Below are positions 1 through 64,000 of a stretch of 64,000 bases of DNA, in pieces. Source of the stretch: Prochlorococcus sp. AG-673-L20 (lineage in GTDB: Bacteria; Cyanobacteriota; Cyanobacteriia; PCC-6307; Cyanobiaceae); NCBI GenBank assembly GCA_003211135.1, contig QCTN01000006.1, positions 1-64,000 on the forward strand, written 5' to 3'. A program made the position numbers and the translations under genes. Within the stretch, counting starts at the first letter, position 1, and each line of letters starts with the position of its first letter. The notes below the pieces were generated by a model. The model saw only the letters and a list, made by a program, of their open reading frames with translations, did no database searches and had not been told where the DNA came from.

Positions 1-244
1 CAACAAATATTGGATTCTTTTAAACAAAATATTAAATTAAAACCTATACGCGTAATGAGGTCCTGAAGACATAATTCTCAACAAGGATTGTTAATTACTT
101 TGGTAGCCATTTTCTAAACTATTTTTTCTATCTGTTGCTTTTTAATGATTTGCTTATTCTTAAATTGATAAAGACAAACATTTATATCAAATAATTATGA
201 CATAATTTATTTGTATTAACTTGTAATCTTTAATTACTTTAAAT

Positions 245-730
245 ATGAAAAAGTTATTAGCCCTCCCATACGCGATTTGTCTGTTAGTTCTGATTGCTTG
301 TTCGCCCAAGACAAAACAAACTATGGATGAGATATCTGAGTTAGAAGTAATAGATGTTTTATTTTGTGCCGAAAAAAATAAATTATCATTAAGCGTCGAT
401 GAAATTTACGAGACTAAGTATCCATGGATTTTCAATAAAGAAACTGGTGAGCTATACGAACGTGACATGGATAAAAATGAGTTATATCCCTTAGAAGTAT
501 TTATTGACGGTAAAAGCAAATTCGTATATGAATCAAAATTAAATGGGAATATTTTAGAAATAGAGGAAACTGAATTCTATCCTGTGAATAAAAAAATTTA
601 TGGTAAATATTTAATTGATTTAGATCAGTTAAAATCAAAAGCATCATATAAATATTCTGATGGCTACAAAGAAAGATATAAAGAAGATTGTATTAGAATC
701 CCATTACCTGCTGGCATAACAATAAGGTAA
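245..730 (+). CDS. Hypothetical lipoprotein, 161 aa
   Basis: I do not recognise a family. The N-terminus is a typical lipoprotein signal: a lysine pair, a hydrophobic stretch, then LIACS, with Cys19 as the likely lipidated residue. The rest is hydrophilic and acidic. The C-terminal half resembles the protein encoded at 4071-4634: both have an F-x(3-4)-TG/SG-x-LY block, then KFV-Y/F, then a Leu-rich turn and a closing Cys-Ile-x-x-P-x-P block. It is probably an envelope protein and island cargo. It lies left of the first tRNA-Pro remnant, so the island may extend beyond the window. Confidence 0.7.
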   Translation: MKKLLALPYAICLLVLIACSPKTKQTMDEISELEVIDVLFCAEKNKLSLSVDEIYETKYPWIFNKETGELYERDMDKNELYPLEVFIDGKSKFVYESKLNGNILEIEETEFYPVNKKIYGKYLIDLDQLKSKASYKYSDGYKERYKEDCIRIPLPAGITIR

Positions 731-734
731 ATAT

Positions 735-782
735 TTATTCCAAGCCGAGCAAATTTATTTTTGGGAGAAGTAAGCGTTTCAT
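735..782 (-). pseudogene. Relic of the MKRLLLP signal-peptide module
   Basis: Read on the minus strand, ATG at 782 opens with MKRLLLP and runs into a stop after 15 codons. Its first 21 bases match, almost base for base, the start of the secreted protein gene at 8553 and the relics at 3785 and 8934. No mature protein follows. It appears to be the 5' stub of a decayed small secreted-protein gene or a copied sequence module. Confidence 0.5.
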
Positions 783-844
783 TTATTCTAATTTTTAGTT
801 TTATTTGGGATGAATCTTGCTTGTTTAACGAAATGTGAAATCTA

Positions 845-1132
845 TTATTTAGGAAATGGGCAACTTGGGTAAACGTCTAGTGCAATTTCTTTTAAATACT
901 CTATTTCACTTTTAGATAAGTATTTTTTTTCTGCATTGTAGATGTATTGCTTTGTATACTTTTTTGCTATCGAATAAGATAAATTATTTTCGTGATGCAT
1001 CTCACAAACTGCGGTAATTACTCCAAATACAAACATTTCCTTTTCAGGTTTTGTTAAGGCAGCAAAACTTTGACTTGTTAATGCAATAATTGAAATACTA
1101 AATGATGCAAAAAGGAATAAGAATTTATTCAT
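845..1132 (-). CDS. Hypothetical small secreted protein
   Basis: The family is not recognised. I chose the ATG at 1132, because from there the protein begins MNKFLFLFA, continues with a hydrophobic stretch and ends with SQSFAAL, a good Sec signal with an Ala-x-Ala-like cleavage site. The longer frame from an ATG at 1168 would put 12 extra residues in front of the signal. The mature part is about 70 residues, Lys/Glu/Tyr-rich, with two cysteines (one in CEMHHEN, one near the C-terminus in SCPFPK) that could form a disulfide in the periplasm. It is probably island cargo. Confidence 0.6.
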   Translation of the reverse strand: MNKFLFLFASFSISIIALTSQSFAALTKPEKEMFVFGVITAVCEMHHENNLSYSIAKKYTKQYIYNAEKKYLSKSEIEYLKEIALDVYPSCPFPK

Positions 1133-1362
1133 CAATACTCTATTAGTAAATTCTAGTACTAGTTTCATATTTAATACTTAATAGCCATCTGACAATAAAG
1201 ATAGCAACCAACTCTACCTATTTATGTAAGTTAGGTTTATATTTTAAAAAATTCAAAAAGTTCTATAAAGTCTAGGGAAAACTATAAGAAAACCCCCTGT
1301 AAAGGGAGTCATTTTCCCTAATTTTTCCCTAAGTCAAATTAGGCAATCGCTGAAAAGCTAGT

Positions 1363-1410
1363 AGGGCGAGAGGATTCGAACCTACGACCTAGTACTCCCA
1401 AAGGACTCGG
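1363..1410 (-). pseudogene. Decayed tRNA-Pro 3' half (integration scar)
   Basis: On the minus strand this keeps the anticodon-loop region (TTTGGGAG), the T-arm (GGTTCGAATCC) and most of the 3' acceptor strand of tRNA-Pro(UGG), with several substitutions relative to 10104-10177. The 5' half is missing. It is the most diverged large copy, so probably the oldest scar in the series. Confidence 0.75.
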
Positions 1411-1532
1411 TTGTTCAAATAAAATTTCCTTTAAATCGTTGTTACAGACATAGTTATTCGTGGATGCATTAACAAGTTTGAGACTCAATATAACGATATC
1501 TTCGGAGATTTTATAAGGTCTTTATAGATTCT

Positions 1533-1550
1533 AGATCCCCCGACAGATCC
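1533..1550 (+). promoter_or_regulatory. AGATCC pair, putative integrase arm sites
   Basis: AGATCC occurs at 1533-1538 and 1545-1550, 12 bp apart, about 170 bp to the right of the tRNA scar at 1363. The same pair with the same spacing recurs at 3851-3868, just left of the scar at 3944. Position and phasing mirror the TCGCTAA pairs of the other segments. Assignment as integrase arm sites is inference. Confidence 0.45.
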
Positions 1551-1705
1551 CCCTCACGACCGAGTGCCTTATTTTGAAAAAGATAAATAGAAATAATTGA
1601 CAGTAGATCCTAATTAAAGGAGTAAATTTTTATCGTAATAAGGATATTTTGTTACATCAATAAAGCTTTAATTAATTTAGGAGTTTATATATTTATCAGT
1701 TATGA

Positions 1706-1900
1706 GTGAATATGAATAAGCACAATAATAATGCATTATCAATCAGTAAATCTACATTAGACTCTATGATTTATAGACAAAAGGTACTTGGGGAAGAAGA
1801 TAATTTAAAAAACAAATTAGCATTAATAGAGGAGTATAGAGAATGGATAACTGAGGGGATTTTTGAAAGTAATGCCCTTTATCTAATTGATAAAAGATAA
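1706..1900 (+). CDS. Hypothetical protein, 64 aa
   Basis: A short hydrophilic protein with no signal peptide or membrane segment. It has many Asn, Lys, Glu and Ile residues and a helix-forming middle (KNKLALIEEYREWITEG). The ATG at 1712 is an alternative start. The upstream stretch around 1600 (ATTGACAGTAGATC) resembles that at 8213 upstream of another island gene (ATTGACAGTCGATC), so the two genes may share a promoter-like upstream element. No function can be assigned. Confidence 0.5.
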   Translation: MNMNKHNNNALSISKSTLDSMIYRQKVLGEEDNLKNKLALIEEYREWITEGIFESNALYLIDKR

Positions 1901-2024
1901 TTTATATTTAATAATCAAATCATGAATTAACCTAAATCTGAATTAATTAAAACTTTAAAACTACCATTAATTATTCTCTAAAAAGAATAAATAATTTAGT
2001 AAAAATAACTTTTATTAAAACTAA

Positions 2025-2789
2025 TTAGTTTAGAACTAAACCACCATCAACAATTAAATTTTGACCAGTTACTGCTCGAGACCAAGGGGATGCAAAAAAT
2101 AATACAGCATCTGAAAAATCCTCTGTAGTTGTTACTTTCCTTAAAGGAGTGATGCTGGAAATATATTCAAAAACACTTTCTGGCGTTCCCTTACTAGCAT
2201 CAGTGATTTTCAATAATCCTCCTGAAACCATGTTTACTGTGATATTAAATTGACCAAGATCTATGGCTGCTGTTCTTGTAAGTGATAATAATCCACCTTT
2301 GGCGGCTGTGTAATCATGATAAGGAATTACTGGATTTTGAAATAAATTAGTTCCAATAGTTATTACCCTCCCAAAAGAATTATTTTTCATATTCGGAGTG
2401 AATATGTTGAGCAGATTTAAAAATCCTTTTTGAGTAGTTTCAATTTGGTTTTGAAAATCTTGCCACTCTATTTCATCAATTTTTTTTCTTTGATCACCAT
2501 TAAAAATAAAGTCATTTATAGCATTATGGATAATTGTATTTACTTCGATATTTTGACTTTCCAATTCCTTTCGCATTTTAGAAACTTGATCTTTGTCTCT
2601 AATATCGCCTTTTATTAAAATTACATTATCTCCCAATGAATCAGATAATTTTTTAGCGCTTTCAAATGAGTTTCTATAATTGATAATTACTTTCGCACCT
2701 TCTCGATGAAACGATTTTGCTATTTCAGAACCCAATCCTCTTCCAGCTCCAGTTATTAGGATAGTCTGTTTTTCTATTGGTAAATTCAT
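2025..2789 (-). CDS. SDR family oxidoreductase (FabG-like)
   Basis: A classical short-chain dehydrogenase/reductase of 254 residues, the usual length. The NAD(P)-binding motif GAGRGLG is near residue 14. An acidic GDIRD segment follows near residue 60. The catalytic set is a Ser/Thr around GTNLFQ and the YTAAK motif (Tyr and Lys four apart), and the C-terminus has the common GQNLIVDGG block. FabG-type enzymes reduce 3-oxoacyl chains, but SDR substrates cannot be read from sequence. It stands alone between tRNA scars, so it is probably transferred cargo rather than part of the core fatty-acid operon. Confidence 0.85.
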   Translation of the reverse strand: MNLPIEKQTILITGAGRGLGSEIAKSFHREGAKVIINYRNSFESAKKLSDSLGDNVILIKGDIRDKDQVSKMRKELESQNIEVNTIIHNAINDFIFNGDQRKKIDEIEWQDFQNQIETTQKGFLNLLNIFTPNMKNNSFGRVITIGTNLFQNPVIPYHDYTAAKGGLLSLTRTAAIDLGQFNITVNMVSGGLLKITDASKGTPESVFEYISSITPLRKVTTTEDFSDAVLFFASPWSRAVTGQNLIVDGGLVLN

Positions 2790-2950
2790 AATTTTTTTTT
2801 AAAGCAGAAACTACTCTTTATTTTTATTTGACTTTAAATCAAACATATTTATATTAAATATCCTATTTCATTTTTTTCAAATAATAGATTTTATTCTTGA
2901 GATTTCATTCACATTAATGATAATCAATTATTCACTCTATTTTAAACCAG

Positions 2951-2980
2951 AAAAAGATCTCTAGAAATAAGGGTCTTTTT
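2951..2980. terminator. Weak hairpin with A/T flanks
   Basis: AAAAAGA at 2951-2957 can pair with TCTTTTT at 2974-2980 around a 16-base loop. It lies in the 355-base gap between the SDR gene, which starts on the left, and the small gene at 3145. I see no coding sequence in the rest of that gap. Confidence 0.3.
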
Positions 2981-3144
2981 TATGTTTAAAAATCAGAGTA
3001 AGTTATTGGAGATCAATTCAAGATATAAAACACACTCATCAATCAATTCATAAATAATTGACTTCGATATAAGGTAAGAGGCAATTAGCTCCTTTTCTTT
3101 AATCTTGCTATACCTGTATTAAATATGATTCTAAATATTTTGTT

Positions 3145-3297
3145 ATGGCACTTTCAGAATTAACTGAGGAAACAAGGGCAAAGATAAATGATCTTCTTAA
3201 ATATTGGAAAAAATGGGAGCATGTAAAAGATGCTGATGTTCTTCCACTCTTAGATGAAATAGCTACTTGCTATGGTGGAAAAGTTATAGATATATAA
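3145..3297 (+). CDS. Hypothetical protein, 50 aa
   Basis: A short frame beginning MALSELTEETRAK and ending GGKVIDI. It is hydrophilic, with a predicted amphipathic helix rich in Trp/Lys (LLKYWKKWEHV), no signal peptide and no membrane segment. The composition looks like a real small protein rather than chance translation of A/T-rich DNA. It is island cargo of unknown function. Confidence 0.5.
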   Translation: MALSELTEETRAKINDLLKYWKKWEHVKDADVLPLLDEIATCYGGKVIDI

Positions 3298-3341
3298 GAA
3301 TTGAAAATATTATTATTTCTATAAAAGGGATAAATAAAACT

Positions 3342-3374
3342 TTGAAACGCTTTCTGCTTATATGTATGGAATAG
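3342..3374 (+). pseudogene. Decayed signal-peptide module
   Basis: TTGAAACGCTTTCTGCTT matches the ATGAAACGCTTACTACT module with a lost ATG and scattered changes, and stops after ten codons. The following bases TATATGTAT also follow the relic at 3450, so these two are related to each other. Confidence 0.35.
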
Positions 3375-3449
3375 CAATTACTTATTCGGTTTATGTTTTT
3401 TATTACTTAGTGGCTTTGCGTATTTAACCTTCAAAATGACCTCTCAAAA

Positions 3450-3482
3450 ATGAAAATGCTTACTACTTATATGTATTTTTAA
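3450..3482 (+). pseudogene. Decayed signal-peptide module
   Basis: ATGAAAATGCTTACTACTT differs from the MKRLLL module by a substitution plus a one-base insertion that shifts the frame; translation ends after ten residues. It lies in a 250-base stretch (3298-3550) that otherwise holds no recognisable gene. Confidence 0.35.
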
Positions 3483-3550
3483 TGAAGATTAACTCGCAGG
3501 GTTGGAGCTTAATTTTTTAGGATTGCAACTATATGATTTTTTTTATTTGA

Positions 3551-3784
3551 ATAAAGAAGTTAAAAAAATTATTTAGTGGACTGGCTGATTGGATTTTTGA
3601 TAATGAGCCAAATTATCCATCATTCGCACAATGTAAGTTATGGATTAAGAAACAAGATTCTCAATATATAATTTCTAAAAATGATGAGAAAGAAAATTTA
3701 ATGTTGTTGACCTATTTTCCTATGAGTCAACGAATGAATAATGTCTTATACGTCAAATACCTTGACCAAATACTCTCTAAATAA
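3551..3784 (+). pseudogene. Gene fragment lacking a start codon
   Basis: An open frame of 77 codons follows an in-frame TGA and has protein-like composition (SGLADWIFDNEPNYPSFAQ near its start, YVKYLDQILSK at its end). No ATG, GTG or TTG start lies at its 5' end; the first internal ATG would leave only about 25 residues. I read it as the 3' part of a truncated gene. No family was recognised. The MKRLLL relic at 3785 begins directly after its stop. Confidence 0.4.
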
Positions 3785-3817
3785 ATGAAACGCTTACTAC
3801 TCGCACTGCTTCACTAA
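3785..3817 (+). pseudogene. Signal-peptide module relic (MKRLLLALLH)
   Basis: ATGAAACGCTTACTACTCGCACTG follows the preceding stop codon directly and terminates after ten codons. It matches the first codons of the intact gene at 8553 closely, but no mature protein follows. Confidence 0.5.
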
Positions 3818-3850
3818 TTAAGCACTATTTAGGGAATCTTCGAAGATACT

Positions 3851-3868
3851 AGATCCTTCTACAGATCC
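3851..3868 (+). promoter_or_regulatory. AGATCC pair, putative integrase arm sites
   Basis: AGATCC at 3851-3856 and 3863-3868, 12 bp apart, lies about 90 bp left of the tRNA scar at 3944. With the matching pair at 1533 it brackets the segment 1363-3943, as expected for the two arms of one integrated element. Inference from position and repetition only. Confidence 0.45.
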
Positions 3869-3902
3869 CCTTTCTTAATATGAGACAATTATCCAATAAA
3901 AA

Positions 3903-3924
3903 AGACAGGCTGGGAAACTTGTCT
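3903..3924 (-). terminator. Duplicated tRNA-Pro terminator copy
   Basis: AGACAGG pairs with CTTGTCT (one G-U pair) around an 8-base loop. On the minus strand a run of T follows. It has the same position relative to its tRNA remnant and nearly the same loop as the hairpins at 4746 and 10061, but different stem bases that still pair. Confidence 0.6.
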
Positions 3925-3943
3925 ATAACTTGGATTATTAGAG

Positions 3944-3988
3944 TCGGGGCGACAGGATTCGAACCTGCGACCTAGTGTTCGAAAAGCA
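3944..3988 (-). pseudogene. tRNA-Pro 3' half with altered anticodon loop
   Basis: The 3' acceptor strand and T-arm are identical to tRNA-Pro at 10104. The anticodon loop has changed from TTTGGGA to TTTTCGA and the stem has a mismatch, so it cannot be a proline tRNA. The sequence to the right has only a vague D-arm-like GGTAGAG. It is a displaced copy left by integration, or a chimera with another tRNA. Confidence 0.7.
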
Positions 3989-4070
3989 CTCTACCCCCTA
4001 TTAGCAGCACTACGTTTTCGAGCTATAATTAATATCTTGCGTAGTATTGCGTTATTTGTCGGTAATTTTT

Positions 4071-4634
4071 TCATCTAGAAATTGAGTTAATAATTTCCAC
4101 ATCATTTGGGATAGGGTAATAAATACATTTATCTGTATATGTTTTACCATCCTCAACTGATGAACTTGTCAACTCAGTGAGATTATAAACTTCAGTGCTA
4201 GATAAGGTAAGTTTCCCATTCTCATATCTATCAATATTTATTATTAAAGTATTCTTATTCTTTTTCTCAGATGTGAATACAAATTTTGTTTTTTGTGATG
4301 GGTATTCGTCCACAAATAGGGGTTGAATTGTTTCTAAATTATCATCTTCTTTATATACCCCATAAAGTTGGCCACTTTTAATATCAAAAATTGAATAATA
4401 CCAAAACCAATCATCAAAACTTCCATAATTATCATACAGATTATTTAATATTTGATGATCATTTCTAAAAATTTTTCTTGGATCGATATTTTTATTTAAA
4501 TAAGACATAAATTTTTCTGATCCACAGATAATACCTTTAATTTCTGGTTCATCTGATTTTTTAAATTTATTAATAAATCCCATATTTAAAAATGAGAAAG
4601 AAAACAAAAGTATAAGAAGTGATATTTTTTTCAT
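4071..4634 (-). CDS. Hypothetical secreted protein, 187 aa
   Basis: The N-terminus is a Sec signal or membrane anchor (MKKISLLILLFSFSFLNMG). The mature protein is rich in Asp, Tyr and Trp. Its second half shows a block order shared with the lipoprotein at 245-730: IFDIKSGQLYG, later KFVFTSEKKN, a Leu/Thr-rich stretch, then CIYYPIPND. The two look like diverged paralogs. It is the only gene between the tRNA scars at 3944 and 4789, so it is probably the cargo of one small integrated segment. Function unknown; the location is probably the periplasm or outer membrane. Confidence 0.7.
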   Translation of the reverse strand: MKKISLLILLFSFSFLNMGFINKFKKSDEPEIKGIICGSEKFMSYLNKNIDPRKIFRNDHQILNNLYDNYGSFDDWFWYYSIFDIKSGQLYGVYKEDDNLETIQPLFVDEYPSQKTKFVFTSEKKNKNTLIINIDRYENGKLTLSSTEVYNLTELTSSSVEDGKTYTDKCIYYPIPNDVEIINSISR

Positions 4635-4745
4635 TTGATTTTAATTAGAAAATTTAGTTAAAAATGTTAATGAGAATATTCTAAGTAAATATGTAATTGT
4701 CGGCTTTTTTTTTGCTCATGTAACCGACATAATTTCCAATAAAAA

Positions 4746-4766
4746 AGCGAGTCTGTGTTACTCGCT
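4746..4766 (-). terminator. Duplicated tRNA-Pro terminator copy
   Basis: AGCGAGT at 4746-4752 pairs perfectly with ACTCGCT at 4760-4766 around a 7-base loop; on the minus strand a T run follows. It is the same 7+7+7 layout as the terminator of the intact tRNA at 10061, with compensating base changes in the stem. Confidence 0.65.
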
Positions 4767-4788
4767 AGTATGAATTGGTTTTTAAGAG

Positions 4789-4838
4789 TCGGGGCGACAG
4801 GATTCGAACCTGCGACCTAGTGCTCCCAAAGCACCCGC
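4789..4838 (-). pseudogene. tRNA-Pro 3' half scar
   Basis: Fifty bases are identical to the 3' half of the intact tRNA-Pro, from the discriminator base through the T-arm and anticodon arm. Beyond 4838 the D-arm is degenerate (CCTCCAATTTGAGACA in plus orientation), a variant shared with the scar at 7977. The 5' acceptor strand is absent, so no functional tRNA can form. Confidence 0.85.
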
Positions 4839-4967
4839 CCTCCAATTTGAGACACCAAGTCTAATAAACAAGTGCTGCTATAGCTTATTAGTTGATATGA
4901 CGAAGATTAATATGAGTCTCAGTACTGCACCTTAGTTATACAAAGACTATCAAAGATATACAAATAA

Positions 4968-4985
4968 TCGCTAAATAATCGCTAA
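4968..4985 (+). promoter_or_regulatory. TCGCTAA pair, putative integrase arm sites
   Basis: TCGCTAA at 4968-4974 and again at 4979-4985, 11 bp apart, preceded by two TATACAA-like words. The layout recurs at 7930, 8155 (decayed), 10011 and 10287. It lies about 180 bp from the tRNA 3' end, as at 10287. Confidence 0.5.
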
Positions 4986-5045
4986 AAAAATCCTTGCGAT
5001 TGTTATGGAAATCAGCTTATATAAAATTCCTTAAATAAATTAAAT

Positions 5046-5969
5046 ATGAAAAGTCACAAGGTTAAAACTGAAAAGATTAAGAGATCAAATCCAAAAAAAA
5101 ATTCCGAAGAGATCAAGAACCTAGCGAGCATAATGAATACTACTTTTGAGAATATAGAAAAAAGTTCATGGGGAAGATATTCAACTGGTGTTCCAGTAAG
5201 TTTCTATGACTTAGATGCAATGACTCAAGGTCTTCAAAGAGGTTCTTTAGTCGTTGTTGCGGGAAGGCCTTCAATGGGTAAGACATCTTTCGCAACAAAC
5301 TTATCAAGAAATGTAGCTCAGGCTAATAAACAACCTGTTTGTTATTTCAGCTTGGAGCAAAGTAAAGAACAATTAAGTTATAGATTTTTATCTATGGAGC
5401 TTGGGATTGAGTCAGGAAGATTAAGAACAGGAAGACTTCAAGAGGATGAATGGCCTTTACTTGGAAATGAAATAGAGAGAATTAGGGAGTTACCTTTATT
5501 TGTTTGTGATAAAGGTTCCATTAAAGTTAAGGAAATGCTCTCAAAAAGCAAAAAAATAAAAGAGAAATGGGGTAATGGTGAACTTGGATTAATTGTGGTT
5601 GATTATGTGCAAATGATGAATGGACCGAACAAAAAATCAAGGGATAAAGAATTGTCTAAGATTATTCTTGATCTCAAAGAGATGGCTAAAACCCTAGATG
5701 TTCCTGTTGTTTTGATGTCTCAACTTTCTAGAGATATTGAGAAGAGAGATAATTGTCGCCCAATGTTATGCGACTTAAGAGAAACTCATGGATTAGAGGC
5801 TCATTCAGATGTAGTTATTATGCTTTACCGAGATGAGTTTTATCATCCAGAAACAGATGAAAGAGGTATCGCAGAATTGATAGTTACAAAACACAGAAAT
5901 GGTCCAGTAGGTACTGTTAAATTAATTTTTGAACCTCAATTTACAAGATATAGAAATCTTGCTGCATAA
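5046..5969 (+). CDS. DnaB-like helicase, C-terminal ATPase domain only
   Basis: A RecA-fold ATPase of the DnaB family: Walker A GRPSMGKT at residues 73-80, Walker B IVVDYVQMM around 180, and the MSQLSRDIEKR block. At 307 residues it is about two-thirds of a replicative DnaB and lacks the N-terminal domain that mediates hexamer packing and primase contact. The usual LRESGAIEQDAD segment near residue 245 reads LRETHGLEAHSD, so the core-genome sequence has drifted. A Lys-rich N-terminus replaces the missing domain. It may be an element-borne replication factor or a dominant-negative decoy of host DnaB; either is inference. Confidence 0.85.
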   Translation: MKSHKVKTEKIKRSNPKKNSEEIKNLASIMNTTFENIEKSSWGRYSTGVPVSFYDLDAMTQGLQRGSLVVVAGRPSMGKTSFATNLSRNVAQANKQPVCYFSLEQSKEQLSYRFLSMELGIESGRLRTGRLQEDEWPLLGNEIERIRELPLFVCDKGSIKVKEMLSKSKKIKEKWGNGELGLIVVDYVQMMNGPNKKSRDKELSKIILDLKEMAKTLDVPVVLMSQLSRDIEKRDNCRPMLCDLRETHGLEAHSDVVIMLYRDEFYHPETDERGIAELIVTKHRNGPVGTVKLIFEPQFTRYRNLAA

Positions 5970-5990
5970 TAAAATTAAGATTAAAGTGAA

Positions 5991-6839
5991 ATGAGTTTTT
6001 TAGAAAATATAAATTTCAAAAAAGTTCGACCTCTACTTTTACCTGCTCTTGCATTATTTTTAATTATTAATGCAAATATAGAAAAAGATAATAATCTTAA
6101 CTCCAAATATTGGCCTACTTCATGGAAAGATTTTAAGAAAAGTAAGGAACATAACCCCAATAGCAAAGAAAGGAAGTATGAAGCTTGGCGGCAAAGAGTA
6201 TCAGTGATATTTTCGAAAGATTTAGGAAGTGCATGCAAAAATTCTCTCAACATTGCAAACTTAATAGATCAATACTCTGATGAAATTAATGTAGAAAAAT
6301 TAGAGATTTATAATAAATGGGGAGTTCAACATTGGTCTCCTATTCTTTTTGTAAAACCAGAAGAGGTTAAGAAGAAAAGAAATGAATTGGTAAAAAAATA
6401 TGGCTCAGAACAAAAAGTTTATTCTATGTTCGCAAATGATATTGAAGCGTTGGAAAAAAGAACTCAAAAAATAGTTAAAACTATAAATAGAGCTCATCAA
6501 GAATTTATATCTTCTAGTATTGATGTCTTAAGGATTGCTGGTTATGACGATTGGCAACTTTATTCAAGATGGAATAAAGCTGGGATTGCAGATTTGCTTT
6601 ATTTTTATAGAGAGCAACATGATAAGACAAAGGGTAAAGAGAGTTATGTGAGTTTTGAAAAGTGGTTAGTTAAAGAAGGCATCTTTAGTAAGGAGGAAAC
6701 TAATAATGGAGCATATAATCCTTATTCGGGGACTTATAGAATTACCATGGAATTCGATCGACTATGTAAACCATGGGGTGAATTGAAAAGAACCCCTAAG
6801 AGTTTTGGCTATACAAAAGATTGGTACTTTGGATTCTAA
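5991..6839 (+). CDS. Hypothetical membrane-anchored protein, 282 aa
   Basis: It begins 21 bases after the DnaB-like gene on the same strand and probably shares its transcript. One N-terminal membrane segment (LLLPALALFLIINA) follows a Lys/Arg patch. The remainder is soluble, Lys/Trp/Tyr-rich and mostly helical. I recognise no catalytic motif and no family. Pairing with a helicase-like gene suggests a joint role in the element, but there is no direct evidence. Confidence 0.65.
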   Translation: MSFLENINFKKVRPLLLPALALFLIINANIEKDNNLNSKYWPTSWKDFKKSKEHNPNSKERKYEAWRQRVSVIFSKDLGSACKNSLNIANLIDQYSDEINVEKLEIYNKWGVQHWSPILFVKPEEVKKKRNELVKKYGSEQKVYSMFANDIEALEKRTQKIVKTINRAHQEFISSSIDVLRIAGYDDWQLYSRWNKAGIADLLYFYREQHDKTKGKESYVSFEKWLVKEGIFSKEETNNGAYNPYSGTYRITMEFDRLCKPWGELKRTPKSFGYTKDWYFGF

Positions 6840-6842
6840 GTA

Positions 6843-7850
6843 TTAATTAGAAGTATTAGAAGACTTCTTTTGATATCTGATTTGATTAATGCCTAAATTC
6901 ACCATTGATAAAATCATTGCTGAAATTATTAAAGCGAGAATAATATAAAGCCCTCTAAATGGAATGATGGAACTTGAATTCCAAATTGCATGAAGGAACA
7001 TTATTGTGATGAAAGGTATATAGAATTTTCTTTCTATGAAAAGTTTATATTTAAACTTTTTACCTTTTAAAACTCTCCAAAATGAAGCAACTGCGATTGC
7101 AGTCCATGCAATATGCCCAAAAGGTGAAAGAATTCCCCTTAGTTGAATTATTCCAATAAGAGAGCCTAAATTTCTAATTCCATAGTTAAGTGCATAGCCT
7201 GCGGATTCAAATGCAGCGAAGCCTGCTCCAACAGCTGCTCCAAAAAGTAGTCCGTTTAATATATATGGATATTTTGTTTTATCTTTTACTAAAATTAAGA
7301 CCGCAATAAGTTTGGCAGGTTCCTCTATAAAAGCTGCAAACCAAGCTCCAGATGGAACTCCAAATTTATAAACATTTTCAGATAGGATGATCGTGATAAA
7401 TATGGATAATAATCCACCAGTAATAACTAATTTCATTACATCCCACAAAGTAATATTTTTTGGAATATTAAATTCAAAGAATAAAAATACTGTTGATATT
7501 GGTACTCCAAATGATCCAATGAAAATAAGAGCTGGAATCAAATTAGACACTTCAAATTGTCTGTAAATGGCGACTAAACTATAGAAAAGAAGAATGGAAC
7601 CAAATAATAACCTTCCAAATAACCATGGTTCAGGATAATCCAGCGCAACTTCTGAAATCTTAGGAGTAGTTTTATTTGTGCCTACAATTAAACTATTTTG
7701 AACATCATCGGATGATTTATTCTTAAAAAATCCATTAAAAAACTTTTTGAAATTAAAATCACCAAAGCCTTCCGCCTCTCCTATCTTCCCAATTTCATCA
7801 AATATGAGTAATAAATATTTCCATAAAGATTCATTCTCTTTTTTTGCCAT
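6843..7850 (-). CDS. PrsW-like intramembrane metalloprotease
   Basis: A multi-pass membrane protein of 335 residues with the PrsW motifs in order: EEPAK in one helix, GAGFAAFES in the next, and H-x-x-W-T plus HAIWN further on, supplying the Glu and His residues expected to bind zinc. About eight hydrophobic segments follow a soluble 70-residue N-terminus. PrsW proteases cleave membrane proteins such as anti-sigma factors; the substrate here is unknown. It converges on the 282-residue gene with a 3-base gap and is isolated cargo at the right end of segment A. Confidence 0.8.
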   Translation of the reverse strand: MAKKENESLWKYLLLIFDEIGKIGEAEGFGDFNFKKFFNGFFKNKSSDDVQNSLIVGTNKTTPKISEVALDYPEPWLFGRLLFGSILLFYSLVAIYRQFEVSNLIPALIFIGSFGVPISTVFLFFEFNIPKNITLWDVMKLVITGGLLSIFITIILSENVYKFGVPSGAWFAAFIEEPAKLIAVLILVKDKTKYPYILNGLLFGAAVGAGFAAFESAGYALNYGIRNLGSLIGIIQLRGILSPFGHIAWTAIAVASFWRVLKGKKFKYKLFIERKFYIPFITIMFLHAIWNSSSIIPFRGLYIILALIISAMILSMVNLGINQIRYQKKSSNTSN

Positions 7851-7929
7851 TCTGCAAATTTTGAATCAATTAAACTTTATTTTATACTAAATAAATTTGA
7901 GCAATAGTTATACAGAGCTATACAAGTAA

Positions 7930-7945
7930 TCGCTAAATAATCGCT
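7930..7945 (+). promoter_or_regulatory. TCGCTAA pair, right arm of segment A
   Basis: TCGCTAA at 7930-7936 and TCGCT at 7941-7945, 11 bp apart, preceded by TATACAGAG and TATACAAG. It lies 47 bp left of the tRNA scar at 7977 and pairs with the site at 4968. Confidence 0.45.
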
Positions 7946-7976
7946 TTTTGATGAATTGAGATAGCTGAGAAGTCAA

Positions 7977-8026
7977 TCGGGGCGACAGGATTCGAACCTG
8001 CGACCTAGTGCTCCCAAAGCACCCGC
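7977..8026 (-). pseudogene. tRNA-Pro 3' half scar
   Basis: Identical over 50 bases to the tRNA 3' half at 10104 and to the scar at 4789, with the same degenerate D-arm to the right. Unlike the others it has no terminator hairpin on its left. Confidence 0.85.
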
Positions 8027-8154
8027 CCTCCAATTTGAGACAGTAACCTAAATAAACAAGTCTGGCTATGGCAAGTTAGTTGCAATATCAAAGGAGTTGT
8101 GAGTCTCAAAAACAGGTCAAAGGTATACAAAATTATCTATAAATATACAAATCC

Positions 8155-8190
8155 TCGCCCGTTTGCCGCCCGCCTACGACCTAGTGCTTT
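8155..8190 (+). repeat. Decayed arm pair and tiny tRNA-Pro fragment
   Basis: TCGCCCG at 8155 and CCGCCCG at 8166 keep the 11-bp spacing of the TCGCTAA pairs. From 8172, CCTACGACCTAGTGCTTTT repeats the T-arm-to-anticodon-stem part of tRNA-Pro. This could be a remnant of a further insertion or of illegitimate recombination. Confidence 0.4.
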
Positions 8191-8259
8191 TATTAAAGAG
8201 TAAAATATTATTGATTGACAGTCGATCTAAAATTGGAGGGATAAAACCTTCTTTTTTTT

Positions 8260-8547
8260 ATGGCTAAAAAAGAATTTAAAAAAGTTCTTAACTTAAATAC
8301 TTATGAATGGTGGAGAAATCATAGAAGGGTTGTAACCTTTGGTTTGTTTCTATCAATTTTTGCTTTTTATTTAGGAACCCCTGTTTATAAGGAAGCGAAA
8401 GTAAAGGATACTTGTGCAAAATTAAATACAAGCTATCAAATTACAGGCGATGAGGCGATGAAGAACCTTAATCTGAAGGAAATAAAAAATTATAATAATC
8501 GCGAGTTAGCCAACTATTACTGCGAGAGATATTTAGGCATTAAATAA
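8260..8547 (+). CDS. Hypothetical membrane-anchored protein, 95 aa
   Basis: A small basic protein with one N-terminal membrane segment (VVTFGLFLSIFAFYLG) after a Lys/Arg-rich stretch, followed by about 50 soluble residues containing two cysteines (DTC, YYC). The family is not recognised. The start follows a purine-rich TTGGAGGG about 20 bases upstream. The next gene starts 6 bases after its stop, so the two are probably co-transcribed. Confidence 0.55.
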   Translation: MAKKEFKKVLNLNTYEWWRNHRRVVTFGLFLSIFAFYLGTPVYKEAKVKDTCAKLNTSYQITGDEAMKNLNLKEIKNYNNRELANYYCERYLGIK

Positions 8548-8552
8548 GAAAA

Positions 8553-8933
8553 ATGAAACGCTCACTACTCCCACTACTAGCTGCCCTCGCTTTACCTAAT
8601 GCTGTAATGGCAGGAAATTGGGTTGAAGTGTCAAATTCTTATAATAAAGAAGGACAAAATTTTATTCGATGGATAGATGCAGATTCAATATCAAGGAGTG
8701 GTGATTGGATATATGCAAAATATAGGATAAAGACTGAATGGGGGTCAGGTAAAAGAGTAAAGGAGTTAAAGATTAACTGTAAGAAAGGCATTTATGTCCA
8801 TGATTTTGATAATTCTTATGTACGAACTGTGCGTCAGAAAAATGGTAATTGGAAATTGACTTTTTTTGGGTTTGGGTTTGATGAAGCTAAATATCCACAA
8901 TTGGAAGGGACATATAACTTTCTATGTAAATAA
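8553..8933 (+). CDS. Hypothetical secreted protein with MKRLLL-type signal
   Basis: 126 residues with a clear Sec signal ending NAVMAGN, so a mature protein of about 105 residues in the periplasm. The mature part begins WVEVSNSYNKEG and contains WIDADSISRSGDW and a pair of cysteines (INCKKG and the C-terminal FLCK). The layout resembles small surface-adhesin-like proteins of cyanobacteria, but I cannot name the family. The first codons are the intact version of the sequence module whose relics occur at 735, 3785 and 8934. Confidence 0.65.
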   Translation: MKRSLLPLLAALALPNAVMAGNWVEVSNSYNKEGQNFIRWIDADSISRSGDWIYAKYRIKTEWGSGKRVKELKINCKKGIYVHDFDNSYVRTVRQKNGNWKLTFFGFGFDEAKYPQLEGTYNFLCK

Positions 8934-8972
8934 ATGAAAGGCTTACTACTTACCCCGCTATATATTTTTTAA
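8934..8972 (+). pseudogene. Signal-peptide module relic (MKGLLLTPLYIF)
   Basis: ATGAAAGGCTTACTACTTACCCCG follows the stop of the gene at 8553 directly and ends after twelve codons. Its 3' part overlaps the end of the permease gene on the other strand. This is the same stop-then-module arrangement seen at 3785. Confidence 0.4.
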
Positions 8973-9777
8973 AAAAGTTTATTAGATCTTTTACAAAAAA
9001 CTTTGCAACTAATAAGAGAAGGCAAATAGCAGCTATGAGCGGACCTGGTGCGAAATTAAAAATAATGGAAACAAGCAAACCTGTGGTTGATATCGTAAGG
9101 CCAAATATTGAAGATAAAACCATAGCAAATGGAAGATTTGGAACTCGTTTTTCTATACCGATTATGCTTGGAATTGATAAAAAAGGGATAACGCTAACCA
9201 AGCCTAAGGCTGTAATGGAGCTTGTTATGACTATGATGGTCGTGAAATTCAAAAATAAGTTATAAAAACAGGTTTTGATGGGATTAGCCGGATCAGATTG
9301 CTGATTTAATTCAGAATAAGTTGATTTACCAATGAAAAATGTTAGGAAAAAAAATATAAAAAGTACAAGGGAAGGAGCCAGTATTATCGTAAGTTCTCTT
9401 AAATTTGAAGTTAGGAGGTCACCAAATAAAACAGCTTCTAAATCAATTCTTATATCAAATAAGGGGATTATTGATACTCCAAAACCAAACATTCCAAATG
9501 TAAATATATTTATTACAGACGCAGTATTTCTATTTTTGTTAAATGAAGGTAATTCTGAAAGAAGAGCACCAATCACTCCACCAATAAAACCTCCAAACAA
9601 AGGATGTAGGCCAAGTGCTCTAGAAATTATTAATCCAGGTAAAATCGTAAATGAAATTAAATTAGCATTCCATAATTTCTTTTTATAAATTAAAGCAGTC
9701 CCTATTGCAGGACAAAGTATTCCTACAAGAATAATAATTAAGGATGGTATTAACCACCAATTATTTAAAACACTCAT
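8950..9777 (-). CDS. ABC-3 metal transporter permease (ZnuB/MntB-like)
   Basis: A very hydrophobic protein with about eight membrane segments and the ABC-3 features of metal permeases: an N-terminal GILCPAIGTALIYKK block, GLHPLFGGFIGGVIGALL, and the late LVSVIPFLSIPSIIG region. I start it at the ATG at 9777 (275 residues), which fits the family length; an ATG at 9834 would add 19 residues. Such permeases import zinc or manganese with a binding protein and an ATPase. Neither partner gene is nearby, so it must use partners elsewhere or be orphaned cargo. No operon is visible. Confidence 0.8.
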   Translation of the reverse strand: MSVLNNWWLIPSLIIILVGILCPAIGTALIYKKKLWNANLISFTILPGLIISRALGLHPLFGGFIGGVIGALLSELPSFNKNRNTASVINIFTFGMFGFGVSIIPLFDIRIDLEAVLFGDLLTSNLRELTIILAPSLVLFIFFFLTFFIGKSTYSELNQQSDPANPIKTCFYNLFLNFTTIIVITSSITALGLVSVIPFLSIPSIIGIEKRVPNLPFAMVLSSIFGLTISTTGLLVSIIFNFAPGPLIAAICLLLLVAKFFVKDLINFFKKYIAG

Positions 9778-10010
9778 AATTGAAAAATATAGAGCAATTT
9801 TTAAAAAGTCAAAGGTGCCTCTTGGCACTTTCAATATAGGTCATCTGAAAGCACGATCATATTTGTGCCTCTGAAAATATTTGATTTATAAAATATTAAT
9901 AAGAGAAGTTATTAATATCACAAGGTTGGCGAAGAACTGACCTTTTTGATGAGAAACCTAGTGCCTAGAGCGACATTACTCAGCAAAGTTATGCAAGGTA
10001 TTGCAAATCC

Positions 10011-10028
10011 TCGCTCAAATCTCGCTCA
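10011..10028 (+). promoter_or_regulatory. TCGCTCA pair, putative integrase arm sites
   Basis: TCGCTCA at 10011-10017 and 10022-10028, 11 bp apart, preceded by TATGCAAGG and TATTGCAAATCC. It lies about 90 bp left of the intact tRNA and would be the right arm of segment B. Confidence 0.45.
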
Positions 10029-10060
10029 GTCTCATTATTCCAACTTCTTTACAATAAAAA

Positions 10061-10081
10061 AGAGAGTCTGGGAAACTCTCT
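10061..10081 (-). terminator. tRNA-Pro terminator
   Basis: AGAGAGT (10061-10067) and ACTCTCT (10075-10081) form a perfect 7-bp stem with a 7-base loop. Read on the minus strand it lies about 22 bases beyond the tRNA 3' end and is followed by a run of T, a standard Rho-independent terminator. Confidence 0.75.
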
Positions 10082-10103
10082 CTATGACTTGGTTTTTTAA
10101 GAG

Positions 10104-10177
10104 TCGGGGCGACAGGATTCGAACCTGCGACCTAGTGCTCCCAAAGCACCCGCGCTACCAAGCTGCGCCACGCCCCG
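10104..10177 (-). tRNA. tRNA-Pro (anticodon UGG)
   Basis: Read on the minus strand it folds completely: acceptor CGGGGCG pairs with CGCCCCG, discriminator A, D-arm GGCGCAGCTTGGTAGCGC, anticodon stem GGTGC/GCACT with loop TTTGGGA (anticodon TGG), and T-arm GGTTCGAATCC. It is the only intact copy in the window. The anticodon arm and 5' half lie inside the 43-bp repeat that flanks element C, so integration of C rebuilt this gene from a chromosomal 3' half and an element-borne 5' half. Confidence 0.96.
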
Positions 10178-10179
10178 CT
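10137..10179 (+). repeat. Left attachment repeat of element C (43 bp)
   Basis: Identical to 18588-18630. It begins in the anticodon loop and ends two bases beyond the tRNA 5' end. The first 17 bases, GCTCCCAAAGCACCCGC, are also shared with the scars at 4789 and 7977, so this anticodon-arm stretch is the smallest common core of all three insertions. Confidence 0.85.
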
Positions 10180-10187
10180 ACTGACTA

Positions 10188-10217
10188 ATAATAGTCTATC
10201 ACTAGCATTTTAGTAAA
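10188..10217 (-). promoter_or_regulatory. Possible tRNA-Pro promoter supplied by element C
   Basis: On the minus strand TTTACT (10217-10212) and TATTAT (10193-10188) are separated by 18 bases, with the -10-like box 10 bases before the tRNA 5' end. The sequence lies inside element C, so the rebuilt tRNA would depend on an element-borne promoter. Confidence 0.4.
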
Positions 10218-10245
10218 ACGATTGCTGCACCAATACATTTGGCTT

Positions 10246-10304
10246 GTAGTGATTTGTAGTGATTTAGTGGAATTTATAGTAAATCCTCGCTAAATTGTCA
10301 CTAA
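10246..10304 (+). promoter_or_regulatory. Left arm-site cluster of element C
   Basis: GTAGTGATTT is repeated in tandem at 10246 and 10256 (its complement contains AAATCACTAC). TCGCTAA at 10287 and TCACTAA at 10298 form an 11-bp-spaced pair. The cluster lies between the tRNA and the integrase gene. Matching pairs lie inside the other end at 18449-18525. Confidence 0.55.
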
Positions 10305-10319
10305 GGAAACCAATGATTT

Positions 10320-10371
10320 CTCACTAAATATAGGATCAAATAGTGAGGAATTAGATAAGCACCCGCGTTAC
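10320..10371 (+). promoter_or_regulatory. Inverted repeat and core-like sequence before integrase
   Basis: CTCACTA (10320-10326) and TAGTGAG (10341-10347) form a perfect inverted repeat containing the arm word TCACTA. Directly before the integrase start, AAGCACCCGCGTTAC (10357-10371) repeats the anticodon-arm/D-arm junction of tRNA-Pro with one change. The site could bind integrase and control its own gene, or be a vestigial core. Confidence 0.4.
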
Positions 10372-10373
10372 TA

Positions 10374-11654
10374 ATGACAACTTCAAAAGTTAATTCTGAT
10401 TTTTGGGTACAAGGAGTACGTCAGCAATTAAAACTTACTTCAGGAGTTGGATCAAGTTACAGAATAAGCCAACAATCGGGCAGGTGTAAATTAGATGTCC
10501 AATATTCTGATAAATCGAGAAAAGTTGCAACATTACCTATTGATTGGAAGCAAGAAAATGCAAGATTAATTGAAAATTCAGTAATTAAAATTGCAAGATT
10601 TGTTTCTGCAGGGAAAACATTAAAAGAAGCAGTTGCAATTACATTTGGAGGTAATAGTGAAGCTCCTGAACCAACTGAAGATGAAGCCATTGTTGATTTA
10701 ATACTTAGCTTTGATATTTGGGGTAAAAATAAAGTTGCTAATAAAGAAATAATGCAATCAACTTGGGATGACAGTTATCAGAAATATAGAAAGAAGTTGG
10801 AATATGTACTCTCAACCAATGAAGTAACCAACTCTAAAAGACTATTGGAGCTACTTGTTAAAGTTCAGATGCCCAACAGTAGACCACATTTACATGCAGG
10901 TACTCGAACAAGAGAACAAGTTGTTGGAGCTGTTTGTACTTGGTTAGAAGAATCAACAGAATTGGAAGAATTTGAAGAAGGTTATCTAAACCCTAAATTT
11001 TGGACTCCACCCAAAAAAGGAAGTAAAGCTAAGAAAAAACTTGTTGGTCATCATGTAAGTAAAACAGATGCAATTCCAATTTATGATGATGAATTTATTA
11101 AATTAATTGATGAAATAAGATCATCCAAAAGAGAAAAAATTGCTGCTGAGAGATACATATTTTTAATTCAGCTCATCAACGTATATGGCATCCGCCCACA
11201 TGAAGCACCAAGATTATCAGTAGAAAATATAGGTGGTAAGAAAAGTGTTTATTGTAATAGCTCTAAGAGAACAAGTTTAGGATCAAGTCCAGAAAATAGA
11301 GAATTATATGGATTGCACCAATATTGGGAAAATGAATTTGATTTAATTAAAAAAATTGAGAATAATTATGCAATTCCTCCTAGTGGAGATAAAGGATTGG
11401 GAGATGCACTTGGTAAGTATTTAGCAAAGGTTGATTATTGGAAGCACTTAAGAGAAACAAGAAAGTTAGTTCCATACTCTATGCGTCACGGATTCGCCTA
11501 CAGGATGCACCAAGATCCAAGATATAGCAAGAAGATCAGCTCAAGATTTGGAGCAGCTCTAATGGGTCACTCGCACCAAATTCATCTCGAAACTTATGGT
11601 AAATGGACACCGCAGGGCAATATGAGAACCACTTTGGATGATTTACTTTCTTAG
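10374..11654 (+). CDS. Tyrosine recombinase (integrase) of element C
   Basis: A 426-residue phage-type integrase next to its tRNA target. The C-terminal catalytic domain has Arg274 (GIRPHE), Arg371 (YSMRHG), His399 (MGHS) and the nucleophile Tyr408, nine residues after the His as in XerD. At the usual HxxR His position it has Tyr368. Residues 1-220 hold arm- and core-binding regions (Lys-rich linker near 210). It should cut the anticodon-arm core of tRNA-Pro and bind the TCGCTAA-type arms. The gene ends 4 bases inside the convergent HNH gene. Confidence 0.93.
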   Translation: MTTSKVNSDFWVQGVRQQLKLTSGVGSSYRISQQSGRCKLDVQYSDKSRKVATLPIDWKQENARLIENSVIKIARFVSAGKTLKEAVAITFGGNSEAPEPTEDEAIVDLILSFDIWGKNKVANKEIMQSTWDDSYQKYRKKLEYVLSTNEVTNSKRLLELLVKVQMPNSRPHLHAGTRTREQVVGAVCTWLEESTELEEFEEGYLNPKFWTPPKKGSKAKKKLVGHHVSKTDAIPIYDDEFIKLIDEIRSSKREKIAAERYIFLIQLINVYGIRPHEAPRLSVENIGGKKSVYCNSSKRTSLGSSPENRELYGLHQYWENEFDLIKKIENNYAIPPSGDKGLGDALGKYLAKVDYWKHLRETRKLVPYSMRHGFAYRMHQDPRYSKKISSRFGAALMGHSHQIHLETYGKWTPQGNMRTTLDDLLS

Positions 11655-12280
11655 TGTCTCCATTTTAAAAATAACTCGCCTTTATATTTATATTTCTGCA
11701 TTATGTTTATCCAATCCAACTCATCATCATAATTAAATTTTGATCCTTTAATAGAATTTTCAAAATGCCAAATTGGTTGTAAATTTCTCCAACTACAACA
11801 TAAATTCCATTGCTCAATATCTCTTAAATCAAATGTTGATTTTGGTCTTATGTGATCTATACACCAACCATTGTTTCCTCTATTGCTCCAATTCATCTCA
11901 TCATAAAACTGCTCTTCAATATGTTTTATAAAAAAATCAAAACTACACCCGCATAACTTTTGCATACTTGCATCTCTATCAGCTCCCCTTCTTCTCAAAA
12001 CCCTCCTCAGATTATCTTTCCACATGTGATTCTTTTTAAATATTGGATCAGTATTAAATTTCTTTTTCTTGTATTCAATATCGTAAGCAGTTAATTTTTC
12101 CTTATTTTTTATTCTGTATTGCCTGTTGTATTCTTTGATCCACGCAACACCTGCAGGGGACTCCTTCCACGCTTTATGCCTAGCCTTTAATATTGCTCTT
12201 CTATCAGGATCAGCCCACTCTGCAGCCTTATAAACCCTATCGTATTCCTTCTTCCTAGCTTTGTTATAACTAGCCTTCAT
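11651..12280 (-). CDS. HNH endonuclease
   Basis: 209 residues. A Lys/Arg/Tyr-rich N-terminal half leads into an HNH fold: CIDHIRPKSTF with Asp142-His143, then RNLQPI (Asn166) and HFENSIKGS (Asn175). In phages, HNH proteins encoded beside terminase genes act in packaging-linked DNA cutting; free-standing ones can be homing nucleases. It is last in the five-gene overlapping minus-strand operon 13565-11651 and overlaps the terminase-like gene by 11 bases, so it is probably made with it. It has no capsid-gene neighbour. Confidence 0.85.
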   Translation of the reverse strand: MKASYNKARKKEYDRVYKAAEWADPDRRAILKARHKAWKESPAGVAWIKEYNRQYRIKNKEKLTAYDIEYKKKKFNTDPIFKKNHMWKDNLRRVLRRRGADRDASMQKLCGCSFDFFIKHIEEQFYDEMNWSNRGNNGWCIDHIRPKSTFDLRDIEQWNLCCSWRNLQPIWHFENSIKGSKFNYDDELDWINIMQKYKYKGELFLKWRH

Positions 12281-12698
12281 AATTAATTACCCTGCCACCT
12301 TCCAACGCTTGCAACTGCTGTTGCATATCCTCCATTTTTTGTCTCATCTCCCAATTAATTTCTTGATTATTCATGTATCTGAAAATAATATCTGCAGCTT
12401 GGTTTCTCGCGTATGCTCTCTCTTTTGGATTGGTTGCTGTTTTGATAAGTGTTTCAGCTACTTTTGGAAAAGCCTTAAATAATTTATTTTTGCCTTCAAC
12501 TGCTGATTCTTTAACAAGATCAGTATAAAATTTTTGCAATTCTGGTTCTTCTTTCCAATATTTTTTTACAGTTCTTGGATCAATACCCACTTCTTCGCAT
12601 GCAGGTTTCCACTTCATGCCCTGCGAGTATTTAACAACTACTGCATAAACTTTTGCAGGTATTGCATCATTAATATTTGCTGCTGAAATTGTACTCAT
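12270..12698 (-). CDS. Small terminase subunit-like protein
   Basis: 142 residues arranged like phage TerS: an N-terminal helix-turn-helix (WKPACEEVGIDPRTVKKYWK, residues 30-49), a central helical region with many Ala and Arg, and a C-terminal Gln-rich coiled coil (MRQKMEDMQQQLQALEGG) suited to oligomerisation. TerS proteins recognise the packaging site and recruit the large terminase. A lone TerS without TerL is the hallmark of satellites that redirect a helper phage's packaging. The start overlaps the stop of the upstream 47-residue gene (ATGA). The name rests on reading, not on a search. Confidence 0.7.
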   Translation of the reverse strand: MSTISAANINDAIPAKVYAVVVKYSQGMKWKPACEEVGIDPRTVKKYWKEEPELQKFYTDLVKESAVEGKNKLFKAFPKVAETLIKTATNPKERAYARNQAADIIFRYMNNQEINWEMRQKMEDMQQQLQALEGGRVINYEG

Positions 12699-12838
12699 TC
12701 TCTTTCGTTTAATTCTTCTAAAATTTGTCTTTTTCTAGTTTTTAATGGAGCAAGTTCATTCCTGAACCAAGTCAACTCGCAGTTGATCTTGTATTCAATT
12801 TGTTCCAATTCATCCTCTAATAGTTTTCTCCTTTTCAA
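12695..12838 (-). CDS. Small coiled-coil protein, 47 aa, TTG start
   Basis: It begins with TTG overlapping the upstream stop (TTGA) and ends overlapping the next start (ATGA), so it is translationally coupled on both sides; this precise fit is the main evidence that it is real. The sequence is highly charged and helical (LKRRKLLEDELEQIEYK at the N-terminus, KTRKRQILEELNERE at the end), like a short coiled coil. It lies between a 165-residue unknown protein and the TerS-like gene, so it may assist packaging. No family recognised. Confidence 0.65.
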   Translation of the reverse strand: MKRRKLLEDELEQIEYKINCELTWFRNELAPLKTRKRQILEELNERE

Positions 12839-13332
12839 TCTTGCCCCTTATCCCAAGTAGGTTGATTTGTGATGCCCCACCGCTCCCGCGCTGCCATAAT
12901 CTGCTCCTGACTTAGCGGGGGCATGTGTTGCATCCCTTTTGGTCTATTTTCATGAAAATTTGCAACCGCATCATTTTTTGCTTTTGATTCAGCAATCTTT
13001 TTATCTAATATCATTTTTTCAGCAACTTCAACATCACGTTGCATGTTGGCAGCCAATCCAGAAAACCCTGCCTGCCTGTAGATAGGTATATCATCAACCC
13101 ATAGTTGGTTTTGCCTGTATCTATTTAAAACATCTGCAGGGAGAGTATCTTCAGGCTTGGGATTAATTATTCTTTGTAGTAAATGAGGAGCTGTATTTTC
13201 CATCTCCATTCTTACTGCTAATTCAATATCTTTTGCTGATTTTGGCATCTTCCCAATCTTTTTATTTGGAAAGTTCTTTTGCATAAATTCAACATATTCT
13301 GCGGTGTTGTCTATTTGTGGAAATTCCATCAA
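12835..13332 (-). CDS. Hypothetical protein, 165 aa, packaging operon
   Basis: Second gene of the overlapping operon; its start overlaps the upstream stop by 4 bases (ATGA). Hydrophilic, Met/Gln/Asn-rich, no signal peptide or membrane segment. The N-terminus is acidic with aromatic residues (EYVEFMQKNF), the middle helical (ANMQRDVEVAEKMILDKK), and the C-terminus Pro-rich (MPPLSQEQIMAARERWG). No catalytic motif or family recognised. Its location beside TerS and HNH genes suggests a role in DNA packaging or helper-phage interference. Confidence 0.65.
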   Translation of the reverse strand: MMEFPQIDNTAEYVEFMQKNFPNKKIGKMPKSAKDIELAVRMEMENTAPHLLQRIINPKPEDTLPADVLNRYRQNQLWVDDIPIYRQAGFSGLAANMQRDVEVAEKMILDKKIAESKAKNDAVANFHENRPKGMQHMPPLSQEQIMAARERWGITNQPTWDKGQD

Positions 13333-13565
13333 TAACCTCTCCTAAATTTTTGTAATCTGCGCTGCACATGTTCTTTTTTTATGTTGGGACATCTTTGAAG
13401 TAAAAGTTTGTTGGGGTGTTCCCCAGTTCTTTTGCATCTTTCGTACCAATGCAACGCAAGAGAATCGCACATGTTGCCATCATGCGGTGCAGCTTGCCTT
13501 GCAGCTTCATTGCAACGACTCATTAATTTCCATTCTTCTTGAGATAAATTCCAATCGGATTCCAT
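13329..13565 (-). CDS. Hypothetical protein, 78 aa, packaging operon
   Basis: First gene of the minus-strand operon. It is small and basic at the C-terminus (VQRRLQKFRRGY), with four cysteines (RCNEAAR, NMCDS, ERCKR, QRCPN) that may bind a metal or form a small DNA-binding fold. A TATAAT box on the minus strand at 13600-13595 lies about 30 bases before the start. No family recognised. Confidence 0.6.
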   Translation of the reverse strand: MESDWNLSQEEWKLMSRCNEAARQAAPHDGNMCDSLALHWYERCKRTGEHPNKLLLQRCPNIKKEHVQRRLQKFRRGY

Positions 13566-13952
13566 ACAGTAGAATTTCGTTAATTATTATTTTAATTATA
13601 ACATTTTTATTTAATTTGTATTATTTAGTATTGCAATTATCTACCCTTATTTGTTATATTTATATGAAGGTTCAGAGCCTACCGAAAATATTTTCAGAAA
13701 TCTGCAATATCACCCCCCTGTATTACAAATAAGGAATAATAATATCAGTATTAGTTATAAATAATTCAGCAAATATAGTTAATAAAAATATTTTAATAAG
13801 TAATAGAATATCACTTTAATATAAGTTATTTTGTATGTACAAATTACAACATCTATTTATAAACAATTCGCTATTGCTCTAATTTAGAAAAGAGCAACTG
13901 CAGCAGTAAATCGATTGCAATAGCTTGCTCATAATTTATTAACCAATTACAC
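13566..13952. promoter_or_regulatory. Divergent control region between two operons
   Basis: A 387-base A/T-rich gap between the minus-strand packaging operon and the plus-strand recombinase. Toward the left operon there is a TATAAT box (minus strand, 13600-13595). Toward the recombinase there is a perfect inverted repeat TTGCTCT/AGAGCAA (13874-13880, 13891-13897) and a wider pair GCTATTGC/GCAATAGC (13870-13877, 13917-13924), operator-like and ending 28 bases before the start. I see no gene in it. Confidence 0.45.
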
Positions 13953-14564
13953 ATGCCAAAAGATCAACGCTTTGGGCAGGCAGCAATCCTTCCTCCTGAG
14001 CAGCTCCAAGATTTATGTAATTCTTTTCCTGTTGGTCAGCATAAATACATCTCACTTGTATTAGCTTTCTCAGGTGCAAGAGTTTCAGAAGTGTTGGCTT
14101 TGCAATGGAGAGATATTAAAGATGATTACATCCTGTTCAAATCAATTAACACTAAAACAAAGAAAACTCGCAATGTAAATTTGCATCCAAAACTAAAATC
14201 ACATTTGAAAGATTGGAAAGAAAAATATTGGTATCAATTTCCAATGTTAAATCAAAACAAAAGAAACCTTGAAAGGCGCGCTCCAACTCCTGATTGCTTC
14301 CTTTTTAGAGGAAGGTATAAAAACACCCATTTAACGCGGCAAGCCTACGATAAGCAATTAAGGGCGCAACTTGATTACTTACTTATAGAGGGCGCAACTA
14401 CTCACTCATATAGGCGCAGCAATTTAACTGCAGCCAAAGATGCGGGAATTGCTTTATCTGACATTATGCAAATTTCAGGTCACTCATCACTTGATGCCCT
14501 GAATAAATATTTAGCTCCAAATGAGAAGGAGATGAAAAAGGTTGTTGGTGCTTTTGGATTTTAA
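13953..14564 (+). CDS. Second tyrosine recombinase, catalytic domain only
   Basis: 203 residues made of almost only the catalytic fold, with a complete active site: Arg43 (GARVSE), a beta-hairpin Lys around 68-70, His151 and Arg154 (THSYRR), His177 (SGHSS) and Tyr186, nine after the His. It lacks the N-terminal core-binding domain of ordinary XerC/D-type enzymes. It is distant from the attachment sites and has its own inverted-repeat region upstream. It could resolve element multimers, act as excision helper or invert DNA; all are inference. It ends 4 bases inside the convergent 55-residue gene. Confidence 0.88.
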   Translation: MPKDQRFGQAAILPPEQLQDLCNSFPVGQHKYISLVLAFSGARVSEVLALQWRDIKDDYILFKSINTKTKKTRNVNLHPKLKSHLKDWKEKYWYQFPMLNQNKRNLERRAPTPDCFLFRGRYKNTHLTRQAYDKQLRAQLDYLLIEGATTHSYRRSNLTAAKDAGIALSDIMQISGHSSLDALNKYLAPNEKEMKKVVGAFGF

Positions 14565-14728
14565 TTAAATTCTTTTTTACCTTCAATTTTTAAGCAAAGA
14601 GTCCATTGATCCAATTCTGGTTCAGGAGTATTTTCATCAATTACAACCATCCGCAATGTGGGTGGTTTTTTTACTTGTTGGACTTTCTCAATGCGCCTTT
14701 GTAATCTCTCCAAATCCTTGAAATTCAT
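14561..14728 (-). CDS. Hypothetical protein, 55 aa
   Basis: Small and charged: MNFKDLERLQRRIEKVQQVK forms an amphipathic helix, followed by a beta-like stretch (TLRMVVIDEN) and an acidic/Trp C-terminus. It overlaps the end of the recombinase gene tail to tail by 4 bases. It lies on the strand of the replication operon but 380 bases downstream of it, so it may have its own transcript. Family not recognised. Confidence 0.5.
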   Translation of the reverse strand: MNFKDLERLQRRIEKVQQVKKPPTLRMVVIDENTPEPELDQWTLCLKIEGKKEFN

Positions 14729-15110
14729 TGCCCCATAAATGATTTACTCCATTCTAAGATTTTTCTACAGAAAATACATGCAAAGAACAACATCAAAAAA
14801 CTATGTTGGAAGATCAATTCTCAACACCTGATCTATTGCATCCCAATGCTTTTGGCGGGGATGTTGGAATGTAGGAGCGGTTGCATACTTATTCACAAAT
14901 CTGCAGGGAAACAACAAAGAAGAACAAAAGAATAAAAATCAATCTACTTTTACAACATTGTTTGTAATTGGTTGTTGCCCAACGGATTTGATGTTGATAT
15001 TACGCTTCCTACAAATAACCTACATTCAACAATTCACTCCACTTTGGGGTGGAGCAAACATACGCAAAGAATTTTATAGGTATCTTGTAGCTCAATCTGA
15101 GGGGAGCAAT
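14729..15110. other. Non-coding region of element C (possible origin or packaging site)
   Basis: A 382-base gap, the largest in element C with no convincing gene. It holds a hairpin CTCCAC/GTGGAG at 15037-15054, a smaller GTTG/CAAC hairpin near 14970 and a CTGCAG at 14901. A 23-codon plus-strand frame starting near 14803 reads like protein but is too short to support. It lies at the 3' end of the primase gene, a plausible place for a replication origin or packaging site. Confidence 0.3.
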
Positions 15111-17585
15111 TTAGACTTTATAAGGTTTATTTGGTTTATATCGAATAGAACCTGCCTTCTTGCCACCTGTTATTTCTCCAAAACCCATATATTCCAATTT
15201 AACTATTGATTCAATACATATTTCCTTATTCCACTTTTTCCTATCTTTAGGACTCAAGGCTTGTTGGATTTCCCTCCAAGCAACAGGAGATTTACTTCTT
15301 AAACAAATATTTTGTATTTTCTCCATTCGCAGCTCTTCATCACTTTTTGTATTTTCCCTTTGGAAGTTAATAGCAAAGTCATCAAAGAAATCTACAAATT
15401 CTATTGCTGCAAGCAATGTATCTTTGGATATGTGTTCAACAGGTTCTTCAATATGTTTGATGATATGAAGCAAGCCTGCAACGCGCCCAACTTTACCTGC
15501 ACTTTTGCAAAGCAATGCAGCATGTGATGCAAGTTTTGATGCCTGCGCTTCCACTTGCTTTTTAAATTCATAATCAAAAAACAGTTGTTGCGCTTCATCT
15601 GATAACTCATAAGTAAAATACATTTGCCCATAAACTAACTTCAGAAAATTCTGCAGGTATTGTTTAGCAGTTCTATGCTCCTCCTTTTGCAGTTGGGACA
15701 ACACTTGGAGTTTTACAGGAATTGAAGGTAATGGAGAAAAAATATTCCGCGCCCATAAACCATTCTCATCTCCATTTTTTATAAGATCAGCAAGAATTTT
15801 ATCTTGGATATTCCCATAAAGTGATACTTGGCTTTTGCTGCAGCTCCTAACTTTGGTGCTTCCTTTGGAGTCCAGGCGGATTGATGTAAAACCACCTCCA
15901 TCAAAATATTCCAATAAACTCTCTACTTGGCTGCCCCTTCCCTTTGTATATTTATTCATGCTTTGGAAGAACCCACTTAATTCATCTCGCAGTATTAATA
16001 GTGATCTTCCCTTTTGCTCCTGTATCTCAAGTTGCTTTTGCGTTGATTCTTCAGTTAAGTCCCCTACAGTAACCATTGTCCTTGTAGGTGGTTCAACTTT
16101 CTCTTCCTTATTTTTTGCTGCCTGTAAGTATTCAGCAAATTCAAATTTATATTTATTGCTAATTTCTGCTTCAATCTGACTCAATGGTTCTTTTATTAGA
16201 TTCCTTAAAAGTGGAGTCTTTTTAGCACCTGTTTTACCTACTGTAATTACATAAAGATTTGCAGGTACAACATAATCTGAACCCTCATTCAAGATTACTT
16301 TTGTATCTAGTCTCAATGCACCCGCAACCGCAGGGAGGAAAGTACTAATAATTAAATAATCAGGATATGGCAAGAATTTAGTAATTACTCTTAGATTCTT
16401 GGATAGTTCAGGTGGAAAGATATTCTCCAACTTAATTTTCTTTTCCTTATTAATTACTTTTGAGTTTTCATAAACCCATTTGCGCCCACCGCCAAATTTG
16501 GCTTGCCATACTAAACAACCAATATCAGATTTAATTGGTTCATAAATTGTTGGCAGCTCCTTAATAGGATTCCAATAATCACTTTCCCACTTTGCACTAA
16601 TACAAATTTCAGCAGTTATTTCAGCACCAAAATGCTTTTTCATGCCTGCCAAAATGTTTATACAATCAAATCTTTCTCCCTTACCTGTAGTTGATCTATT
16701 AACAACAAAGCCAAGCATCTCAACTGCAAGCGGGATTCTTGTTTCTAGTGGCAGCCTAGTAAACCAATTACCCTCATTTAATTCTGCAGTATTATAATTT
16801 TTTGCTCTTTGGGAAAAAGGTTTTGTAAGGTCAGTAGTAGTTGCTGCAGGTGGGATTTCTTTTTGATCTTGAATTTTACCTCCAAAAATTAACCCTTCAA
16901 TAAATTTTGGATTGTATATTAATATCCCTTTTTGTTCTCCCCATCCTTGAGAAATCCTATAAAAAATAGTTTTTTTACCTGAAGGATGAAATCCACCAAC
17001 CGCTCTCATCACTTGGCAGGGGGAATGAATACTCTTATCAGCACCAAAATCCTCATCTTGCTCATTGCAAATTACCTGCAATCGCTTTTGCATCTTGGTA
17101 AACCTTTCCTTATCAATAAACTCACTTAATAAGAAATAAAAATGCAATGATTTACCTCCTGAGAAGGTAACAAAGGAAGCGGGCATTGCCATTGCATCAA
17201 ATACAACTTCAACTTGCTTTTCCAAAGGTAAATTCCCATCCCCTTCAGTAAACAAGCATCTTGCTCCTTTTATATGTGAGTTACTTGCACCCCACGTTTT
17301 AACAAAACCTGCAGGGTTTAAATCTTCTTTTCTTGAACCATAATCAGCAGGCTTTTCAATAGTTGGATTAACTATTAAACCAAGAGAATGTTTAGGATTC
17401 TTTTTTAAACAATCTTCAACCTTCTTTTCAAAATTAGATTCTGTTGGGAAGTGATAGCATCTACCACTCTCCTTTTTGGGTGGGAAGATAGTCCAAATAG
17501 GTTTTGGATTTGATATTAAACCTGCATGTAATTTTGCAGTTTCCCAATCAACCAACGATTTTCTTTTATCAGAAATTTGAGTCAT
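15111..17585 (-). CDS. Primase-helicase with DUF3987 ATPase domain
   Basis: 824 residues. The N-terminal 250 look like an archaeo-eukaryotic-type primase: an acidic pair in LFTEGDG (114-116), SGGKSLHFYF (142-151) and later VMRAVGGFHPSG. From about 390 a DUF3987-type ATPase follows: Walker A GKTGAKKT at 450-457 and an acidic Walker B in LLILRDELSG near 540. A C-terminal winged-helix-like part ends it. Such fused proteins start and drive replication of satellites and plasmids. It is last in the minus-strand operon after the excisionase-like gene. Confidence 0.85.
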   Translation of the reverse strand: MTQISDKRKSLVDWETAKLHAGLISNPKPIWTIFPPKKESGRCYHFPTESNFEKKVEDCLKKNPKHSLGLIVNPTIEKPADYGSRKEDLNPAGFVKTWGASNSHIKGARCLFTEGDGNLPLEKQVEVVFDAMAMPASFVTFSGGKSLHFYFLLSEFIDKERFTKMQKRLQVICNEQDEDFGADKSIHSPCQVMRAVGGFHPSGKKTIFYRISQGWGEQKGILIYNPKFIEGLIFGGKIQDQKEIPPAATTTDLTKPFSQRAKNYNTAELNEGNWFTRLPLETRIPLAVEMLGFVVNRSTTGKGERFDCINILAGMKKHFGAEITAEICISAKWESDYWNPIKELPTIYEPIKSDIGCLVWQAKFGGGRKWVYENSKVINKEKKIKLENIFPPELSKNLRVITKFLPYPDYLIISTFLPAVAGALRLDTKVILNEGSDYVVPANLYVITVGKTGAKKTPLLRNLIKEPLSQIEAEISNKYKFEFAEYLQAAKNKEEKVEPPTRTMVTVGDLTEESTQKQLEIQEQKGRSLLILRDELSGFFQSMNKYTKGRGSQVESLLEYFDGGGFTSIRLDSKGSTKVRSCSKSQVSLYGNIQDKILADLIKNGDENGLWARNIFSPLPSIPVKLQVLSQLQKEEHRTAKQYLQNFLKLVYGQMYFTYELSDEAQQLFFDYEFKKQVEAQASKLASHAALLCKSAGKVGRVAGLLHIIKHIEEPVEHISKDTLLAAIEFVDFFDDFAINFQRENTKSDEELRMEKIQNICLRSKSPVAWREIQQALSPKDRKKWNKEICIESIVKLEYMGFGEITGGKKAGSIRYKPNKPYKV

Positions 17586-17613
17586 AATAAGTATGTAAAA
17601 TTTAATTTTTTAG

Positions 17614-17637
17614 GGTTGTTGTAGCAGCCCTTTTTTT
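17614..17637. terminator. Hairpin with T run before the primase gene
   Basis: GGGTTG can pair with CAGCCC around TTGTAG (17614-17631); TTTTTTT follows on the plus strand. For minus-strand transcription it lies between the 50-residue gene and the primase gene, where it could attenuate read-through. No plus-strand gene needs a terminator here. Confidence 0.4.
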
Positions 17638-17788
17638 ATGAGTTACGTTGATTATTTTCTTCATCCACTTCCCTCTCAACCATCTGCAACAGATGTTCTA
17701 TAAGTAATACTTTTTGCTCTATATTCATCCCCTTATCTGCAGCCAACTGCAGCTCCAATTCAAATCTTTTCTTATTTATATATGACAT
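17636..17788 (-). CDS. Hypothetical protein, 50 aa
   Basis: Begins MSYINKKRFELELQLAADKG and ends in an acidic tail (EREVDEENNQRNS). The whole protein could be one long amphipathic helix or a helical hairpin. It lies 2 bases after the excisionase-like gene on the same strand, which supports co-transcription. Its reading frame carries two CTGCAG hexamers. No family recognised. Confidence 0.55.
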   Translation of the reverse strand: MSYINKKRFELELQLAADKGMNIEQKVLLIEHLLQMVEREVDEENNQRNS

Positions 17789-17790
17789 AA

Positions 17791-18045
17791 TCAGCAACCA
17801 ACAGCAGGTGCAGGAGGAGCTGTAAATTCAGCCATACGCAATAGGATTTGCTCAACATTCCAAAGAATTGGGGAAGTTTTGCCCTGACTCACTTTTATAT
17901 AGTGGATTCGAGGTTCAAGAAAACCATCCCTCCTATAATTCTGCAGGGTTGCAAAGTGTATTCCTATTTTTTCAGCAGCTTCTTTGGTGGAACACCAAGA
18001 ACCAGAAGGGAGTGAATTAGGTACTCCATTAAATTTTTTCAGCAT
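17791..18045 (-). CDS. Excisionase-like DNA-binding protein
   Basis: 84 residues with a winged-helix/MerR-like DNA-binding core: WCSTKEAAEKIGIHFATLQNYR (split over residues 17-38), then an Arg/Asp-Gly turn and a short wing ending in LWNVEQILLRMAE. This is the layout of phage excisionases and AlpA-like regulators, which bind arm DNA next to integrase sites and set the direction of recombination. It is upstream of the primase in the same operon, so excision and replication could be switched on together. Confidence 0.7.
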   Translation of the reverse strand: MLKKFNGVPNSLPSGSWCSTKEAAEKIGIHFATLQNYRRDGFLEPRIHYIKVSQGKTSPILWNVEQILLRMAEFTAPPAPAVGC

Positions 18046-18053
18046 ATTTTGGA

Positions 18054-18266
18054 CTAGGAGCTGACTCTTCTCTTCTTTATGAGTTCGTTATAAACAGGGA
18101 TATTCGATTCTTCCCAAATGACATCTTTATACTTTTCCTGATTTAAAAACTTCTCCCAAGCCTTTGGGGAGTTTTCCGTTTTAGGATTGTATTCAGCAGA
18201 AATCGAAGAACCATCCAATAATTTGGATTGATCCTTTTTGGGATAACGATTGTTTAACTTGCTCAT
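18054..18266 (-). CDS. Hypothetical protein, 70 aa
   Basis: First gene of the right-hand minus-strand operon. Hydrophilic, Lys/Asn/Pro-rich (NNRYPKKDQSK near the start, NSPKAWEKFLNQEKYKD in the middle, KKRRVSS at the end), with no signal peptide or membrane segment. It ends 8 bases before the excisionase-like gene. Probably an element regulator or accessory protein; no family recognised. Confidence 0.55.
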   Translation of the reverse strand: MSKLNNRYPKKDQSKLLDGSSISAEYNPKTENSPKAWEKFLNQEKYKDVIWEESNIPVYNELIKKRRVSS

Positions 18267-18448
18267 AAACAGAAAAGATTGTTTACTAGCCCGTCATCCC
18301 GCTAAAGATAAAATCTCGCAGTTGGAAAATCAGTTCTCTTTTCGACTAATAAATGAGTAACTAATTTTTGGCGTTCCAATGCCAACTTGCTATCAATATA
18401 ATCTCTTTATTTAATTACTGCAAATATTTATAAGTAATTACAAGCTGC

Positions 18449-18525
18449 TCACTAATTCTCGCTAAAATGTGGGACTGATCCCTGTATTCCCAACAGTTTT
18501 CAAGACCCTCACTAATCGTCACTAA
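18449..18525 (+). promoter_or_regulatory. Right arm-site cluster of element C
   Basis: Two pairs: TCACTAA 18449 with TCGCTAA 18459, and TCACTAA 18509 with TCACTAA 18519, each 10 bp apart. They lie 63-139 bp inside the right attachment repeat and match the left pair at 10287. The half-sites share TCRCTAA. Confidence 0.55.
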
Positions 18526-18587
18526 ATAAACTGTAATATTTTTGCTTAGTCTAGTTATTGCAATGCTTCTAGTTTGTAATACCGATA

Positions 18588-18630
18588 GCTCCCAAAGCAC
18601 CCGCGCTACCAAGCTGCGCCACGCCCCGCT
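18588..18630 (-). pseudogene. Right attachment repeat: orphan tRNA-Pro 5' half
   Basis: Identical to 10137-10179. It contains the tRNA from its 5' end to the anticodon loop and then changes abruptly to element sequence, so no T-arm or 3' acceptor exists. DNA to its right is chromosomal, so the original tRNA promoter should still point into element C on the minus strand. Confidence 0.9.
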
Positions 18631-18633
18631 CAT

Positions 18634-18955
18634 AAGATCTTAATTCATAACAGTCATCTATAAAAGACCAAATTGCAAAATATTTTATAAATAAAAGGTT
18701 TTCAGTAATAATACATTCATTTTTACTAATATCCGTGGCTTCTTTTTTAGTAAAAAAGTTTGCAAATCTTTTGGAGCTGCACTAATAAATCCACTAAAAT
18801 TATCTAATGATACAAGTTGTTCTTAATGAGGTTTCTTCTACAGATTAGATTAAATTATTATTTTTTAAAGATTCTGATTAAAAAATTCATTCAAGTTAGA
18901 ATAAGGTTAGAACTAATTAGTTAAACCTTTCAAACTAATTCCCAGATTATGGAGA
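18634..18955. other. Gap right of the island
   Basis: A 322-base A/T-rich stretch between the island end and apt. It should contain the original upstream region of tRNA-Pro. I see no gene, RNA or clear repeat in it. Confidence 0.4.
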
Positions 18956-19468
18956 ATGAAAAAGCTCATAGAACTAATCGAAACATATAAAGATTTTCCT
19001 AATAAAGGAATTGAGTTCAAAGATGTCCTTGGAATTATTCAAGAACCAAAGATATTCAAGGAACTTGTTACGAAGATGTCAGCTAGTCAAATTATAAATA
19101 ATGCCGATGCAATAATTTCTATAGATGCTAGAGGTTTTATTTTTGGTTCTGCAATTTCTTTCCATGCATCAAAACCAATGATTGTAGCAAGAAAGCCAGG
19201 TAAGCTCCCAGGAGAACTTTTTAAAAAATACTATAGTCTCGAGTATGGCGAAAATTCGCTTTCTGTTCAAAAAAAAGCCCTACAAAAATATAATTCTTAT
19301 GCGATTGTTGATGATTTATTAGCTACAGGAGGGACAGTTAATTGTATTTCTAATATACTTAAAAGTAATAATAAAGAAGTTACTGGACTTTTAGTTGTAG
19401 TGGAATTATTGAAGCTGGAAGGAAGACTAAAACTTGATTTTCCAATTGAATCATCGGTAATTTTTTAA
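18956..19468 (+). CDS. apt: Adenine phosphoribosyltransferase
   Basis: 170 residues, the standard length. It converts adenine and PRPP to AMP in cytoplasmic purine salvage. Visible features are DFPNKGIEFKDV near the N-terminus, the RGFIFG segment and RKPGKLPGE flexible loop, and the PRPP-binding motif AIVDDLLATGGT near residue 122. It is the first recognisable core gene to the right of the island. Apt enzymes normally act as dimers. Confidence 0.93.
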   Translation: MKKLIELIETYKDFPNKGIEFKDVLGIIQEPKIFKELVTKMSASQIINNADAIISIDARGFIFGSAISFHASKPMIVARKPGKLPGELFKKYYSLEYGENSLSVQKKALQKYNSYAIVDDLLATGGTVNCISNILKSNNKEVTGLLVVVELLKLEGRLKLDFPIESSVIF

Positions 19469-19573
19469 ATGGTTTTTCTATCAAATATCTAAAAATTTTG
19501 GTTAATAAAAATTAGTAAGTTTAATGAAAAAATTCAATAATAAAATTAAAATTGCAGTTAATTTGTTACGAAT

Positions 19574-19678
19574 TTAAATTAATCCTATAGATCCGGCTGT
19601 TATTCCTACAATTAGAAAAAAAGAAAATTCTGCCAAGTCTCTAGGCAATGAATTTACAATAATTTTGAATCGAGTCAT
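19574..19678 (-). CDS. Small membrane protein, 34 aa
   Basis: It begins MTRFKIIVNSLPRDLAEF and continues with one membrane segment (SFFLIVGITAGSIGLI), a Lys/Arg-flanked single-pass peptide. Length and composition fit the small membrane peptides common in Prochlorococcus, but no family is recognised and chance cannot be excluded. Confidence 0.45.
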   Translation of the reverse strand: MTRFKIIVNSLPRDLAEFSFFLIVGITAGSIGLI

Positions 19679-19892
19679 TTTACCTTGTGCTCCTCAGGTT
19701 ATATTTTTCAAAAATCTAACTTATTTTTGTTTAAGTCGAGGAAATTTTTGTTATATTTTCCTTTTTTCTAAAGAATTCACTATGATTATTTTTTTCTTAA
19801 AAAAAATTAAGTTCAAAAAATAATGATTTTAAAGTTATCAAATATTTATAATGCTATATTTCAATTAAACCTTTTTAAGATTTGTTTATTAA

Positions 19893-20060
19893 ATGGATTA
19901 TAAAAAAAAATCTTTAAAAAATCTTCGAAGTCAAGAAACTTTCGAAGAAATTGATACTAGGCTGGCTACCGGTTGGTATGTAGATTCAGTGAATATTAAT
20001 AAGAAAAAAAAATATAAAACTAAAGAGGTTTCTTTTAGAATTTCAAAAAAAATAAATTAA
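19893..20060 (+). CDS. Hypothetical protein, 55 aa
   Basis: Very basic, with runs of lysine at both ends and a better-mixed middle (RSQETFEEIDTRLATGWYV) that looks like a real folded or nucleic-acid-binding segment. No signal peptide. It stands alone between apt and the porins. No family recognised. Confidence 0.5.
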   Translation: MDYKKKSLKNLRSQETFEEIDTRLATGWYVDSVNINKKKKYKTKEVSFRISKKIN

Positions 20061-20196
20061 AATTACCTGAAATAATAAAAGTGGTGAGATTGATAAACTG
20101 TCACATATTTTTTGGAAATGTATCCGTCGCTACTTGATTTTGTGTAAGTATTTACTCTATTATAAATTGTCCTTTAAATTTCGTGTGAGGAAATTT

Positions 20197-21387
20197 ATGA
20201 AGCTTTTCCAAAGCTTGCTTGTAGCTCCTGCAGCATTAGGCTTACTAGCCCCTATGACTGCTACAGCTAATGAGCTTAATATTACTGAAGTAACTGATTA
20301 TTCTTCATCAGAAGAAATTCAGAGCATTAGTGATTTTAACCCTGCAAAAGAACTTGCAGTAACTAACAGCCGTGTTGATGGCTTAGAAGCTAGATTCAAT
20401 AATTTTGAAGCTGGTGCTTTCTCAGAAACAACAACTGCATCATTCTCTGTTGATTTTGCAATAGGTGCACTTGACGGCAAAGGTACAACTACAACAGTTA
20501 CAGATGGAGACGAAACTCTTCAAGCTGTTTACGGTTTCCAGATTGATTTAAACACAAGTTTCACTGGTGAAGATTCATTAGACATCTCACTTGATGCTGG
20601 TAATGGTGTAACTTCTAGTGGATCATTAACTGGACCACTTGCTGAATTTGACCTTAATGGTGGTAGTGAAGCATTAACTGTTGATGGTGTTTCTTATACT
20701 TTCCCAGTAGGCGATAAAATGACTGTTATTGTTGGCGACAACACTGACGGTAGTGCTATGTTTACAACAGCATGTGCTTATGGTGGACCATCTAATACTC
20801 TTGATGATTGCGCTAATGTAAATGCCGGAATCACTAATGGTGGATTAGCGGTAGGAGCAAGCTACGAAATCGGTAACGGCTTCACTGCTGCTGTCGGTTA
20901 TGCTGGTGCTGAAACAGGAATCTTGACTGAAGGAGTTATGGATGCTTATGGTGCTAACCTTTTTTATGACGGAGGTAGCTACGGAGTATCAGTGACTTAC
21001 GGAATCATAGAACAAACTGCTACTACTGAAAATACTTACACCGCCCTTAATGGTTACTATTCTTTTGATAATGGCCTTTCAATCAGTGCTGGTTATGAAG
21101 TAGGTGATCTTGGTGGTGGTACTGCACTAGCTGATGAAACAGAAGCATATTTCATTGGAGTTAATGGTGAAGTAGGTCCAGGTGAATTAGGCGCTGCTAT
21201 CGGTACTGCTGGAGTTACAACAGAATCTTCTGGTAACATGATCGAACGATTGATGTATGAAGCGTACTACTCTTACGAAGTAAATGATGGAATGACAGTC
21301 ACTCCACTTGTTTATGTTAAGGAAGGAACTTCAGCAACTGATACTGATGAAACTGGCATGATGGTTAAGACATCTTTCAGCTTCTAA
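20197..21387 (+). CDS. Outer-membrane porin, first tandem copy
   Basis: 396 residues from the ATG at 20197, with a Sec signal (MKLFQSLLVAPAALG to TATANE). A longer frame from 20134 would bury the signal and is rejected. After a variable N-terminal region of about 50 residues comes a Gly/Thr/Asp-rich beta-barrel with alternating polar and aromatic residues and a terminal Phe (TSFSF), the outer-membrane insertion signature. It should form a diffusion channel. The last 322 codons and the terminator are apparently identical to the copy at 21561. Confidence 0.88.
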   Translation: MKLFQSLLVAPAALGLLAPMTATANELNITEVTDYSSSEEIQSISDFNPAKELAVTNSRVDGLEARFNNFEAGAFSETTTASFSVDFAIGALDGKGTTTTVTDGDETLQAVYGFQIDLNTSFTGEDSLDISLDAGNGVTSSGSLTGPLAEFDLNGGSEALTVDGVSYTFPVGDKMTVIVGDNTDGSAMFTTACAYGGPSNTLDDCANVNAGITNGGLAVGASYEIGNGFTAAVGYAGAETGILTEGVMDAYGANLFYDGGSYGVSVTYGIIEQTATTENTYTALNGYYSFDNGLSISAGYEVGDLGGGTALADETEAYFIGVNGEVGPGELGAAIGTAGVTTESSGNMIERLMYEAYYSYEVNDGMTVTPLVYVKEGTSATDTDETGMMVKTSFSF

Positions 21388-21457
21388 GTTCATTAATTTG
21401 ATTTAGAAAATCTTACACACTTTAAAAGACCTGTCTCCTGACAGGTCTTTTTTTAAT
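20422..21457 (+). repeat. Identical tract shared by the two porin genes (copy 1)
   Basis: Appears identical to 21786-22821 over 1,036 bp, from the start of the barrel-coding part through stop codon and terminator. The sequences differ on both sides. This points to recent duplication or gene conversion. Confidence 0.85.
21427..21454 (+). terminator. Porin terminator, copy 1
   Basis: AAGACCTGTC and GACAGGTCTT form a strong stem with a short TCCT loop followed by a run of T. It lies 40 bases after the porin stop. Confidence 0.85.
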
Positions 21458-21560
21458 GCTTCTCATTAAGTTTGTGCCTATCAGTATTTTGTACTAAGGG
21501 TTCTTAACAACTATTCTTTTATTTGTTACTATAAAGATAAATATTCTGTGTGAGGAATTT

Positions 21561-22751
21561 ATGAAGCTTTTCAAAAGCTTACTTGTAGCTCCAGCTACTC
21601 TAGGACTTTTAGCTCCTATATCTGCAATTGCAACTGAAGTTAATCTCGATGAGATTTCAAACTACTCTGATGTAGAGAGTATAGAATTTGCGAATTCTTT
21701 TAAAACTGATGAATTAGCTGAAAGTCAGTTAATTGCTGGTGGAGAAGGAATGGTTGATAGTCATAATCATGATTCAGATTCTTTTTCAGAAACAACAACT
21801 GCATCATTCTCTGTTGATTTTGCAATAGGTGCACTTGACGGCAAAGGTACAACTACAACAGTTACAGATGGAGACGAAACTCTTCAAGCTGTTTACGGTT
21901 TCCAGATTGATTTAAACACAAGTTTCACTGGTGAAGATTCATTAGACATCTCACTTGATGCTGGTAATGGTGTAACTTCTAGTGGATCATTAACTGGACC
22001 ACTTGCTGAATTTGACCTTAATGGTGGTAGTGAAGCATTAACTGTTGATGGTGTTTCTTATACTTTCCCAGTAGGCGATAAAATGACTGTTATTGTTGGC
22101 GACAACACTGACGGTAGTGCTATGTTTACAACAGCATGTGCTTATGGTGGACCATCTAATACTCTTGATGATTGCGCTAATGTAAATGCCGGAATCACTA
22201 ATGGTGGATTAGCGGTAGGAGCAAGCTACGAAATCGGTAACGGCTTCACTGCTGCTGTCGGTTATGCTGGTGCTGAAACAGGAATCTTGACTGAAGGAGT
22301 TATGGATGCTTATGGTGCTAACCTTTTTTATGACGGAGGTAGCTACGGAGTATCAGTGACTTACGGAATCATAGAACAAACTGCTACTACTGAAAATACT
22401 TACACCGCCCTTAATGGTTACTATTCTTTTGATAATGGCCTTTCAATCAGTGCTGGTTATGAAGTAGGTGATCTTGGTGGTGGTACTGCACTAGCTGATG
22501 AAACAGAAGCATATTTCATTGGAGTTAATGGTGAAGTAGGTCCAGGTGAATTAGGCGCTGCTATCGGTACTGCTGGAGTTACAACAGAATCTTCTGGTAA
22601 CATGATCGAACGATTGATGTATGAAGCGTACTACTCTTACGAAGTAAATGATGGAATGACAGTCACTCCACTTGTTTATGTTAAGGAAGGAACTTCAGCA
22701 ACTGATACTGATGAAACTGGCATGATGGTTAAGACATCTTTCAGCTTCTAA
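21561..22751 (+). CDS. Outer-membrane porin, second tandem copy
   Basis: 396 residues with a Sec signal (MKLFKSLLVAPATLG to IATEVN). The first 75 residues differ from the upstream porin, including a His/Asp-rich stretch (VDSHNHDSDS); the rest is the same protein to the terminal TSFSF. The bases just before the start (TGTGAGGAATTTATG) are nearly the same as before copy 1. Each copy has its own terminator, so the two are probably expressed separately. Confidence 0.88.
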   Translation: MKLFKSLLVAPATLGLLAPISAIATEVNLDEISNYSDVESIEFANSFKTDELAESQLIAGGEGMVDSHNHDSDSFSETTTASFSVDFAIGALDGKGTTTTVTDGDETLQAVYGFQIDLNTSFTGEDSLDISLDAGNGVTSSGSLTGPLAEFDLNGGSEALTVDGVSYTFPVGDKMTVIVGDNTDGSAMFTTACAYGGPSNTLDDCANVNAGITNGGLAVGASYEIGNGFTAAVGYAGAETGILTEGVMDAYGANLFYDGGSYGVSVTYGIIEQTATTENTYTALNGYYSFDNGLSISAGYEVGDLGGGTALADETEAYFIGVNGEVGPGELGAAIGTAGVTTESSGNMIERLMYEAYYSYEVNDGMTVTPLVYVKEGTSATDTDETGMMVKTSFSF

Positions 22752-22821
22752 GTTCATTAATTTGATTTAGAAAATCTTACACACTTTAAAAGACCTGTCT
22801 CCTGACAGGTCTTTTTTTAAT
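21786..22821 (+). repeat. Identical tract shared by the two porin genes (copy 2)
   Basis: Partner of 20422-21457, offset by 1,364 bp, in direct orientation. The two copies could recombine and delete one porin. Confidence 0.85.
22791..22818 (+). terminator. Porin terminator, copy 2
   Basis: Same hairpin and T run as at 21427, inside the duplicated tract. Confidence 0.85.
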
Positions 22822-23022
22822 ATTGAAGTAATTTTTGTGTATTAATTATGAAAGGTTTAATAAGAAGAAATTAATATTTGGAAGTTTATATATTAATGTT
22901 TCATATTTTAGAAATTATGTAGAATTATCCTAATAATTTAAAAATAAAATATTTAACTTCTGATATAAAATTTATATTGATTTCTCTTATTGTTCTCGAT
23001 AAATATTAACAAAAATTTCTTC

Positions 23023-23163
23023 ATGACTCCTATATTTAAATGTCTTATTTGTAGAAAAGACATTGAAAGATCAAAAAGAACTTACTGGAGCAAAAAAGGT
23101 CATTTACTTTGCTCTACATGTTTAGATAATATAGATATATATTCAAAGAAAAATAAACTATAA
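23023..23163 (+). CDS. Small zinc-ribbon-like protein, 46 aa
   Basis: MTPIFKCLICRKDIERSKR at the start and LLCSTCLDN further on give two Cys-x-x-Cys pairs 20 residues apart, a likely zinc-binding knuckle. The rest is Lys-rich. It stands alone downstream of the porins. Function unknown; nucleic-acid binding is possible. Confidence 0.6.
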   Translation: MTPIFKCLICRKDIERSKRTYWSKKGHLLCSTCLDNIDIYSKKNKL

Positions 23164-23315
23164 AGATTAACTTTAATGTTTATAGTTACATTTCATATTT
23201 TATAATATTCACTATTTCTATCAGTAATTTTGGTCTTTAGAATAAACAGACCAATTATTTTATGTAAAATTAACGAAGCTAAGAATTATAAATTTTTTAC
23301 AGCTTTATATAGTAA

Positions 23316-23363
23316 ATGACATATGGATGAATTTTTAAAATAAAAAATTCATCCATATGTCAT
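23316..23363. repeat. Perfect 21-bp inverted repeat
   Basis: The arms at 23316-23336 and 23343-23363 are exact reverse complements around a 6-base A/T loop; each contains ATGACATATGG. It lies 60 bases downstream of the hli gene on the minus strand, so it may end or stabilise the hli transcript. It is unusually long for a simple terminator. Confidence 0.75.
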
Positions 23364-23423
23364 AAGTTTCTAAACAAACAATGTTTTCACATTATTTTCG
23401 TCTTAGGTATGAGTTCTTAGAGT

Positions 23424-23531
23424 TTAAAACCAGCCTGGAATGATTTGACCAGTAGTAACATATGCACCAACAGCCGCAACAAAACCTAGCATTGCTGCCC
23501 AACCATTAAAACGTTCAGCTTCAGGAGTCAT
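23424..23531 (-). CDS. hli: High-light-inducible protein, 35 aa
   Basis: A single-helix chlorophyll-binding protein: MTPEAERFNGWAAMLGFVAA at the start with the ExxxGxxA/N-type helix (E-R-F-N-G-W-A-A-M-L-G), then VGAYVTTGQIIPGWF. Hli proteins sit in thylakoid membranes and protect photosystems under light stress. It is the short Prochlorococcus form. The name hli is generic because these organisms have many copies. A long hairpin follows the gene. Confidence 0.92.
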   Translation of the reverse strand: MTPEAERFNGWAAMLGFVAAVGAYVTTGQIIPGWF

Positions 23532-23688
23532 GATAAAAAATAAAAAAGATATTAACTATCGTAACAGTATTTATGAAGCTTTGTAAAGTATTTTTCTAAA
23601 TTGCCTCTTTAATGCCCTTTAATTCAGGTTATGTGAGCTGTATTTTTCAAAAATGATACAAATATGTGTAATTAATTCCTTCTTTTGA

Positions 23689-23991
23689 CTAATAGCATTC
23701 CTCGTTTTGTGATGAAAGTATATCCTCGTTTGTTAAGGCTGGTTGAAAATTAAAAGCAATATTGAAATTTTCTCTCCACATTTTCAAAATCCTAAATAAT
23801 ACTAATGTATTTTGTGCATTGCAAATAATTACTCCAGATCCATCTTGGGGAGTATGGGCTATAAAAATTAACTCAAAACCCTCGATATATTGATTTAATT
23901 TATTCTCTTTTAGAAAACCGCAAAACTCTTTAGTTGCAAATAACTGATCTTCAGCGTTTTGGAAAGACCAATTAATAACGTATAACTGCAT
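23689..23991 (-). CDS. Conserved hypothetical protein, 100 aa
   Basis: Begins MQLYVINWSFQN, a beta-strand start like that of small DUF3303-type alpha/beta proteins, and includes GFELIFIAHTPQDGSGVIIC and a final acidic tail. It is soluble with no signal. I think it belongs to the DUF3303 group often seen in marine picocyanobacteria, but this is from memory. No enzymatic motif is visible. Confidence 0.65.
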   Translation of the reverse strand: MQLYVINWSFQNAEDQLFATKEFCGFLKENKLNQYIEGFELIFIAHTPQDGSGVIICNAQNTLVLFRILKMWRENFNIAFNFQPALTNEDILSSQNEECY

Positions 23992-24074
23992 TATAAAAAA
24001 ATTATTTAATTATAAATCCAAATATAATTTATTTCTATTTATTATAAAAATAATGGACTCAATGTTTTTTAATG

Positions 24075-24146
24075 TGGGTCGCCTGAGATTCGAACTCAGG
24101 ACCAGCCGGTTAAAAGCCGGATGCTCTACCGCTGAGCTAGCGACCC
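24075..24146 (-). tRNA. tRNA-Lys (anticodon UUU)
   Basis: On the minus strand: acceptor GGGTCGC with GCGACCC, D-arm GCTCAGCGGTAGAGC, anticodon arm CCGGCTTTTAACCGG (anticodon TTT), T-arm GAGTTCGAATCTC, discriminator A. Complete, 72 bases before CCA. Confidence 0.96.
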
Positions 24147-24322
24147 ATTTGTAAAATTGAGTACATATGAAATTATCCCTTTTTAAGGTAAAAAAAACAA
24201 CTTAATATCCTAAGTTGAACAATTGAAATACAATTCTTAACTTATGATGTAAAAAATTAAAAATACTCTCTTTATTTGCAGGTGAAGGGTAAGATATAGA
24301 TTAGATTAACTAATTATTTAAA

Positions 24323-24439
24323 ATGTTAAGAGCAATTGTAGTTTTCGCACCAATTATTGCAGCATTAGCTTGGGTTGTCTTTAATATACAAAAACCAGCA
24401 AGAGAACAATTTAATAGAGACTTTTTGGGAAAGGACTAA
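24323..24439 (+). CDS. psbY: Photosystem II protein PsbY
   Basis: 38 residues: one membrane helix ([20 protein letters not shown]) followed by a short basic/acidic tail ([18 protein letters not shown]). This matches cyanobacterial PsbY, a low-molecular-weight subunit at the edge of photosystem II near cytochrome b559. It lies 6 bases before trmFO on the same strand. Confidence 0.9.
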
Positions 24440-24445
24440 TTTGAT

Positions 24446-25858
24446 TTGATAGATAAAGAAGTAATTGTAATAGGTGCAGGGCTAGCTGGTTGTGAAGCTG
24501 CTTGGCAGATAGCTAATTCAGGGATAGCTGTAAAACTTATTGAAATGAGGCCCTTTAATTCAACGCCAGCTCACCATACTAGTGAATTTGCAGAATTAGT
24601 TTGTAGTAACAGCTTTGGAGCTTTGAGTGCTGATAGAGCAGCAGGATTGTTACAAGAAGAATTGAGAACTTTTAATTCTTTAATAATTAAAACAGCAGAT
24701 AAATACTCTGTCCCAGCTGGCGGAGCTTTAGCAGTCGACAGATCTAAATTTAGTTATTCTTTAACACAAATATTATCTAATCATCCTCTTGTGGAAATTA
24801 AGAGGCAAGAACAGCTTGAGCTCCCAAATAAAAAAACAATTACTGTAATTGCAACTGGACCCTTAACTTCAAATAAATTAGCTAATAAAATAAAAAACTT
24901 TACTGGTTTAGATTCTTGTCATTTTTTTGATGCAGCAAGTCCTATTATCTTTGGTGATACTATTGACCATGAAATCGTTTTTAAGGCAAGTAGATACGAT
25001 AAAGGAGATCCTGCATATTTAAATTGTCCAATGAATAAATTGGAGTATTTTAATTTTAGAAATGCATTGATAAATGGAGAACAAGCAACTTTAAAAGACT
25101 TCGATAAAGAATCCGCAAATTTTTTTGAAGCTTGTTTACCTATAGAGGAAATAGCTAATAGGGGTATTGAAACAATGAGATATGGACCCTTGAAATCTAT
25201 TGGCTTATGGAATCCAGATTGGGGGGATTTATTTGATAGAGAAAATAGATTAAAAAAAAGACCGCATGCAATTGTTCAATTAAGAAAGGAGGATCTTGAA
25301 GGTAAATTACTGAATATAGTTGGTTTTCAAACTAATCTCAAATGGTCAGAGCAAAAAAGAATATTTAGGATGATACCCGGCCTAGAAAAAGCTGAGTTTG
25401 TACGTTTTGGAGTAATGCATAGAAATACATTTTTAGAATCCCCTAGATTACTTCTGCCAACACTTCAATTTTTGAAAAGAGAGACTCTTTTCGCCGCTGG
25501 TCAAATTACAGGCACTGAGGGGTATGCTGCTGCGGCTGCGGGAGGTTTGTTGGCTGGAATAAACGCTTCCTTATTAGCCAAAAATAAAAGTCCAGTAACT
25601 TTTCCTAACGAATCAATGATTGGCTCTCTAATGAACTTCATTAGTAGTAGAAATGAAATTATGTCTAATCAGAAAAAAAATAAATTTCAACCAATGCCTG
25701 CTTCCTTTGGTTTGGTCCCAGAATTAATTCATAAAATAAAAGATAAAAAATTAAGATATAAAGCATATCAAGAAAGGTCACTTAAGGTATTGCAAGTATT
25801 TAAAAAAAAATTAGAGACATCTTTTGAAAATGATCACTTACTAGTTGAGATTAATTAA
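24446..25858 (+). CDS. trmFO: tRNA (uracil-54-C5) methyltransferase TrmFO
   Basis: 470 residues from a TTG start. It uses methylene-tetrahydrofolate and FAD to make ribothymidine at position 54 in the T-loop of tRNA. The N-terminal dinucleotide motif [10 protein letters not shown] is at residues 9-18. Family features include [23 protein letters not shown] and [16 protein letters not shown] near the C-terminus. Length is normal. It follows psbY by 6 bases and precedes crtH by 12. Confidence 0.93.
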
Positions 25859-25870
25859 AATAGATTATTC

Positions 25871-27427
25871 ATGAAATCAAAAATGAAATTAAATAAAGAA
25901 AATTTCGATGCAATTATTGTTGGTTCAGGTATAGGAGGTTTGGTAACAGCATCACAATTAGCTGCTAAGGGAGCCAAAGTCCTCGTTCTTGAAAAATATA
26001 TTATTCCAGGGGGAAGTGGAGGTTCATTTAAAAGAAAAGGTTATACTTTCGATGTTGGCGCTTCAATGATTTTTGGGTTTGGAGAGAAAGGTTATACAAA
26101 TTTATTAACTCGTGCCCTGAAAGATGTAAATGAGAAATGTGAAACTATTCCTGATCCCGTTCAACTTGAATATCATCTTCCAAATAAACTTAATATTTCT
26201 GTAGATAAAAGTTATGATGAATTTATTAATAAATTATCAGCACGTTTTCCACATGAGAAGGAGGGCATAAAGAAATTTTATGGAACTTGCAAAAAGGTTT
26301 TCAATTGTCTAGATTCCATGCCTCTTTTATCGATAGAGGATCCCAGTTATCTTTTTAAGGTATTCTTTAAGGCGCCATTATCCTGCTTAGGCTTGGCTAG
26401 ATGGCTTCCAATAAATGCAGGAGATGTTGCAAGAAAGTTTATTAAGGATCCTGAACTTTTAAAATTTATTGATATCGAGTGTTTTTGTTGGTCAGTAATG
26501 CCAGCCCTTAGAACTCCTATGATCAATGCGGGAATGGTTTTTACTGATAGACATGCTGGAGGTATAAATTATCCAAAAGGGGGAGTTGGTAAGATTGCGG
26601 AGAAATTAGTTTCTGGTTTAGAAAGACTTGGAAGTAAAATTCGTTATAAAGCGAATGTGACTGAAATACTATTAAAAGAGGAAAAGGCAGTAGGAGTAAA
26701 GCTATTAAATGGAGAAGAAATTTACTCAAATATTGTTGTATCTAATTCCACTAGATGGGATACTTTTGGGCTTAATAATAATAAAAATGGATTAATAAAA
26801 AGTGATAAAGTACCAAAAAGTGAAAATAAATGGTCAGAAACTTATAAGCCCTCGCCTTCTTTTGTCTCAGTTCACCTTGGGGTTACAAAAGATTTAATAA
26901 ATAAAGACTTTAATTGTCATCATATAATTGTAGATAATTGGGATGAGTTAGAAAATGAAAAAGGGGTGATTTTCATCTCTATACCGACTTTACTTGATCC
27001 ATCCTTGGCTCCAGAAGGTAAACATATTATCCATACATTCACTCCTTCATCAATCGAAGAGTGGGAAAACCTCTCAAGAGAAGATTATCTTAAGAAGAAG
27101 CAAGCTTATTATTCATTTCTTATTGAAAAAATTTCTAAAATAATTCCTGGTTTAGATCAAAATATTGATCTTAAAGAGATAGGTACTCCAAGAACTCATA
27201 GAAAATTTCTTGGGAGATTCGAAGGTAGTTATGGACCAATTCCTAATAAAAAATTACTCGGATTACTTCCTATGCCTTTCAATACTACAAAAATTAAAAA
27301 CCTCTATTGCGTCGGAGATTCCTGCTTCCCAGGCCAAGGTCTTAATGCAGTAGCTTTTAGTGGTTATGCTTGCGCTCATAAGATAGGATCAAAATTAAAT
27401 ATAAATAGTTTTAATTTACCAGACTAA
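25871..27427 (+). CDS. crtH: Carotene isomerase
   Basis: 518 residues with an N-terminal FAD-binding GSGIGGLVTASQLAAKG followed by VLEKYIIPGGSGGSF, and a C-terminal YCVGDSCFPGQGLNAVAFSG typical of the CrtI/CrtH family. Length and the FDVGASMIFG block fit prolycopene (carotene) isomerase, which converts poly-cis to all-trans lycopene at the thylakoid membrane. A phytoene-desaturase-like paralog is the main alternative. Confidence 0.85.
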   Translation: MKSKMKLNKENFDAIIVGSGIGGLVTASQLAAKGAKVLVLEKYIIPGGSGGSFKRKGYTFDVGASMIFGFGEKGYTNLLTRALKDVNEKCETIPDPVQLEYHLPNKLNISVDKSYDEFINKLSARFPHEKEGIKKFYGTCKKVFNCLDSMPLLSIEDPSYLFKVFFKAPLSCLGLARWLPINAGDVARKFIKDPELLKFIDIECFCWSVMPALRTPMINAGMVFTDRHAGGINYPKGGVGKIAEKLVSGLERLGSKIRYKANVTEILLKEEKAVGVKLLNGEEIYSNIVVSNSTRWDTFGLNNNKNGLIKSDKVPKSENKWSETYKPSPSFVSVHLGVTKDLINKDFNCHHIIVDNWDELENEKGVIFISIPTLLDPSLAPEGKHIIHTFTPSSIEEWENLSREDYLKKKQAYYSFLIEKISKIIPGLDQNIDLKEIGTPRTHRKFLGRFEGSYGPIPNKKLLGLLPMPFNTTKIKNLYCVGDSCFPGQGLNAVAFSGYACAHKIGSKLNINSFNLPD

Positions 27428-27441
27428 AAAAGATTAATCAG

Positions 27442-27948
27442 ATGATAGAAAAGTTCAAAACTCTTTTTTTTGTTAAAAGTTCTTTAATATCATTATATTT
27501 AGCACTTACAATCCCTATCCCTTTTATTACAAGTGAAAATTTAAAAATATTATCAATAATCTTTTTTATCTTTGGGTTACTTTTAATTATTAATATCACT
27601 AATGATTATGTAAATACTTGTGATAATAAAATTTCTTATGAAATAAGCTTTATTTCTAAAATCTTTGGAAAAAAAAATTGGGAAATTTTTTGGAAAGATA
27701 TTAAATTAATTAAATCTTTGCCAACCAGCCAAGGTAGTAAGGTACATTATTTTATTAGTAATAAAGATGAAAGTTTTCTTGTGCCGCAAAGGGTTGAAAA
27801 TTTCAAAAGATTTATTTCCATTGTAGAAAACAAAACTAATTTAAATATTAATGGGTTATCTTATATTTCACCTTTATGGACATATAAATTACTAACTTTC
27901 TTATCTGTACTGATGATAATAGGTGAAATAATAACTTTTACAATTTAA
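27442..27948 (+). CDS. Conserved hypothetical membrane protein, 168 aa
   Basis: Two N-terminal hydrophobic segments (SLYLALTIPIPFI; ILSIIFFIFGLLLII), a soluble middle (about 55-145) with beta-rich character and KKNWEIFWKDIKLIKSL, and a C-terminal membrane segment. The layout resembles small bacterial PH-domain or photosystem-assembly-type membrane proteins, but I cannot name the family. It follows crtH by 14 bases and overlaps the convergent regulator gene by 4 bases. Confidence 0.65.
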   Translation: MIEKFKTLFFVKSSLISLYLALTIPIPFITSENLKILSIIFFIFGLLLIINITNDYVNTCDNKISYEISFISKIFGKKNWEIFWKDIKLIKSLPTSQGSKVHYFISNKDESFLVPQRVENFKRFISIVENKTNLNINGLSYISPLWTYKLLTFLSVLMIIGEIITFTI

Positions 27949-28682
27949 ATATTATCAATACTAAATCTATATCCTTGCTGTCTAACGGTGGTAATACCTC
28001 CTCCTTCTCCTAAACCTGCTTGCTCTAATTTTCTTCGTAATGTCAGAACTTGAGTGTCTACTGATCTTGGTCCTCCGCTAAATGGCGGCCATGCCAATCT
28101 TAAGAGCTCTTGGCGACTCCTAACTATTCCTGGAGGCATAAGTAAAGCACAAAGCAATGCAAACTCTCTAGGGCTCAATTCTACGGGCTTTTCGCTTAGG
28201 GTAACTTGCCTTAAAAGTAAATGAACCTCTAAAGGACCTACTGCAACCTTTTCCTGTAAACCTATACGACCTCTCTTTAGTAGAGTTCTGCATCTTGCGG
28301 CTAACTCCTCTAATCCAAAAGGTTTTCTTAGAACATCATCAGCCCCTTCATCTAATAAGCTGACTAATGGTTCTACTCCAGATCTTGCGGTTAGAACAAT
28401 AACTGAGCAACCCAATTGTTGAGCTAACCTCATGGCAGTATTTTGTTCTAATATCTCAGCACTGACAAGTAAGTCAGGAGACTGTTCTCGACATAAGTCA
28501 ACAGCTTCCATTGCTGATCCTACAGCGGCAGCTAAATGACCATCTTGACGAAGTCTTTGTACTAAGACTGTTCTTAGTGTGGGGTGAGGTTCAACAACTA
28601 GAACTCTCGAGGGTGTTTGAGAGGTCGAAGGCAATTGGGAGCTGCCAGGAGCTGAAGCTAAGATTTGCTCAGTTGATTGCAT
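27945..28682 (-). CDS. OmpR-family response regulator with degenerate receiver
   Basis: 245 residues: a Ser/Pro/Gln-rich leader, a receiver domain (about 27-140) and an OmpR winged-helix DNA-binding domain (about 145-245, with LSPREFALLCALL and SVDTQVLTLRRKLE). In the receiver the third-strand position that normally holds the phosphorylated Asp reads PDLLVSAEIL, with no Asp there; the first acidic pair is reduced to VEPH. The conserved Thr (VLTARSG) and Lys (LRKPF) remain. It may work without phosphorylation. It is richer in Ala, Arg and Leu than its neighbours. Confidence 0.85.
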   Translation of the reverse strand: MQSTEQILASAPGSSQLPSTSQTPSRVLVVEPHPTLRTVLVQRLRQDGHLAAAVGSAMEAVDLCREQSPDLLVSAEILEQNTAMRLAQQLGCSVIVLTARSGVEPLVSLLDEGADDVLRKPFGLEELAARCRTLLKRGRIGLQEKVAVGPLEVHLLLRQVTLSEKPVELSPREFALLCALLMPPGIVRSRQELLRLAWPPFSGGPRSVDTQVLTLRRKLEQAGLGEGGGITTVRQQGYRFSIDNI

Positions 28683-28768
28683 TCTTAATTACTGTTTGGC
28701 CAGGCAATTTTTAATCATCCTTAATAAGGTATAACAAATGCTAAATAAAAATCAGAATCTATCTAATT

Positions 28769-29038
28769 ATGACATCATTTGAAAATCCATTAGCAATTCG
28801 CCATTTTCAATCAATTTGCGATAGTTGCCAAGACCTAGTTACTAGATTTCATAGTCCTTCAGACTTGAAATTGTATAGTGATGGTTATCTCCAAGCCTTA
28901 AGGAATTGCAATAGCTTAGAGCTAAAAGATCAAGAGAAATTAGAAGGATTGATCGAAAGATGGATACTAGATCCATCCAGCTTTATAAATCCAGACGGTG
29001 ATGAAAATAAAGGTTTTTTTGATAAAAAAAAGATTTAA
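28769..29038 (+). CDS. Conserved cyanobacterial protein, 89 aa
   Basis: A small soluble helical protein (MTSFENPLAIRHFQSICDSC at the start, YSDGYLQALRNCNSLELKDQ in the middle) with a conserved-looking RWILDPSSFI segment. It resembles the cyanobacterial DUF6761 group from memory. It diverges from the response regulator. No catalytic motif is visible. Confidence 0.65.
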   Translation: MTSFENPLAIRHFQSICDSCQDLVTRFHSPSDLKLYSDGYLQALRNCNSLELKDQEKLEGLIERWILDPSSFINPDGDENKGFFDKKKI

Positions 29039-29087
29039 AATATTAATTTTTATTAACTAAAATTAGTATTTATACTTAGTAAATATT

Positions 29088-29411
29088 TTAAGACGCTAAT
29101 GCAATCTCGATTTTTTCTTTCAATGTGCCTGAATTGTACATCTCGATAAGAATATCTGAACCGCCTAAGAATTCTCCTTTCAGATAAACTTGAGGAATTG
29201 TTGGCCATTCTGAATACTCTTTGATACCTTCTCTTATTTCAAAATCACTTAAGACATCAAAAGTATTAAATGCTACTCCAAGTGAATTAAGAATTTGGAC
29301 TACATTATTAGAAAACCCACATTGAGGCATTAATTTAGTTCCTTTCATAAAAACCATAACTGGATTAGAGTTAATAAGGTTTCGAATTTTATTTTTAGTT
29401 AAGTTTTCCAT
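29088..29411 (-). CDS. grxD: Monothiol glutaredoxin (CGFS type)
   Basis: 107 residues with the active-site motif CGFS (MPQCGFSNN) and the glutathione-binding [20 protein letters not shown] block. CGFS glutaredoxins bind a shared [2Fe-2S] cluster and deliver it to other proteins or partner with BolA. The gene lies 3 bases after a BolA-family gene on the same strand, which supports that partnership. Confidence 0.93.
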
Positions 29412-29414
29412 AAT

Positions 29415-29645
29415 TTAATTAGGAGTTTCTGTTTTAAGTGCAAGGGCATGGATAGCCTCTGAAGCTAATTCTTCTTTTAAGGCAGAATAGACAAGCTGAT
29501 GTTGCTTAACTAATGATAATCCATTAAATTCAGATGAAATTACAGTTACTTGTAAATGATCATCTCCCTTTAGATTCTCAACAAACACTTCAGAATCAGC
29601 AATTTTTTGTTTTATTAAGTTAATTACTTCAATTTTTGTAGCCAT
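29415..29645 (-). CDS. BolA-family protein
   Basis: 76 residues: [20 protein letters not shown] and [20 protein letters not shown] form the BolA beta-alpha core with the conserved His of the VKQHQLVY segment. BolA proteins form [2Fe-2S]-bridged heterodimers with CGFS glutaredoxins. It is directly upstream of grxD and probably translated with it. Confidence 0.9.
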
Positions 29646-29654
29646 GATTATTTT

Positions 29655-30173
29655 CTATAGTCCTCTATAAGGTGTTTCGACAAATCCAAGCTGAACCAAA
29701 CTTTTATAAGCTTCCTTACCTTCTGAGCTTGTGGGCGACATTAACCTGATTATTTCCACGAGTAAAGGGACCGCAACTTCTGGTTGTTTTTTTCTTTTAT
29801 ATACCGCTGCTAATCTCGCATTTGATTCTGCCCAAATTTTCAATGATTTCTTCCCTTTTTCTGACATCTCCTTTGGGATCCTTGCATCTAAACCTCTAAA
29901 AGAAGCGTTTAAATCCCCGTAAAATCCTGCTAGTTGTTTTGCTAAATTTCTTGCTTTGTCAAAAGATTCTTTAGCTTTATCAAACTCACCAGCTTTTATT
30001 AGGGCGTCGCCCTCTTTTAAGAAGGTTTCTACGTTAGTAATTGAAAGCTTTTTATTAGTACTTGAAAGGACTTTATAATTAGTTGGATCATCGGTATCTG
30101 CATAAACAGTATTTGCAGGGGAAAATATTCCTAAAGATATAAAAATAATTGGAATTAATTTTAAGACTTTCAT
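29655..30173 (-). CDS. Secreted TPR-like protein, 172 aa
   Basis: Signal peptide MKVLKLIPIIFISLGIFSP ending near VYADTD, then helical repeats (VETFLKEGDALIKAGEFDKA, followed by KESFDKARNLA; later RLAAVYKRKKQPEVAVPLL) of tetratricopeptide type. It is probably a periplasmic or lumenal protein that binds another protein. It is upstream of bolA-grxD on the same strand with a 9-base gap. Confidence 0.75.
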   Translation of the reverse strand: MKVLKLIPIIFISLGIFSPANTVYADTDDPTNYKVLSSTNKKLSITNVETFLKEGDALIKAGEFDKAKESFDKARNLAKQLAGFYGDLNASFRGLDARIPKEMSEKGKKSLKIWAESNARLAAVYKRKKQPEVAVPLLVEIIRLMSPTSSEGKEAYKSLVQLGFVETPYRGL

Positions 30174-30213
30174 GTTGTCGTATTTGTTAGTTTAATACTA
30201 ACTGATTGTGGAT

Positions 30214-30894
30214 TCATCGACCGACTATTTTTAATGCTTCATTTTCAGCAGTTGTCATTTTTTCATGCAGTATTTTATTAAATTCATTTATTGAAAAGTT
30301 TATATTGTCACTAATGATTAAAGGCTCGCCAAAACATAGAGAAAAATCACTTCTAAACTTTGGAGATACCTCACTGTAAGCTATACCGATAGGAATTATA
30401 GTTATAAAGCTTGCTTTTTTTTTAGCTAATTTAGCTAATCTAAAGAGCCCTTCTTTTAGAACAATTTTTTTTCCATATTTATTGATTTTTCCTTCTGGAA
30501 AAACAACTAACTGTCTTTTTTTGACGATGAGATCAACAGCATATCGTAAGACAGAAAGAGAGGGAGATAATTGATTTATTGAAAAACAACCAAGTCTTTT
30601 TAAAAACCAACCCTGAATACCAATCATCTCAGATTTTGTGACCATAAATCTACAATCCTTCTTGGTGACTCTCCTACCCATTGCCATAGTAAGAATTAGT
30701 CCATCCCACCTTGATCTATGGGTTGGAGCTAAAATAACGGAACTGTTATTTGGTATTAAGAACTTATTATTAATTATTTTCTTTTCTTTAAAAAATATTT
30801 TCATAACGATATCTTGGGTTATGAACATTGCTATAAGACCCAAAAAAGGGTTGATTTCATGGAAGATATTAATAGTCTTACTTTTCAAAATCAA
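30214..30894 (-). CDS. plsC: 1-acyl-glycerol-3-phosphate acyltransferase (PlsC-like)
   Basis: 226 residues with the acyltransferase motifs HRSRWDG (catalytic His and Asp) and FPEGKIN, preceded by an N-terminal membrane segment. It transfers an acyl chain to lysophosphatidate in the inner membrane. It diverges from pdxJ, with 93 bases between the two starts. Confidence 0.85.
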   Translation of the reverse strand: MILKSKTINIFHEINPFLGLIAMFITQDIVMKIFFKEKKIINNKFLIPNNSSVILAPTHRSRWDGLILTMAMGRRVTKKDCRFMVTKSEMIGIQGWFLKRLGCFSINQLSPSLSVLRYAVDLIVKKRQLVVFPEGKINKYGKKIVLKEGLFRLAKLAKKKASFITIIPIGIAYSEVSPKFRSDFSLCFGEPLIISDNINFSINEFNKILHEKMTTAENEALKIVGR

Positions 30895-30987
30895 TTTACT
30901 TTATATTAATAAATTATAGGATTGTAATTTTTTATTAGCTAGAATTAGGCGGTTAGTAAATTGTCTAAATCAAAGAGTTATCAATTT

Positions 30988-31704
30988 ATGGCAACATTAG
31001 GAGTAAATATAGATCATATTGCAAATGTCAGGCAGGCTAGGCAGACTGTAGAACCAGATCCTGTTCAATTTGCTTTTTTAGCAGAATTAGGCGGAGCTGA
31101 TTCTATAACAGTTCACTTAAGAGAAGATAGAAGACATATACAAGATCGTGATATATATCTTTTGAAAGATACTATTAAAACGAAACTCAATCTAGAAATG
31201 GCAGCGACTGAAGAAATGTTGAGAATTTCTAAAAAGTTACTTCCAGATTACGTAACACTTGTACCAGAGAAAAGAAAGGAAATCACTACAGAGGGGGGAT
31301 TAGACGTCAAAAACAATGAGAAATACCTTAAAGACTACGTTAATAATCTAAAAAGTTCTAATATTGAAGTAAGCGCATTTATAGATCCTGCAAATGATCA
31401 GATTAATTCTTCAGGAGAAATAGGATTTGATTTTATAGAATTACATACTGGCAAATATGCTGATTTAAAAGGACAAGATCAATATGTAGAGCTTCAAAAA
31501 ATCATTGAATCTTCGTATTATGCCGTTGATCTTGGATTAGTCGTTAATGCAGGTCATGGACTTAATTATCAGAATGTAAAAAAGATTTCATCAATTAACA
31601 ATATGAATGAGTTAAACATTGGACATAGTATTGTTTCAAGGGCTTTAGCGGTAGGTCTAGAAAGAGCTGTACGCGAAATGAAGACTTTAATTTCAATAAA
31701 TTAA
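30988..31704 (+). CDS. pdxJ: Pyridoxine 5'-phosphate synthase
   Basis: I start it at the ATG at 30988 (MATLGVNIDHIANVRQARQT), because the PdxJ fold begins there; an in-frame TTG at 30961 would add nine residues. 238 residues, normal length. Family motifs: GVNIDHIANVRQARQT, HLREDRRHIQDRD, LNLEMAAT, VTLVPEKR, GHGLNYQNV and NIGHSIVSRA. It condenses aminoacetone phosphate with deoxyxylulose phosphate to make vitamin B6 phosphate. Confidence 0.93.
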   Translation: MATLGVNIDHIANVRQARQTVEPDPVQFAFLAELGGADSITVHLREDRRHIQDRDIYLLKDTIKTKLNLEMAATEEMLRISKKLLPDYVTLVPEKRKEITTEGGLDVKNNEKYLKDYVNNLKSSNIEVSAFIDPANDQINSSGEIGFDFIELHTGKYADLKGQDQYVELQKIIESSYYAVDLGLVVNAGHGLNYQNVKKISSINNMNELNIGHSIVSRALAVGLERAVREMKTLISIN

Positions 31705-31713
31705 TTATTTAAA

Positions 31714-32031
31714 ATGACAACTTATTTTTTCGTTGCAGCAAGTGAGAAATTTTTAACAGTTGAAGAACCTCTTGAAGAGATTTTAAATGAAAGGATCAGA
31801 AACTATAAAGAAAATAAAAAGGAAATAGATTTTTGGCTTTTAAAGAATCCATCTTTTTTGAAATCTTCGACATTTTTAGATTTATCTAAAAAAATCCCTA
31901 ATACTCCAGCAGCCGTTATCTCTACAGATAAAAAATTTATTACCTTTTTAAAGCTTCGCTTAGAATTTGTTGCTGTAGGAGAATTTGAATGCCCTAGTAG
32001 CGAAATTAATGATCCTCTTAAAGTTGAGTAA
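31714..32031 (+). CDS. MgPME-cyclase complex family protein (DUF2488)
   Basis: 105 residues with the cyanobacterial DUF2488 pattern: MTTYFFVAASEKFL at the start, EEPLEEILNERIRNY, EIDFWLLKNPSFL, AVISTDKKFITFLKLRLEFV. This group has been linked to the Mg-protoporphyrin monomethyl ester cyclase complex of chlorophyll synthesis; I rely on memory for that link. It follows pdxJ by 9 bases and precedes recC. Confidence 0.8.
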   Translation: MTTYFFVAASEKFLTVEEPLEEILNERIRNYKENKKEIDFWLLKNPSFLKSSTFLDLSKKIPNTPAAVISTDKKFITFLKLRLEFVAVGEFECPSSEINDPLKVE

Positions 32032-32048
32032 AAAATAATTAAAGAAAA

Positions 32049-35000
32049 TTGCTTAATATTTATAAATCAAACAAAATTGAAGTTATTACTGAGCTATTAG
32101 CAAAAGAATTAATAATTAACCCCCCTTTCATAACAGAAAAACTAGATATAGCAGTTCCTAATTATTTTTTAGGAAAGTGGTTATGGGACCAAATAACAAT
32201 AAGTAATCAAATAAGTGCTCTTTATGAATTTAAGACCATATCAAGTTATACCGAAGCATTATTGACAAAAATTTTCCCAACAATTGATATGGGATTATGG
32301 AATTTTGATTCAATAAAATGGGGAATTATAGATTCATTTGAAGAATTAAACAGCTATAAAGAATCATTACCGCTAAGTAATTGGATTAATAAATACTTAA
32401 ATAATAAAAAGCTAATTGATGGAGATATTCACAACTTATCAAAAAAGATTGCAAATAATTTTATTGAGTATCTTATTTTCAGGCCTGAGATGATAGCTAA
32501 TTGGCATAGATATGAGTTGAGTTCACGAAATCTTTTTAATAATTTAAATTCAAATGAATATTGGCAACCAATTTTATATAAATTACTTGAGAAAAAAATG
32601 ACCGAGAAACCTTCATGTTTATTCATGATTGACATAATCAATAATATTAAAAAAATACATAATGAAGAAAATCTATTACCTAGACAAATATATATTATTT
32701 CTGATAACAATTTATCAAGATTACATGTTAGCTTTTATTCTAAATTAGCAGAATTTACTAAGGTTAATTTATACTTACTCTCTGCTGGAGATAATTTGTG
32801 GAATAGAATAAATTCTCTTGAGGGAGAGGTTGATTTTAGTTCTATTGAGAGCAAATTTAATTTAAATAGTTCAAATATCGAAAAAATTTTTGGCAAATTT
32901 GGAGCTAATTATCAGAAATTAATTGAGGAAACTTCTAATATTGAAAATATAAAAATAAACAATAATTCAATATATATTGATCCAACGTTTAGTTTTACAA
33001 GTGAGAAGGATATACCTTTGATTAATCAAATTCAGAAAAGATTAATTGATAATAGTCAAGATGATTTTATTATAAATGAAAAGGATGAGTCAATTATTTT
33101 TAGGGAGCATTTTAATCAATTAAGTCAATTAGAGTATGTGAGAAATAAAGTCATAGAAATATTAGAAGCTTGCGATGATGTTAAATACAGTGATATCGCT
33201 ATAGTATCTCCTCAAACTAGTTTAATAAAACCTTATCTTAAGTATATTTTTAATAATGAATTAATAAACGGACAAAAGCTACCTCATTTATTTCTTGAAG
33301 ATAATTATGAGGATTCTTCAAATGTATATAATTTCTTACTTGATATTATTGAATTAGCAAATGAGAAAATTACGCTTGAAAAAATAGAATATTTTCTTTC
33401 TAAAAAAGTTAATCAGAATATTTTTGATTTTGATATTGATGAGAAAAATGAGATTATTTTAATATTAAATGAAGTTGGTTTTCATTGGGGATTAGATACT
33501 AACGAAAGGTTGGGTGAAGAAAAAAATACTTTAGAGTGGTGTATAAATAGAATTACTTTAGGTCTAGTTTATGATGAAGAATTTAGTTTAAATAATTCTA
33601 ATCTTAAATCATTTACCCCTAAGAATTCAAGCTTGGACTTGAATAAATGGGTTAAAATATTAGTTGAATTAAAACAATATATTAATTTACTAAGAGGATC
33701 TTTTAATTATTCAGATTGGGTTAAAAAGATTAAATTTATACTTAAAAAAATTAGAAATTTTAATGAGAATTTCAATTTAGATATATATGAAATAAATAGA
33801 ATTCTTGATAATTATTTAATATCTTCAACATCTGATCAAGTAATTGTGTTGAATGTTTTTAGAGAAATATTAATTACATGTATAAATAAATTTAACTATA
33901 GAAATCAATCTTATATAAATAAGATATTAGTAAGTGATATTGAGAAGGTTAGGCTAATTCCTCGTAAGATTATTTTCCTAATTAATATGAATAGTATTTA
34001 TTATCCAAGATTATCGAGTAATGAAAATATAAATTTGCTAACTAAAAAATACCTTCTTGGGGATCCATCTTCTTTTGATAGAGAAAAATACTTTTTCCTA
34101 GAGTTATTAATTTCCTGTAGAAAGCAACTTATAGTTTCTTGGGTTAATAATGATAAAGATAATAAAATGTTAGATATTTCCTTCCCTATTAAGGAACTAA
34201 TAAACTATTTAGAGAGCTTCTTATCTGTAAAACAAAGAAAGTCCATAATCAAATACTTTGATTATGAGAAAGAAGAAGTTGATAATCCTAATAATAGTAA
34301 TTTTTTAAAAAGTCAATATTCTTTATTAAATAAAATAGATTGGGAAGAAAAAATTTATAAATGTAAAGACTTTAAATTATCTGAATTAATTTATTGGTTT
34401 AAAGCTCCTCAGCTTTATTGGCTCAATAAAAAGAATATTTCTCCTAAAGGAATATTTAATCATCATCCAGATGAAGAGTATGTCAGTAATTTGCAGAAAT
34501 TTAAACTAGTTACTAAAGTTATTCAGAAACTTGAAATTGATAATTATGACATTATTGATGAATTAAAAAATTTAAATATAAACGAACTATTTCTTGAAAA
34601 TGGAATTATTGCGCCAAGAAATAGTATTTTTACAAAAGAAAAAGAGATACAAAATCTGTTAGGAAGTTTAGTTGAAAATTTGAGTAATGATAAAAATATA
34701 AAAAGAGTTTACGTTAAATCAAATTCAAATAAAGAAGAATATTTCATTTCTGATAATGTTGTGATTGAATTGATTCATTCCAAACTTAGTTTGAAAAGTT
34801 TGTCAGAAGCTTGGATTAAGTTACTCTTTATTTCTTCTTTAGAAAAGATGATAACAAAGACAAAAGTAATTTTTAGAAAAGAAAATCAATATAAATCAGA
34901 AATTCTTCAAACACCAGGCCAACTCCAATCAAAGAAAATATTAGAAGAATATATAAATATTTTTAAGAATTACTCTGATAAATGTTTACCACTTCCTCCA

Positions 35001-35234
35001 GAAAGTACATATAAATATGTAGAAGCAAAAAAGCTATTGAAAAATGAGAAAAAAGCTTTTTCTGATAAATGGATAGGGAATAAAACATTTACCAAAGGAG
35101 AAAGAGATAATAGTGTAATTCAAATGTGTTTTGGAAATAAAAAAGAAGGAGACTTCTTTTTTGGAAATGATAAATTTGATGATTTATCTTTCAGATTATA
35201 TGGCCCCTTATTTGAGGCATTAAAAAATAAATAA
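32049..35234 (+). CDS. recC: Exodeoxyribonuclease V subunit RecC
   Basis: 1,061 residues from a TTG start. The N-terminus (ELLAKELIINPPFITEKLDI, later VPNYFLGKWLWDQI) and the middle (QLSQLEYVRNKVIEILEACD; DIAIVSPQTS) match the RecC helicase-like fold without a Walker A motif; the C-terminal part is an inactive nuclease-like domain. RecC holds the RecBCD complex, splits the duplex and reads Chi. It is first in the recC-methyltransferase-recB-recD operon. The protein is very Asn/Ile/Lys-rich, typical of this genome. Confidence 0.88.
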   Translation: MLNIYKSNKIEVITELLAKELIINPPFITEKLDIAVPNYFLGKWLWDQITISNQISALYEFKTISSYTEALLTKIFPTIDMGLWNFDSIKWGIIDSFEELNSYKESLPLSNWINKYLNNKKLIDGDIHNLSKKIANNFIEYLIFRPEMIANWHRYELSSRNLFNNLNSNEYWQPILYKLLEKKMTEKPSCLFMIDIINNIKKIHNEENLLPRQIYIISDNNLSRLHVSFYSKLAEFTKVNLYLLSAGDNLWNRINSLEGEVDFSSIESKFNLNSSNIEKIFGKFGANYQKLIEETSNIENIKINNNSIYIDPTFSFTSEKDIPLINQIQKRLIDNSQDDFIINEKDESIIFREHFNQLSQLEYVRNKVIEILEACDDVKYSDIAIVSPQTSLIKPYLKYIFNNELINGQKLPHLFLEDNYEDSSNVYNFLLDIIELANEKITLEKIEYFLSKKVNQNIFDFDIDEKNEIILILNEVGFHWGLDTNERLGEEKNTLEWCINRITLGLVYDEEFSLNNSNLKSFTPKNSSLDLNKWVKILVELKQYINLLRGSFNYSDWVKKIKFILKKIRNFNENFNLDIYEINRILDNYLISSTSDQVIVLNVFREILITCINKFNYRNQSYINKILVSDIEKVRLIPRKIIFLINMNSIYYPRLSSNENINLLTKKYLLGDPSSFDREKYFFLELLISCRKQLIVSWVNNDKDNKMLDISFPIKELINYLESFLSVKQRKSIIKYFDYEKEEVDNPNNSNFLKSQYSLLNKIDWEEKIYKCKDFKLSELIYWFKAPQLYWLNKKNISPKGIFNHHPDEEYVSNLQKFKLVTKVIQKLEIDNYDIIDELKNLNINELFLENGIIAPRNSIFTKEKEIQNLLGSLVENLSNDKNIKRVYVKSNSNKEEYFISDNVVIELIHSKLSLKSLSEAWIKLLFISSLEKMITKTKVIFRKENQYKSEILQTPGQLQSKKILEEYINIFKNYSDKCLPLPPESTYKYVEAKKLLKNEKKAFSDKWIGNKTFTKGERDNSVIQMCFGNKKEGDFFFGNDKFDDLSFRLYGPLFEALKNK

Positions 35235-35707
35235 TGTCTAAATTACAGTTGAAAAGATTTCTTAAGAAATCTTATGAATTTTCCCTAGTTCTTTTACAGT
35301 TCTTCATCATTATTCTTCATTTTATTCATTTGGAATTTATTCCTAAGAAAGAAATAATGCAAGTTAATTTTATCTTTAGTTTTGTGGGTTTCTTACTCAT
35401 CATAATCTCAACAATTGTCATGTTGATTTCAATTAAAGAATTAGGTAGAAATTTATCTCCTTTCCCAAGACCTATAGTCAATGGCAATCTAACTACTTCA
35501 GGTATTTATAGTTTCATTAGACATCCTATGTATTATTCTTTAATACTGATATCTTTTGGTTTTTTTATTACTAAATTATCTTTTTATCATTTATTTTTAA
35601 CAATAAGTCTTGCCTTAATAATTAAATTAAAGATAATTTTAGAAGAGAAATATTTAAATAAAAAATTTAAAAATTATTTTATTTATACAGATAAGGTTAA
35701 ATATTAA
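35234..35707 (+). CDS. Isoprenylcysteine/phospholipid methyltransferase-like protein
   Basis: 157 residues, four hydrophobic segments, and the ICMT/PEMT C-terminal pattern: LTTSGIYSFIRHPMYYSLIL followed by an acidic LEEKYL segment that helps hold S-adenosylmethionine. The substrate in cyanobacteria is unclear. Its ATG shares one base with the recC stop and recB starts 12 bases after it, so it is within the recBCD operon, an odd place for a membrane methyltransferase. Confidence 0.75.
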   Translation: MSKLQLKRFLKKSYEFSLVLLQFFIIILHFIHLEFIPKKEIMQVNFIFSFVGFLLIIISTIVMLISIKELGRNLSPFPRPIVNGNLTTSGIYSFIRHPMYYSLILISFGFFITKLSFYHLFLTISLALIIKLKIILEEKYLNKKFKNYFIYTDKVKY

Positions 35708-35719
35708 CTTAAATAAGAT

Positions 35720-38700
35720 ATGGATATTAACAAAATTAAATTAGATAATAAGTTTAAATTAATAGAAGCAAGTGCTGGAACTGGGAAAAGCTTTACTTTG
35801 GCTCACTTAGTTTTAAGAAATGTATTGGAGAAAAAGATCAAACCAGAGGAAATACTTTTATTAAGTTTCACGAAAAATACATGTACAGAATTAAGAGATA
35901 AAATACTTTCAAGATTTTGTAAACTCAAATTATTTTTACAGAATCCCGAAGAAACTGAATTAGATAATACTCTTTTAGAATGGTATAAAAACTTTCAAAA
36001 GGAGGAAACGAATCCGAAAAAAATAATATTTGATATTGATAATTTTATTAATACTATTTATAAACTAAAAGTAACTACCTTCCATGCTTTTTGCAATAAT
36101 ATTTTAGAGGAATTTAGTATAGATATAGGCTCAGCACAAGATCCATTTATTGAAAATAATATAGATAATTTATACCAAGATATAATCGATGATTTATGGA
36201 TTGAGCAATTTCAAAATCTTGATCCAAAAATAATTTCTGCAATTAATCAAAAAAAAATAAGTTCTATATATGGAAGTAAAATTAATAAATCATTTTTTGT
36301 TGAAATTTTAAAAAATATTGATCAAGAAAATATTTGCAAATTTGAAATAATAAATAAATATAAGAATATTGATATATCAAGTTATTTAAAAGAATTTTTA
36401 CATATAAATTGGAAAGCGTTTTGTGTTGAATGGAATAATAATGGGGAGGAATTATATCTTAAACTTATTTCATTAGGGAAATTAATAAAGGAAATTGGAT
36501 TCAAAAGTCAGGTATATTCATCAAAGCCAAGAAACAATAAGTTTAATCAAATAACTGAATGGATAGAAGATATTAATAAAAGACTTAATTCAGAAAAGAT
36601 AAGTCAACTTTTATATGAGATTTTAAATGAAGATCTTTTATTTAAATATTTTTATAATAAAAATATCAATAAAGAAATTAAAAAATTTGATCTAAGTCTA
36701 GATTTTAGTAGGTTTAAATTACTTCAAGATAAAATTTATAAAATTAAAGAAGGCTTTTATACTGAATTTGTAAGAATATTTATCCAATTAGCTTATATAA
36801 AACTAATCACCTTAAAAAGTAGTTTATCTATTTTTAATTTTAATGATCTTATAAAGACTGTTGAGAAAAAATATCTAGGATCAGATCTTACCAATGATAA
36901 AAGTCTTTCAGAAATTCAAAATAGATTTAAATGTGTTCTAGTGGATGAGTTTCAAGATACAGATAATATTCAGTGGAGCATAATAAAAAAATTCTTTTAT
37001 ACAAATAATCACTTTTTACTTTGCGTTGGAGATCCAAAGCAGGCTATTTATAAATTTAGAGGTGGAGATATTGAAACTTATTTAGAGGCTAAATCTGATG
37101 CCATTGAAGTTTTTAGTCTTACAAATAACTTTAGATCTTCAAATAAATTACTTGATGTTATTAATAATCTATATAAAAATGGACTTAGAGAATCAAAACT
37201 TGAATATAATAATTTAAACTCTAAACTTAATAAAAGTTTTAATCTTAAATTTGATTTTAAGAATGTATTTGAAATTGTAGAATTTTCAAGCAAAGAAGTT
37301 GATATTGAAGATCTTGTCACTAAATATATAGTTAGTTTTCTTTTAAATAATAATGAAATTGATATTAATAAAATTTCAATTCTTACCTTGTATAATTCTC
37401 AATGTTTAGAATTAAAAAATAAATTAATAAAGTTAAATATACCGTGCCAGATTAAAAATAAAAAAAATATCTTTGATACTGAAGCCAGTACTCTATTAGT
37501 CTTATTTATTGAATCTATATTATATCCAAGGCGTTATAGGAACATAAGTTTGTTGGCTACTTCTAAATTTATAGAAATGGATATGGCAGAATTTATTGAT
37601 CATCAAATTAGTAAAAAAATTGAAATTTTAACTAATCAATGTATTTCATGGTCTTTGGAATTAAAAGAGAAAGGATTTTTAACCCTTCTTAATGAACTCA
37701 TTATTAATTACAAGTCATCCTCAATTATATTTGATGCAGATTTATACTCGAATCTATTTCAATTGTCAGAGATAATTGAAAGAGAATTAATCAATAATGA
37801 CTTTAATCTAAATAAAGTATTTAAGTGGTATCTAAACCAATTAGATGATTCTTTAAGGTGTTGTACTGGAGACGATTATTTTACGAAAGATTATAATCTT
37901 CAAAATGGAATTAATCTTTCGACAATTCATAATAGTAAGGGGCTTGAATATGAAATAGTGTTATGTCCCTACTTATCTATTATTTCCAATAAATCAAATA
38001 ACACGAAAGGTCCAATCTGGAAATCAAATTTGGATAGGTCTATCTATATCAATATTTCTAATAATTACAGTAAGGTAGAAGATTTTAAATTAATAGAAGA
38101 AAGAGATTTATTTAAAGAAAGTGAAAGATTGATTTATGTGGCTCTTACCAGGAGTAAATATAAGCTCATTATCTTTAATGATATTAATAATACAAATAAT
38201 ATTATTAATAATGATTTGTTACCTAACCTAGAAAATATTAATTTTCATAAATCTAAAATTGAACACAAAATAGAGGCAATGAATATTAGAGAAATTTCTA
38301 ATAAATTTAATATTAATGGTTTGAAGAATAATCTTTGGAAAATAAATAAAGTTAATACAAAAAAACCTAAAAAAATTCCTTCTGAAGAAGTTATTTCTTT
38401 CTCAAGTTATTCCTCCTGGATTAGTAAAGAACAAAAAACAGACTATGCTTCCAATCAATACAAGGATTATGAAGATAATATCTCAATTCTTAATAATTCC
38501 CAAGATACTAATTTAGAAAAATCAAAAAATTATCCCAAATACTTAACTCTCTCCAATCCCTTAAGTGATTTTCCTAAAGGTACTATTGCTGGTACATGTT
38601 TGCATAAAATAATAGAGAGATTTGATTTTCAAAATGATAATGCCGATAAATTACTTGATTTAATTATTGAAGAATTAAATTTCTTTCATATTGATACTTC

Positions 38701-39355
38701 TTTAGCATTAAATGTAAGAGAAGGTATATTGCGAATCATTAACGTCTCGCTTGGAAGGAAATTATTAAATAAAAAATTAATTGATATCTCTTCAAATAAT
38801 ATTCTAAAAGAGGTTAAGTACAATTTAACTCTTTCTTATAATGGGAAAAATATTAATTCATATGATATTTCCAAATGCTTTCTATTGGATCAAGAATTTG
38901 AATTTGGTAAAAGCTACTCAAACAAAATTAATGATCTACAAATTCTAAATAAAGGTTTTCACTCAGGTTGTATTGACTGTGTAGTCCCTATTGGTAATAA
39001 GTTAGAGGATAGTAAATGGTGGGTAATCGATTGGAAAAGTAATTTTATTTCTGGAAGCGAAAATAGTGATTGTTTACCTGGAAACTATAACTATGAAAAT
39101 ATGAAAGAAGAAATGATTAAACATCATTACCCATTGCAATCTCATCTTTATCTATTGGCATTACATAGATTATTAAAGTGGAGATTAAAAAATTATCAAC
39201 CTAATCTTCATCTTGGAGGATATGTATATTTATTTTTAAAGGGATTGCCTGACAAAAAGTTGTTTGAAAAATCTGTTGAGAAAGATATTTCTCCAGGAGT
39301 TTTTATTGGCCAGGCTCCTATAAATAGAATTAATTATTTAGATAAACTTTTTTAG
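35720..39355 (+). CDS. recB: Exodeoxyribonuclease V subunit RecB
   Basis: 1,211 residues. The UvrD-type helicase is visible: Walker A ASAGTGKSFTL at 17-27, LVDEFQDTD, GDPKQAIYKFRGGD, NLSTIHNSKGLEYE and YVALTRSKYK. The C-terminal nuclease domain has the Asp and Lys of CIDCVVPIG and WVIDWKSN. RecB unwinds 3'-5' and cuts DNA in the RecBCD double-strand-break repair enzyme. recD follows with a 1-base gap. Confidence 0.93.
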   Translation: MDINKIKLDNKFKLIEASAGTGKSFTLAHLVLRNVLEKKIKPEEILLLSFTKNTCTELRDKILSRFCKLKLFLQNPEETELDNTLLEWYKNFQKEETNPKKIIFDIDNFINTIYKLKVTTFHAFCNNILEEFSIDIGSAQDPFIENNIDNLYQDIIDDLWIEQFQNLDPKIISAINQKKISSIYGSKINKSFFVEILKNIDQENICKFEIINKYKNIDISSYLKEFLHINWKAFCVEWNNNGEELYLKLISLGKLIKEIGFKSQVYSSKPRNNKFNQITEWIEDINKRLNSEKISQLLYEILNEDLLFKYFYNKNINKEIKKFDLSLDFSRFKLLQDKIYKIKEGFYTEFVRIFIQLAYIKLITLKSSLSIFNFNDLIKTVEKKYLGSDLTNDKSLSEIQNRFKCVLVDEFQDTDNIQWSIIKKFFYTNNHFLLCVGDPKQAIYKFRGGDIETYLEAKSDAIEVFSLTNNFRSSNKLLDVINNLYKNGLRESKLEYNNLNSKLNKSFNLKFDFKNVFEIVEFSSKEVDIEDLVTKYIVSFLLNNNEIDINKISILTLYNSQCLELKNKLIKLNIPCQIKNKKNIFDTEASTLLVLFIESILYPRRYRNISLLATSKFIEMDMAEFIDHQISKKIEILTNQCISWSLELKEKGFLTLLNELIINYKSSSIIFDADLYSNLFQLSEIIERELINNDFNLNKVFKWYLNQLDDSLRCCTGDDYFTKDYNLQNGINLSTIHNSKGLEYEIVLCPYLSIISNKSNNTKGPIWKSNLDRSIYINISNNYSKVEDFKLIEERDLFKESERLIYVALTRSKYKLIIFNDINNTNNIINNDLLPNLENINFHKSKIEHKIEAMNIREISNKFNINGLKNNLWKINKVNTKKPKKIPSEEVISFSSYSSWISKEQKTDYASNQYKDYEDNISILNNSQDTNLEKSKNYPKYLTLSNPLSDFPKGTIAGTCLHKIIERFDFQNDNADKLLDLIIEELNFFHIDTSLALNVREGILRIINVSLGRKLLNKKLIDISSNNILKEVKYNLTLSYNGKNINSYDISKCFLLDQEFEFGKSYSNKINDLQILNKGFHSGCIDCVVPIGNKLEDSKWWVIDWKSNFISGSENSDCLPGNYNYENMKEEMIKHHYPLQSHLYLLALHRLLKWRLKNYQPNLHLGGYVYLFLKGLPDKKLFEKSVEKDISPGVFIGQAPINRINYLDKLF

Positions 39356-39356
39356 A

Positions 39357-41045
39357 ATGAATCATAATAATTTGGATATAGAAGCATTTCAATATAATCA
39401 TATATTTAATCTCCTCCAGGATATTTTTGGATTTAATGAAATAAAAGATGGAGATTTCGTAAAAGATACTTTAAAAATATTATTAGAATTTGAGAAAAAT
39501 GGTGAAACTATTGTAGAAGTTGATAAAAGGTTAATATTATTTGATTTATTAAAAGATGGATGGCCTAATGAACATTTAAAAGTTCTCAAAGATTTAGGAT
39601 TGTTAAACTCCTTTAATTCACCATTCATATTTTGTGATAGGAAATTATCATTAGCAAAATGGTCTGGAAAGATAAATAGAGTTATAAATATCTTCTTAAA
39701 GAAAATAGATAAAATCCCAATAAAAATAAATGATGATAATAAACTTCATCAAATTAAAAATATTTTTAAAAGTTCAAATTTAGTATTTCTGCAAGGAGGA
39801 CCAGGAACAGGTAAAACAACTTTAATTATAAACTTTATATTAAATTCTTTAAAAAGTGACCGTTTTTTAAATATAGGACTTGCAGCACCTACTGGAAAAG
39901 CTACCTCTAGACTAAAAGAATCTCTTAATGAACAAAAAGATATATTTTTTAGTAAAAGTCTTGATCAAATAGAATGTCAAACTTTACACAAATGGATTTT
40001 TAATTCTGAACATAAAGCTATTAAATTAAAATTTAAATTAAAGGAATTAGATATTTTTATTATTGATGAAATGTCAATGGTAAATATTGATATTATTGAA
40101 TTGATTTTAGATTTATTAGCTAAAGATTGTAAAATAATCCTAGTTGGTGATAAAAATCAATTACCTCCAGTAAAAAATTCCTCTATTTGGAATTATTTAT
40201 TCGAATATTCTAATAATGAGGTAATCAAATCTTGTATAGTAAATCTCAATAAAACTTATAGAAATAGTGGGGATATTGAATTACTTAGTAATCTTATTTT
40301 TAATCCTAAAGATTCCTTATTTAAGAAAAAGATAAAAGAATTAGAAAATGATAAAAAATCAAAAGAAGTTAATATCTTAAAAAGAATTAATAAGGATATT
40401 CCTCTAAGATTATTAAATGAAATTAAAGATTACATTAATAAATTACGAATTTCAACATCAAACTTAAGTAAAAAACAATATATCTTTCAAAAAACATTTG
40501 GAGATTTAATGAGCCATGAAAAAGACTTAATAAATAATATTTTTACAGATTTACAAAGTCACCTTATCCTTTGTGAGAAGAATACTGGGACATGGAGCGT
40601 TGAGAATATAAATGATATCGTTTTAGGCCAGAGAAAACCTTATGATTTTACTAGCCTTGAAGAAGGGATCCCCATAATGTGTACTGAAAATAATAACGAA
40701 CTCGGAATTTCAAATGGAGATATTGGAGTCTTAATAGGAAAAAATGAAAACCGGAAATTCCTATTTAGGAAATTTAATGAAAATAATGATCTTGTAGTTG
40801 ATTTTATTGAACCATCAACTCTTGATAACGTCGTGCCAGCAATTGCTATCACTATTCATAAATCTCAAGGAAGCGAATCTGAAAAAGTAAGTATTTTGTG
40901 GACCCAAAAATCTCAAATTAACAATTACAAGGAAGATCGGAAAGAAAGCAAATTAATTTTCTTTAGAGATAGTTATGAGAAGAGATTACTCTATACAGCA
41001 GTTACAAGAGCAAAGAACTTTTTGGATATTTATTTTTTGAATTAA
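39357..41045 (+). CDS. recD: Exodeoxyribonuclease V subunit RecD
   Basis: 562 residues of a superfamily-1 5'-3' helicase: Walker A LQGGPGTGKTTL near 142, IIDEMSMVN (Walker B), ILVGDKNQLPPV, and late AITIHKSQGSE and LLYTAVTRAK. It is the fast motor of RecBCD. It is last in the operon. A hairpin at 41151 lies about 100 bases downstream and may end the transcript. Confidence 0.92.
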   Translation: MNHNNLDIEAFQYNHIFNLLQDIFGFNEIKDGDFVKDTLKILLEFEKNGETIVEVDKRLILFDLLKDGWPNEHLKVLKDLGLLNSFNSPFIFCDRKLSLAKWSGKINRVINIFLKKIDKIPIKINDDNKLHQIKNIFKSSNLVFLQGGPGTGKTTLIINFILNSLKSDRFLNIGLAAPTGKATSRLKESLNEQKDIFFSKSLDQIECQTLHKWIFNSEHKAIKLKFKLKELDIFIIDEMSMVNIDIIELILDLLAKDCKIILVGDKNQLPPVKNSSIWNYLFEYSNNEVIKSCIVNLNKTYRNSGDIELLSNLIFNPKDSLFKKKIKELENDKKSKEVNILKRINKDIPLRLLNEIKDYINKLRISTSNLSKKQYIFQKTFGDLMSHEKDLINNIFTDLQSHLILCEKNTGTWSVENINDIVLGQRKPYDFTSLEEGIPIMCTENNNELGISNGDIGVLIGKNENRKFLFRKFNENNDLVVDFIEPSTLDNVVPAIAITIHKSQGSESEKVSILWTQKSQINNYKEDRKESKLIFFRDSYEKRLLYTAVTRAKNFLDIYFLN

Positions 41046-41150
41046 GTTTTAATTTCGAGAAATCAGAGTTATCTTTACCTCCAGATGTTAGATTAGTAAT
41101 TCGGCTCTGAAAGGCTAGTCAACAATTTAAGATTCTTTAGATAAATGTTG

Positions 41151-41181
41151 AATGCCTGATCAGTAGATAATCAGGCATTTT
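41151..41181 (+). terminator. 10-bp hairpin just before the DEAD-box helicase start
   Basis: AATGCCTGAT (41151-41160) and ATCAGGCATT (41170-41179) form a perfect 10-bp stem with a 9-base loop, followed by only two or three T. The helicase ATG is at 41183. It could end recBCD transcription, or, as the leader of the helicase mRNA, bury its start region. Confidence 0.65.
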
Positions 41182-41182
41182 A

Positions 41183-42967
41183 ATGGCTTCAAATAAAGAC
41201 AATCAATTAGTAGAGAAAAATGACGATAATTTGGGGGTAGAAAATATCTCTAATGAACACCCAATTGAATCAGAAAAAAAATTAGAAGTTTTAAAAGATG
41301 AGAGTTCTCATAAAGAGGAAGATATTGATAATGGATTTGCTTGCTTTGGGTTTAATAAATTAATATTAAATTCACTAGAAAGTAAAGGCTACAAAACTCC
41401 TACACCCATACAAAAAGCAGCAATTCCAGAATTAATGCTTGGAAGAGATTTGTTAGGACAAGCTCAAACTGGAACAGGTAAAACTGCAGCCTTTGCTCTC
41501 CCATTAATAGAAAAGCTCGAAAATAACAATGAATCAAACGCTAAAGTTTTGGTTATGACCCCAACAAGAGAGTTGGCTACTCAAGTAGCAGATTCTTTTA
41601 AAAGTTATAGTACTGAATCAACTAATTTAAGGACATTAGCAATATATGGAGGAACTGATTTTAGGAATCAAATCTCATCACTTAAAAGAAAGACAGACAT
41701 TGTTGTCGGAACTCCTGGAAGAATAATGGATCATATAAGACAAGGAACTTTTAAGATAAATAATATAAGTTGTCTTGTTCTTGATGAGGCAGATGAAATG
41801 TTAAAAATGGGATTTCTTGAAGATATCGAATGGATAATAGATAAACTTCCAGAAAATAAACAAATGGTTTTATTCTCTGCAACAATGCCAAATGAGATAA
41901 GAAATATAGCAAAAAAATATCTAAATGATCCAGCTGAAATACTTATTAAAAGCGTTAAGAAAGAAACTCAATTAATTACTCAAAGATATATTAATGTTCA
42001 AAGGCACCATAAGTTAGATGCTCTAAAAAGAATATTAGAAATTACAAATGAAGGAGTAATAATATTTGTGAGGACTAAATTACTTACTACCTCAATTGCG
42101 GAAGCTCTAGAAAACTCAGGACATAGTGTGGCTGTTCTTAATGGCGACATCCCTCAAAATCAAAGAGAAAATACTGTAGATAGATTAAAAAAGGGATTTA
42201 TTGATATTCTTGTTGCTACTGATGTAGCGGCGAGAGGCTTAGATGTTGAAAGAATTAAACTTGTTATTAATTACGATTTTCCTTTTGATAAGGAAACATA
42301 CACTCATAGAATCGGCAGAACAGGAAGAGCAGGTAGGTCTGGGGAAGCAATTTTATTTGTAAATCAAAGAGAAAAACATTTTCTTAGGAACTTGGAAAAT
42401 TCAACAAGAAATAAAATTGAAGAAATTGAGATACCTAATAATAAAATAATTAATGAAAAAAGAATGGGTAAATTAATAAAAAATTTGAATGAAAGCTCTT
42501 TAGATCAAGACAATAATGAAGAAAAAAAAGCTTTGATGATTGATATTCTAGATACCTTAAGAGAAAAGTATTCTATGGAAGATTCAAATATAGCAATGGC
42601 AGCTATTAATTTAGCAATAGGTAATAAATCCTTTTTTATTAACGAAGATGAATCTTGGCTTTATAGACAAAATAATTCTGATCGTAATAGATCAAATAGA
42701 AATACAAATGGAAATAATCGTATGAGAAATACAAATAGAAGAAATAATTATCAAAATGATTCTTTTGAAACCTATAAATTTAATTTTGGCAAAATGGATA
42801 GAGTTAGAGTGGCAAATATTATTTCTTCAATTTGTACTAATACTAATATTAATGGAAGATCTATAGGAAAGATTCAAATATTTAATGAATACAGTTTGGT
42901 AGATTTACCAAGAGATTTGCATGGTGAAGTGAGGAATAAATTAAAAAATTTAAGAATACGGAATTAA
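41183..42967 (+). CDS. deaD: DEAD-box RNA helicase (DeaD/CsdA type)
   Basis: 594 residues. An acidic 55-residue leader precedes the helicase core: FGFNKLILNSLESKGYKTPT, Walker A AQTGTGKT, PTRELA, LDEADEML, SAT, VRTK, TDVAARGLD and HRIGRTGRAGR. An Asn/Arg-rich linker and a DbpA-like RNA-binding domain (FNFGKMDRVRVANIISSI) form the C-terminus. Such helicases unfold RNA in ribosome assembly and cold adaptation. No other start codon lies before the core, so the ATG directly after the hairpin is the likely start. Confidence 0.93.
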   Translation: MASNKDNQLVEKNDDNLGVENISNEHPIESEKKLEVLKDESSHKEEDIDNGFACFGFNKLILNSLESKGYKTPTPIQKAAIPELMLGRDLLGQAQTGTGKTAAFALPLIEKLENNNESNAKVLVMTPTRELATQVADSFKSYSTESTNLRTLAIYGGTDFRNQISSLKRKTDIVVGTPGRIMDHIRQGTFKINNISCLVLDEADEMLKMGFLEDIEWIIDKLPENKQMVLFSATMPNEIRNIAKKYLNDPAEILIKSVKKETQLITQRYINVQRHHKLDALKRILEITNEGVIIFVRTKLLTTSIAEALENSGHSVAVLNGDIPQNQRENTVDRLKKGFIDILVATDVAARGLDVERIKLVINYDFPFDKETYTHRIGRTGRAGRSGEAILFVNQREKHFLRNLENSTRNKIEEIEIPNNKIINEKRMGKLIKNLNESSLDQDNNEEKKALMIDILDTLREKYSMEDSNIAMAAINLAIGNKSFFINEDESWLYRQNNSDRNRSNRNTNGNNRMRNTNRRNNYQNDSFETYKFNFGKMDRVRVANIISSICTNTNINGRSIGKIQIFNEYSLVDLPRDLHGEVRNKLKNLRIRN

Positions 42968-42976
42968 TTTTGGGTC

Positions 42977-43258
42977 ATGGGGTCTATTACAAAAAATAAA
43001 TTTGTATTAGTAAGTTTTTTTCTTTTGTGGGGATTTATAAACTCTGAATATTTAGCTGAAACACAAAAAGATTCAATTATAAATTTATTTTGTATTGAAA
43101 GTATTAAGGAGGAAATGTCAAAAGCGAATTTAAATTATGACGTGAAAATTGCTAGAGATACTTGTGATTGCTATCTAAGGGAATTTTTAAATAGTACAAG
43201 CCATCAAAATTCGATTGATAAATGTAAGTTAGAAGCTAAGAAAAAATTTAATTTATAG
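42977..43258 (+). CDS. Hypothetical secreted protein, 93 aa
   Basis: Starts MGSITKNKFVLVSFFLLWGF, a signal peptide or membrane anchor. The remaining 65 residues have four cysteines (LFCIES, DTCDCYL, DKCKLE) that may form disulfides in the periplasm. It lies 9 bases after the helicase gene and 10 before the ABC exporter. No family recognised. Confidence 0.65.
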   Translation: MGSITKNKFVLVSFFLLWGFINSEYLAETQKDSIINLFCIESIKEEMSKANLNYDVKIARDTCDCYLREFLNSTSHQNSIDKCKLEAKKKFNL

Positions 43259-43268
43259 TAAAACTACA

Positions 43269-45041
43269 ATGAGATCTACAAATAATCAAAATCCAATAGT
43301 TAGGCTTTATCTTAATTTAAGAGATGAAAGGAGTCTACTTTTTTTTGCTTTTTTAAGTTCGATAATTAACAAAATCTTAGATTTGGCTCCTCCAGTAATT
43401 ATTGGTCTTGCTGTTGATATTGTAGTTAAAGAGCAGAATTCTTGGATTGCTAGTTTTGGTATAAAAGAAGTTCCAAATCAATTAATATTCCTTGCATTTG
43501 CTTCTGGGATAGTTTGGTCAGCAGAATCTTTTTTTGAATATTTATATTCAGTTTTATGGAGAAATTTAGCCCAAATATCTCAACATAAATTGAGAATAAA
43601 GGCTTATAAGCATATACAAGAACTAGATATGGCTTTCTTTGAAAACGATAATACTGGTAGACTTCTATCGATTTTAAATGATGATGTAAATCAACTTGAG
43701 AGGTTCCTTGATCAAGGAGCTAATCAACTTATTCAATTATTTATTACGGTTTTAATTATTGGTGGAACAATGATTTTTGTTGCGCCAAAAATCGCATTAT
43801 TTGCTTTCTTACCTATTCCTTTAATATTTCTTGGATCAATAAGATTTCAAAGAAAGCTCTCTCCTAAATACAAAGATGTCAGGAATAAAGCAGGTCTTTT
43901 AGCTTCAAGATTAAATAATAATTTAAGTGGGATACTTACGATAAAGAGCTTTACTAAAGAGAATTGGGAGCTTAGTAGATTAAATAAAGAAAGCCTTGCA
44001 TATCAAAGAAGTAATAAAGCAGCAATAAAATTATCATCTGCTTTTATTCCACTAATAAGATTTGCTATTTTATTTGCTTTTATAGCAATTTTACTTATTG
44101 GAGGTTTTCAAACCTGGAATAAGGTCCTTAATGTTGGGACATATAGTTTTTTAGTCTTTATTACTCAAAGGTTGTTATGGCCTTTAACTACTCTAGGTCA
44201 TGTTTTAGATGATTTTCAACGCTCAATGGCATCAATAAATAGAGTAATAGATCTTATAGATACCCCTATAAAAATAAAAGATGGCAAAATAAAAATTGGC
44301 TCTAAAGAGATAAAAGGTAATATTAGTTTTCAAAATGTAAATTTTAATTATCCAGGTAGAGAATCAACATTAAAGAACATAAATTTTGAAATTCAGAATA
44401 ACTCTACATTAGGAATTGTTGGATTGACTGGTTCTGGCAAAAGTACAATTATTAAACTTCTTCTTAGAATTTATGATACTAACAAGGGTTTAATATCTTT
44501 GGATAACATTCCAATAGAGGATATTAATTTAAAAGATTTAAGAAAATGTATTTCTCTAGTAAGTCAAGAAACTTATTTATTTCATGGAACTGTTGAGGAA
44601 AATATTGCCTATGGGGCAACTAGTCCAAAAATTAAAGATATTGTAAAAGCATCTAAAATTGCTGAGGCTCATAAATTTATTGAACAATTACCAGATGGTT
44701 ATAAAACAATCGTTGGGGAAAGGGGACAAAAACTTTCAGGAGGACAACGTCAGAGAATAGCTTTAGCGAGAGCTGTTTTAAAAGATGCACCTATATTGAT
44801 CTTAGATGAGGCTACTGCTTCAGTGGATAATGAGACAGAGGTTTTAATTCAGAAATCATTATCTAAAATAACTAAGGAAAGAACAACTATAGTTATAGCT
44901 CATAGATTAAGTACTATTAAAAACGCTGATAATATTATTGTTATAGATAAGGGCAAAATTATTGAGACCGGAAAACATGAGTTGTTGCTAAATAACAAGA
45001 ACGTATATTCAGATCTTTGGAATGTTCAAGTAGGTATTTAG
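43269..45041 (+). CDS. ABC transporter, exporter half-transporter
   Basis: 590 residues: a six-helix membrane domain (about 20-320) and a nucleotide-binding domain with Walker A GLTGSGKST, Q-loop SLVSQETYLF, signature LSGGQRQR, Walker B ILILDEATAS and the switch His in AHRLST. The fused layout is that of MsbA-like lipid or drug exporters working as dimers in the inner membrane. Substrate unknown. Confidence 0.9.
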   Translation: MRSTNNQNPIVRLYLNLRDERSLLFFAFLSSIINKILDLAPPVIIGLAVDIVVKEQNSWIASFGIKEVPNQLIFLAFASGIVWSAESFFEYLYSVLWRNLAQISQHKLRIKAYKHIQELDMAFFENDNTGRLLSILNDDVNQLERFLDQGANQLIQLFITVLIIGGTMIFVAPKIALFAFLPIPLIFLGSIRFQRKLSPKYKDVRNKAGLLASRLNNNLSGILTIKSFTKENWELSRLNKESLAYQRSNKAAIKLSSAFIPLIRFAILFAFIAILLIGGFQTWNKVLNVGTYSFLVFITQRLLWPLTTLGHVLDDFQRSMASINRVIDLIDTPIKIKDGKIKIGSKEIKGNISFQNVNFNYPGRESTLKNINFEIQNNSTLGIVGLTGSGKSTIIKLLLRIYDTNKGLISLDNIPIEDINLKDLRKCISLVSQETYLFHGTVEENIAYGATSPKIKDIVKASKIAEAHKFIEQLPDGYKTIVGERGQKLSGGQRQRIALARAVLKDAPILILDEATASVDNETEVLIQKSLSKITKERTTIVIAHRLSTIKNADNIIVIDKGKIIETGKHELLLNNKNVYSDLWNVQVGI

Positions 45042-45059
45042 AAAATATCTTTTCAAAAA

Positions 45060-45617
45060 CTAAATTAAGAAGTTAAATGACTCTATAACATTAGTAAACA
45101 TACCATCAACTTTATTCCATCTCTCTTCATTTGTTCCGACGGCAAAAGTATATAAAGTTCCTCTGTCGATTACCACAGTCGCAAGTTCATGTCTATCTTG
45201 ATCATTAAGATTTAATTCATACTCTAGATCATAAAAAATATGATTAGATGCTTCTCTCTTGTTTGCATCAATAAGTTTTACTGATCTTCCTGAACCCTCA
45301 GGCGCAATAACCTTAGTTATTAATGTTTGTCCAACTTCTTTTGGATCCCCTAATTGCTCTAATTCGACTTCTTTATTTACATCTGAAATCACTAAACTTA
45401 AAGTCTCATTACTATTAATTAGATCGTGATAAATAATTTCAGGCCCCCCATCTACTTTTACTCTTGTCCAACCTGTTGGATATAAAAAGGCATATCTTCC
45501 ATCGGGGCTCTGATAAGCCTCTAATCCTGCATTGATTCCTCCACTACATGCACTTAATGCAAAACATAAAATTATTAATAATAAATTTTTAAAAGGGTTA
45601 ATTTTCATATTTTTCAT
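45060..45617 (-). CDS. psbP: PsbP-family lipoprotein (CyanoP)
   Basis: 185 residues with a lipobox (ILCFALSACSGG, Cys24) and a PsbP fold: YQSPDGRYAFLYPTGWTRVKV near the start of the mature protein, and a C-terminal GTLYTFAVGTNEERWNKV. CyanoP is a lumenal lipoprotein that assists photosystem II assembly. It converges on the ABC exporter and diverges from recR. Confidence 0.9.
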   Translation of the reverse strand: MKNMKINPFKNLLLIILCFALSACSGGINAGLEAYQSPDGRYAFLYPTGWTRVKVDGGPEIIYHDLINSNETLSLVISDVNKEVELEQLGDPKEVGQTLITKVIAPEGSGRSVKLIDANKREASNHIFYDLEYELNLNDQDRHELATVVIDRGTLYTFAVGTNEERWNKVDGMFTNVIESFNFLI

Positions 45618-45722
45618 TGTTGTTAGAAATTATTAACTAAAAATATAATAAGACATTAAAAGCAAACAAATAAATCCAATTACAAAAAATGCGTCTAAAT
45701 TGTCTCTAGAAGAAATTTAATC

Positions 45723-46322
45723 TTGATAACTTTTACCAAACCACTTTCAAAATTAATTGCTCATTTTGAGAAATTTCCAGGAATAGGTCCAAGAACAGCT
45801 CAAAGATTAGCATTGTTTGTTTTAAAACAACCTGAAAGTAGTATTAAAGATTTTTCTAAAGCATTATTAGAAGCACATAGTAATGTTGGCTATTGCAAAA
45901 AATGTTTTAATTTAACTTCAGAAGAAGAATGTGAAATATGTAGAAATACTGAGAGGAATCAAAAAATAATTTGCGTAGTAGCAGAAACTAAAGATTTACT
46001 TGCTTTAGAACGATCAAGAGAGTTTAAAGGCACTTACCATGTTATTGGAGGGTTGATTTCTCCTATGGATTCAATTAGTCCAGAATTGTTAGAGATCAGA
46101 AGTTTAGTTGAGAGGGTAAGTAAATCAGACATTGAAGAAATAATACTGGCACTTACTCCAAGTGTTGAGGGCGATACTACAAGCCTTTATATTGGAAAAT
46201 TACTAACTCCTTTTACTAAGGTTACCAGAATTGCTTATGGGCTTCCTATGGGAAGTGAACTTGAATATGTTGACGAAGTTACTTTAGCAAGAGCCTTAGA
46301 AGGAAGAACAAATTTAATTTAA
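45723..46322 (+). CDS. recR: Recombination protein RecR
   Basis: 199 residues from a TTG start. The N-terminal helix-hairpin-helix ([16 protein letters not shown]), the Cys4 zinc finger ([18 protein letters not shown]) and a Toprim domain ([28 protein letters not shown]) are all present. RecR works with RecF/RecO to load RecA at gaps. lipA begins 2 bases after its stop. Confidence 0.93.
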
Positions 46323-46324
46323 AA

Positions 46325-47224
46325 ATGGAAAATAAAAATCATATTAAAGTAGAAAAAATTTTAAGGCTTCCTTCTTGGATAAAATTTCCTATTAGTAAAG
46401 CTTCAGAATTTGAGAAAATTCAAAGGCTCATTAAAAAGTCAAATATACATACAATTTGCGAAGAAGGTAGATGTCCTAATAGGGCCGAATGTTATGCCTC
46501 AGGGACTGCTACTTTTTTACTTGGTGGATCAATTTGTTCTCGTTCCTGCGCTTTCTGTCAGGTAAGCAAAGGTAAACCAAGTGAATTAAACAAATATGAA
46601 AGTATTCAAGTCGCAGAAGCGGTAAAAATTCTAAATTTAAAATATGTAGTACTTACATCAGTAGCCAGAGATGACCTTCCCGATCATGGAGCAAATTTAT
46701 TTGTCTCAACGATTAATCAGATTAGAAAAATTGACCCTAAAATTCAAATTGAAGTTCTTACCCCTGATTTATGGGGAGGTGGGAAATCTTTTGAAGATAA
46801 AGATAAACTTCAAAAAGATAGACTTAAAATAATTCTAGAACAAAGGCCAATTTGTTTTAATCATAATCTTGAGACAGTGGAAAGACTTCAAAAAGAAGTT
46901 CGAAGAGGTGCTAACTATAAAAATTCAATAGGTTTATTAGAAAAAGCAAAGTCAATTGCTCCTAATATTCAAACAAAATCGGGAATAATGTTGGGTTTAG
47001 GAGAAACGTTAGAAGAAATAGAAACTACAATTCTTGATCTAAAAAAAGTGGATTGTGATCAAATTACAATTGGACAATATCTAAGACCTTCATTGAAGCA
47101 TTTATCAGTTAAGAAATATTGGGAACCAAAGGAGTTTGAATACCTAAAAAGTTTTTGTAAGAAATTAGAGTTTAAAAAAGTATCTTGTGGCCCTTTAGTT
47201 AGAAGTAGTTATCATGCTGGTTAA
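46325..47224 (+). CDS. lipA: Lipoyl synthase
   Basis: 299 residues of a radical-SAM enzyme with both iron-sulfur sites: the auxiliary cluster Cys set in ICEEGRCPNRAEC and the SAM cluster motif CSRSCAFC. Further family blocks are TSVARDDLPDHGA, FNHNLETVERL and GLGETLEEI, and the C-terminal SSYHAG. It inserts two sulfurs into octanoyl groups of lipoate-dependent enzymes. It is co-transcribed with recR. Confidence 0.93.
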   Translation: MENKNHIKVEKILRLPSWIKFPISKASEFEKIQRLIKKSNIHTICEEGRCPNRAECYASGTATFLLGGSICSRSCAFCQVSKGKPSELNKYESIQVAEAVKILNLKYVVLTSVARDDLPDHGANLFVSTINQIRKIDPKIQIEVLTPDLWGGGKSFEDKDKLQKDRLKIILEQRPICFNHNLETVERLQKEVRRGANYKNSIGLLEKAKSIAPNIQTKSGIMLGLGETLEEIETTILDLKKVDCDQITIGQYLRPSLKHLSVKKYWEPKEFEYLKSFCKKLEFKKVSCGPLVRSSYHAG

Positions 47225-47230
47225 ACTTTT

Positions 47231-47734
47231 TCAATTGAAAGAAAGTTTTTCTTTCATTTTGTTTAATACATAAGAACAGTCTCCTTTCATTAGTGTTCCC
47301 GCTCCGCCCCAAATTAATCTTAAGAAAAGGTCTATTGGACTAGAGCCAACTTCTTTTACAACTTCAAATCCAACAATCTTAAAGTATCTGACAAGTTTTT
47401 TACTATATCCTTCGGTATCATAAATAGCTAATAATCGTGCTTTTTTACTAACTTTCATTTCGATTGCCCAGGCCATGGTAGATGCCCATATTAATTCCGA
47501 AACAAAAGGTGGAGAGTTACTCAGGATCCTTAATGTATCAAGTTGAATACCCTTCTTATTAAGGTAAGTCCAACCTTTCATCTCTCCCCAAATCTTTACG
47601 ATATTATCTGTTTGTTCGGCAATAACAATTTTAAAAAAACATAATCCAAGAGTTTCTCTTACTTGTATTTTTATAATTAGGCCTAAGGATAATGCAATAG
47701 TTTGTAACTCTTCAACTTTCATAATTATTATCAA
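47231..47734 (-). CDS. Conserved cyanobacterial protein, possibly GNAT-like
   Basis: 167 residues; MKVEELQTIALSLGL six residues in is an equally good start. The pattern of an Ala/Arg-rich segment (KKARLLAIYDTEGYSKKLVR) followed by YFKIVGFEVVKEVG resembles the acetyl-CoA-binding helix and last strands of an acetyltransferase; WGGAGTLMKGDC is close to the C-terminus. Function not established. It is last in the minus-strand run that begins with lysA. Confidence 0.6.
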   Translation of the reverse strand: MIIIMKVEELQTIALSLGLIIKIQVRETLGLCFFKIVIAEQTDNIVKIWGEMKGWTYLNKKGIQLDTLRILSNSPPFVSELIWASTMAWAIEMKVSKKARLLAIYDTEGYSKKLVRYFKIVGFEVVKEVGSSPIDLFLRLIWGGAGTLMKGDCSYVLNKMKEKLSFN

Positions 47735-48667
47735 TTAATCCTTATAAACTTTTTGATTTTTCTCTTTTAGTTTATTTATTTGCTTTTGCCTTTCTTCAAA
47801 TCTTTTTCTATCATTATCACTGAATTTGTTTACACAAAAATGACATTGAATACCTTCTCGGTATTCCTTCTTCTTTTGATCTTCTATAGAAATTGGCATC
47901 CCACATGCATGACAAATTGAGTAAGAACCTTGTTTTAATTCGTGATCTAGAGCCACTCTTTTATCAAAAACAAAACATTCTCCTTCAAACAGGCTTTCTT
48001 CCTTTGACATGTCTTCGAGGTATTTAAGTATTCCGCCTTGTAAATGGAAGATGTTTTTGTAACCTTTCTTTTTTAATAAGCTAGTAGCTTTCTCACATCT
48101 AATACCTCCAGTACAAAACATAGCTATATTTTTAGAATCATCGTCGCCTAAATATTTCCCTAAATTATCATCCACCCACTCAGGAAACTCGCTAAAATTT
48201 TCCGTATTGGGATTGATTGACTTTTTAAAACTTCCTATAGATACTTCATAATGATTTCTAGTATCAACGACGATTGTATTTTGATCTTTAATTAATTTAT
48301 TCCAATGAAATGAGTCAATATAAGTTCCGGCATCTTTTGATGGATTTATCTCAGGGACACCCATAGTTACAATTTCATCTTTAATTTTTATTTTTAATTT
48401 TTTGAAAATCTTCTTTTTTGAATAACTAACTTTAATGTTTAATTTTTTATTCCCAACAATATTTTTGATTAACTTTAGGATATTTTCAATAATGCCTTCT
48501 TCAGCACACAAGGTTCCGTTTAGACCCTCTCTCGCAATTATTAATAGGCCTGAAAGATCATTGTTTTTCTCAATACTAAATAAGTTTTCTTTCAGTTCAA
48601 TTATTGAATTTTCTTGAAATGAGAAGAAAGAATAGAGCGATACTATCTTGTAAATATTATTACTCAT
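47735..48667 (-). CDS. trhO: tRNA uridine(34) hydroxylase TrhO (rhodanese family)
   Basis: 310 residues. An N-terminal alpha/beta domain ([19 protein letters not shown]), a rhodanese domain with the active loop [10 protein letters not shown], and a C-terminal zinc-finger-like CHACGMPIS and CHFCVN. TrhO hydroxylates wobble uridine in tRNA. The start overlaps the bioB stop by 4 bases. Confidence 0.9.
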
Positions 48668-49671
48668 ACTGTAGAAACAGTTTTATCACAATATTCAAAA
48701 TCTTTATTAAATAAAACCCCTACATCCTCAAGTAGTTTTCTGTCATCTTGAAAAGATGGATTTGAGGTTGTCAATAATTCATCTCCATAAAAAATAGAGT
48801 TTGCGCCGCATTGAAAACAAAGAATCTGAGCTTCTTTAGTTAAGTTTTCCCTCCCAGCACTTAATCTTATTTTGCTTTTTGGCATGAGAATTCGAGCAGT
48901 AGCTATCATTCTTATCATCTCAATAGAATCAATTTCTTTTTTCTCCTCTAAACCTGTTCCCTCTATAGCTACTAGAGAATTGATTGGCACACTTTCAGGG
49001 TGAGGATTCATGTTTGAGAGGACTTTTAAAAGAGATGCTCTATCTTCATTATTTTCTCCTAGACCTATTATTCCACCGCAACATACATTTATACCTGCAT
49101 TTCTTACTCTTTTAATAGTATCTAATCTATCTTGATAAGTTCTTGTAGTAATAATATTTTTATAGTATTCAGGACTAGTATCTAGATTATGGTTGTATGC
49201 CGTTAGACCCGCCTCGGCAAGTTTAAGGGCCTGCTCATCTGTGAGCATCCCAGCGGTTACACATGCCTCCATTCCAAGTTCCTTTACACCTTTAATCATT
49301 TCTAGCATTGAGTTGAAAGGTTTGCCATCTCTAATTTCTCTCCAAGCCCAACCCATACAAAACCTATCAGCACCTTCTTTTTTTGCTGTTTTCGCTCTAT
49401 TTAAAACAGCTTCAACTTCAAATTGAGGGTGACTCTTTATTTGACTAGAGCTATAAATGGATTGACTACAGTAAGAACAGTTCTCTTCACACCCGCCAGT
49501 TTTTACACTGAAAAGAGAGGCTAGTTGGACTTTGTATTGATTAAATCTTCTATGAATAATTTGAGCTTCCCACATTAAATCAATCAATGGGTAATTTAAT
49601 ATTTCCAAAATCTCGTCTCTTTCCCAATCAAATCTGATTTCGCTAAATTTCTGATTATCTGAATTAATCAT
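48664..49671 (-). CDS. bioB: Biotin synthase
   Basis: 335 residues of a radical-SAM enzyme with the cluster motif [11 protein letters not shown] and the family blocks [34 protein letters not shown] and SAGRENL. It inserts sulfur into dethiobiotin. It overlaps uppS upstream by 8 bases and trhO downstream by 4, so translation is coupled. Confidence 0.95.
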
Positions 49672-50485
49672 TTTTACTTAGGGAAGAATAGTAAGAATCT
49701 TCAAAAGATTCATTTGATAATGATTCTATACCTCCAAAACGCCTATTCCTCGATTGATAATCTATTATTGCTTTTAAAAATTCAATCTCAGTAAAATCTG
49801 GCCACAATACATCAGTTATATAAATTTCAGAATAAGCTAATTGCCATAAAAGAAAATTACTTATCCTTTTTTCCCCACTAGTTCGTATTAGTAATTCAGG
49901 ATCCTTGATACCATGAGTTAATAGTTCTGAATTAAATAATTGTTCATCTATATCACTGGGTTTTATTTTGCCTGTAGAAGATTTGATTGCTATTTTTCTA
50001 GCAGCTTTTATTATTTCTTGCCTACCTCCGTAATTTACACAAATATTTAATGTGAAATTTTTATTATTTTTAGTAAGAGCTTCTGAACTATTAATTATTG
50101 ATTTTAATGAGTTAGGAAAAGGGGTTAAATCTCCAATGAACTTAATTTTTATTGATTCTTGATGAATCTCAGAAATTTCTTTTTTCAAAACTTTTTCAAA
50201 CAGATTTATAAGAAAATCTACCTCTTTGAACGGTCTGGTCCAATTCTCCGTTGAAAATGCATAAACCGTTAGAACTTTACAATCTAAGTTCTTAGATACC
50301 TTAATAATTTCCTTAAGAACACTAACACCCTTATTATGCCCAAATGATCTAGGTAACCCCTTTTTTGTGGCCCATCTCCCATTCCCATCCATAATTATTG
50401 CAACGTGTTCTGGAATTCTTTCCTTATCTAATTTATTAGATAAATTTATATTCTCTTTTTTTGTTTGTAAGTTATTCAATCTCAT
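49664..50485 (-). CDS. uppS: Isoprenyl transferase (undecaprenyl diphosphate synthase)
   Basis: 273 residues with the cis-prenyltransferase signature [13 protein letters not shown] (catalytic Asp), [24 protein letters not shown], and the C-terminal [20 protein letters not shown]. It builds the C55 carrier lipid for cell-wall synthesis. cdaA lies 3 bases upstream on the same strand. Confidence 0.94.
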
Positions 50486-50488
50486 AAG

Positions 50489-51391
50489 CTAATCTTGAAT
50501 AGTATTTTTTTTGTCTATCCTCTTTTCATTTGTAATAGTATCATTTGTTTTTATTTTTTTGTACGAATTGGTTTTATTAGAAGATGATTTTATAGTCCCC
50601 GATGAATTTTGATTCCCTACCAACTTTATGAGAAGCTCTTGTAATCTGCTACTTGTAATAGGTCTCTCAAGTTTTCCTTGATTAGCTAATGATAAAGTGC
50701 CTGTTTCTTCAGAAACAACAATACAAATACATCTATCAAATCTTTCTGTAATTCCTAATGCGGCTAAATGTCTTGTTCCGTATCTACTAATTCCTTGTCT
50801 TGATAGGGGTAGTATAACTCCCGCTGAAATTATTTTATTACCCTTAACTAAAACAGCCCCATCATGTAAGGGGGTGTCTGTTGCAAACAAATTTATTAAA
50901 AGATCAGTAGACAATTGTGCTTCAATTTTAATACCTGAATATAAAAAATCTTCTGGTCTTAAATCGCTTCCTAAATCTACAACTATTAAAGCTCCTTTTC
51001 TATTCTGTGATAGCTTTCCTGCGGCATCAACCAATTGGTTTACTGTCGTAGATGTTGCTCTGAATTCTTTAGGTGGGTTGCCTAGTAATACAGCTAGCCT
51101 TCCAGTTCCAAGTAATTCCATTAATCGACGAAGTTCACCCTGCCAAAGGATGGCTAAAGATAAAGAGCAAGCAAGTACTACTGCATCAATTAATTTTGAA
51201 GTTAGAGGAAGATATGCATATCTTTGAATAAACCAAGCAAAAGAAACTAAGAATAAATATCCTCTCAGTAACCAAAGCGTTCGCTGTTCTTTAACTCTTG
51301 AAAACAATAAAAGTCCAAATCCAAGAGCAAACATTACATCTAATAAAAATTTTAAGTTTATAAACCCCCAAAAATTCACATCAAAATTCAA
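50489..51391 (-). CDS. cdaA: Diadenylate cyclase CdaA
   Basis: 300 residues: three N-terminal membrane segments and a DAC domain with the DGA motif (LHDGAVLVKG) and the GTRH motif (RYGTRHLAALG). It makes the second messenger c-di-AMP at the inner membrane, affecting potassium and osmotic control. The C-terminus is a Lys/Asn/Ser-rich tail. It lies between lysA and uppS in one operon. Confidence 0.92.
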   Translation of the reverse strand: MNFDVNFWGFINLKFLLDVMFALGFGLLLFSRVKEQRTLWLLRGYLFLVSFAWFIQRYAYLPLTSKLIDAVVLACSLSLAILWQGELRRLMELLGTGRLAVLLGNPPKEFRATSTTVNQLVDAAGKLSQNRKGALIVVDLGSDLRPEDFLYSGIKIEAQLSTDLLINLFATDTPLHDGAVLVKGNKIISAGVILPLSRQGISRYGTRHLAALGITERFDRCICIVVSEETGTLSLANQGKLERPITSSRLQELLIKLVGNQNSSGTIKSSSNKTNSYKKIKTNDTITNEKRIDKKNTIQD

Positions 51392-51407
51392 ATTACATTA
51401 AATGTAC

Positions 51408-52781
51408 CTAACTTTGTTTGATAAAGCGATCAGGTAATACATCATATTTTAGAAGATCATGTGGACTTTCTCTTTTCTGAATAATCTCGGCTTCTCCATT
51501 GCAGACTAAGATAGCTGCAGGTCTGGGAATTCTATTATAATTGGAACTCATAGAATTGTTATATGCACCAGTACCAAAAACACATATCAAGTCTCCTGTT
51601 TGGCAATAACCAAGCTCAAGTTCTTTAAATAATACATCTCCAGATTCACAATGCTTTCCTGCAATTGTATATTTATTTTTAGAATCACTATTTAAAGGAT
51701 TATTTACTAAACAGGCAGAATAATTTGATTGATATGTAATTGGTCTGGGATTATCACTCATCCCGCCATCTACCGATAAATATGTCCTTATACCAGGAAC
51801 TTCTTTGAATGAGCCAATTTTGTAAATAGTTACTCCTGCTGTTGAAACTATAGATCTTCCAGGCTCACACATAAGTATTGGTAAATTTAAGTTATTTTTA
51901 TTACAAGCTTTTACAACAGATAATGATACTGTTTTAATCCATTCATCAATAGAAGGTGGATCATCTTTCTCAGTATATTTAATTCCTAGGCCACCACCAA
52001 CGTTGAGTTCTCTTATGTTATGACCAAATTTTTTAGCTTGTGAGATAACATTTACCATTATTTTTGCAAGGTCATTATGAGGATCAAGTTCAAAAATCTG
52101 AGAACCAATGTGAGCATGTAATCCTGTTAATTTAATGTGTTTAGTTTTACTTATAACTTCGAATAGCTTATTTAATGATTCTATCCCAAATCCAAATTTA
52201 CTATCAAAGGAACCTGTTCTGATATATTCATGAGTATGGCATTCTATTCCAGGTGTAAATCTAACCATTATTTCTATATCGTTATTTAAGTAATCAGATA
52301 TCTCTTTCAATCTTTTTAAATCATGATCATTATCTACAATTACTTTTATCTTATTTTTTATCGCAAATTCAATTTCCTTATCGGATTTATTATTTCCATG
52401 GAAAACAATTTTTTCATTCGGAACCCCTCCTTTTAGTGCTGTCAATAATTCTCCTTCTGAAACTGCATCGAGTCCAAAACCCTCAGATGCAATTAAATTA
52501 CTCATAAATATCGAACTATTTGCCTTGGATGCATATATGGGGAGTGATGGCCCTGGATAATATTTTTCCAATGCTTTTTTATATGCTCTACAGGAATTTC
52601 TTAAAGTAATCTCATCTAAAACATAAAGAGGTGTATCATATTTTCTTACTAAATCTTCCATAGAACATCCACCAATAAATAACTTGTGGGCACTATTAAT
52701 AGTCGTTGTGATAGGAACTATGTTTTTATTGGGACTATTTGAATAAATTTTATTTTTTAAGAATGATGTTTTTACATTCAT
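51408..52781 (-). CDS. lysA: Diaminopimelate decarboxylase
   Basis: 457 residues. A PLP fold-type III enzyme: YASKANSS carries the PLP Lys, HIGSQIFELDP, NVGGGLGIKYTE, EPGRSIV and the C-terminal CESGDVLFKE and GAYNNSMSSNYN blocks. It makes lysine from meso-diaminopimelate. It is first in the operon with cdaA, uppS, bioB and trhO. Confidence 0.94.
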   Translation of the reverse strand: MNVKTSFLKNKIYSNSPNKNIVPITTTINSAHKLFIGGCSMEDLVRKYDTPLYVLDEITLRNSCRAYKKALEKYYPGPSLPIYASKANSSIFMSNLIASEGFGLDAVSEGELLTALKGGVPNEKIVFHGNNKSDKEIEFAIKNKIKVIVDNDHDLKRLKEISDYLNNDIEIMVRFTPGIECHTHEYIRTGSFDSKFGFGIESLNKLFEVISKTKHIKLTGLHAHIGSQIFELDPHNDLAKIMVNVISQAKKFGHNIRELNVGGGLGIKYTEKDDPPSIDEWIKTVSLSVVKACNKNNLNLPILMCEPGRSIVSTAGVTIYKIGSFKEVPGIRTYLSVDGGMSDNPRPITYQSNYSACLVNNPLNSDSKNKYTIAGKHCESGDVLFKELELGYCQTGDLICVFGTGAYNNSMSSNYNRIPRPAAILVCNGEAEIIQKRESPHDLLKYDVLPDRFIKQS

Positions 52782-52873
52782 GATTAACTCTGTTATAAAT
52801 TCATTCTACAACTTTCAGAACATTTATAATAGATTAATTATTAGATATTTTTAGAGAGAGAATATTTACTTCG

Positions 52874-53311
52874 ATGGTCTCAATTAAAGAAATTGATCAA
52901 AAAGAATTTGAGTTATGTTATGAATTAGATTCAGATACAATTAGTTTATGGACTAAAAAACAATGGCAAAGTGAATTTAATAAGATCGGCACCAAAGTAG
53001 TTGCAATATTATTAAACAATACAATAATTGGAATTTATGTAGTTCAAACAATAATTGATGAAGCTCAAATAAATTATTTTTCAATAAAACAAAAATTTCG
53101 TCGAAAAGGTTATGGCAGGCGCCTAATGACTTACTTGATAAAAGAATGTGAAAAACTTAATATAAAAAAATTATTGTTGGAAGTTTCGGAAACTAACTTA
53201 ATTGCTGAGATCTTTTATTGCAAATTTGATTTTTTAACTGTTGGAAGAAGAAGAAAATATTATAAAGACGGTTCTGATGCTGTTTTAAAAGAAAAAAAAT
53301 TCATAAAATAA
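52874..53311 (+). CDS. rimI: Ribosomal-protein-alanine N-acetyltransferase-like (RimI)
   Basis: 145 residues of the GNAT fold: the acetyl-CoA-binding RRKGYGRRLMTYLI and the following LLLEVSETNLIAEIFYCKFDF with VGRRRKYYKDGSDAV. Family members acetylate protein N-termini such as S18. It diverges from lysA. Confidence 0.85.
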   Translation: MVSIKEIDQKEFELCYELDSDTISLWTKKQWQSEFNKIGTKVVAILLNNTIIGIYVVQTIIDEAQINYFSIKQKFRRKGYGRRLMTYLIKECEKLNIKKLLLEVSETNLIAEIFYCKFDFLTVGRRRKYYKDGSDAVLKEKKFIK

Positions 53312-53397
53312 ATTTAAAAAAAATTTTTTGTGCGGATAACCAGAATCTCTGAAATCACTTTAATAAGAAGCTATATCATCAATAAGGTCAATTAAAA

Positions 53398-53478
53398 ATG
53401 ACTAATTTATACTATTGGGTATTCACAAAAGCTCATTCTGAACACAAAATTGACTTAATACTGGTAGGTTATAAATAG
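53398..53478 (+). CDS. Possible 26-residue leader peptide before clpC
   Basis: ATG at 53398 gives [18 protein letters not shown] plus eight more residues and ends 17 bases before the clpC start. It is too short to judge and may be chance. No paired attenuator stems were found. Confidence 0.2.
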
Positions 53479-53494
53479 GAAATTTAACCCTTCT

Positions 53495-56023
53495 ATGTTC
53501 GAAAGATTTACTGAAAAAGCTATTAAAGTCATTATGCTTGCTCAAGAAGAAGCTAGAAGGCTTGGCCATAATTTTGTTGGAACAGAACAAATTCTTTTAG
53601 GTTTAATTGGAGAAGGTACAGGTGTAGCCGCAAAGGTGCTCAAATCATTGGGTGTAAATTTAAAAGATTCAAGAATAGAGGTTGAGAAAATAATTGGAAG
53701 AGGTTCTGGATTTGTAGCAGTTGAAATTCCTTTTACCCCCAGAGCGAAAAGAGTTTTAGAGTTGTCCCTTGAAGAAGCACGCCAACTAGGTCACAATTAT
53801 ATAGGTACAGAACATTTACTTTTAGGTTTAATCAGGGAAGGAGAAGGAGTAGCGGCAAGGGTTTTAGAAAATCTCGGTATCGATCTGACTAAAGTTAGAA
53901 CTCAAGTTATAAGAATGCTTGGAGAGACTGCAGAAGTTGGGTCAGGTGGTTCTTCAAATAAAGGCAATTTGAAGACAGCTACTCTTGATGAATTTGGTAC
54001 AAATTTAACAAAACTTGCGAGCGAATCAAAACTTGATCCAGTGGTTGGACGTTATGCAGAAATAGATAGAGTTATTCAAATTTTAGGTAGAAGAACTAAA
54101 AACAATCCTGTTTTAATAGGTGAGCCTGGAGTAGGTAAAACAGCTATAGCTGAAGGTTTAGCTCAAAGAATTCAACTCGGAGAAATCCCCGATATTCTTG
54201 AGGATAAACGAGTTTTGACTCTTGACATTGGTCTCCTTGTCGCAGGAACAAAATATAGAGGAGAATTCGAAGAAAGATTGAAAAAAATAATGGAAGAGAT
54301 TAAATCTGCAGGAAACGTTATATTAGTTATCGATGAGGTCCATACTTTAATAGGGGCAGGAGCTGCTGAAGGTGCAATCGATGCCGCTAATATTTTAAAA
54401 CCAGCTTTAGCCCGAGGTGAACTTCAATGTATAGGAGCTACAACTCTTGATGAATATAGAAAGCATATTGAAAGAGATGCTGCTCTTGAAAGAAGATTTC
54501 AACCTGTAATGGTTGGAGAACCATCTATTGAGGACACCATAGAAATCTTAAAAGGTTTAAGGGAGCGTTACGAGCAACATCACCGTTTAAAAATTACAGA
54601 TGAAGCCTTAGAAGCAGCAGCTCATCTAGGCGATCGCTACATCTCTGATAGATTCTTACCAGACAAAGCTATAGATCTTATAGATGAGGCTGGCAGTAGA
54701 GTAAGATTGATCAATTCCAAACTTCCACCCGAAGCTAAACAAATTGATAAAGAATTAAGACAAGTTCAGAAACAAAAAGAAGAATTCGTAAGAGATCAAA
54801 ACTTTGATAAGGCTGGAGAATTGAGAGAAAAAGAAATTGAAATGTCTGCAAAAATAAAAGAGCTTTTAGAAAACAAAAAAGAAAGTTCAGAAAATAATGA
54901 TAAAAGTAGTACTAAAGAAACTGCAGAAAATAATTCAACTATTATTCAAAATCCTCTTGTAAGTGAAGAAGATGTAGCTCATATAGTTGCTTCTTGGACC
55001 GGTGTTCCTGTTCAGAAATTAACAGAAACTGAGTCAGTCAAACTTCTAAATATGGAAGAGACATTACACCAAAGATTAATAGGTCAAGATGAGGCAGTTA
55101 AATCAGTATCAAGAGCCATTAGAAGAGCTAGAGTCGGCTTGAAAAATCCTAATAGGCCTATTGCAAGTTTTATTTTTTCAGGTCCTACTGGGGTGGGTAA
55201 AACAGAATTAACTAAATCACTGGCTTCGTACTTTTTCGGTAGTGAGGAAGCTATGATCAGACTAGATATGTCTGAATTTATGGAAAGGCATACTGTCAGT
55301 AAATTAATCGGTTCTCCTCCAGGATACGTAGGCTTCAACGAAGGAGGCCAACTTACAGAGGCGGTAAGAAGAAGACCATATACAGTAGTCCTTTTCGATG
55401 AAGTTGAGAAAGCTCATCCAGATGTATTTAATTTATTATTACAATTACTTGAGGATGGAAGATTAACAGATTCTAAAGGCAGAACAGTCGATTTTAAAAA
55501 TACACTCTTAATTATGACTTCTAATATTGGCTCTAAAGTAATAGAAAAAGGTGGAGGAGGTTTAGGCTTCGAATTTTCAGGAGACTCTGTTGAAGATGGC
55601 CAATACAATAGGATAAAATCTCTGGTAAATGAGGAATTAAAACAATATTTTAGACCAGAATTTTTAAATAGACTTGATGAAATAATTGTGTTTAGACAAT
55701 TAACTAAAAATGAAGTTAAAGATATTGCAGAAATTATGTTAAAAGAAGTTTTTTCTCGATTAAACGATAAAGGTATAAAATTAGATGTTACTGATGCATT
55801 TAAAGAAAGGCTTGTCGAAGAAGGGTATAATCCCTCTTATGGAGCAAGGCCTCTAAGAAGAGCAGTTATGCGTTTATTAGAAGATAGTTTGGCTGAAGAA
55901 GTTTTATCAGGAAGAATAAAAGATGGAGACAAAGCTTTAGTTGATATTGACGAGAATAAGAAGGTTACAGTAAATATTTCCTCAGAAGAATCTACTCAAG
56001 AATTGGCAGGGGCTAATTTTTAA
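53495..56023 (+). CDS. clpC: ATP-dependent Clp protease ATPase subunit ClpC
   Basis: 842 residues. Two N-terminal Clp repeats ([16 protein letters not shown] and [16 protein letters not shown]), first AAA+ domain with [13 protein letters not shown], a central UVR-type coiled coil (about 425-470), second AAA+ domain with [12 protein letters not shown], and a C-terminal D2-small domain ending before a short Glu-rich tail. It unfolds proteins for ClpP/R in the cytoplasm. Confidence 0.96.
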
Positions 56024-56037
56024 ACTCTTGATACAAT

Positions 56038-57132
56038 ATGCAGTTAATATCTCCAGAAAAAATATTTAGGGGAAAAGGAGCATGGTTTAAGGCTGTACCA
56101 TACATCAAAAAAGTCTCTAATAGACCTTTACTTTTAGGAAGAAGTTTATCAACAAATAATTTAAGGCAACAAGTTTATAAAGATTTAAATGAAGAAAATT
56201 TTTCAATATATTCATCCAACCTAAAATTTGATTGTTGTTACGAAGATCTAGAAAGGATAAAAAGTACTGTAGTTAAAAATAATTGTGATTCTATTATTGC
56301 TATAGGTGGGGGTAAGGTCTTAGATGCAGGTAAATTTTTAGCAGATTCTCTTTCTATTCCAGTTATCACTATTCCTTTAAGTGCATCCACTTGTGCAGGC
56401 TGGACTGCATTATCAAATATTTATTCAATTAATGGGCAATTTATTAAGGATGTTGAGTTGAAGTCTTGTCCCAAAATATTGGTGCTAGATCATGGATTTA
56501 TTAAAACAGCTCCAAAGAGGACACTTTCTAGTGGAATAGCTGATGCTTTGGCAAAATGGTACGAATCTTCTCTAACTAGTTCAAAAGTTGAGGATGGACT
56601 TGTTCAACAATCAATTCAAATTTCAAGAGTTCTAAGAGACCAATTACTTATTGATGGAGAAAGTGCTTATAATAATCAGTCTGTTCATAATGTCGCTTGG
56701 TGTAACGTTGTAGAGGGATGTTCACTTACTGCTGGACTTATTGGAGGAATCGGCGGTCAAAAGTGTAGAACGGCAGCTGCTCATGCTTTTCATAATGCTA
56801 TTACTCAGATAGTTACAACCAATAAGTCATTACATGGCGAAATTGTTGGAGTTGGAATATTGTTGCAATTAAGATTAGAAGAGACTAAAAATAACAATAA
56901 ATTAGCTAATCAAACTATTAAACAACTACTGATGTTAATGAAAAAATTGAATTTACCAACTACTATTTCCGAATTAGGGATAAATGTTTTTGAAAATAAT
57001 AATTTACAAAAAATTGCTGAATTTACATGTAGGGATAAATCTGAAATTCATTTTTTACCTTTTAAAATTAATCAGCAAGATATAATGGAAACTATTACAA
57101 ATTTTGAAAAACAAAAAATGAAAATATCATAA
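56038..57132 (+). CDS. gldA: Glycerol dehydrogenase-like iron-containing dehydrogenase
   Basis: 364 residues with the NAD-binding GGGKVLDAGKF, an ITIPLSASTCAGWTALS segment and metal-binding His/Asp residues in SSGIADALAKWYE, AAAHAFHNAI and SLHGEIVGVGI. It oxidises glycerol or a related sugar alcohol. It starts 14 bases after clpC and the hydrolase gene follows by 5 bases. Confidence 0.88.
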   Translation: MQLISPEKIFRGKGAWFKAVPYIKKVSNRPLLLGRSLSTNNLRQQVYKDLNEENFSIYSSNLKFDCCYEDLERIKSTVVKNNCDSIIAIGGGKVLDAGKFLADSLSIPVITIPLSASTCAGWTALSNIYSINGQFIKDVELKSCPKILVLDHGFIKTAPKRTLSSGIADALAKWYESSLTSSKVEDGLVQQSIQISRVLRDQLLIDGESAYNNQSVHNVAWCNVVEGCSLTAGLIGGIGGQKCRTAAAHAFHNAITQIVTTNKSLHGEIVGVGILLQLRLEETKNNNKLANQTIKQLLMLMKKLNLPTTISELGINVFENNNLQKIAEFTCRDKSEIHFLPFKINQQDIMETITNFEKQKMKIS

Positions 57133-57137
57133 AAACT

Positions 57138-58037
57138 TTGAATAAGAATATTTATAATGATTTTAATAAGCTGAATATTGATTACTTTGAAAAAGTTAAA
57201 AATTCCCTACATGATCCATTAGGAGTAAACATATCTAATGATGTTAAATGGATAAAACTTAACGAAAAATGGAATTCTTCTGAATTTCCAGTGGTTATGG
57301 GAGGGACTGGTCAACCTATACTTTTCTTACATGGATTTGATAGTAGTTTTCTCGAATTCAGGAGAATATATCCATTTTTAAAAAATAAATTCCAATTAAT
57401 AATTCCTGATTTATTGGGATTTGGATTTACTCCTAGGATTGCTTCCGATCAATATAATCCTAATAAAATAATTTCTAATCTTCTAGACATTATTAATACT
57501 TTAAAATTAAAAAATAGATTATTGATTGTAGGCGCCTCTATGGGAGGATCTGTAGCGATGAACTTTGCTAAGGAAGTACCAGATCTCATTGATAAGATAA
57601 TTCTCTTATCTCCGGCGGGGCTCTTCGGAGAATCCAAAAATATTCCTTTCCCACTAAACCAGATAGGCGCGTCATTTTTAGGATTATCTCAAGTAAGAAA
57701 AAGTCTTTGTAGGCAAGCTTTTGCTTATCCAGATAAAGATGTTGGTTCAATGGAAGAACAAATTGCTTCGATTCATTTAGGGTGCTCTGGTTGGAGAAAT
57801 TCGTTAGCTACCTTTGCAAAAAGTGGTGGATTTGCAGGGACATATAAATACATGAAAAATATTTCAATTAAAACTATTTGTGGGGAGAATGATCGCATCC
57901 TTGGTAAAAAAGAAATTAATAAAATAAAACAAATAGATCAATTAAATTTTATTGGATTGAAAAACTGTGGACATCTTCCACATGTAGATTTGCCATCACT
58001 ATCTAGCAAGATTATTTTCGATTATTTTTGTTCTTAG
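57138..58037 (+). CDS. Alpha/beta hydrolase
   Basis: 299 residues from a TTG start. The fold is visible in LFLHGFDSSFLEFRRIYPFL, the nucleophile elbow GASMGGS, the acid in ICGENDRILG and the catalytic His in NCGHLPHVD. The substrate is unknown. It probably shares the gldA transcript. Confidence 0.88.
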   Translation: MNKNIYNDFNKLNIDYFEKVKNSLHDPLGVNISNDVKWIKLNEKWNSSEFPVVMGGTGQPILFLHGFDSSFLEFRRIYPFLKNKFQLIIPDLLGFGFTPRIASDQYNPNKIISNLLDIINTLKLKNRLLIVGASMGGSVAMNFAKEVPDLIDKIILLSPAGLFGESKNIPFPLNQIGASFLGLSQVRKSLCRQAFAYPDKDVGSMEEQIASIHLGCSGWRNSLATFAKSGGFAGTYKYMKNISIKTICGENDRILGKKEINKIKQIDQLNFIGLKNCGHLPHVDLPSLSSKIIFDYFCS

Positions 58038-58083
58038 CAAAATATTAAACATGGGATGTCAACTTGATTTTGTAAAAGGATAC

Positions 58084-58115
58084 TAAAAATAAAAATAAAA
58101 ATAAAAATAAAAATA
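58084..58115 (+). repeat. AAAAAT microsatellite
   Basis: About five tandem AAAAAT units in the 179-base gap after the hydrolase gene, between two convergent genes. It is likely to vary in length by slippage. Confidence 0.7.
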
Positions 58116-58216
58116 AGATATTTCTATCTTTAGATAAAAACATTAAATTCAATAGTTTTAATATAAAAAAATGAAATAATAAATATAAATTTATTATCAA
58201 AGGTAATACTTTATAT

Positions 58217-59074
58217 TCAATTAAAAAACTTTAAAATTATAATTATATGATAGACAACTGAAGGGGTAAATATATAACTATCAATTCTATCAAGTATTCC
58301 ACCATGGCCAGGTAAAAAAGTTCCAGAATCTTTTATTTTTGCATCCCTTTTCATCATTGATTCAATTAAATCTCCCACTAACGCCATTAGGGAAACTAAT
58401 ACTCCATAAAAAATGCCAATTATTAAAGGATTATGCCAATTAAGTAAAAACGCAAAAAAGGTTGCCACTGAAATTGAGCATATTATTCCTCCTATCAATC
58501 CTTCGATAGTTTTACTTGGGGATATAGGGGAAAGAGCCCTTTTCCCAAATGACTTTCCAATAAAATATGAGCCAATGTCACTTGCTACAATTAATAAACA
58601 AGAAATTAAGGTTAAATAAAGACCTGTAGAATTTGAGAAGTTTTCAAATGATAATATTCCCTCGGAGCCATAATTTATAGTCGATTGGATGGCTCTTAAT
58701 TTAATCCAATAACTAGGTAAAAAACCTAAATAAAACAGTCCGAAAATAGATGCTGCAATATCAGAAATAGTGCCTGACTTGGGTTGCAGCAATAACCACG
58801 TACATATTCCTACTGAGCATATTGGCAATATTGACTGGGATATCTCTCTATCAAGTAATCCAACGGCTTCTAGATATGTAGAAATTGTAATGATGAAACA
58901 TGAAAATAATGTAGTTTTGGTCGCTGGTTTGATTCCAGTGAATTCTGCCATTCTAAAAAATTCGAGAAGTGCTATGTAGGTAAGTAATGCAATTGCTATT
59001 GTGAAATACCATCCGCCTAATAAAACAACAACCAACCCAAATAATCCGATTAGTAACCCACTTCGCAATCTCAT
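58217..59074 (-). CDS. cdsA: Phosphatidate cytidylyltransferase
   Basis: 285 residues with about seven membrane helices and the CDP-diacylglycerol synthase signature at the C-terminus: SPSKTIEGLIGG, then GDLIESMMKRDAKIKDSG and GHGGILDRIDS. It makes CDP-diacylglycerol for phospholipid synthesis. It converges on the hydrolase gene. Confidence 0.94.
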   Translation of the reverse strand: MRLRSGLLIGLFGLVVVLLGGWYFTIAIALLTYIALLEFFRMAEFTGIKPATKTTLFSCFIITISTYLEAVGLLDREISQSILPICSVGICTWLLLQPKSGTISDIAASIFGLFYLGFLPSYWIKLRAIQSTINYGSEGILSFENFSNSTGLYLTLISCLLIVASDIGSYFIGKSFGKRALSPISPSKTIEGLIGGIICSISVATFFAFLLNWHNPLIIGIFYGVLVSLMALVGDLIESMMKRDAKIKDSGTFLPGHGGILDRIDSYIFTPSVVYHIIIILKFFN

Positions 59075-59084
59075 CTTTGATTTT

Positions 59085-60482
59085 TTAGTTATGTAATACT
59101 CTTATATAAGAATTTAACAGATCTTCATTGTACAAACTTTGAGCTTCAATCCAATCTATTCTTTCTTTGTCTATTCTCTCTCCAGGAACAATTAAAGGTA
59201 TTCCAGGAGGATAAGGACAAATGATATCTCCAGAAATTTTTCCTAAGGATTCAGCTAGAGGAATACTATAAGTCTTACTTTTCCAGGCAACTCCCAACGG
59301 TATTTCTGGTGATTGAACTAATCTAAAAGGTGGTTTTATAACTTTCAAATCATATGATTTATTGGTATGAATTAGTAACTTTTTCCATAATTTTTGAAGC
59401 AAAAAAGTAAAACCCTTTTGATTTGAAAACCCAAGACAAAAAGTAAGCGTCATCATTTCAGGTAATTCAGCAATTAATCCGTTTTTATAAAAAAATCTAT
59501 CTGCAGTAAAGCCATCAATTCCAACTTTAGAAGTATTTAGCACTATTTTTAAAGGATCCTGAGTTTTAATAAGAGGTATCTTTTTATTTATTAACTCGTT
59601 GAAGATTAATTTTGCTTCTGAAATTCTTTTTTTGTATTTATTAAGATTATCCTTATTAAGCCAGTCTTTAATGGACTCCTCACAAGAAGAAAGCAAGAGA
59701 GAATTAGGACTAGTAGTTTGTAGTAAATTTATGCTTTTGATTAATTTATTTTCTTCTATAAGATTTCCATTATGCCAAATTACTGCTGTTTGAGTTAGTC
59801 CATTAAGTGACTTATGTAACGAATGTACTACTAAATCCGCTTTAGATCTTAAGGCTGATTTCGGTAAATTATAGTTTTCACAAAAAAGAAAATACGAACC
59901 ATGGGCTTCATCAACTAAAACAGGCAAACTATGTAGATGACAAATATTAATTAAAGGTTCTAGATCCGTTGCATAACCTTGATAGTAAGGACTAACTAGT
60001 ATTACTCCAACAAGTTTAGTCTTATCAAAATCAATATTATTCAATACAGTTGTAAACCACTTTTTAGTGATTGGCATGTAATGTCCAGTTACTTTAGAAA
60101 ACTCTATGTCAAAGAATATTGGAATAATATTCTGCAAAGCACAAGCTTTAATAACACTAATATGAACATTTCTTGGCATAAGAATATATTCACCAGGATT
60201 AGCCATGGCGATTATTCCAGATTGAATTAAACCAGACGCTCCATTTACTCCAAAAAAACATTTTTGTGTATTTATTTTTTTTGAAATTGATATTTGCGCA
60301 TCATGTACTAATCCACTATTGGATAATGGAGAGCCTATCTCAGGAAGTTCTGGCAAATCCCAAAAACCTGGTTGTTTTTTTAATAATTTAATCAAGCCAT
60401 TTGGTAAAGCTTTACCTCTGTTGTGGGCAGGGAAAAAAAGTGACTTTAAAAACTTTTTAGTTAGAAAAGAAGAAATACTCAT
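59085..60482 (-). CDS. Orn/Lys/Arg decarboxylase family protein
   Basis: 465 residues of the fold-type I PLP family: FFGVNGASGLIQSGI, LVDEAHGSYFLF and the PLP Lys in VHSLHKSLNGLTQTAV. At about 465 residues it is shorter than E. coli lysine or ornithine decarboxylases and lacks the wing domain, as in the smaller Gram-positive and cyanobacterial forms. Substrate (lysine or arginine) is undecided. It is upstream of cdsA on the same strand with a 10-base gap. Confidence 0.88.
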   Translation of the reverse strand: MSISSFLTKKFLKSLFFPAHNRGKALPNGLIKLLKKQPGFWDLPELPEIGSPLSNSGLVHDAQISISKKINTQKCFFGVNGASGLIQSGIIAMANPGEYILMPRNVHISVIKACALQNIIPIFFDIEFSKVTGHYMPITKKWFTTVLNNIDFDKTKLVGVILVSPYYQGYATDLEPLINICHLHSLPVLVDEAHGSYFLFCENYNLPKSALRSKADLVVHSLHKSLNGLTQTAVIWHNGNLIEENKLIKSINLLQTTSPNSLLLSSCEESIKDWLNKDNLNKYKKRISEAKLIFNELINKKIPLIKTQDPLKIVLNTSKVGIDGFTADRFFYKNGLIAELPEMMTLTFCLGFSNQKGFTFLLQKLWKKLLIHTNKSYDLKVIKPPFRLVQSPEIPLGVAWKSKTYSIPLAESLGKISGDIICPYPPGIPLIVPGERIDKERIDWIEAQSLYNEDLLNSYIRVLHN

Positions 60483-60546
60483 AAAGTATTATTGGTACAT
60501 ATAGAATAAATTGAAAAGAAATTCTTCTTTAATATTTTAAATGTAA

Positions 60547-62205
60547 ATGGCAACTTCTTATTCAAAATATTCACCTAAAGGAGATATGATTTGGTTGATC
60601 TTAAGGCCATGGGTATTATTCCCAAGAGTTTTATATATACTTTTAACTTTAATTTTTCTTTTAATTAGAATTCTATTTCAAGGTAATAGTAATAGTAAAA
60701 GTGTACAGGAAAATCTTTCAAAATACCTTTTTGATGTTATTACTGATTTAGGCCCATGTTTTATTAAATTAGGACAAGCACTTTCAACGAGACCAGATCT
60801 TGTAAGGCAGGATTGGCTAACAGAACTTACAAATCTACAGGATAATCTCCCACCTTTTGATCATAAAATTGCTCTAAAAATAATTGAAGATGAACTTGGA
60901 CTTCCTGCGAATGAATTATTTGATGATTTTCCAGATGAACCTATTGCATCAGCAAGCTTAGGAATAGTTTATAAAGCAAAAATAAAAAATAATAATTTTT
61001 GTGCTGTAAAAGTACAAAGGCCTAATTTATATTTTCTTATTAGACGAGATATTGTAATTCTAAAAATTTTAGCAACTACTTTCGGATCATTTTTACCACT
61101 TAATATAGGTGTTGGTATTGGAGAAATAATAGATGAATTTGGTAAAGCCCTCTTTGATGAAATTGATTACGAGCAAGAAGGGAAAAATGCATTGAAGTTT
61201 GCTAATTATTTCAAGTTAAACCCAAATGTATTTATACCAAAATTTGAAAAGGATTACTCCTCAAAAAAAGTTATTACCACTTCTTGGATTGATGGAGTTA
61301 AATTAAGGGATAGAGAAATTTTAGAACAAAATAATTTGATACCTTCTTCTTATATTAGAACTTGCGTGATAAGTGGACTTCAGCAATTATTCGAATATGG
61401 CTATTTTCATGCTGATCCCCATCCTGGAAACATGTTTGCTCTTAAAGGAGGAAGTTTAGATTATGGACACTTAGCTTATGTTGATTTTGGAATGATGGAT
61501 ACTATTACGAATTCAGATAGGCTTACACTTATTAAGGCGATTGTGCATTTAATAAATCAAGAATATTTACTAATGGCTAAAGATTTTCAGAAATTAGGTT
61601 TCTTAACCAAGGAACAAGATCTTGAAGAACTTGTCGAACCATTAAAAGAGGTCCTTGGGGGATCTTTTGGTGCCGAGGTTGGTAGTTTTAATTTAAAAAA
61701 TGTTACTGATAAATTCTCAAAACTTATGTATTCTTATCCCTTTAGAGTTCCAAGTAGGTTCGCATTAATAATTAGAGCTGTTGTAAGTCAAGAAGGTTTA
61801 GCTTTGAGACTTGATCCTGAATTTAAGATTTTAAAAATTGCATATCCATATATTGCCAAAAAACTATTAACAGATAATTCGGATGAAATTGTAAATATTC
61901 TTCTAGAAGTTGTATTTGATAATGAAGGAAGGATTCAGATAGATAAGCTTGAAAGTTTATTAAATACTTTATTTAAGGGGGCCGGAAATATTAATGCAGA
62001 TCTCATACCAGTTGCTAATGCAGGTTTGAAACTATTTGTAAGTAAAAAAGGATCTGCAGTTAGAAAAAATCTTTTATTAAGCCTTGTTAAGGATGATAGA
62101 TTAGAATTAAAAGATGTAGAAAAACTCTTGATTTTACTTAGAGATACTTTTAGTCCTTTAAAATTGGCAAAAAGTGCTGTTCAGAATATTATATCTCCCG
62201 CTTAG
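60547..62205 (+). CDS. ABC1/UbiB-family atypical kinase
   Basis: 552 residues with the ABC1 pattern: KLGQALSTRPDLV, an ASLGIVYKAKI loop in place of a classical P-loop, CAVKVQRP, FHADPHPGNMFA and VDFGMMD. Members act in quinone or tocopherol biosynthesis and lipid homeostasis at membranes. A Phe/Leu-rich segment near residue 30-45 suggests membrane contact. It diverges from the decarboxylase gene. Confidence 0.92.
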   Translation: MATSYSKYSPKGDMIWLILRPWVLFPRVLYILLTLIFLLIRILFQGNSNSKSVQENLSKYLFDVITDLGPCFIKLGQALSTRPDLVRQDWLTELTNLQDNLPPFDHKIALKIIEDELGLPANELFDDFPDEPIASASLGIVYKAKIKNNNFCAVKVQRPNLYFLIRRDIVILKILATTFGSFLPLNIGVGIGEIIDEFGKALFDEIDYEQEGKNALKFANYFKLNPNVFIPKFEKDYSSKKVITTSWIDGVKLRDREILEQNNLIPSSYIRTCVISGLQQLFEYGYFHADPHPGNMFALKGGSLDYGHLAYVDFGMMDTITNSDRLTLIKAIVHLINQEYLLMAKDFQKLGFLTKEQDLEELVEPLKEVLGGSFGAEVGSFNLKNVTDKFSKLMYSYPFRVPSRFALIIRAVVSQEGLALRLDPEFKILKIAYPYIAKKLLTDNSDEIVNILLEVVFDNEGRIQIDKLESLLNTLFKGAGNINADLIPVANAGLKLFVSKKGSAVRKNLLLSLVKDDRLELKDVEKLLILLRDTFSPLKLAKSAVQNIISPA

Positions 62206-62317
62206 TTTTTTATTTTATATCAACTCATTAAATTATAATTTTTAATTTATGAATTAATTAAAATTAAATAAACCTTTAGATACATAAATTGAATAGTAAA
62301 AGTATAGGAAAAATCAA

Positions 62318-62806
62318 ATGAGAATATTTAATATTAATTTTCCAAAAAATAAAAAAATTATATTAGAAGAAGATGATAACTTTAACAAATATGATCGATA
62401 TGGTGAAATTGGGAAATTAGTAAAAGAAGCAAGGATTCAAAACAATCTTTCTATTAAAGAATTATCTAATATCTCGAAAATTCCAATATCTTCTATAGAT
62501 TCAATTGAGAATAATATTACAGAACTTAGACCCAGAGACCCTTTTCTAAGGTCAATATTATCTAAACTAGAAAAATGTTTATCTTTGAAAAATAATACTT
62601 TGGTAGGGTTAAGAATAAATGAAACTAATACTTTCGAAAAAAATAAAAAAAATTACATTTTAAGGAAGTTTGATTTCCTAAATTCCTGGCAGGGAAGTTT
62701 TTTTTATTTTTTATTTTTAATTTTGATACTATTTTTTCTTAATCGATACTTTATTTCAAATATAAATATTATAGAGATTCAAATTATTGAGGAAAAAGGA
62801 AAATAA
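62318..62806 (+). CDS. RodZ-like helix-turn-helix membrane protein
   Basis: 162 residues: a cytoplasmic HTH_25-type DNA-binding-like domain (LVKEARIQNNLSIKELSNIS, residues 33-52, then ELRPRDPFLRSILSKLEK) and one membrane segment near 130-145, with a short external end. This is the RodZ layout without its usual C-terminal beta-domain. RodZ links MreB to cell shape; a shortened homologue is common in Prochlorococcus-like genomes. Confidence 0.75.
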   Translation: MRIFNINFPKNKKIILEEDDNFNKYDRYGEIGKLVKEARIQNNLSIKELSNISKIPISSIDSIENNITELRPRDPFLRSILSKLEKCLSLKNNTLVGLRINETNTFEKNKKNYILRKFDFLNSWQGSFFYFLFLILILFFLNRYFISNINIIEIQIIEEKGK

Positions 62807-62821
62807 AATATAACTGGTGAT

Positions 62822-64000
62822 CTATTTGCTTATTCTCCCATAATTATTTCCAAGCTCACTATATTTTTGTAAATTCAAATCTATCTCGTCAAGAGTTTGA
62901 TTTAATTTCCATTTCCAATTGTTAGTAATTGTTCCTGGAGTATTTAATCTACTTGAGTCATCTAAAGATAAGATATCTTGTATTGGAGAGATAAAAAGAT
63001 TTGCTTTTGTTCTCATGCCAATTTCCATTAAATTCCAGGAGGGATCATTTGAGTATTTATAGTTATCTTTAATATGATTTTTAACATTAATATCTAAATA
63101 TTCCCACCACGAAGTGGTAGTAGCGTTATCGTGAGTTCCTGTATATACAACCCAGTTCTCTTTTTCGATATTTTTAGGTAGATAAGGATTGTTTTCGTTA
63201 CCGTCAAATGCGAATTGCAAAATCTTCATACCAGGTAATTCATAATTGTCTCTTAAAAGTTTTACGTCTTTAGTTATTACTCCTAAATCCTCAGCAATAA
63301 TAGGTAGATAATCAGACTTTAAATCTTTTTTTAAAATATTTAATAGCTCTTTGCCAGGGGATTTAATCCAAGTCCCGTTAATTGCATTTTTGGCATTACC
63401 ATCAACTCTCCAGTATCCAGCCAACGCTCTAAAGTGATCAAGTCTTAAAATGTCAACAAGTTCAAATTGTCTTTTAAATCTTTTTCTCCACCACTTAAAA
63501 GCTGTTCTTTTGTGCTTAGCCCAATAGTAAGTGGGCGTTCCCCATAATTGTCCTGTAGATGAGAAGTAATCTGGCGGCACTCCACTTTGAAAAAGTAAAT
63601 CTCCATTTTGAGATATTGAAAATAGAGATTTATTACTCCATACATCCGCACTGTCTCTTGAAACATAAAAAGGTAAATCACCTATAAGTGTAATTCCGTT
63701 AGTTTTGGCAAAAACTTTGATTTCCATCCACTGTTTATCAAGATGCCATTGTATTAATTTTGTTTTAAGCATTTCATTTTTTTTGTCCTTTATCCATGTT
63801 TTTATAAATTCATTTTTCTTTTGCTTAAACTCCAATGGCCACTCCCACCAAGGCAACATATTGAATTCCTCTCTTATGATCATAAATATTGAATATTCTT
63901 CAACCCAAGAATTTTTTTTATTCCATAAATAAAAATTATTTTTCCTCTCTTCAGATTGAGATTCCCAATCAACTAAAAGATACTCTCCTAATTTTTTAGA
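62822..64000 (-). CDS. malQ: 4-alpha-glucanotransferase (partial)
   Basis: 392 codons in the window, open across the right edge, so the N-terminus is missing. The frame continues upstream of the Met at 63883 without a stop (WVEEYSIF), so that Met is internal. Glycoside-hydrolase-77 features: FYVSRDSADVWSN, DILRLDHFRALAGYW, IIAEDLGVI and WVYTG-like YTGTHDNAT. It moves glucan units in glycogen metabolism. Confidence 0.92.
   Translation of the reverse strand, partial: SKKLGEYLLVDWESQSEERKNNFYLWNKKNSWVEEYSIFMIIREEFNMLPWWEWPLEFKQKKNEFIKTWIKDKKNEMLKTKLIQWHLDKQWMEIKVFAKTNGITLIGDLPFYVSRDSADVWSNKSLFSISQNGDLLFQSGVPPDYFSSTGQLWGTPTYYWAKHKRTAFKWWRKRFKRQFELVDILRLDHFRALAGYWRVDGNAKNAINGTWIKSPGKELLNILKKDLKSDYLPIIAEDLGVITKDVKLLRDNYELPGMKILQFAFDGNENNPYLPKNIEKENWVVYTGTHDNATTTSWWEYLDINVKNHIKDNYKYSNDPSWNLMEIGMRTKANLFISPIQDILSLDDSSRLNTPGTITNNWKWKLNQTLDEIDLNLQKYSELGNNYGRISK

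Follow-up and report, generated by a model that had tools for sequence, protein, structure and literature searches.

The window, as we call the whole 64,000-nucleotide stretch analysed, contains an intact mobile element of 8,451 bp (8.45 kb, 10137-18630) at the tRNA-Pro(TGG) gene of Prochlorococcus. The tRNA gene itself is intact (10103..10177, minus strand; ARAGORN, 64.7 bits with Infernal), and the second tRNA-Pro detected in the genome is GGG. Comparison of sequences places the borders of the element at an exact 43-bp direct repeat (10137-10179 and 18588-18630, spacing 8,451 bp), which corresponds to tRNA-Pro from its 5' end to the anticodon stem. Because the repeat covers the 5' half of the tRNA, a chance repeat is excluded. 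The copy on the integrase side forms part of the intact tRNA, and the far copy (minus strand) is the original 5' half, now displaced. When the two flanks were joined, they aligned across the crossover at 18 of the 29 other loci examined. At 10 of these 18 loci the distance from the tRNA to the adjacent host gene was close to that in the joined flanks (within 180 bp), and in 3 of the 10 a single alignment spanned the two genes. Alignments of the occupied junction with other loci, in contrast, were confined to the tRNA or part of it. The match of the joined flanks to other loci indicates an empty site and identifies the element as an insertion. A host phosphoribosyltransferase-like gene, named 'apt' by eye (18956..19468, plus strand), is located close upstream of tRNA-Pro at the empty sites.

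Gene families were assigned by comparison with profile collections. The integrase INT1, a tyrosine recombinase of 426 aa (10374..11654, plus strand), matched phrog_216 integrase (1.8e-4), with a Pfam PF00589 match under the cut-off (E=0.02). It is 40-69% identical to integrases from four other genomes, each with an element at tRNA-Pro; homologues at E 0.001 were found in 234 of 266 genomes, and little can therefore be read from a bare INT1 match. A second recombinase, INT2 (203 aa, 13953..14564, plus strand), consists of the catalytic part only (PF00589, 2.2e-15) and adjoins a conserved ORF of 55 aa (14561..14728, minus strand). The remaining genes are also on the minus strand. They include a DUF3987-type primase-helicase (15111..17585; PF13148, 2.8e-37; phrog_2373 DNA helicase, 9.6e-20), an ORF of 53 aa with weak homologues in two relative regions, L050 and L052 (17636..17797), and an excisionase-like helix-turn-helix (HTH) protein with homologues in relatives (17791..18045), whose matches to DUF1233 (1.9e-4; 21.4 bits against a 22-bit cut-off) and HTH_17 (6.7e-4) were both below cut-off. 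The conserved 70-aa ORF o70 (18054..18266) is 83% identical to its counterpart in scB243_498I20 (G041). The minus-strand operon ends with genes for a TerS-like protein (12270..12698) and an EndoVII/HNH-like nuclease (11651..12280). The nuclease matched phrog_1035 endonuclease VII (2.9e-8), conserves the DH-RP motif and has tblastn matches in 111 phage records, with no Pfam HNH match. Near the TerS-like gene are three further conserved ORFs: o47 (47 aa, 12695..12838), with homologues at the equivalent place in some relatives, o165 (165 aa, 12835..13332) and o78 (78 aa, 13329..13565). The o165 product, for which PHROGs gave no support, yielded a confident helical model (pLDDT 87.9) with no BFVD match at E <=0.001 (best 2.4) and, in a second look against the PDB, no row above Z 3.5. 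The first-pass annotation had listed the 43-bp repeats, the integrase, the second recombinase, the DUF3987 primase, the excisionase-like gene and the minus-strand operon, all of which were confirmed; profile searches, a check it had proposed, returned integrase, recombinase, DUF3987, EndoVII and xis-like matches.

No supported match to a large terminase, portal, capsid or tail protein was obtained for ten ORFs in Pfam and PHROGs or for ten proteins in NCBIfam, a slightly different set (the ORF at 14561-14728 was outside these scans, and that at 17636-17797 was in the NCBIfam scan only). This agrees with the earlier view that the element has no room for such genes. A head-scaffold row for one element ORF was rejected, its E of 0.32 being at chance level. 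PADLOC detected no defence gene among ten proteins tested, eight of them encoded by the element. The element thus combines integration and replication genes of its own with no detected particle gene, the combination by which phage satellites are recognised.

Relatives of the TerS-like protein were present in 23 of 265 other genomes of the genus. In the relative regions inspected, an INT2 homologue was located near TerS in 17 of 20 and an HNH gene was found in 5 of 20. Replicases vary among the relatives, and modules have been exchanged between elements. For the relatives, the view of gene content covered the ORF lists of nine regions and ten representative proteins in Pfam. Two genomes, AG-907-L10 (G217) and AG-402-I23 (G120), have a common element with 97.6% identity over 8,457 bp, and the single flank present on both contigs does not match. 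Since a 5.5-kb core locus of the same genomes is only 89.2% identical, such an element moves, and the comparison indicates that a relative of the element was recently transferred horizontally. These observations also bear on whether the element is a decayed prophage that lost its structural genes. Phage-type genes standing without structural genes would fit such an origin, but the att repeats are exact, other genomes have elements of comparably compact gene order whose reading frames are open, modules pass between elements, and a near-identical relative resides in two hosts with 11% divergence at the core locus. We consider prophage decay very improbable.

The TerS-like protein, predicted to have a helix-turn-helix and two long helices, was already called TerS-like in the first-pass annotation. 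Alone, it is a marginal match to TerS (phrog_3802, E=0.04), with a transposase as the top PHROG row (3.1e-3). At the level of the family (23 members), phrog_1482 TerS matched five members with a best E of 9.5e-7, and six further TerS PHROGs matched 2-5 of the 23 each, possibly the identical members, among the matches listed. Among the PHROGs listed, a transposase PHROG matched the most members (8/23); these family figures are the best 25 of 41 families. In a Foldseek search of the PDB with the predicted model, the best 15 rows were all either phBC6A51 (2ao9) or small terminases of PaP3 and NV1, with a best E of 0.028, which is not significant. In VIA-align, unrelated helical proteins scored level with the small terminases; top rows such as phi29 gp7 (Z 6.0) and a SWI/SNF chain (Z 5.2) were set aside as unrelated. 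Searching the PDB with the TerS profile gave chance-level rows only. Among phages, the best match of the window's protein was a Lactobacillus phage TerS (4e-3, 53% of length); it also matched Streptococcus satellite phage Javan328 at 0.03, and the protein of a relative (G008) matched Streptococcus satellite phage Javan586 at 4e-5. The counterpart from a relative at tRNA-Ser (G043) had no phage match. The TerS assignment is weak for the single protein, for which the transposase row ranks ahead, and is backed by the family, the predicted fold and the likeness to streptococcal satellite phages.

We searched viral sequences for relatives of the element. Six IMG/VR scans (primase, TerS, primase alignment, integrase alignment and the replicases of two relatives) recovered no convincing relative, the primase alignment giving one weak match of 25% over ~106 residues (L093). 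These scans require short conserved peptides and favour close relatives, and as negative evidence they are weak. INPHARED phage records shared no DNA with 10381-18380 (E 0.01) and contained no INT1 homologue; the primase matched just 3 gut-phage records there (22-26%). No helper phage and no cos or pac site was identified.

This lack of well-supported viral-contig or phage-genome relatives for primase, integrase and TerS-like protein is what would be expected of a non-satellite integrative element borne at a tRNA gene and moving in vesicles or by DNA uptake, its HTH protein being a regulator or replication partner. The weak TerS matches of the HTH protein alone, and the transposase PHROG among its family, point the same way. 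However, three lines agree for the family (TerS PHROGs, folds resembling TerS and matches to satellite phages), and the EndoVII/HNH gene beside the TerS-like gene recurs in 5 of 20 relative regions; we regard a non-satellite element as unlikely. The element is probably an integrative phage satellite of Prochlorococcus, a parasite that makes use of the particles of a virus. In this satellite, INT1 would carry out recombination between the att site of the element and tRNA-Pro(TGG), at its anticodon region, the Xis-like protein would assist excision in living cells, and the DUF3987 primase-helicase would replicate the excised circle autonomously. The TerS-like protein, with the nuclease, would mark the DNA of the satellite as a substrate for a co-infecting cyanophage, with its large terminase and procapsid. 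Of the earlier proposal of a satellite packaged by a helper cyanophage, a complete and mobile element with a packaging-recognition-like protein and no particle genes stood up to analysis; packaging by a helper is the best inference, set against IMG/VR scans with no convincing relative and no shared DNA in INPHARED.

The arrangement at the tRNA indicates that the element entered from the 5' side of tRNA-Pro, and consequently the tRNA reading CCA/CCG now has element DNA upstream. By comparison with relatives, the tRNA has received from the element a new front half and a new upstream region (the latter at 10178..10373, minus strand, between the divergent tRNA and integrase), while the displaced half retains the ancestral upstream (promoter) region (18631..18690, minus strand); 18588-18682 is 94% identical to the upstream region and tRNA of a relative (positions 7-101). 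The element-supplied region contains a -10-like TATTAT at -16 from the tRNA, for which shuffle fractions were 0.006-0.10 per element in a slot picked after viewing the ancestral promoter. One such hexamer in the proper place is weak evidence, and the new tRNA promoter is a putative one. Arm-like TCRCTAA motifs occur in the same region (10287, 10298 and 10321) and at the opposite element end, where four are arranged in two pairs 10 bp apart (18449..18525, plus strand). Of 2000 random placements, 0 put as many as these 7 motifs into the intervals at the two ends.

The upstream swap was observed in at least 10 of 131 sampled genomes, with <=6 places scored in most genomes, and involves two integrase clades. 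One genome (G141) was dropped from the 11 in which the intact tRNA aligned only from 59 or 61, as no integrase homologue lay beside its tRNA. Every one of the five integrases in the INT1 clade is on the 5' side, as judged from the intact tRNA in four cases and from its 5' half in L035, and so are eight of a second clade. On the integrase tree, side of entry needs 2 changes compared with 6.6 in shuffles, a contrast inflated by near-copies, and firmly supported branches alone force 1 change only. In the window and 12 relative regions with an intact tRNA, 5' halves were upstream in 10/10 cases and 3' halves downstream in 19/20, the exception being a 36-bp, 86% piece in L042; a 29-bp piece in L038 spanning both kinds was excluded. 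A strict side rule for tRNA halves was rejected, as the second integrase class has 3' halves upstream as well. Such 3' halves upstream of the tRNA at other elements (L129, L131, L133, L135), in an island rich in tRNA half copies, could mean that the 5'-side position and altered upstream region arose incidentally, through rearrangement in a hypervariable island, and are not a property of the integrase. The uniform side of both clades and the few changes on the tree argue against this, as does the ancestral upstream region still attached to the displaced half, and rearrangement appears improbable. Tentatively, satellites of this clade may capture the promoter of the CCA/CCG tRNA via its 5' half, such that proline decoding could be lowered or raised by assembly of the intasome or by infection with a helper; the two clades would share this mode, while related satellites load the same tRNA from the 3' side and keep the host promoter. 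An element-borne promoter of this kind would be flanked by the putative integrase arm sites.

Some tycheposons were reportedly described as viral satellites by Hackl et al. in 2023, a study that reportedly assigned them to seven tRNA genes and a recombinase clade. In the descriptions considered here, tycheposons have a tRNA border, a tyrosine recombinase and a size of 4-200 kb (PMC10872708). The element resembles them in its integration at a tRNA, of which a partial copy stands at the far end, its tyrosine recombinases (the INT1 and INT2 matches given above), its 8,451 bp and its Prochlorococcus host, and the tycheposon label of the first-pass annotation agrees with these descriptions. Measured against tycheposon descriptions only, the element is a candidate tycheposon-type satellite, a kind known in outline, with an uncommon mode of attachment. 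PICMI satellites of Vibrionaceae integrate at fis, which their description presents as a hallmark (PMC10803314). As described, they are likewise minimal satellites with an integrase, a small AlpA-like HTH protein, a DUF3987-type primase and no capsid genes, and this gene trio is present here, its HTH member below cut-off. The differences from that description are the site and host (tRNA-Pro in Prochlorococcus) and the TerS-like protein, EndoVII/HNH nuclease and second recombinase found here. The TerS-like proteins are detectably similar to those of streptococcal satellite phages (Javan) and PICIs. These share with the element a compact layout of integrase, Xis and primase. INT1, however, has no INPHARED match and the element no DNA match there. 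A parallel in attachment is with archaeal pTN3-like integrases, which use the 5' half of a tRNA as attB and leave a restored tRNA whose expression is driven by an element promoter, a use that the review describes as seldom met in bacteria (PMC8371274). The 5' half also serves as attB here, but in a bacterium, with an unsplit integrase gene and a tRNA divergent from the integrase, so that the element arm would have to supply a separate promoter for the tRNA.

The analysis defines an intact 8.45-kb candidate satellite with exact ends in a very abundant marine phototroph, and same-clade integrase relatives exist in four named genomes. Within one genus, related elements use both sides of the same, likely essential tRNA as points of entry, and its upstream region is kept by one kind and replaced by the other. 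Two questions can thereby be put to the test: the identity of the cyanophage that packages such elements, and whether a host tRNA is under the control of a mobile element.

Exact 43-bp direct repeats (10137-10179 and 18588-18630) bound a unit of 8,451 bp at the intact tRNA-Pro(TGG) gene (10103-10177, minus strand), as the first-pass annotation had proposed. The window spans bases 1-64,000 of the 68,590-base contig C6; the draft genome totals 1.42 Mb in 54 contigs and is 83.8% complete. Its assignment to Prochlorococcus follows from five named genomes with related integrases, every one of them a Prochlorococcus record. The unit encodes an integrase (INT1, 10374-11654, plus strand), an EndoVII/HNH-like protein (11651-12280, minus), a TerS-like protein (12270-12698, minus), small ORFs (12695-13565, minus), a second recombinase (INT2, 13953-14564, plus), an 824-aa DUF3987 primase-helicase (15111-17585, minus; Pfam DUF3987, PHROGs DNA helicase) and an excisionase-like protein (Xis, 17791-18045, minus), besides further small ORFs. 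The integrase, second recombinase, primase-DUF3987 and excisionase-like genes listed by that annotation were all recovered with Pfam and PHROGs, and its claim that particle genes are absent also held, with no supported match to a capsid, portal, tail or large-terminase family among the scanned ORFs. The N-terminal part of the primase-helicase presumably carries primase motifs of the archaeo-eukaryotic type, spotted by eye. INT2 retains the tyrosine-recombinase catalytic residues (alignment inspected by eye) and lacks the N-terminal half; candidate roles are multimer resolution and regulation. The ORFs o165 (12835-13332) and o78 (13329-13565) are kept near TerS in many elements (16-row alignments each), and the confident, helical model predicted for o165 found no counterpart among known folds. 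Both are candidate satellite-specific packaging or interference factors.

Comparison with other genomes, where a homologue of the window's host gene at 18956-19468 sits upstream of tRNA-Pro, indicates that the element is a genuine insertion. Of 29 other loci with that host gene, 18 match the window's joined flanks through the crossover (17 alignments start at position 1-2 and extend to 133 or further, and one reaches 116); alignment of the occupied left junction is confined to the tRNA or part of it. The tRNA-to-host-gene distance approximates the joined-flank spacing (within 180 bp) in 10 of the 18, three of these having tRNA and host gene within one alignment; spacing is off by more than 180 bp in the remaining eight, in some of which it is larger because extra tRNA halves and DNA intervene. 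The motif TCRCTAA occurs three times at one element end and four times at the other, a total of seven in the two end intervals that 0 of 2000 random placements reached, and these copies look like integrase arm sites. The same enrichment was found in two regions from relatives, L037 and L038 (1/2000 random placements each), and was absent from L034 and L035 (200/2000 and 146/2000 with as many). What is unusual about the motif is its placement, not its window-wide number, which shows no excess (22 observed versus 16.5 expected, reached in 11 of 100 shuffles); 11 of the 22 are no more than 250 bp away from a piece of tRNA.

Beyond the other side of the tRNA lie four copies of its 3' half (1364-1409, 3943-3989, 4785-4845 and 7977-8033), three with TCRCTAA nearby, which are probably scars of older 3'-side elements. 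A DnaB-like helicase ORF (5046-5969, named by eye) between two such pieces is perhaps a remnant of an older element. The tRNA-Glu called by ARAGORN at 3943-4014 is probably false: its position coincides in part with a tRNA-Pro 3' half, and it is missing from the Infernal matches, which place an above-cut-off tRNA-Glu at C6:67916. Outside the element, two tandem porin-like genes (20134-21387 and 21561-22751, named by eye) are 99.2% identical in their 3' part (989 bp) and 75% identical in a short segment at the 5' side, a pattern that points to a recent conversion or duplication event or to an effect of assembly.

Of 266 genomes of the genus, 24 have a match to the TerS-like protein and nine a match to the DUF3987 protein, own genome counted in both; the DUF3987 matches in other genomes are four full-length (E < 1e-100) and four short or broken. 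The TerS neighbourhood was retrieved for 20 of the 23 other genomes; 17 of these regions have INT2 close to TerS, and five have an HNH homologue. These regions contain tRNA-Pro or its halves (14), tRNA-Ser(TGA) (four) or tRNA-Arg(TCT) (one), and in one, a short contig, no tRNA was seen. By such homology the element belongs to a family, whose replicase type varies: DUF3987 in the window, Prim-Pol + PriCT_2 + AAA_25 in genome G029, AAA_25 in G008 and G059, and a VapE-like domain in G043. Identity to the scB243_498I20 element is high for INT1 (69%), the 70-aa ORF o70 (18054-18266; 83%) and Xis (68%) and low for the primase (33%) and TerS (44%); between scB243_498I20 and G076 it reaches 90% for INT2, 89% for TerS and 64% for o165. 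By these patterns, modules are swapped between elements. AG-907-L10 and AG-402-I23 carry a same-type element, 97.6% identical across 8,457 bp, of which 94 bp lie past the tRNA 5' half. Beyond it the two genomes differ in flank on the side present in both contigs, the AG-402-I23 contig stopping inside the element on the other side. With one 5.5-kb core locus of the two genomes (89.2% identity) as reference, this element type moves.

The TerS-like call of the first-pass annotation is thin for the window protein alone, which matches a TerS family (phrog_3802) at E=0.04, below HTH and transposase rows, and is better founded for its family of 23, in which phrog_1482 TerS matches five members (best 9.5e-7). 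Among the matches listed (25 of 41 matching families), six other TerS PHROGs, possibly hitting the same members, match two to five each, and the PHROG with the most member matches (8 of 23) is a transposase family. Pfam returned chiefly HTH families and a single Sf6_terminase match (0.017). In the predicted model (pLDDT 85.5) two long helices come after a helix-turn-helix; its best 15 Foldseek PDB rows are the phBC6A51 phage protein or PaP3/NV1 small terminases (probability 0.80-1.00, yet E >= 0.028), and the viral library gave one unnamed row with E < 0.001 (3.1e-4) and several small terminases at E 0.01 or worse. VIA-align scored the model against 2ao9 at Z 7.4 (rmsd 4.6, 104 aligned) and against Sf6 TerS at Z 5.1 (rmsd 5.1, 63 aligned), with unrelated proteins reaching Z 6.0 and 5.2. 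The G008 TerS-like protein matched three Streptococcus satellite phages (best 4e-5); the window protein (15 records, limit E 10) best matched a Lactobacillus phage TerS (4e-3), with four Streptococcus satellite phages at 0.03 to 0.3. Overall a satellite reading ranks best, and we infer packaging by a helper. As a kind the element is already known; tycheposons are covered in PMC10872708, PMC10187409, PMC10803314, PMC11389934 and PMC12416821.

What is uncommon is that a tRNA which is likely essential has its upstream region taken over by the element. Among 131 sampled genomes, at least 76 have an intact tRNA-Pro that aligns along with most of a common 60-bp upstream sequence (query positions <=23 to 134 aligned, counted from the rows listed). 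In the window this ancestral-type sequence sits by the displaced 5' half (18588-18682), and the DNA upstream of the intact tRNA is unrelated to it; AG-907-L10, scB243_498I20 and G209 have the same swapped arrangement. Five element-side upstream regions contain a hexamer with at most one mismatch from TATAAT, at -16 or -15. Infernal gave 31 above-cut-off tRNA matches in the source genome, and the 30 fetched and typed include two tRNA-Pro, TGG and GGG; by standard decoding rules TGG alone therefore reads CCA and CCG, a further copy being possible because the genome is incomplete.

According to the review PMC8371274, restored bacterial tRNAs use the original promoter with very few exceptions, and integration into the 5' half, with the promoter supplied by the element, is known from archaeal pTN3-like elements and seldom from bacteria; it was the sole relevant source found on a bacterial tRNA-promoter swap, and others may be in print. 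Integrases 5' of tRNAs are not wholly new, since another picocyanobacterial integrase typically lies upstream of tRNA-Phe or tRNA-Cys (PMC10187409).

Eight genomes (regions L129-L136) have a second 5'-side element class upstream of tRNA-Pro, with an integrase of 462 to 470 residues and a tRNA upstream region common to all; the fetched stretches hold no satellite cassette, just short traces (HNH and Xis in L130, TerS and o165 in L134). In at least 11 of the 131 genomes the intact tRNA-Pro match starts at the tRNA itself, and in at least 10 of those an integrase homologue adjoins it on the 5' side: two (G000 and G209) with an integrase of the INT1 clade and eight with one of a second clade (462-470 residues). 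On the integrase tree, where near-copies make clustering easy, the 5'-side label requires two changes, against a mean of 6.6 in shuffles, and none of 200 bootstrap trees needed one; taken by themselves, well-supported branches call for just one change, and several long branches are unsure. Takeover of the upstream region recurs in the genus and is tied to integrase clade.
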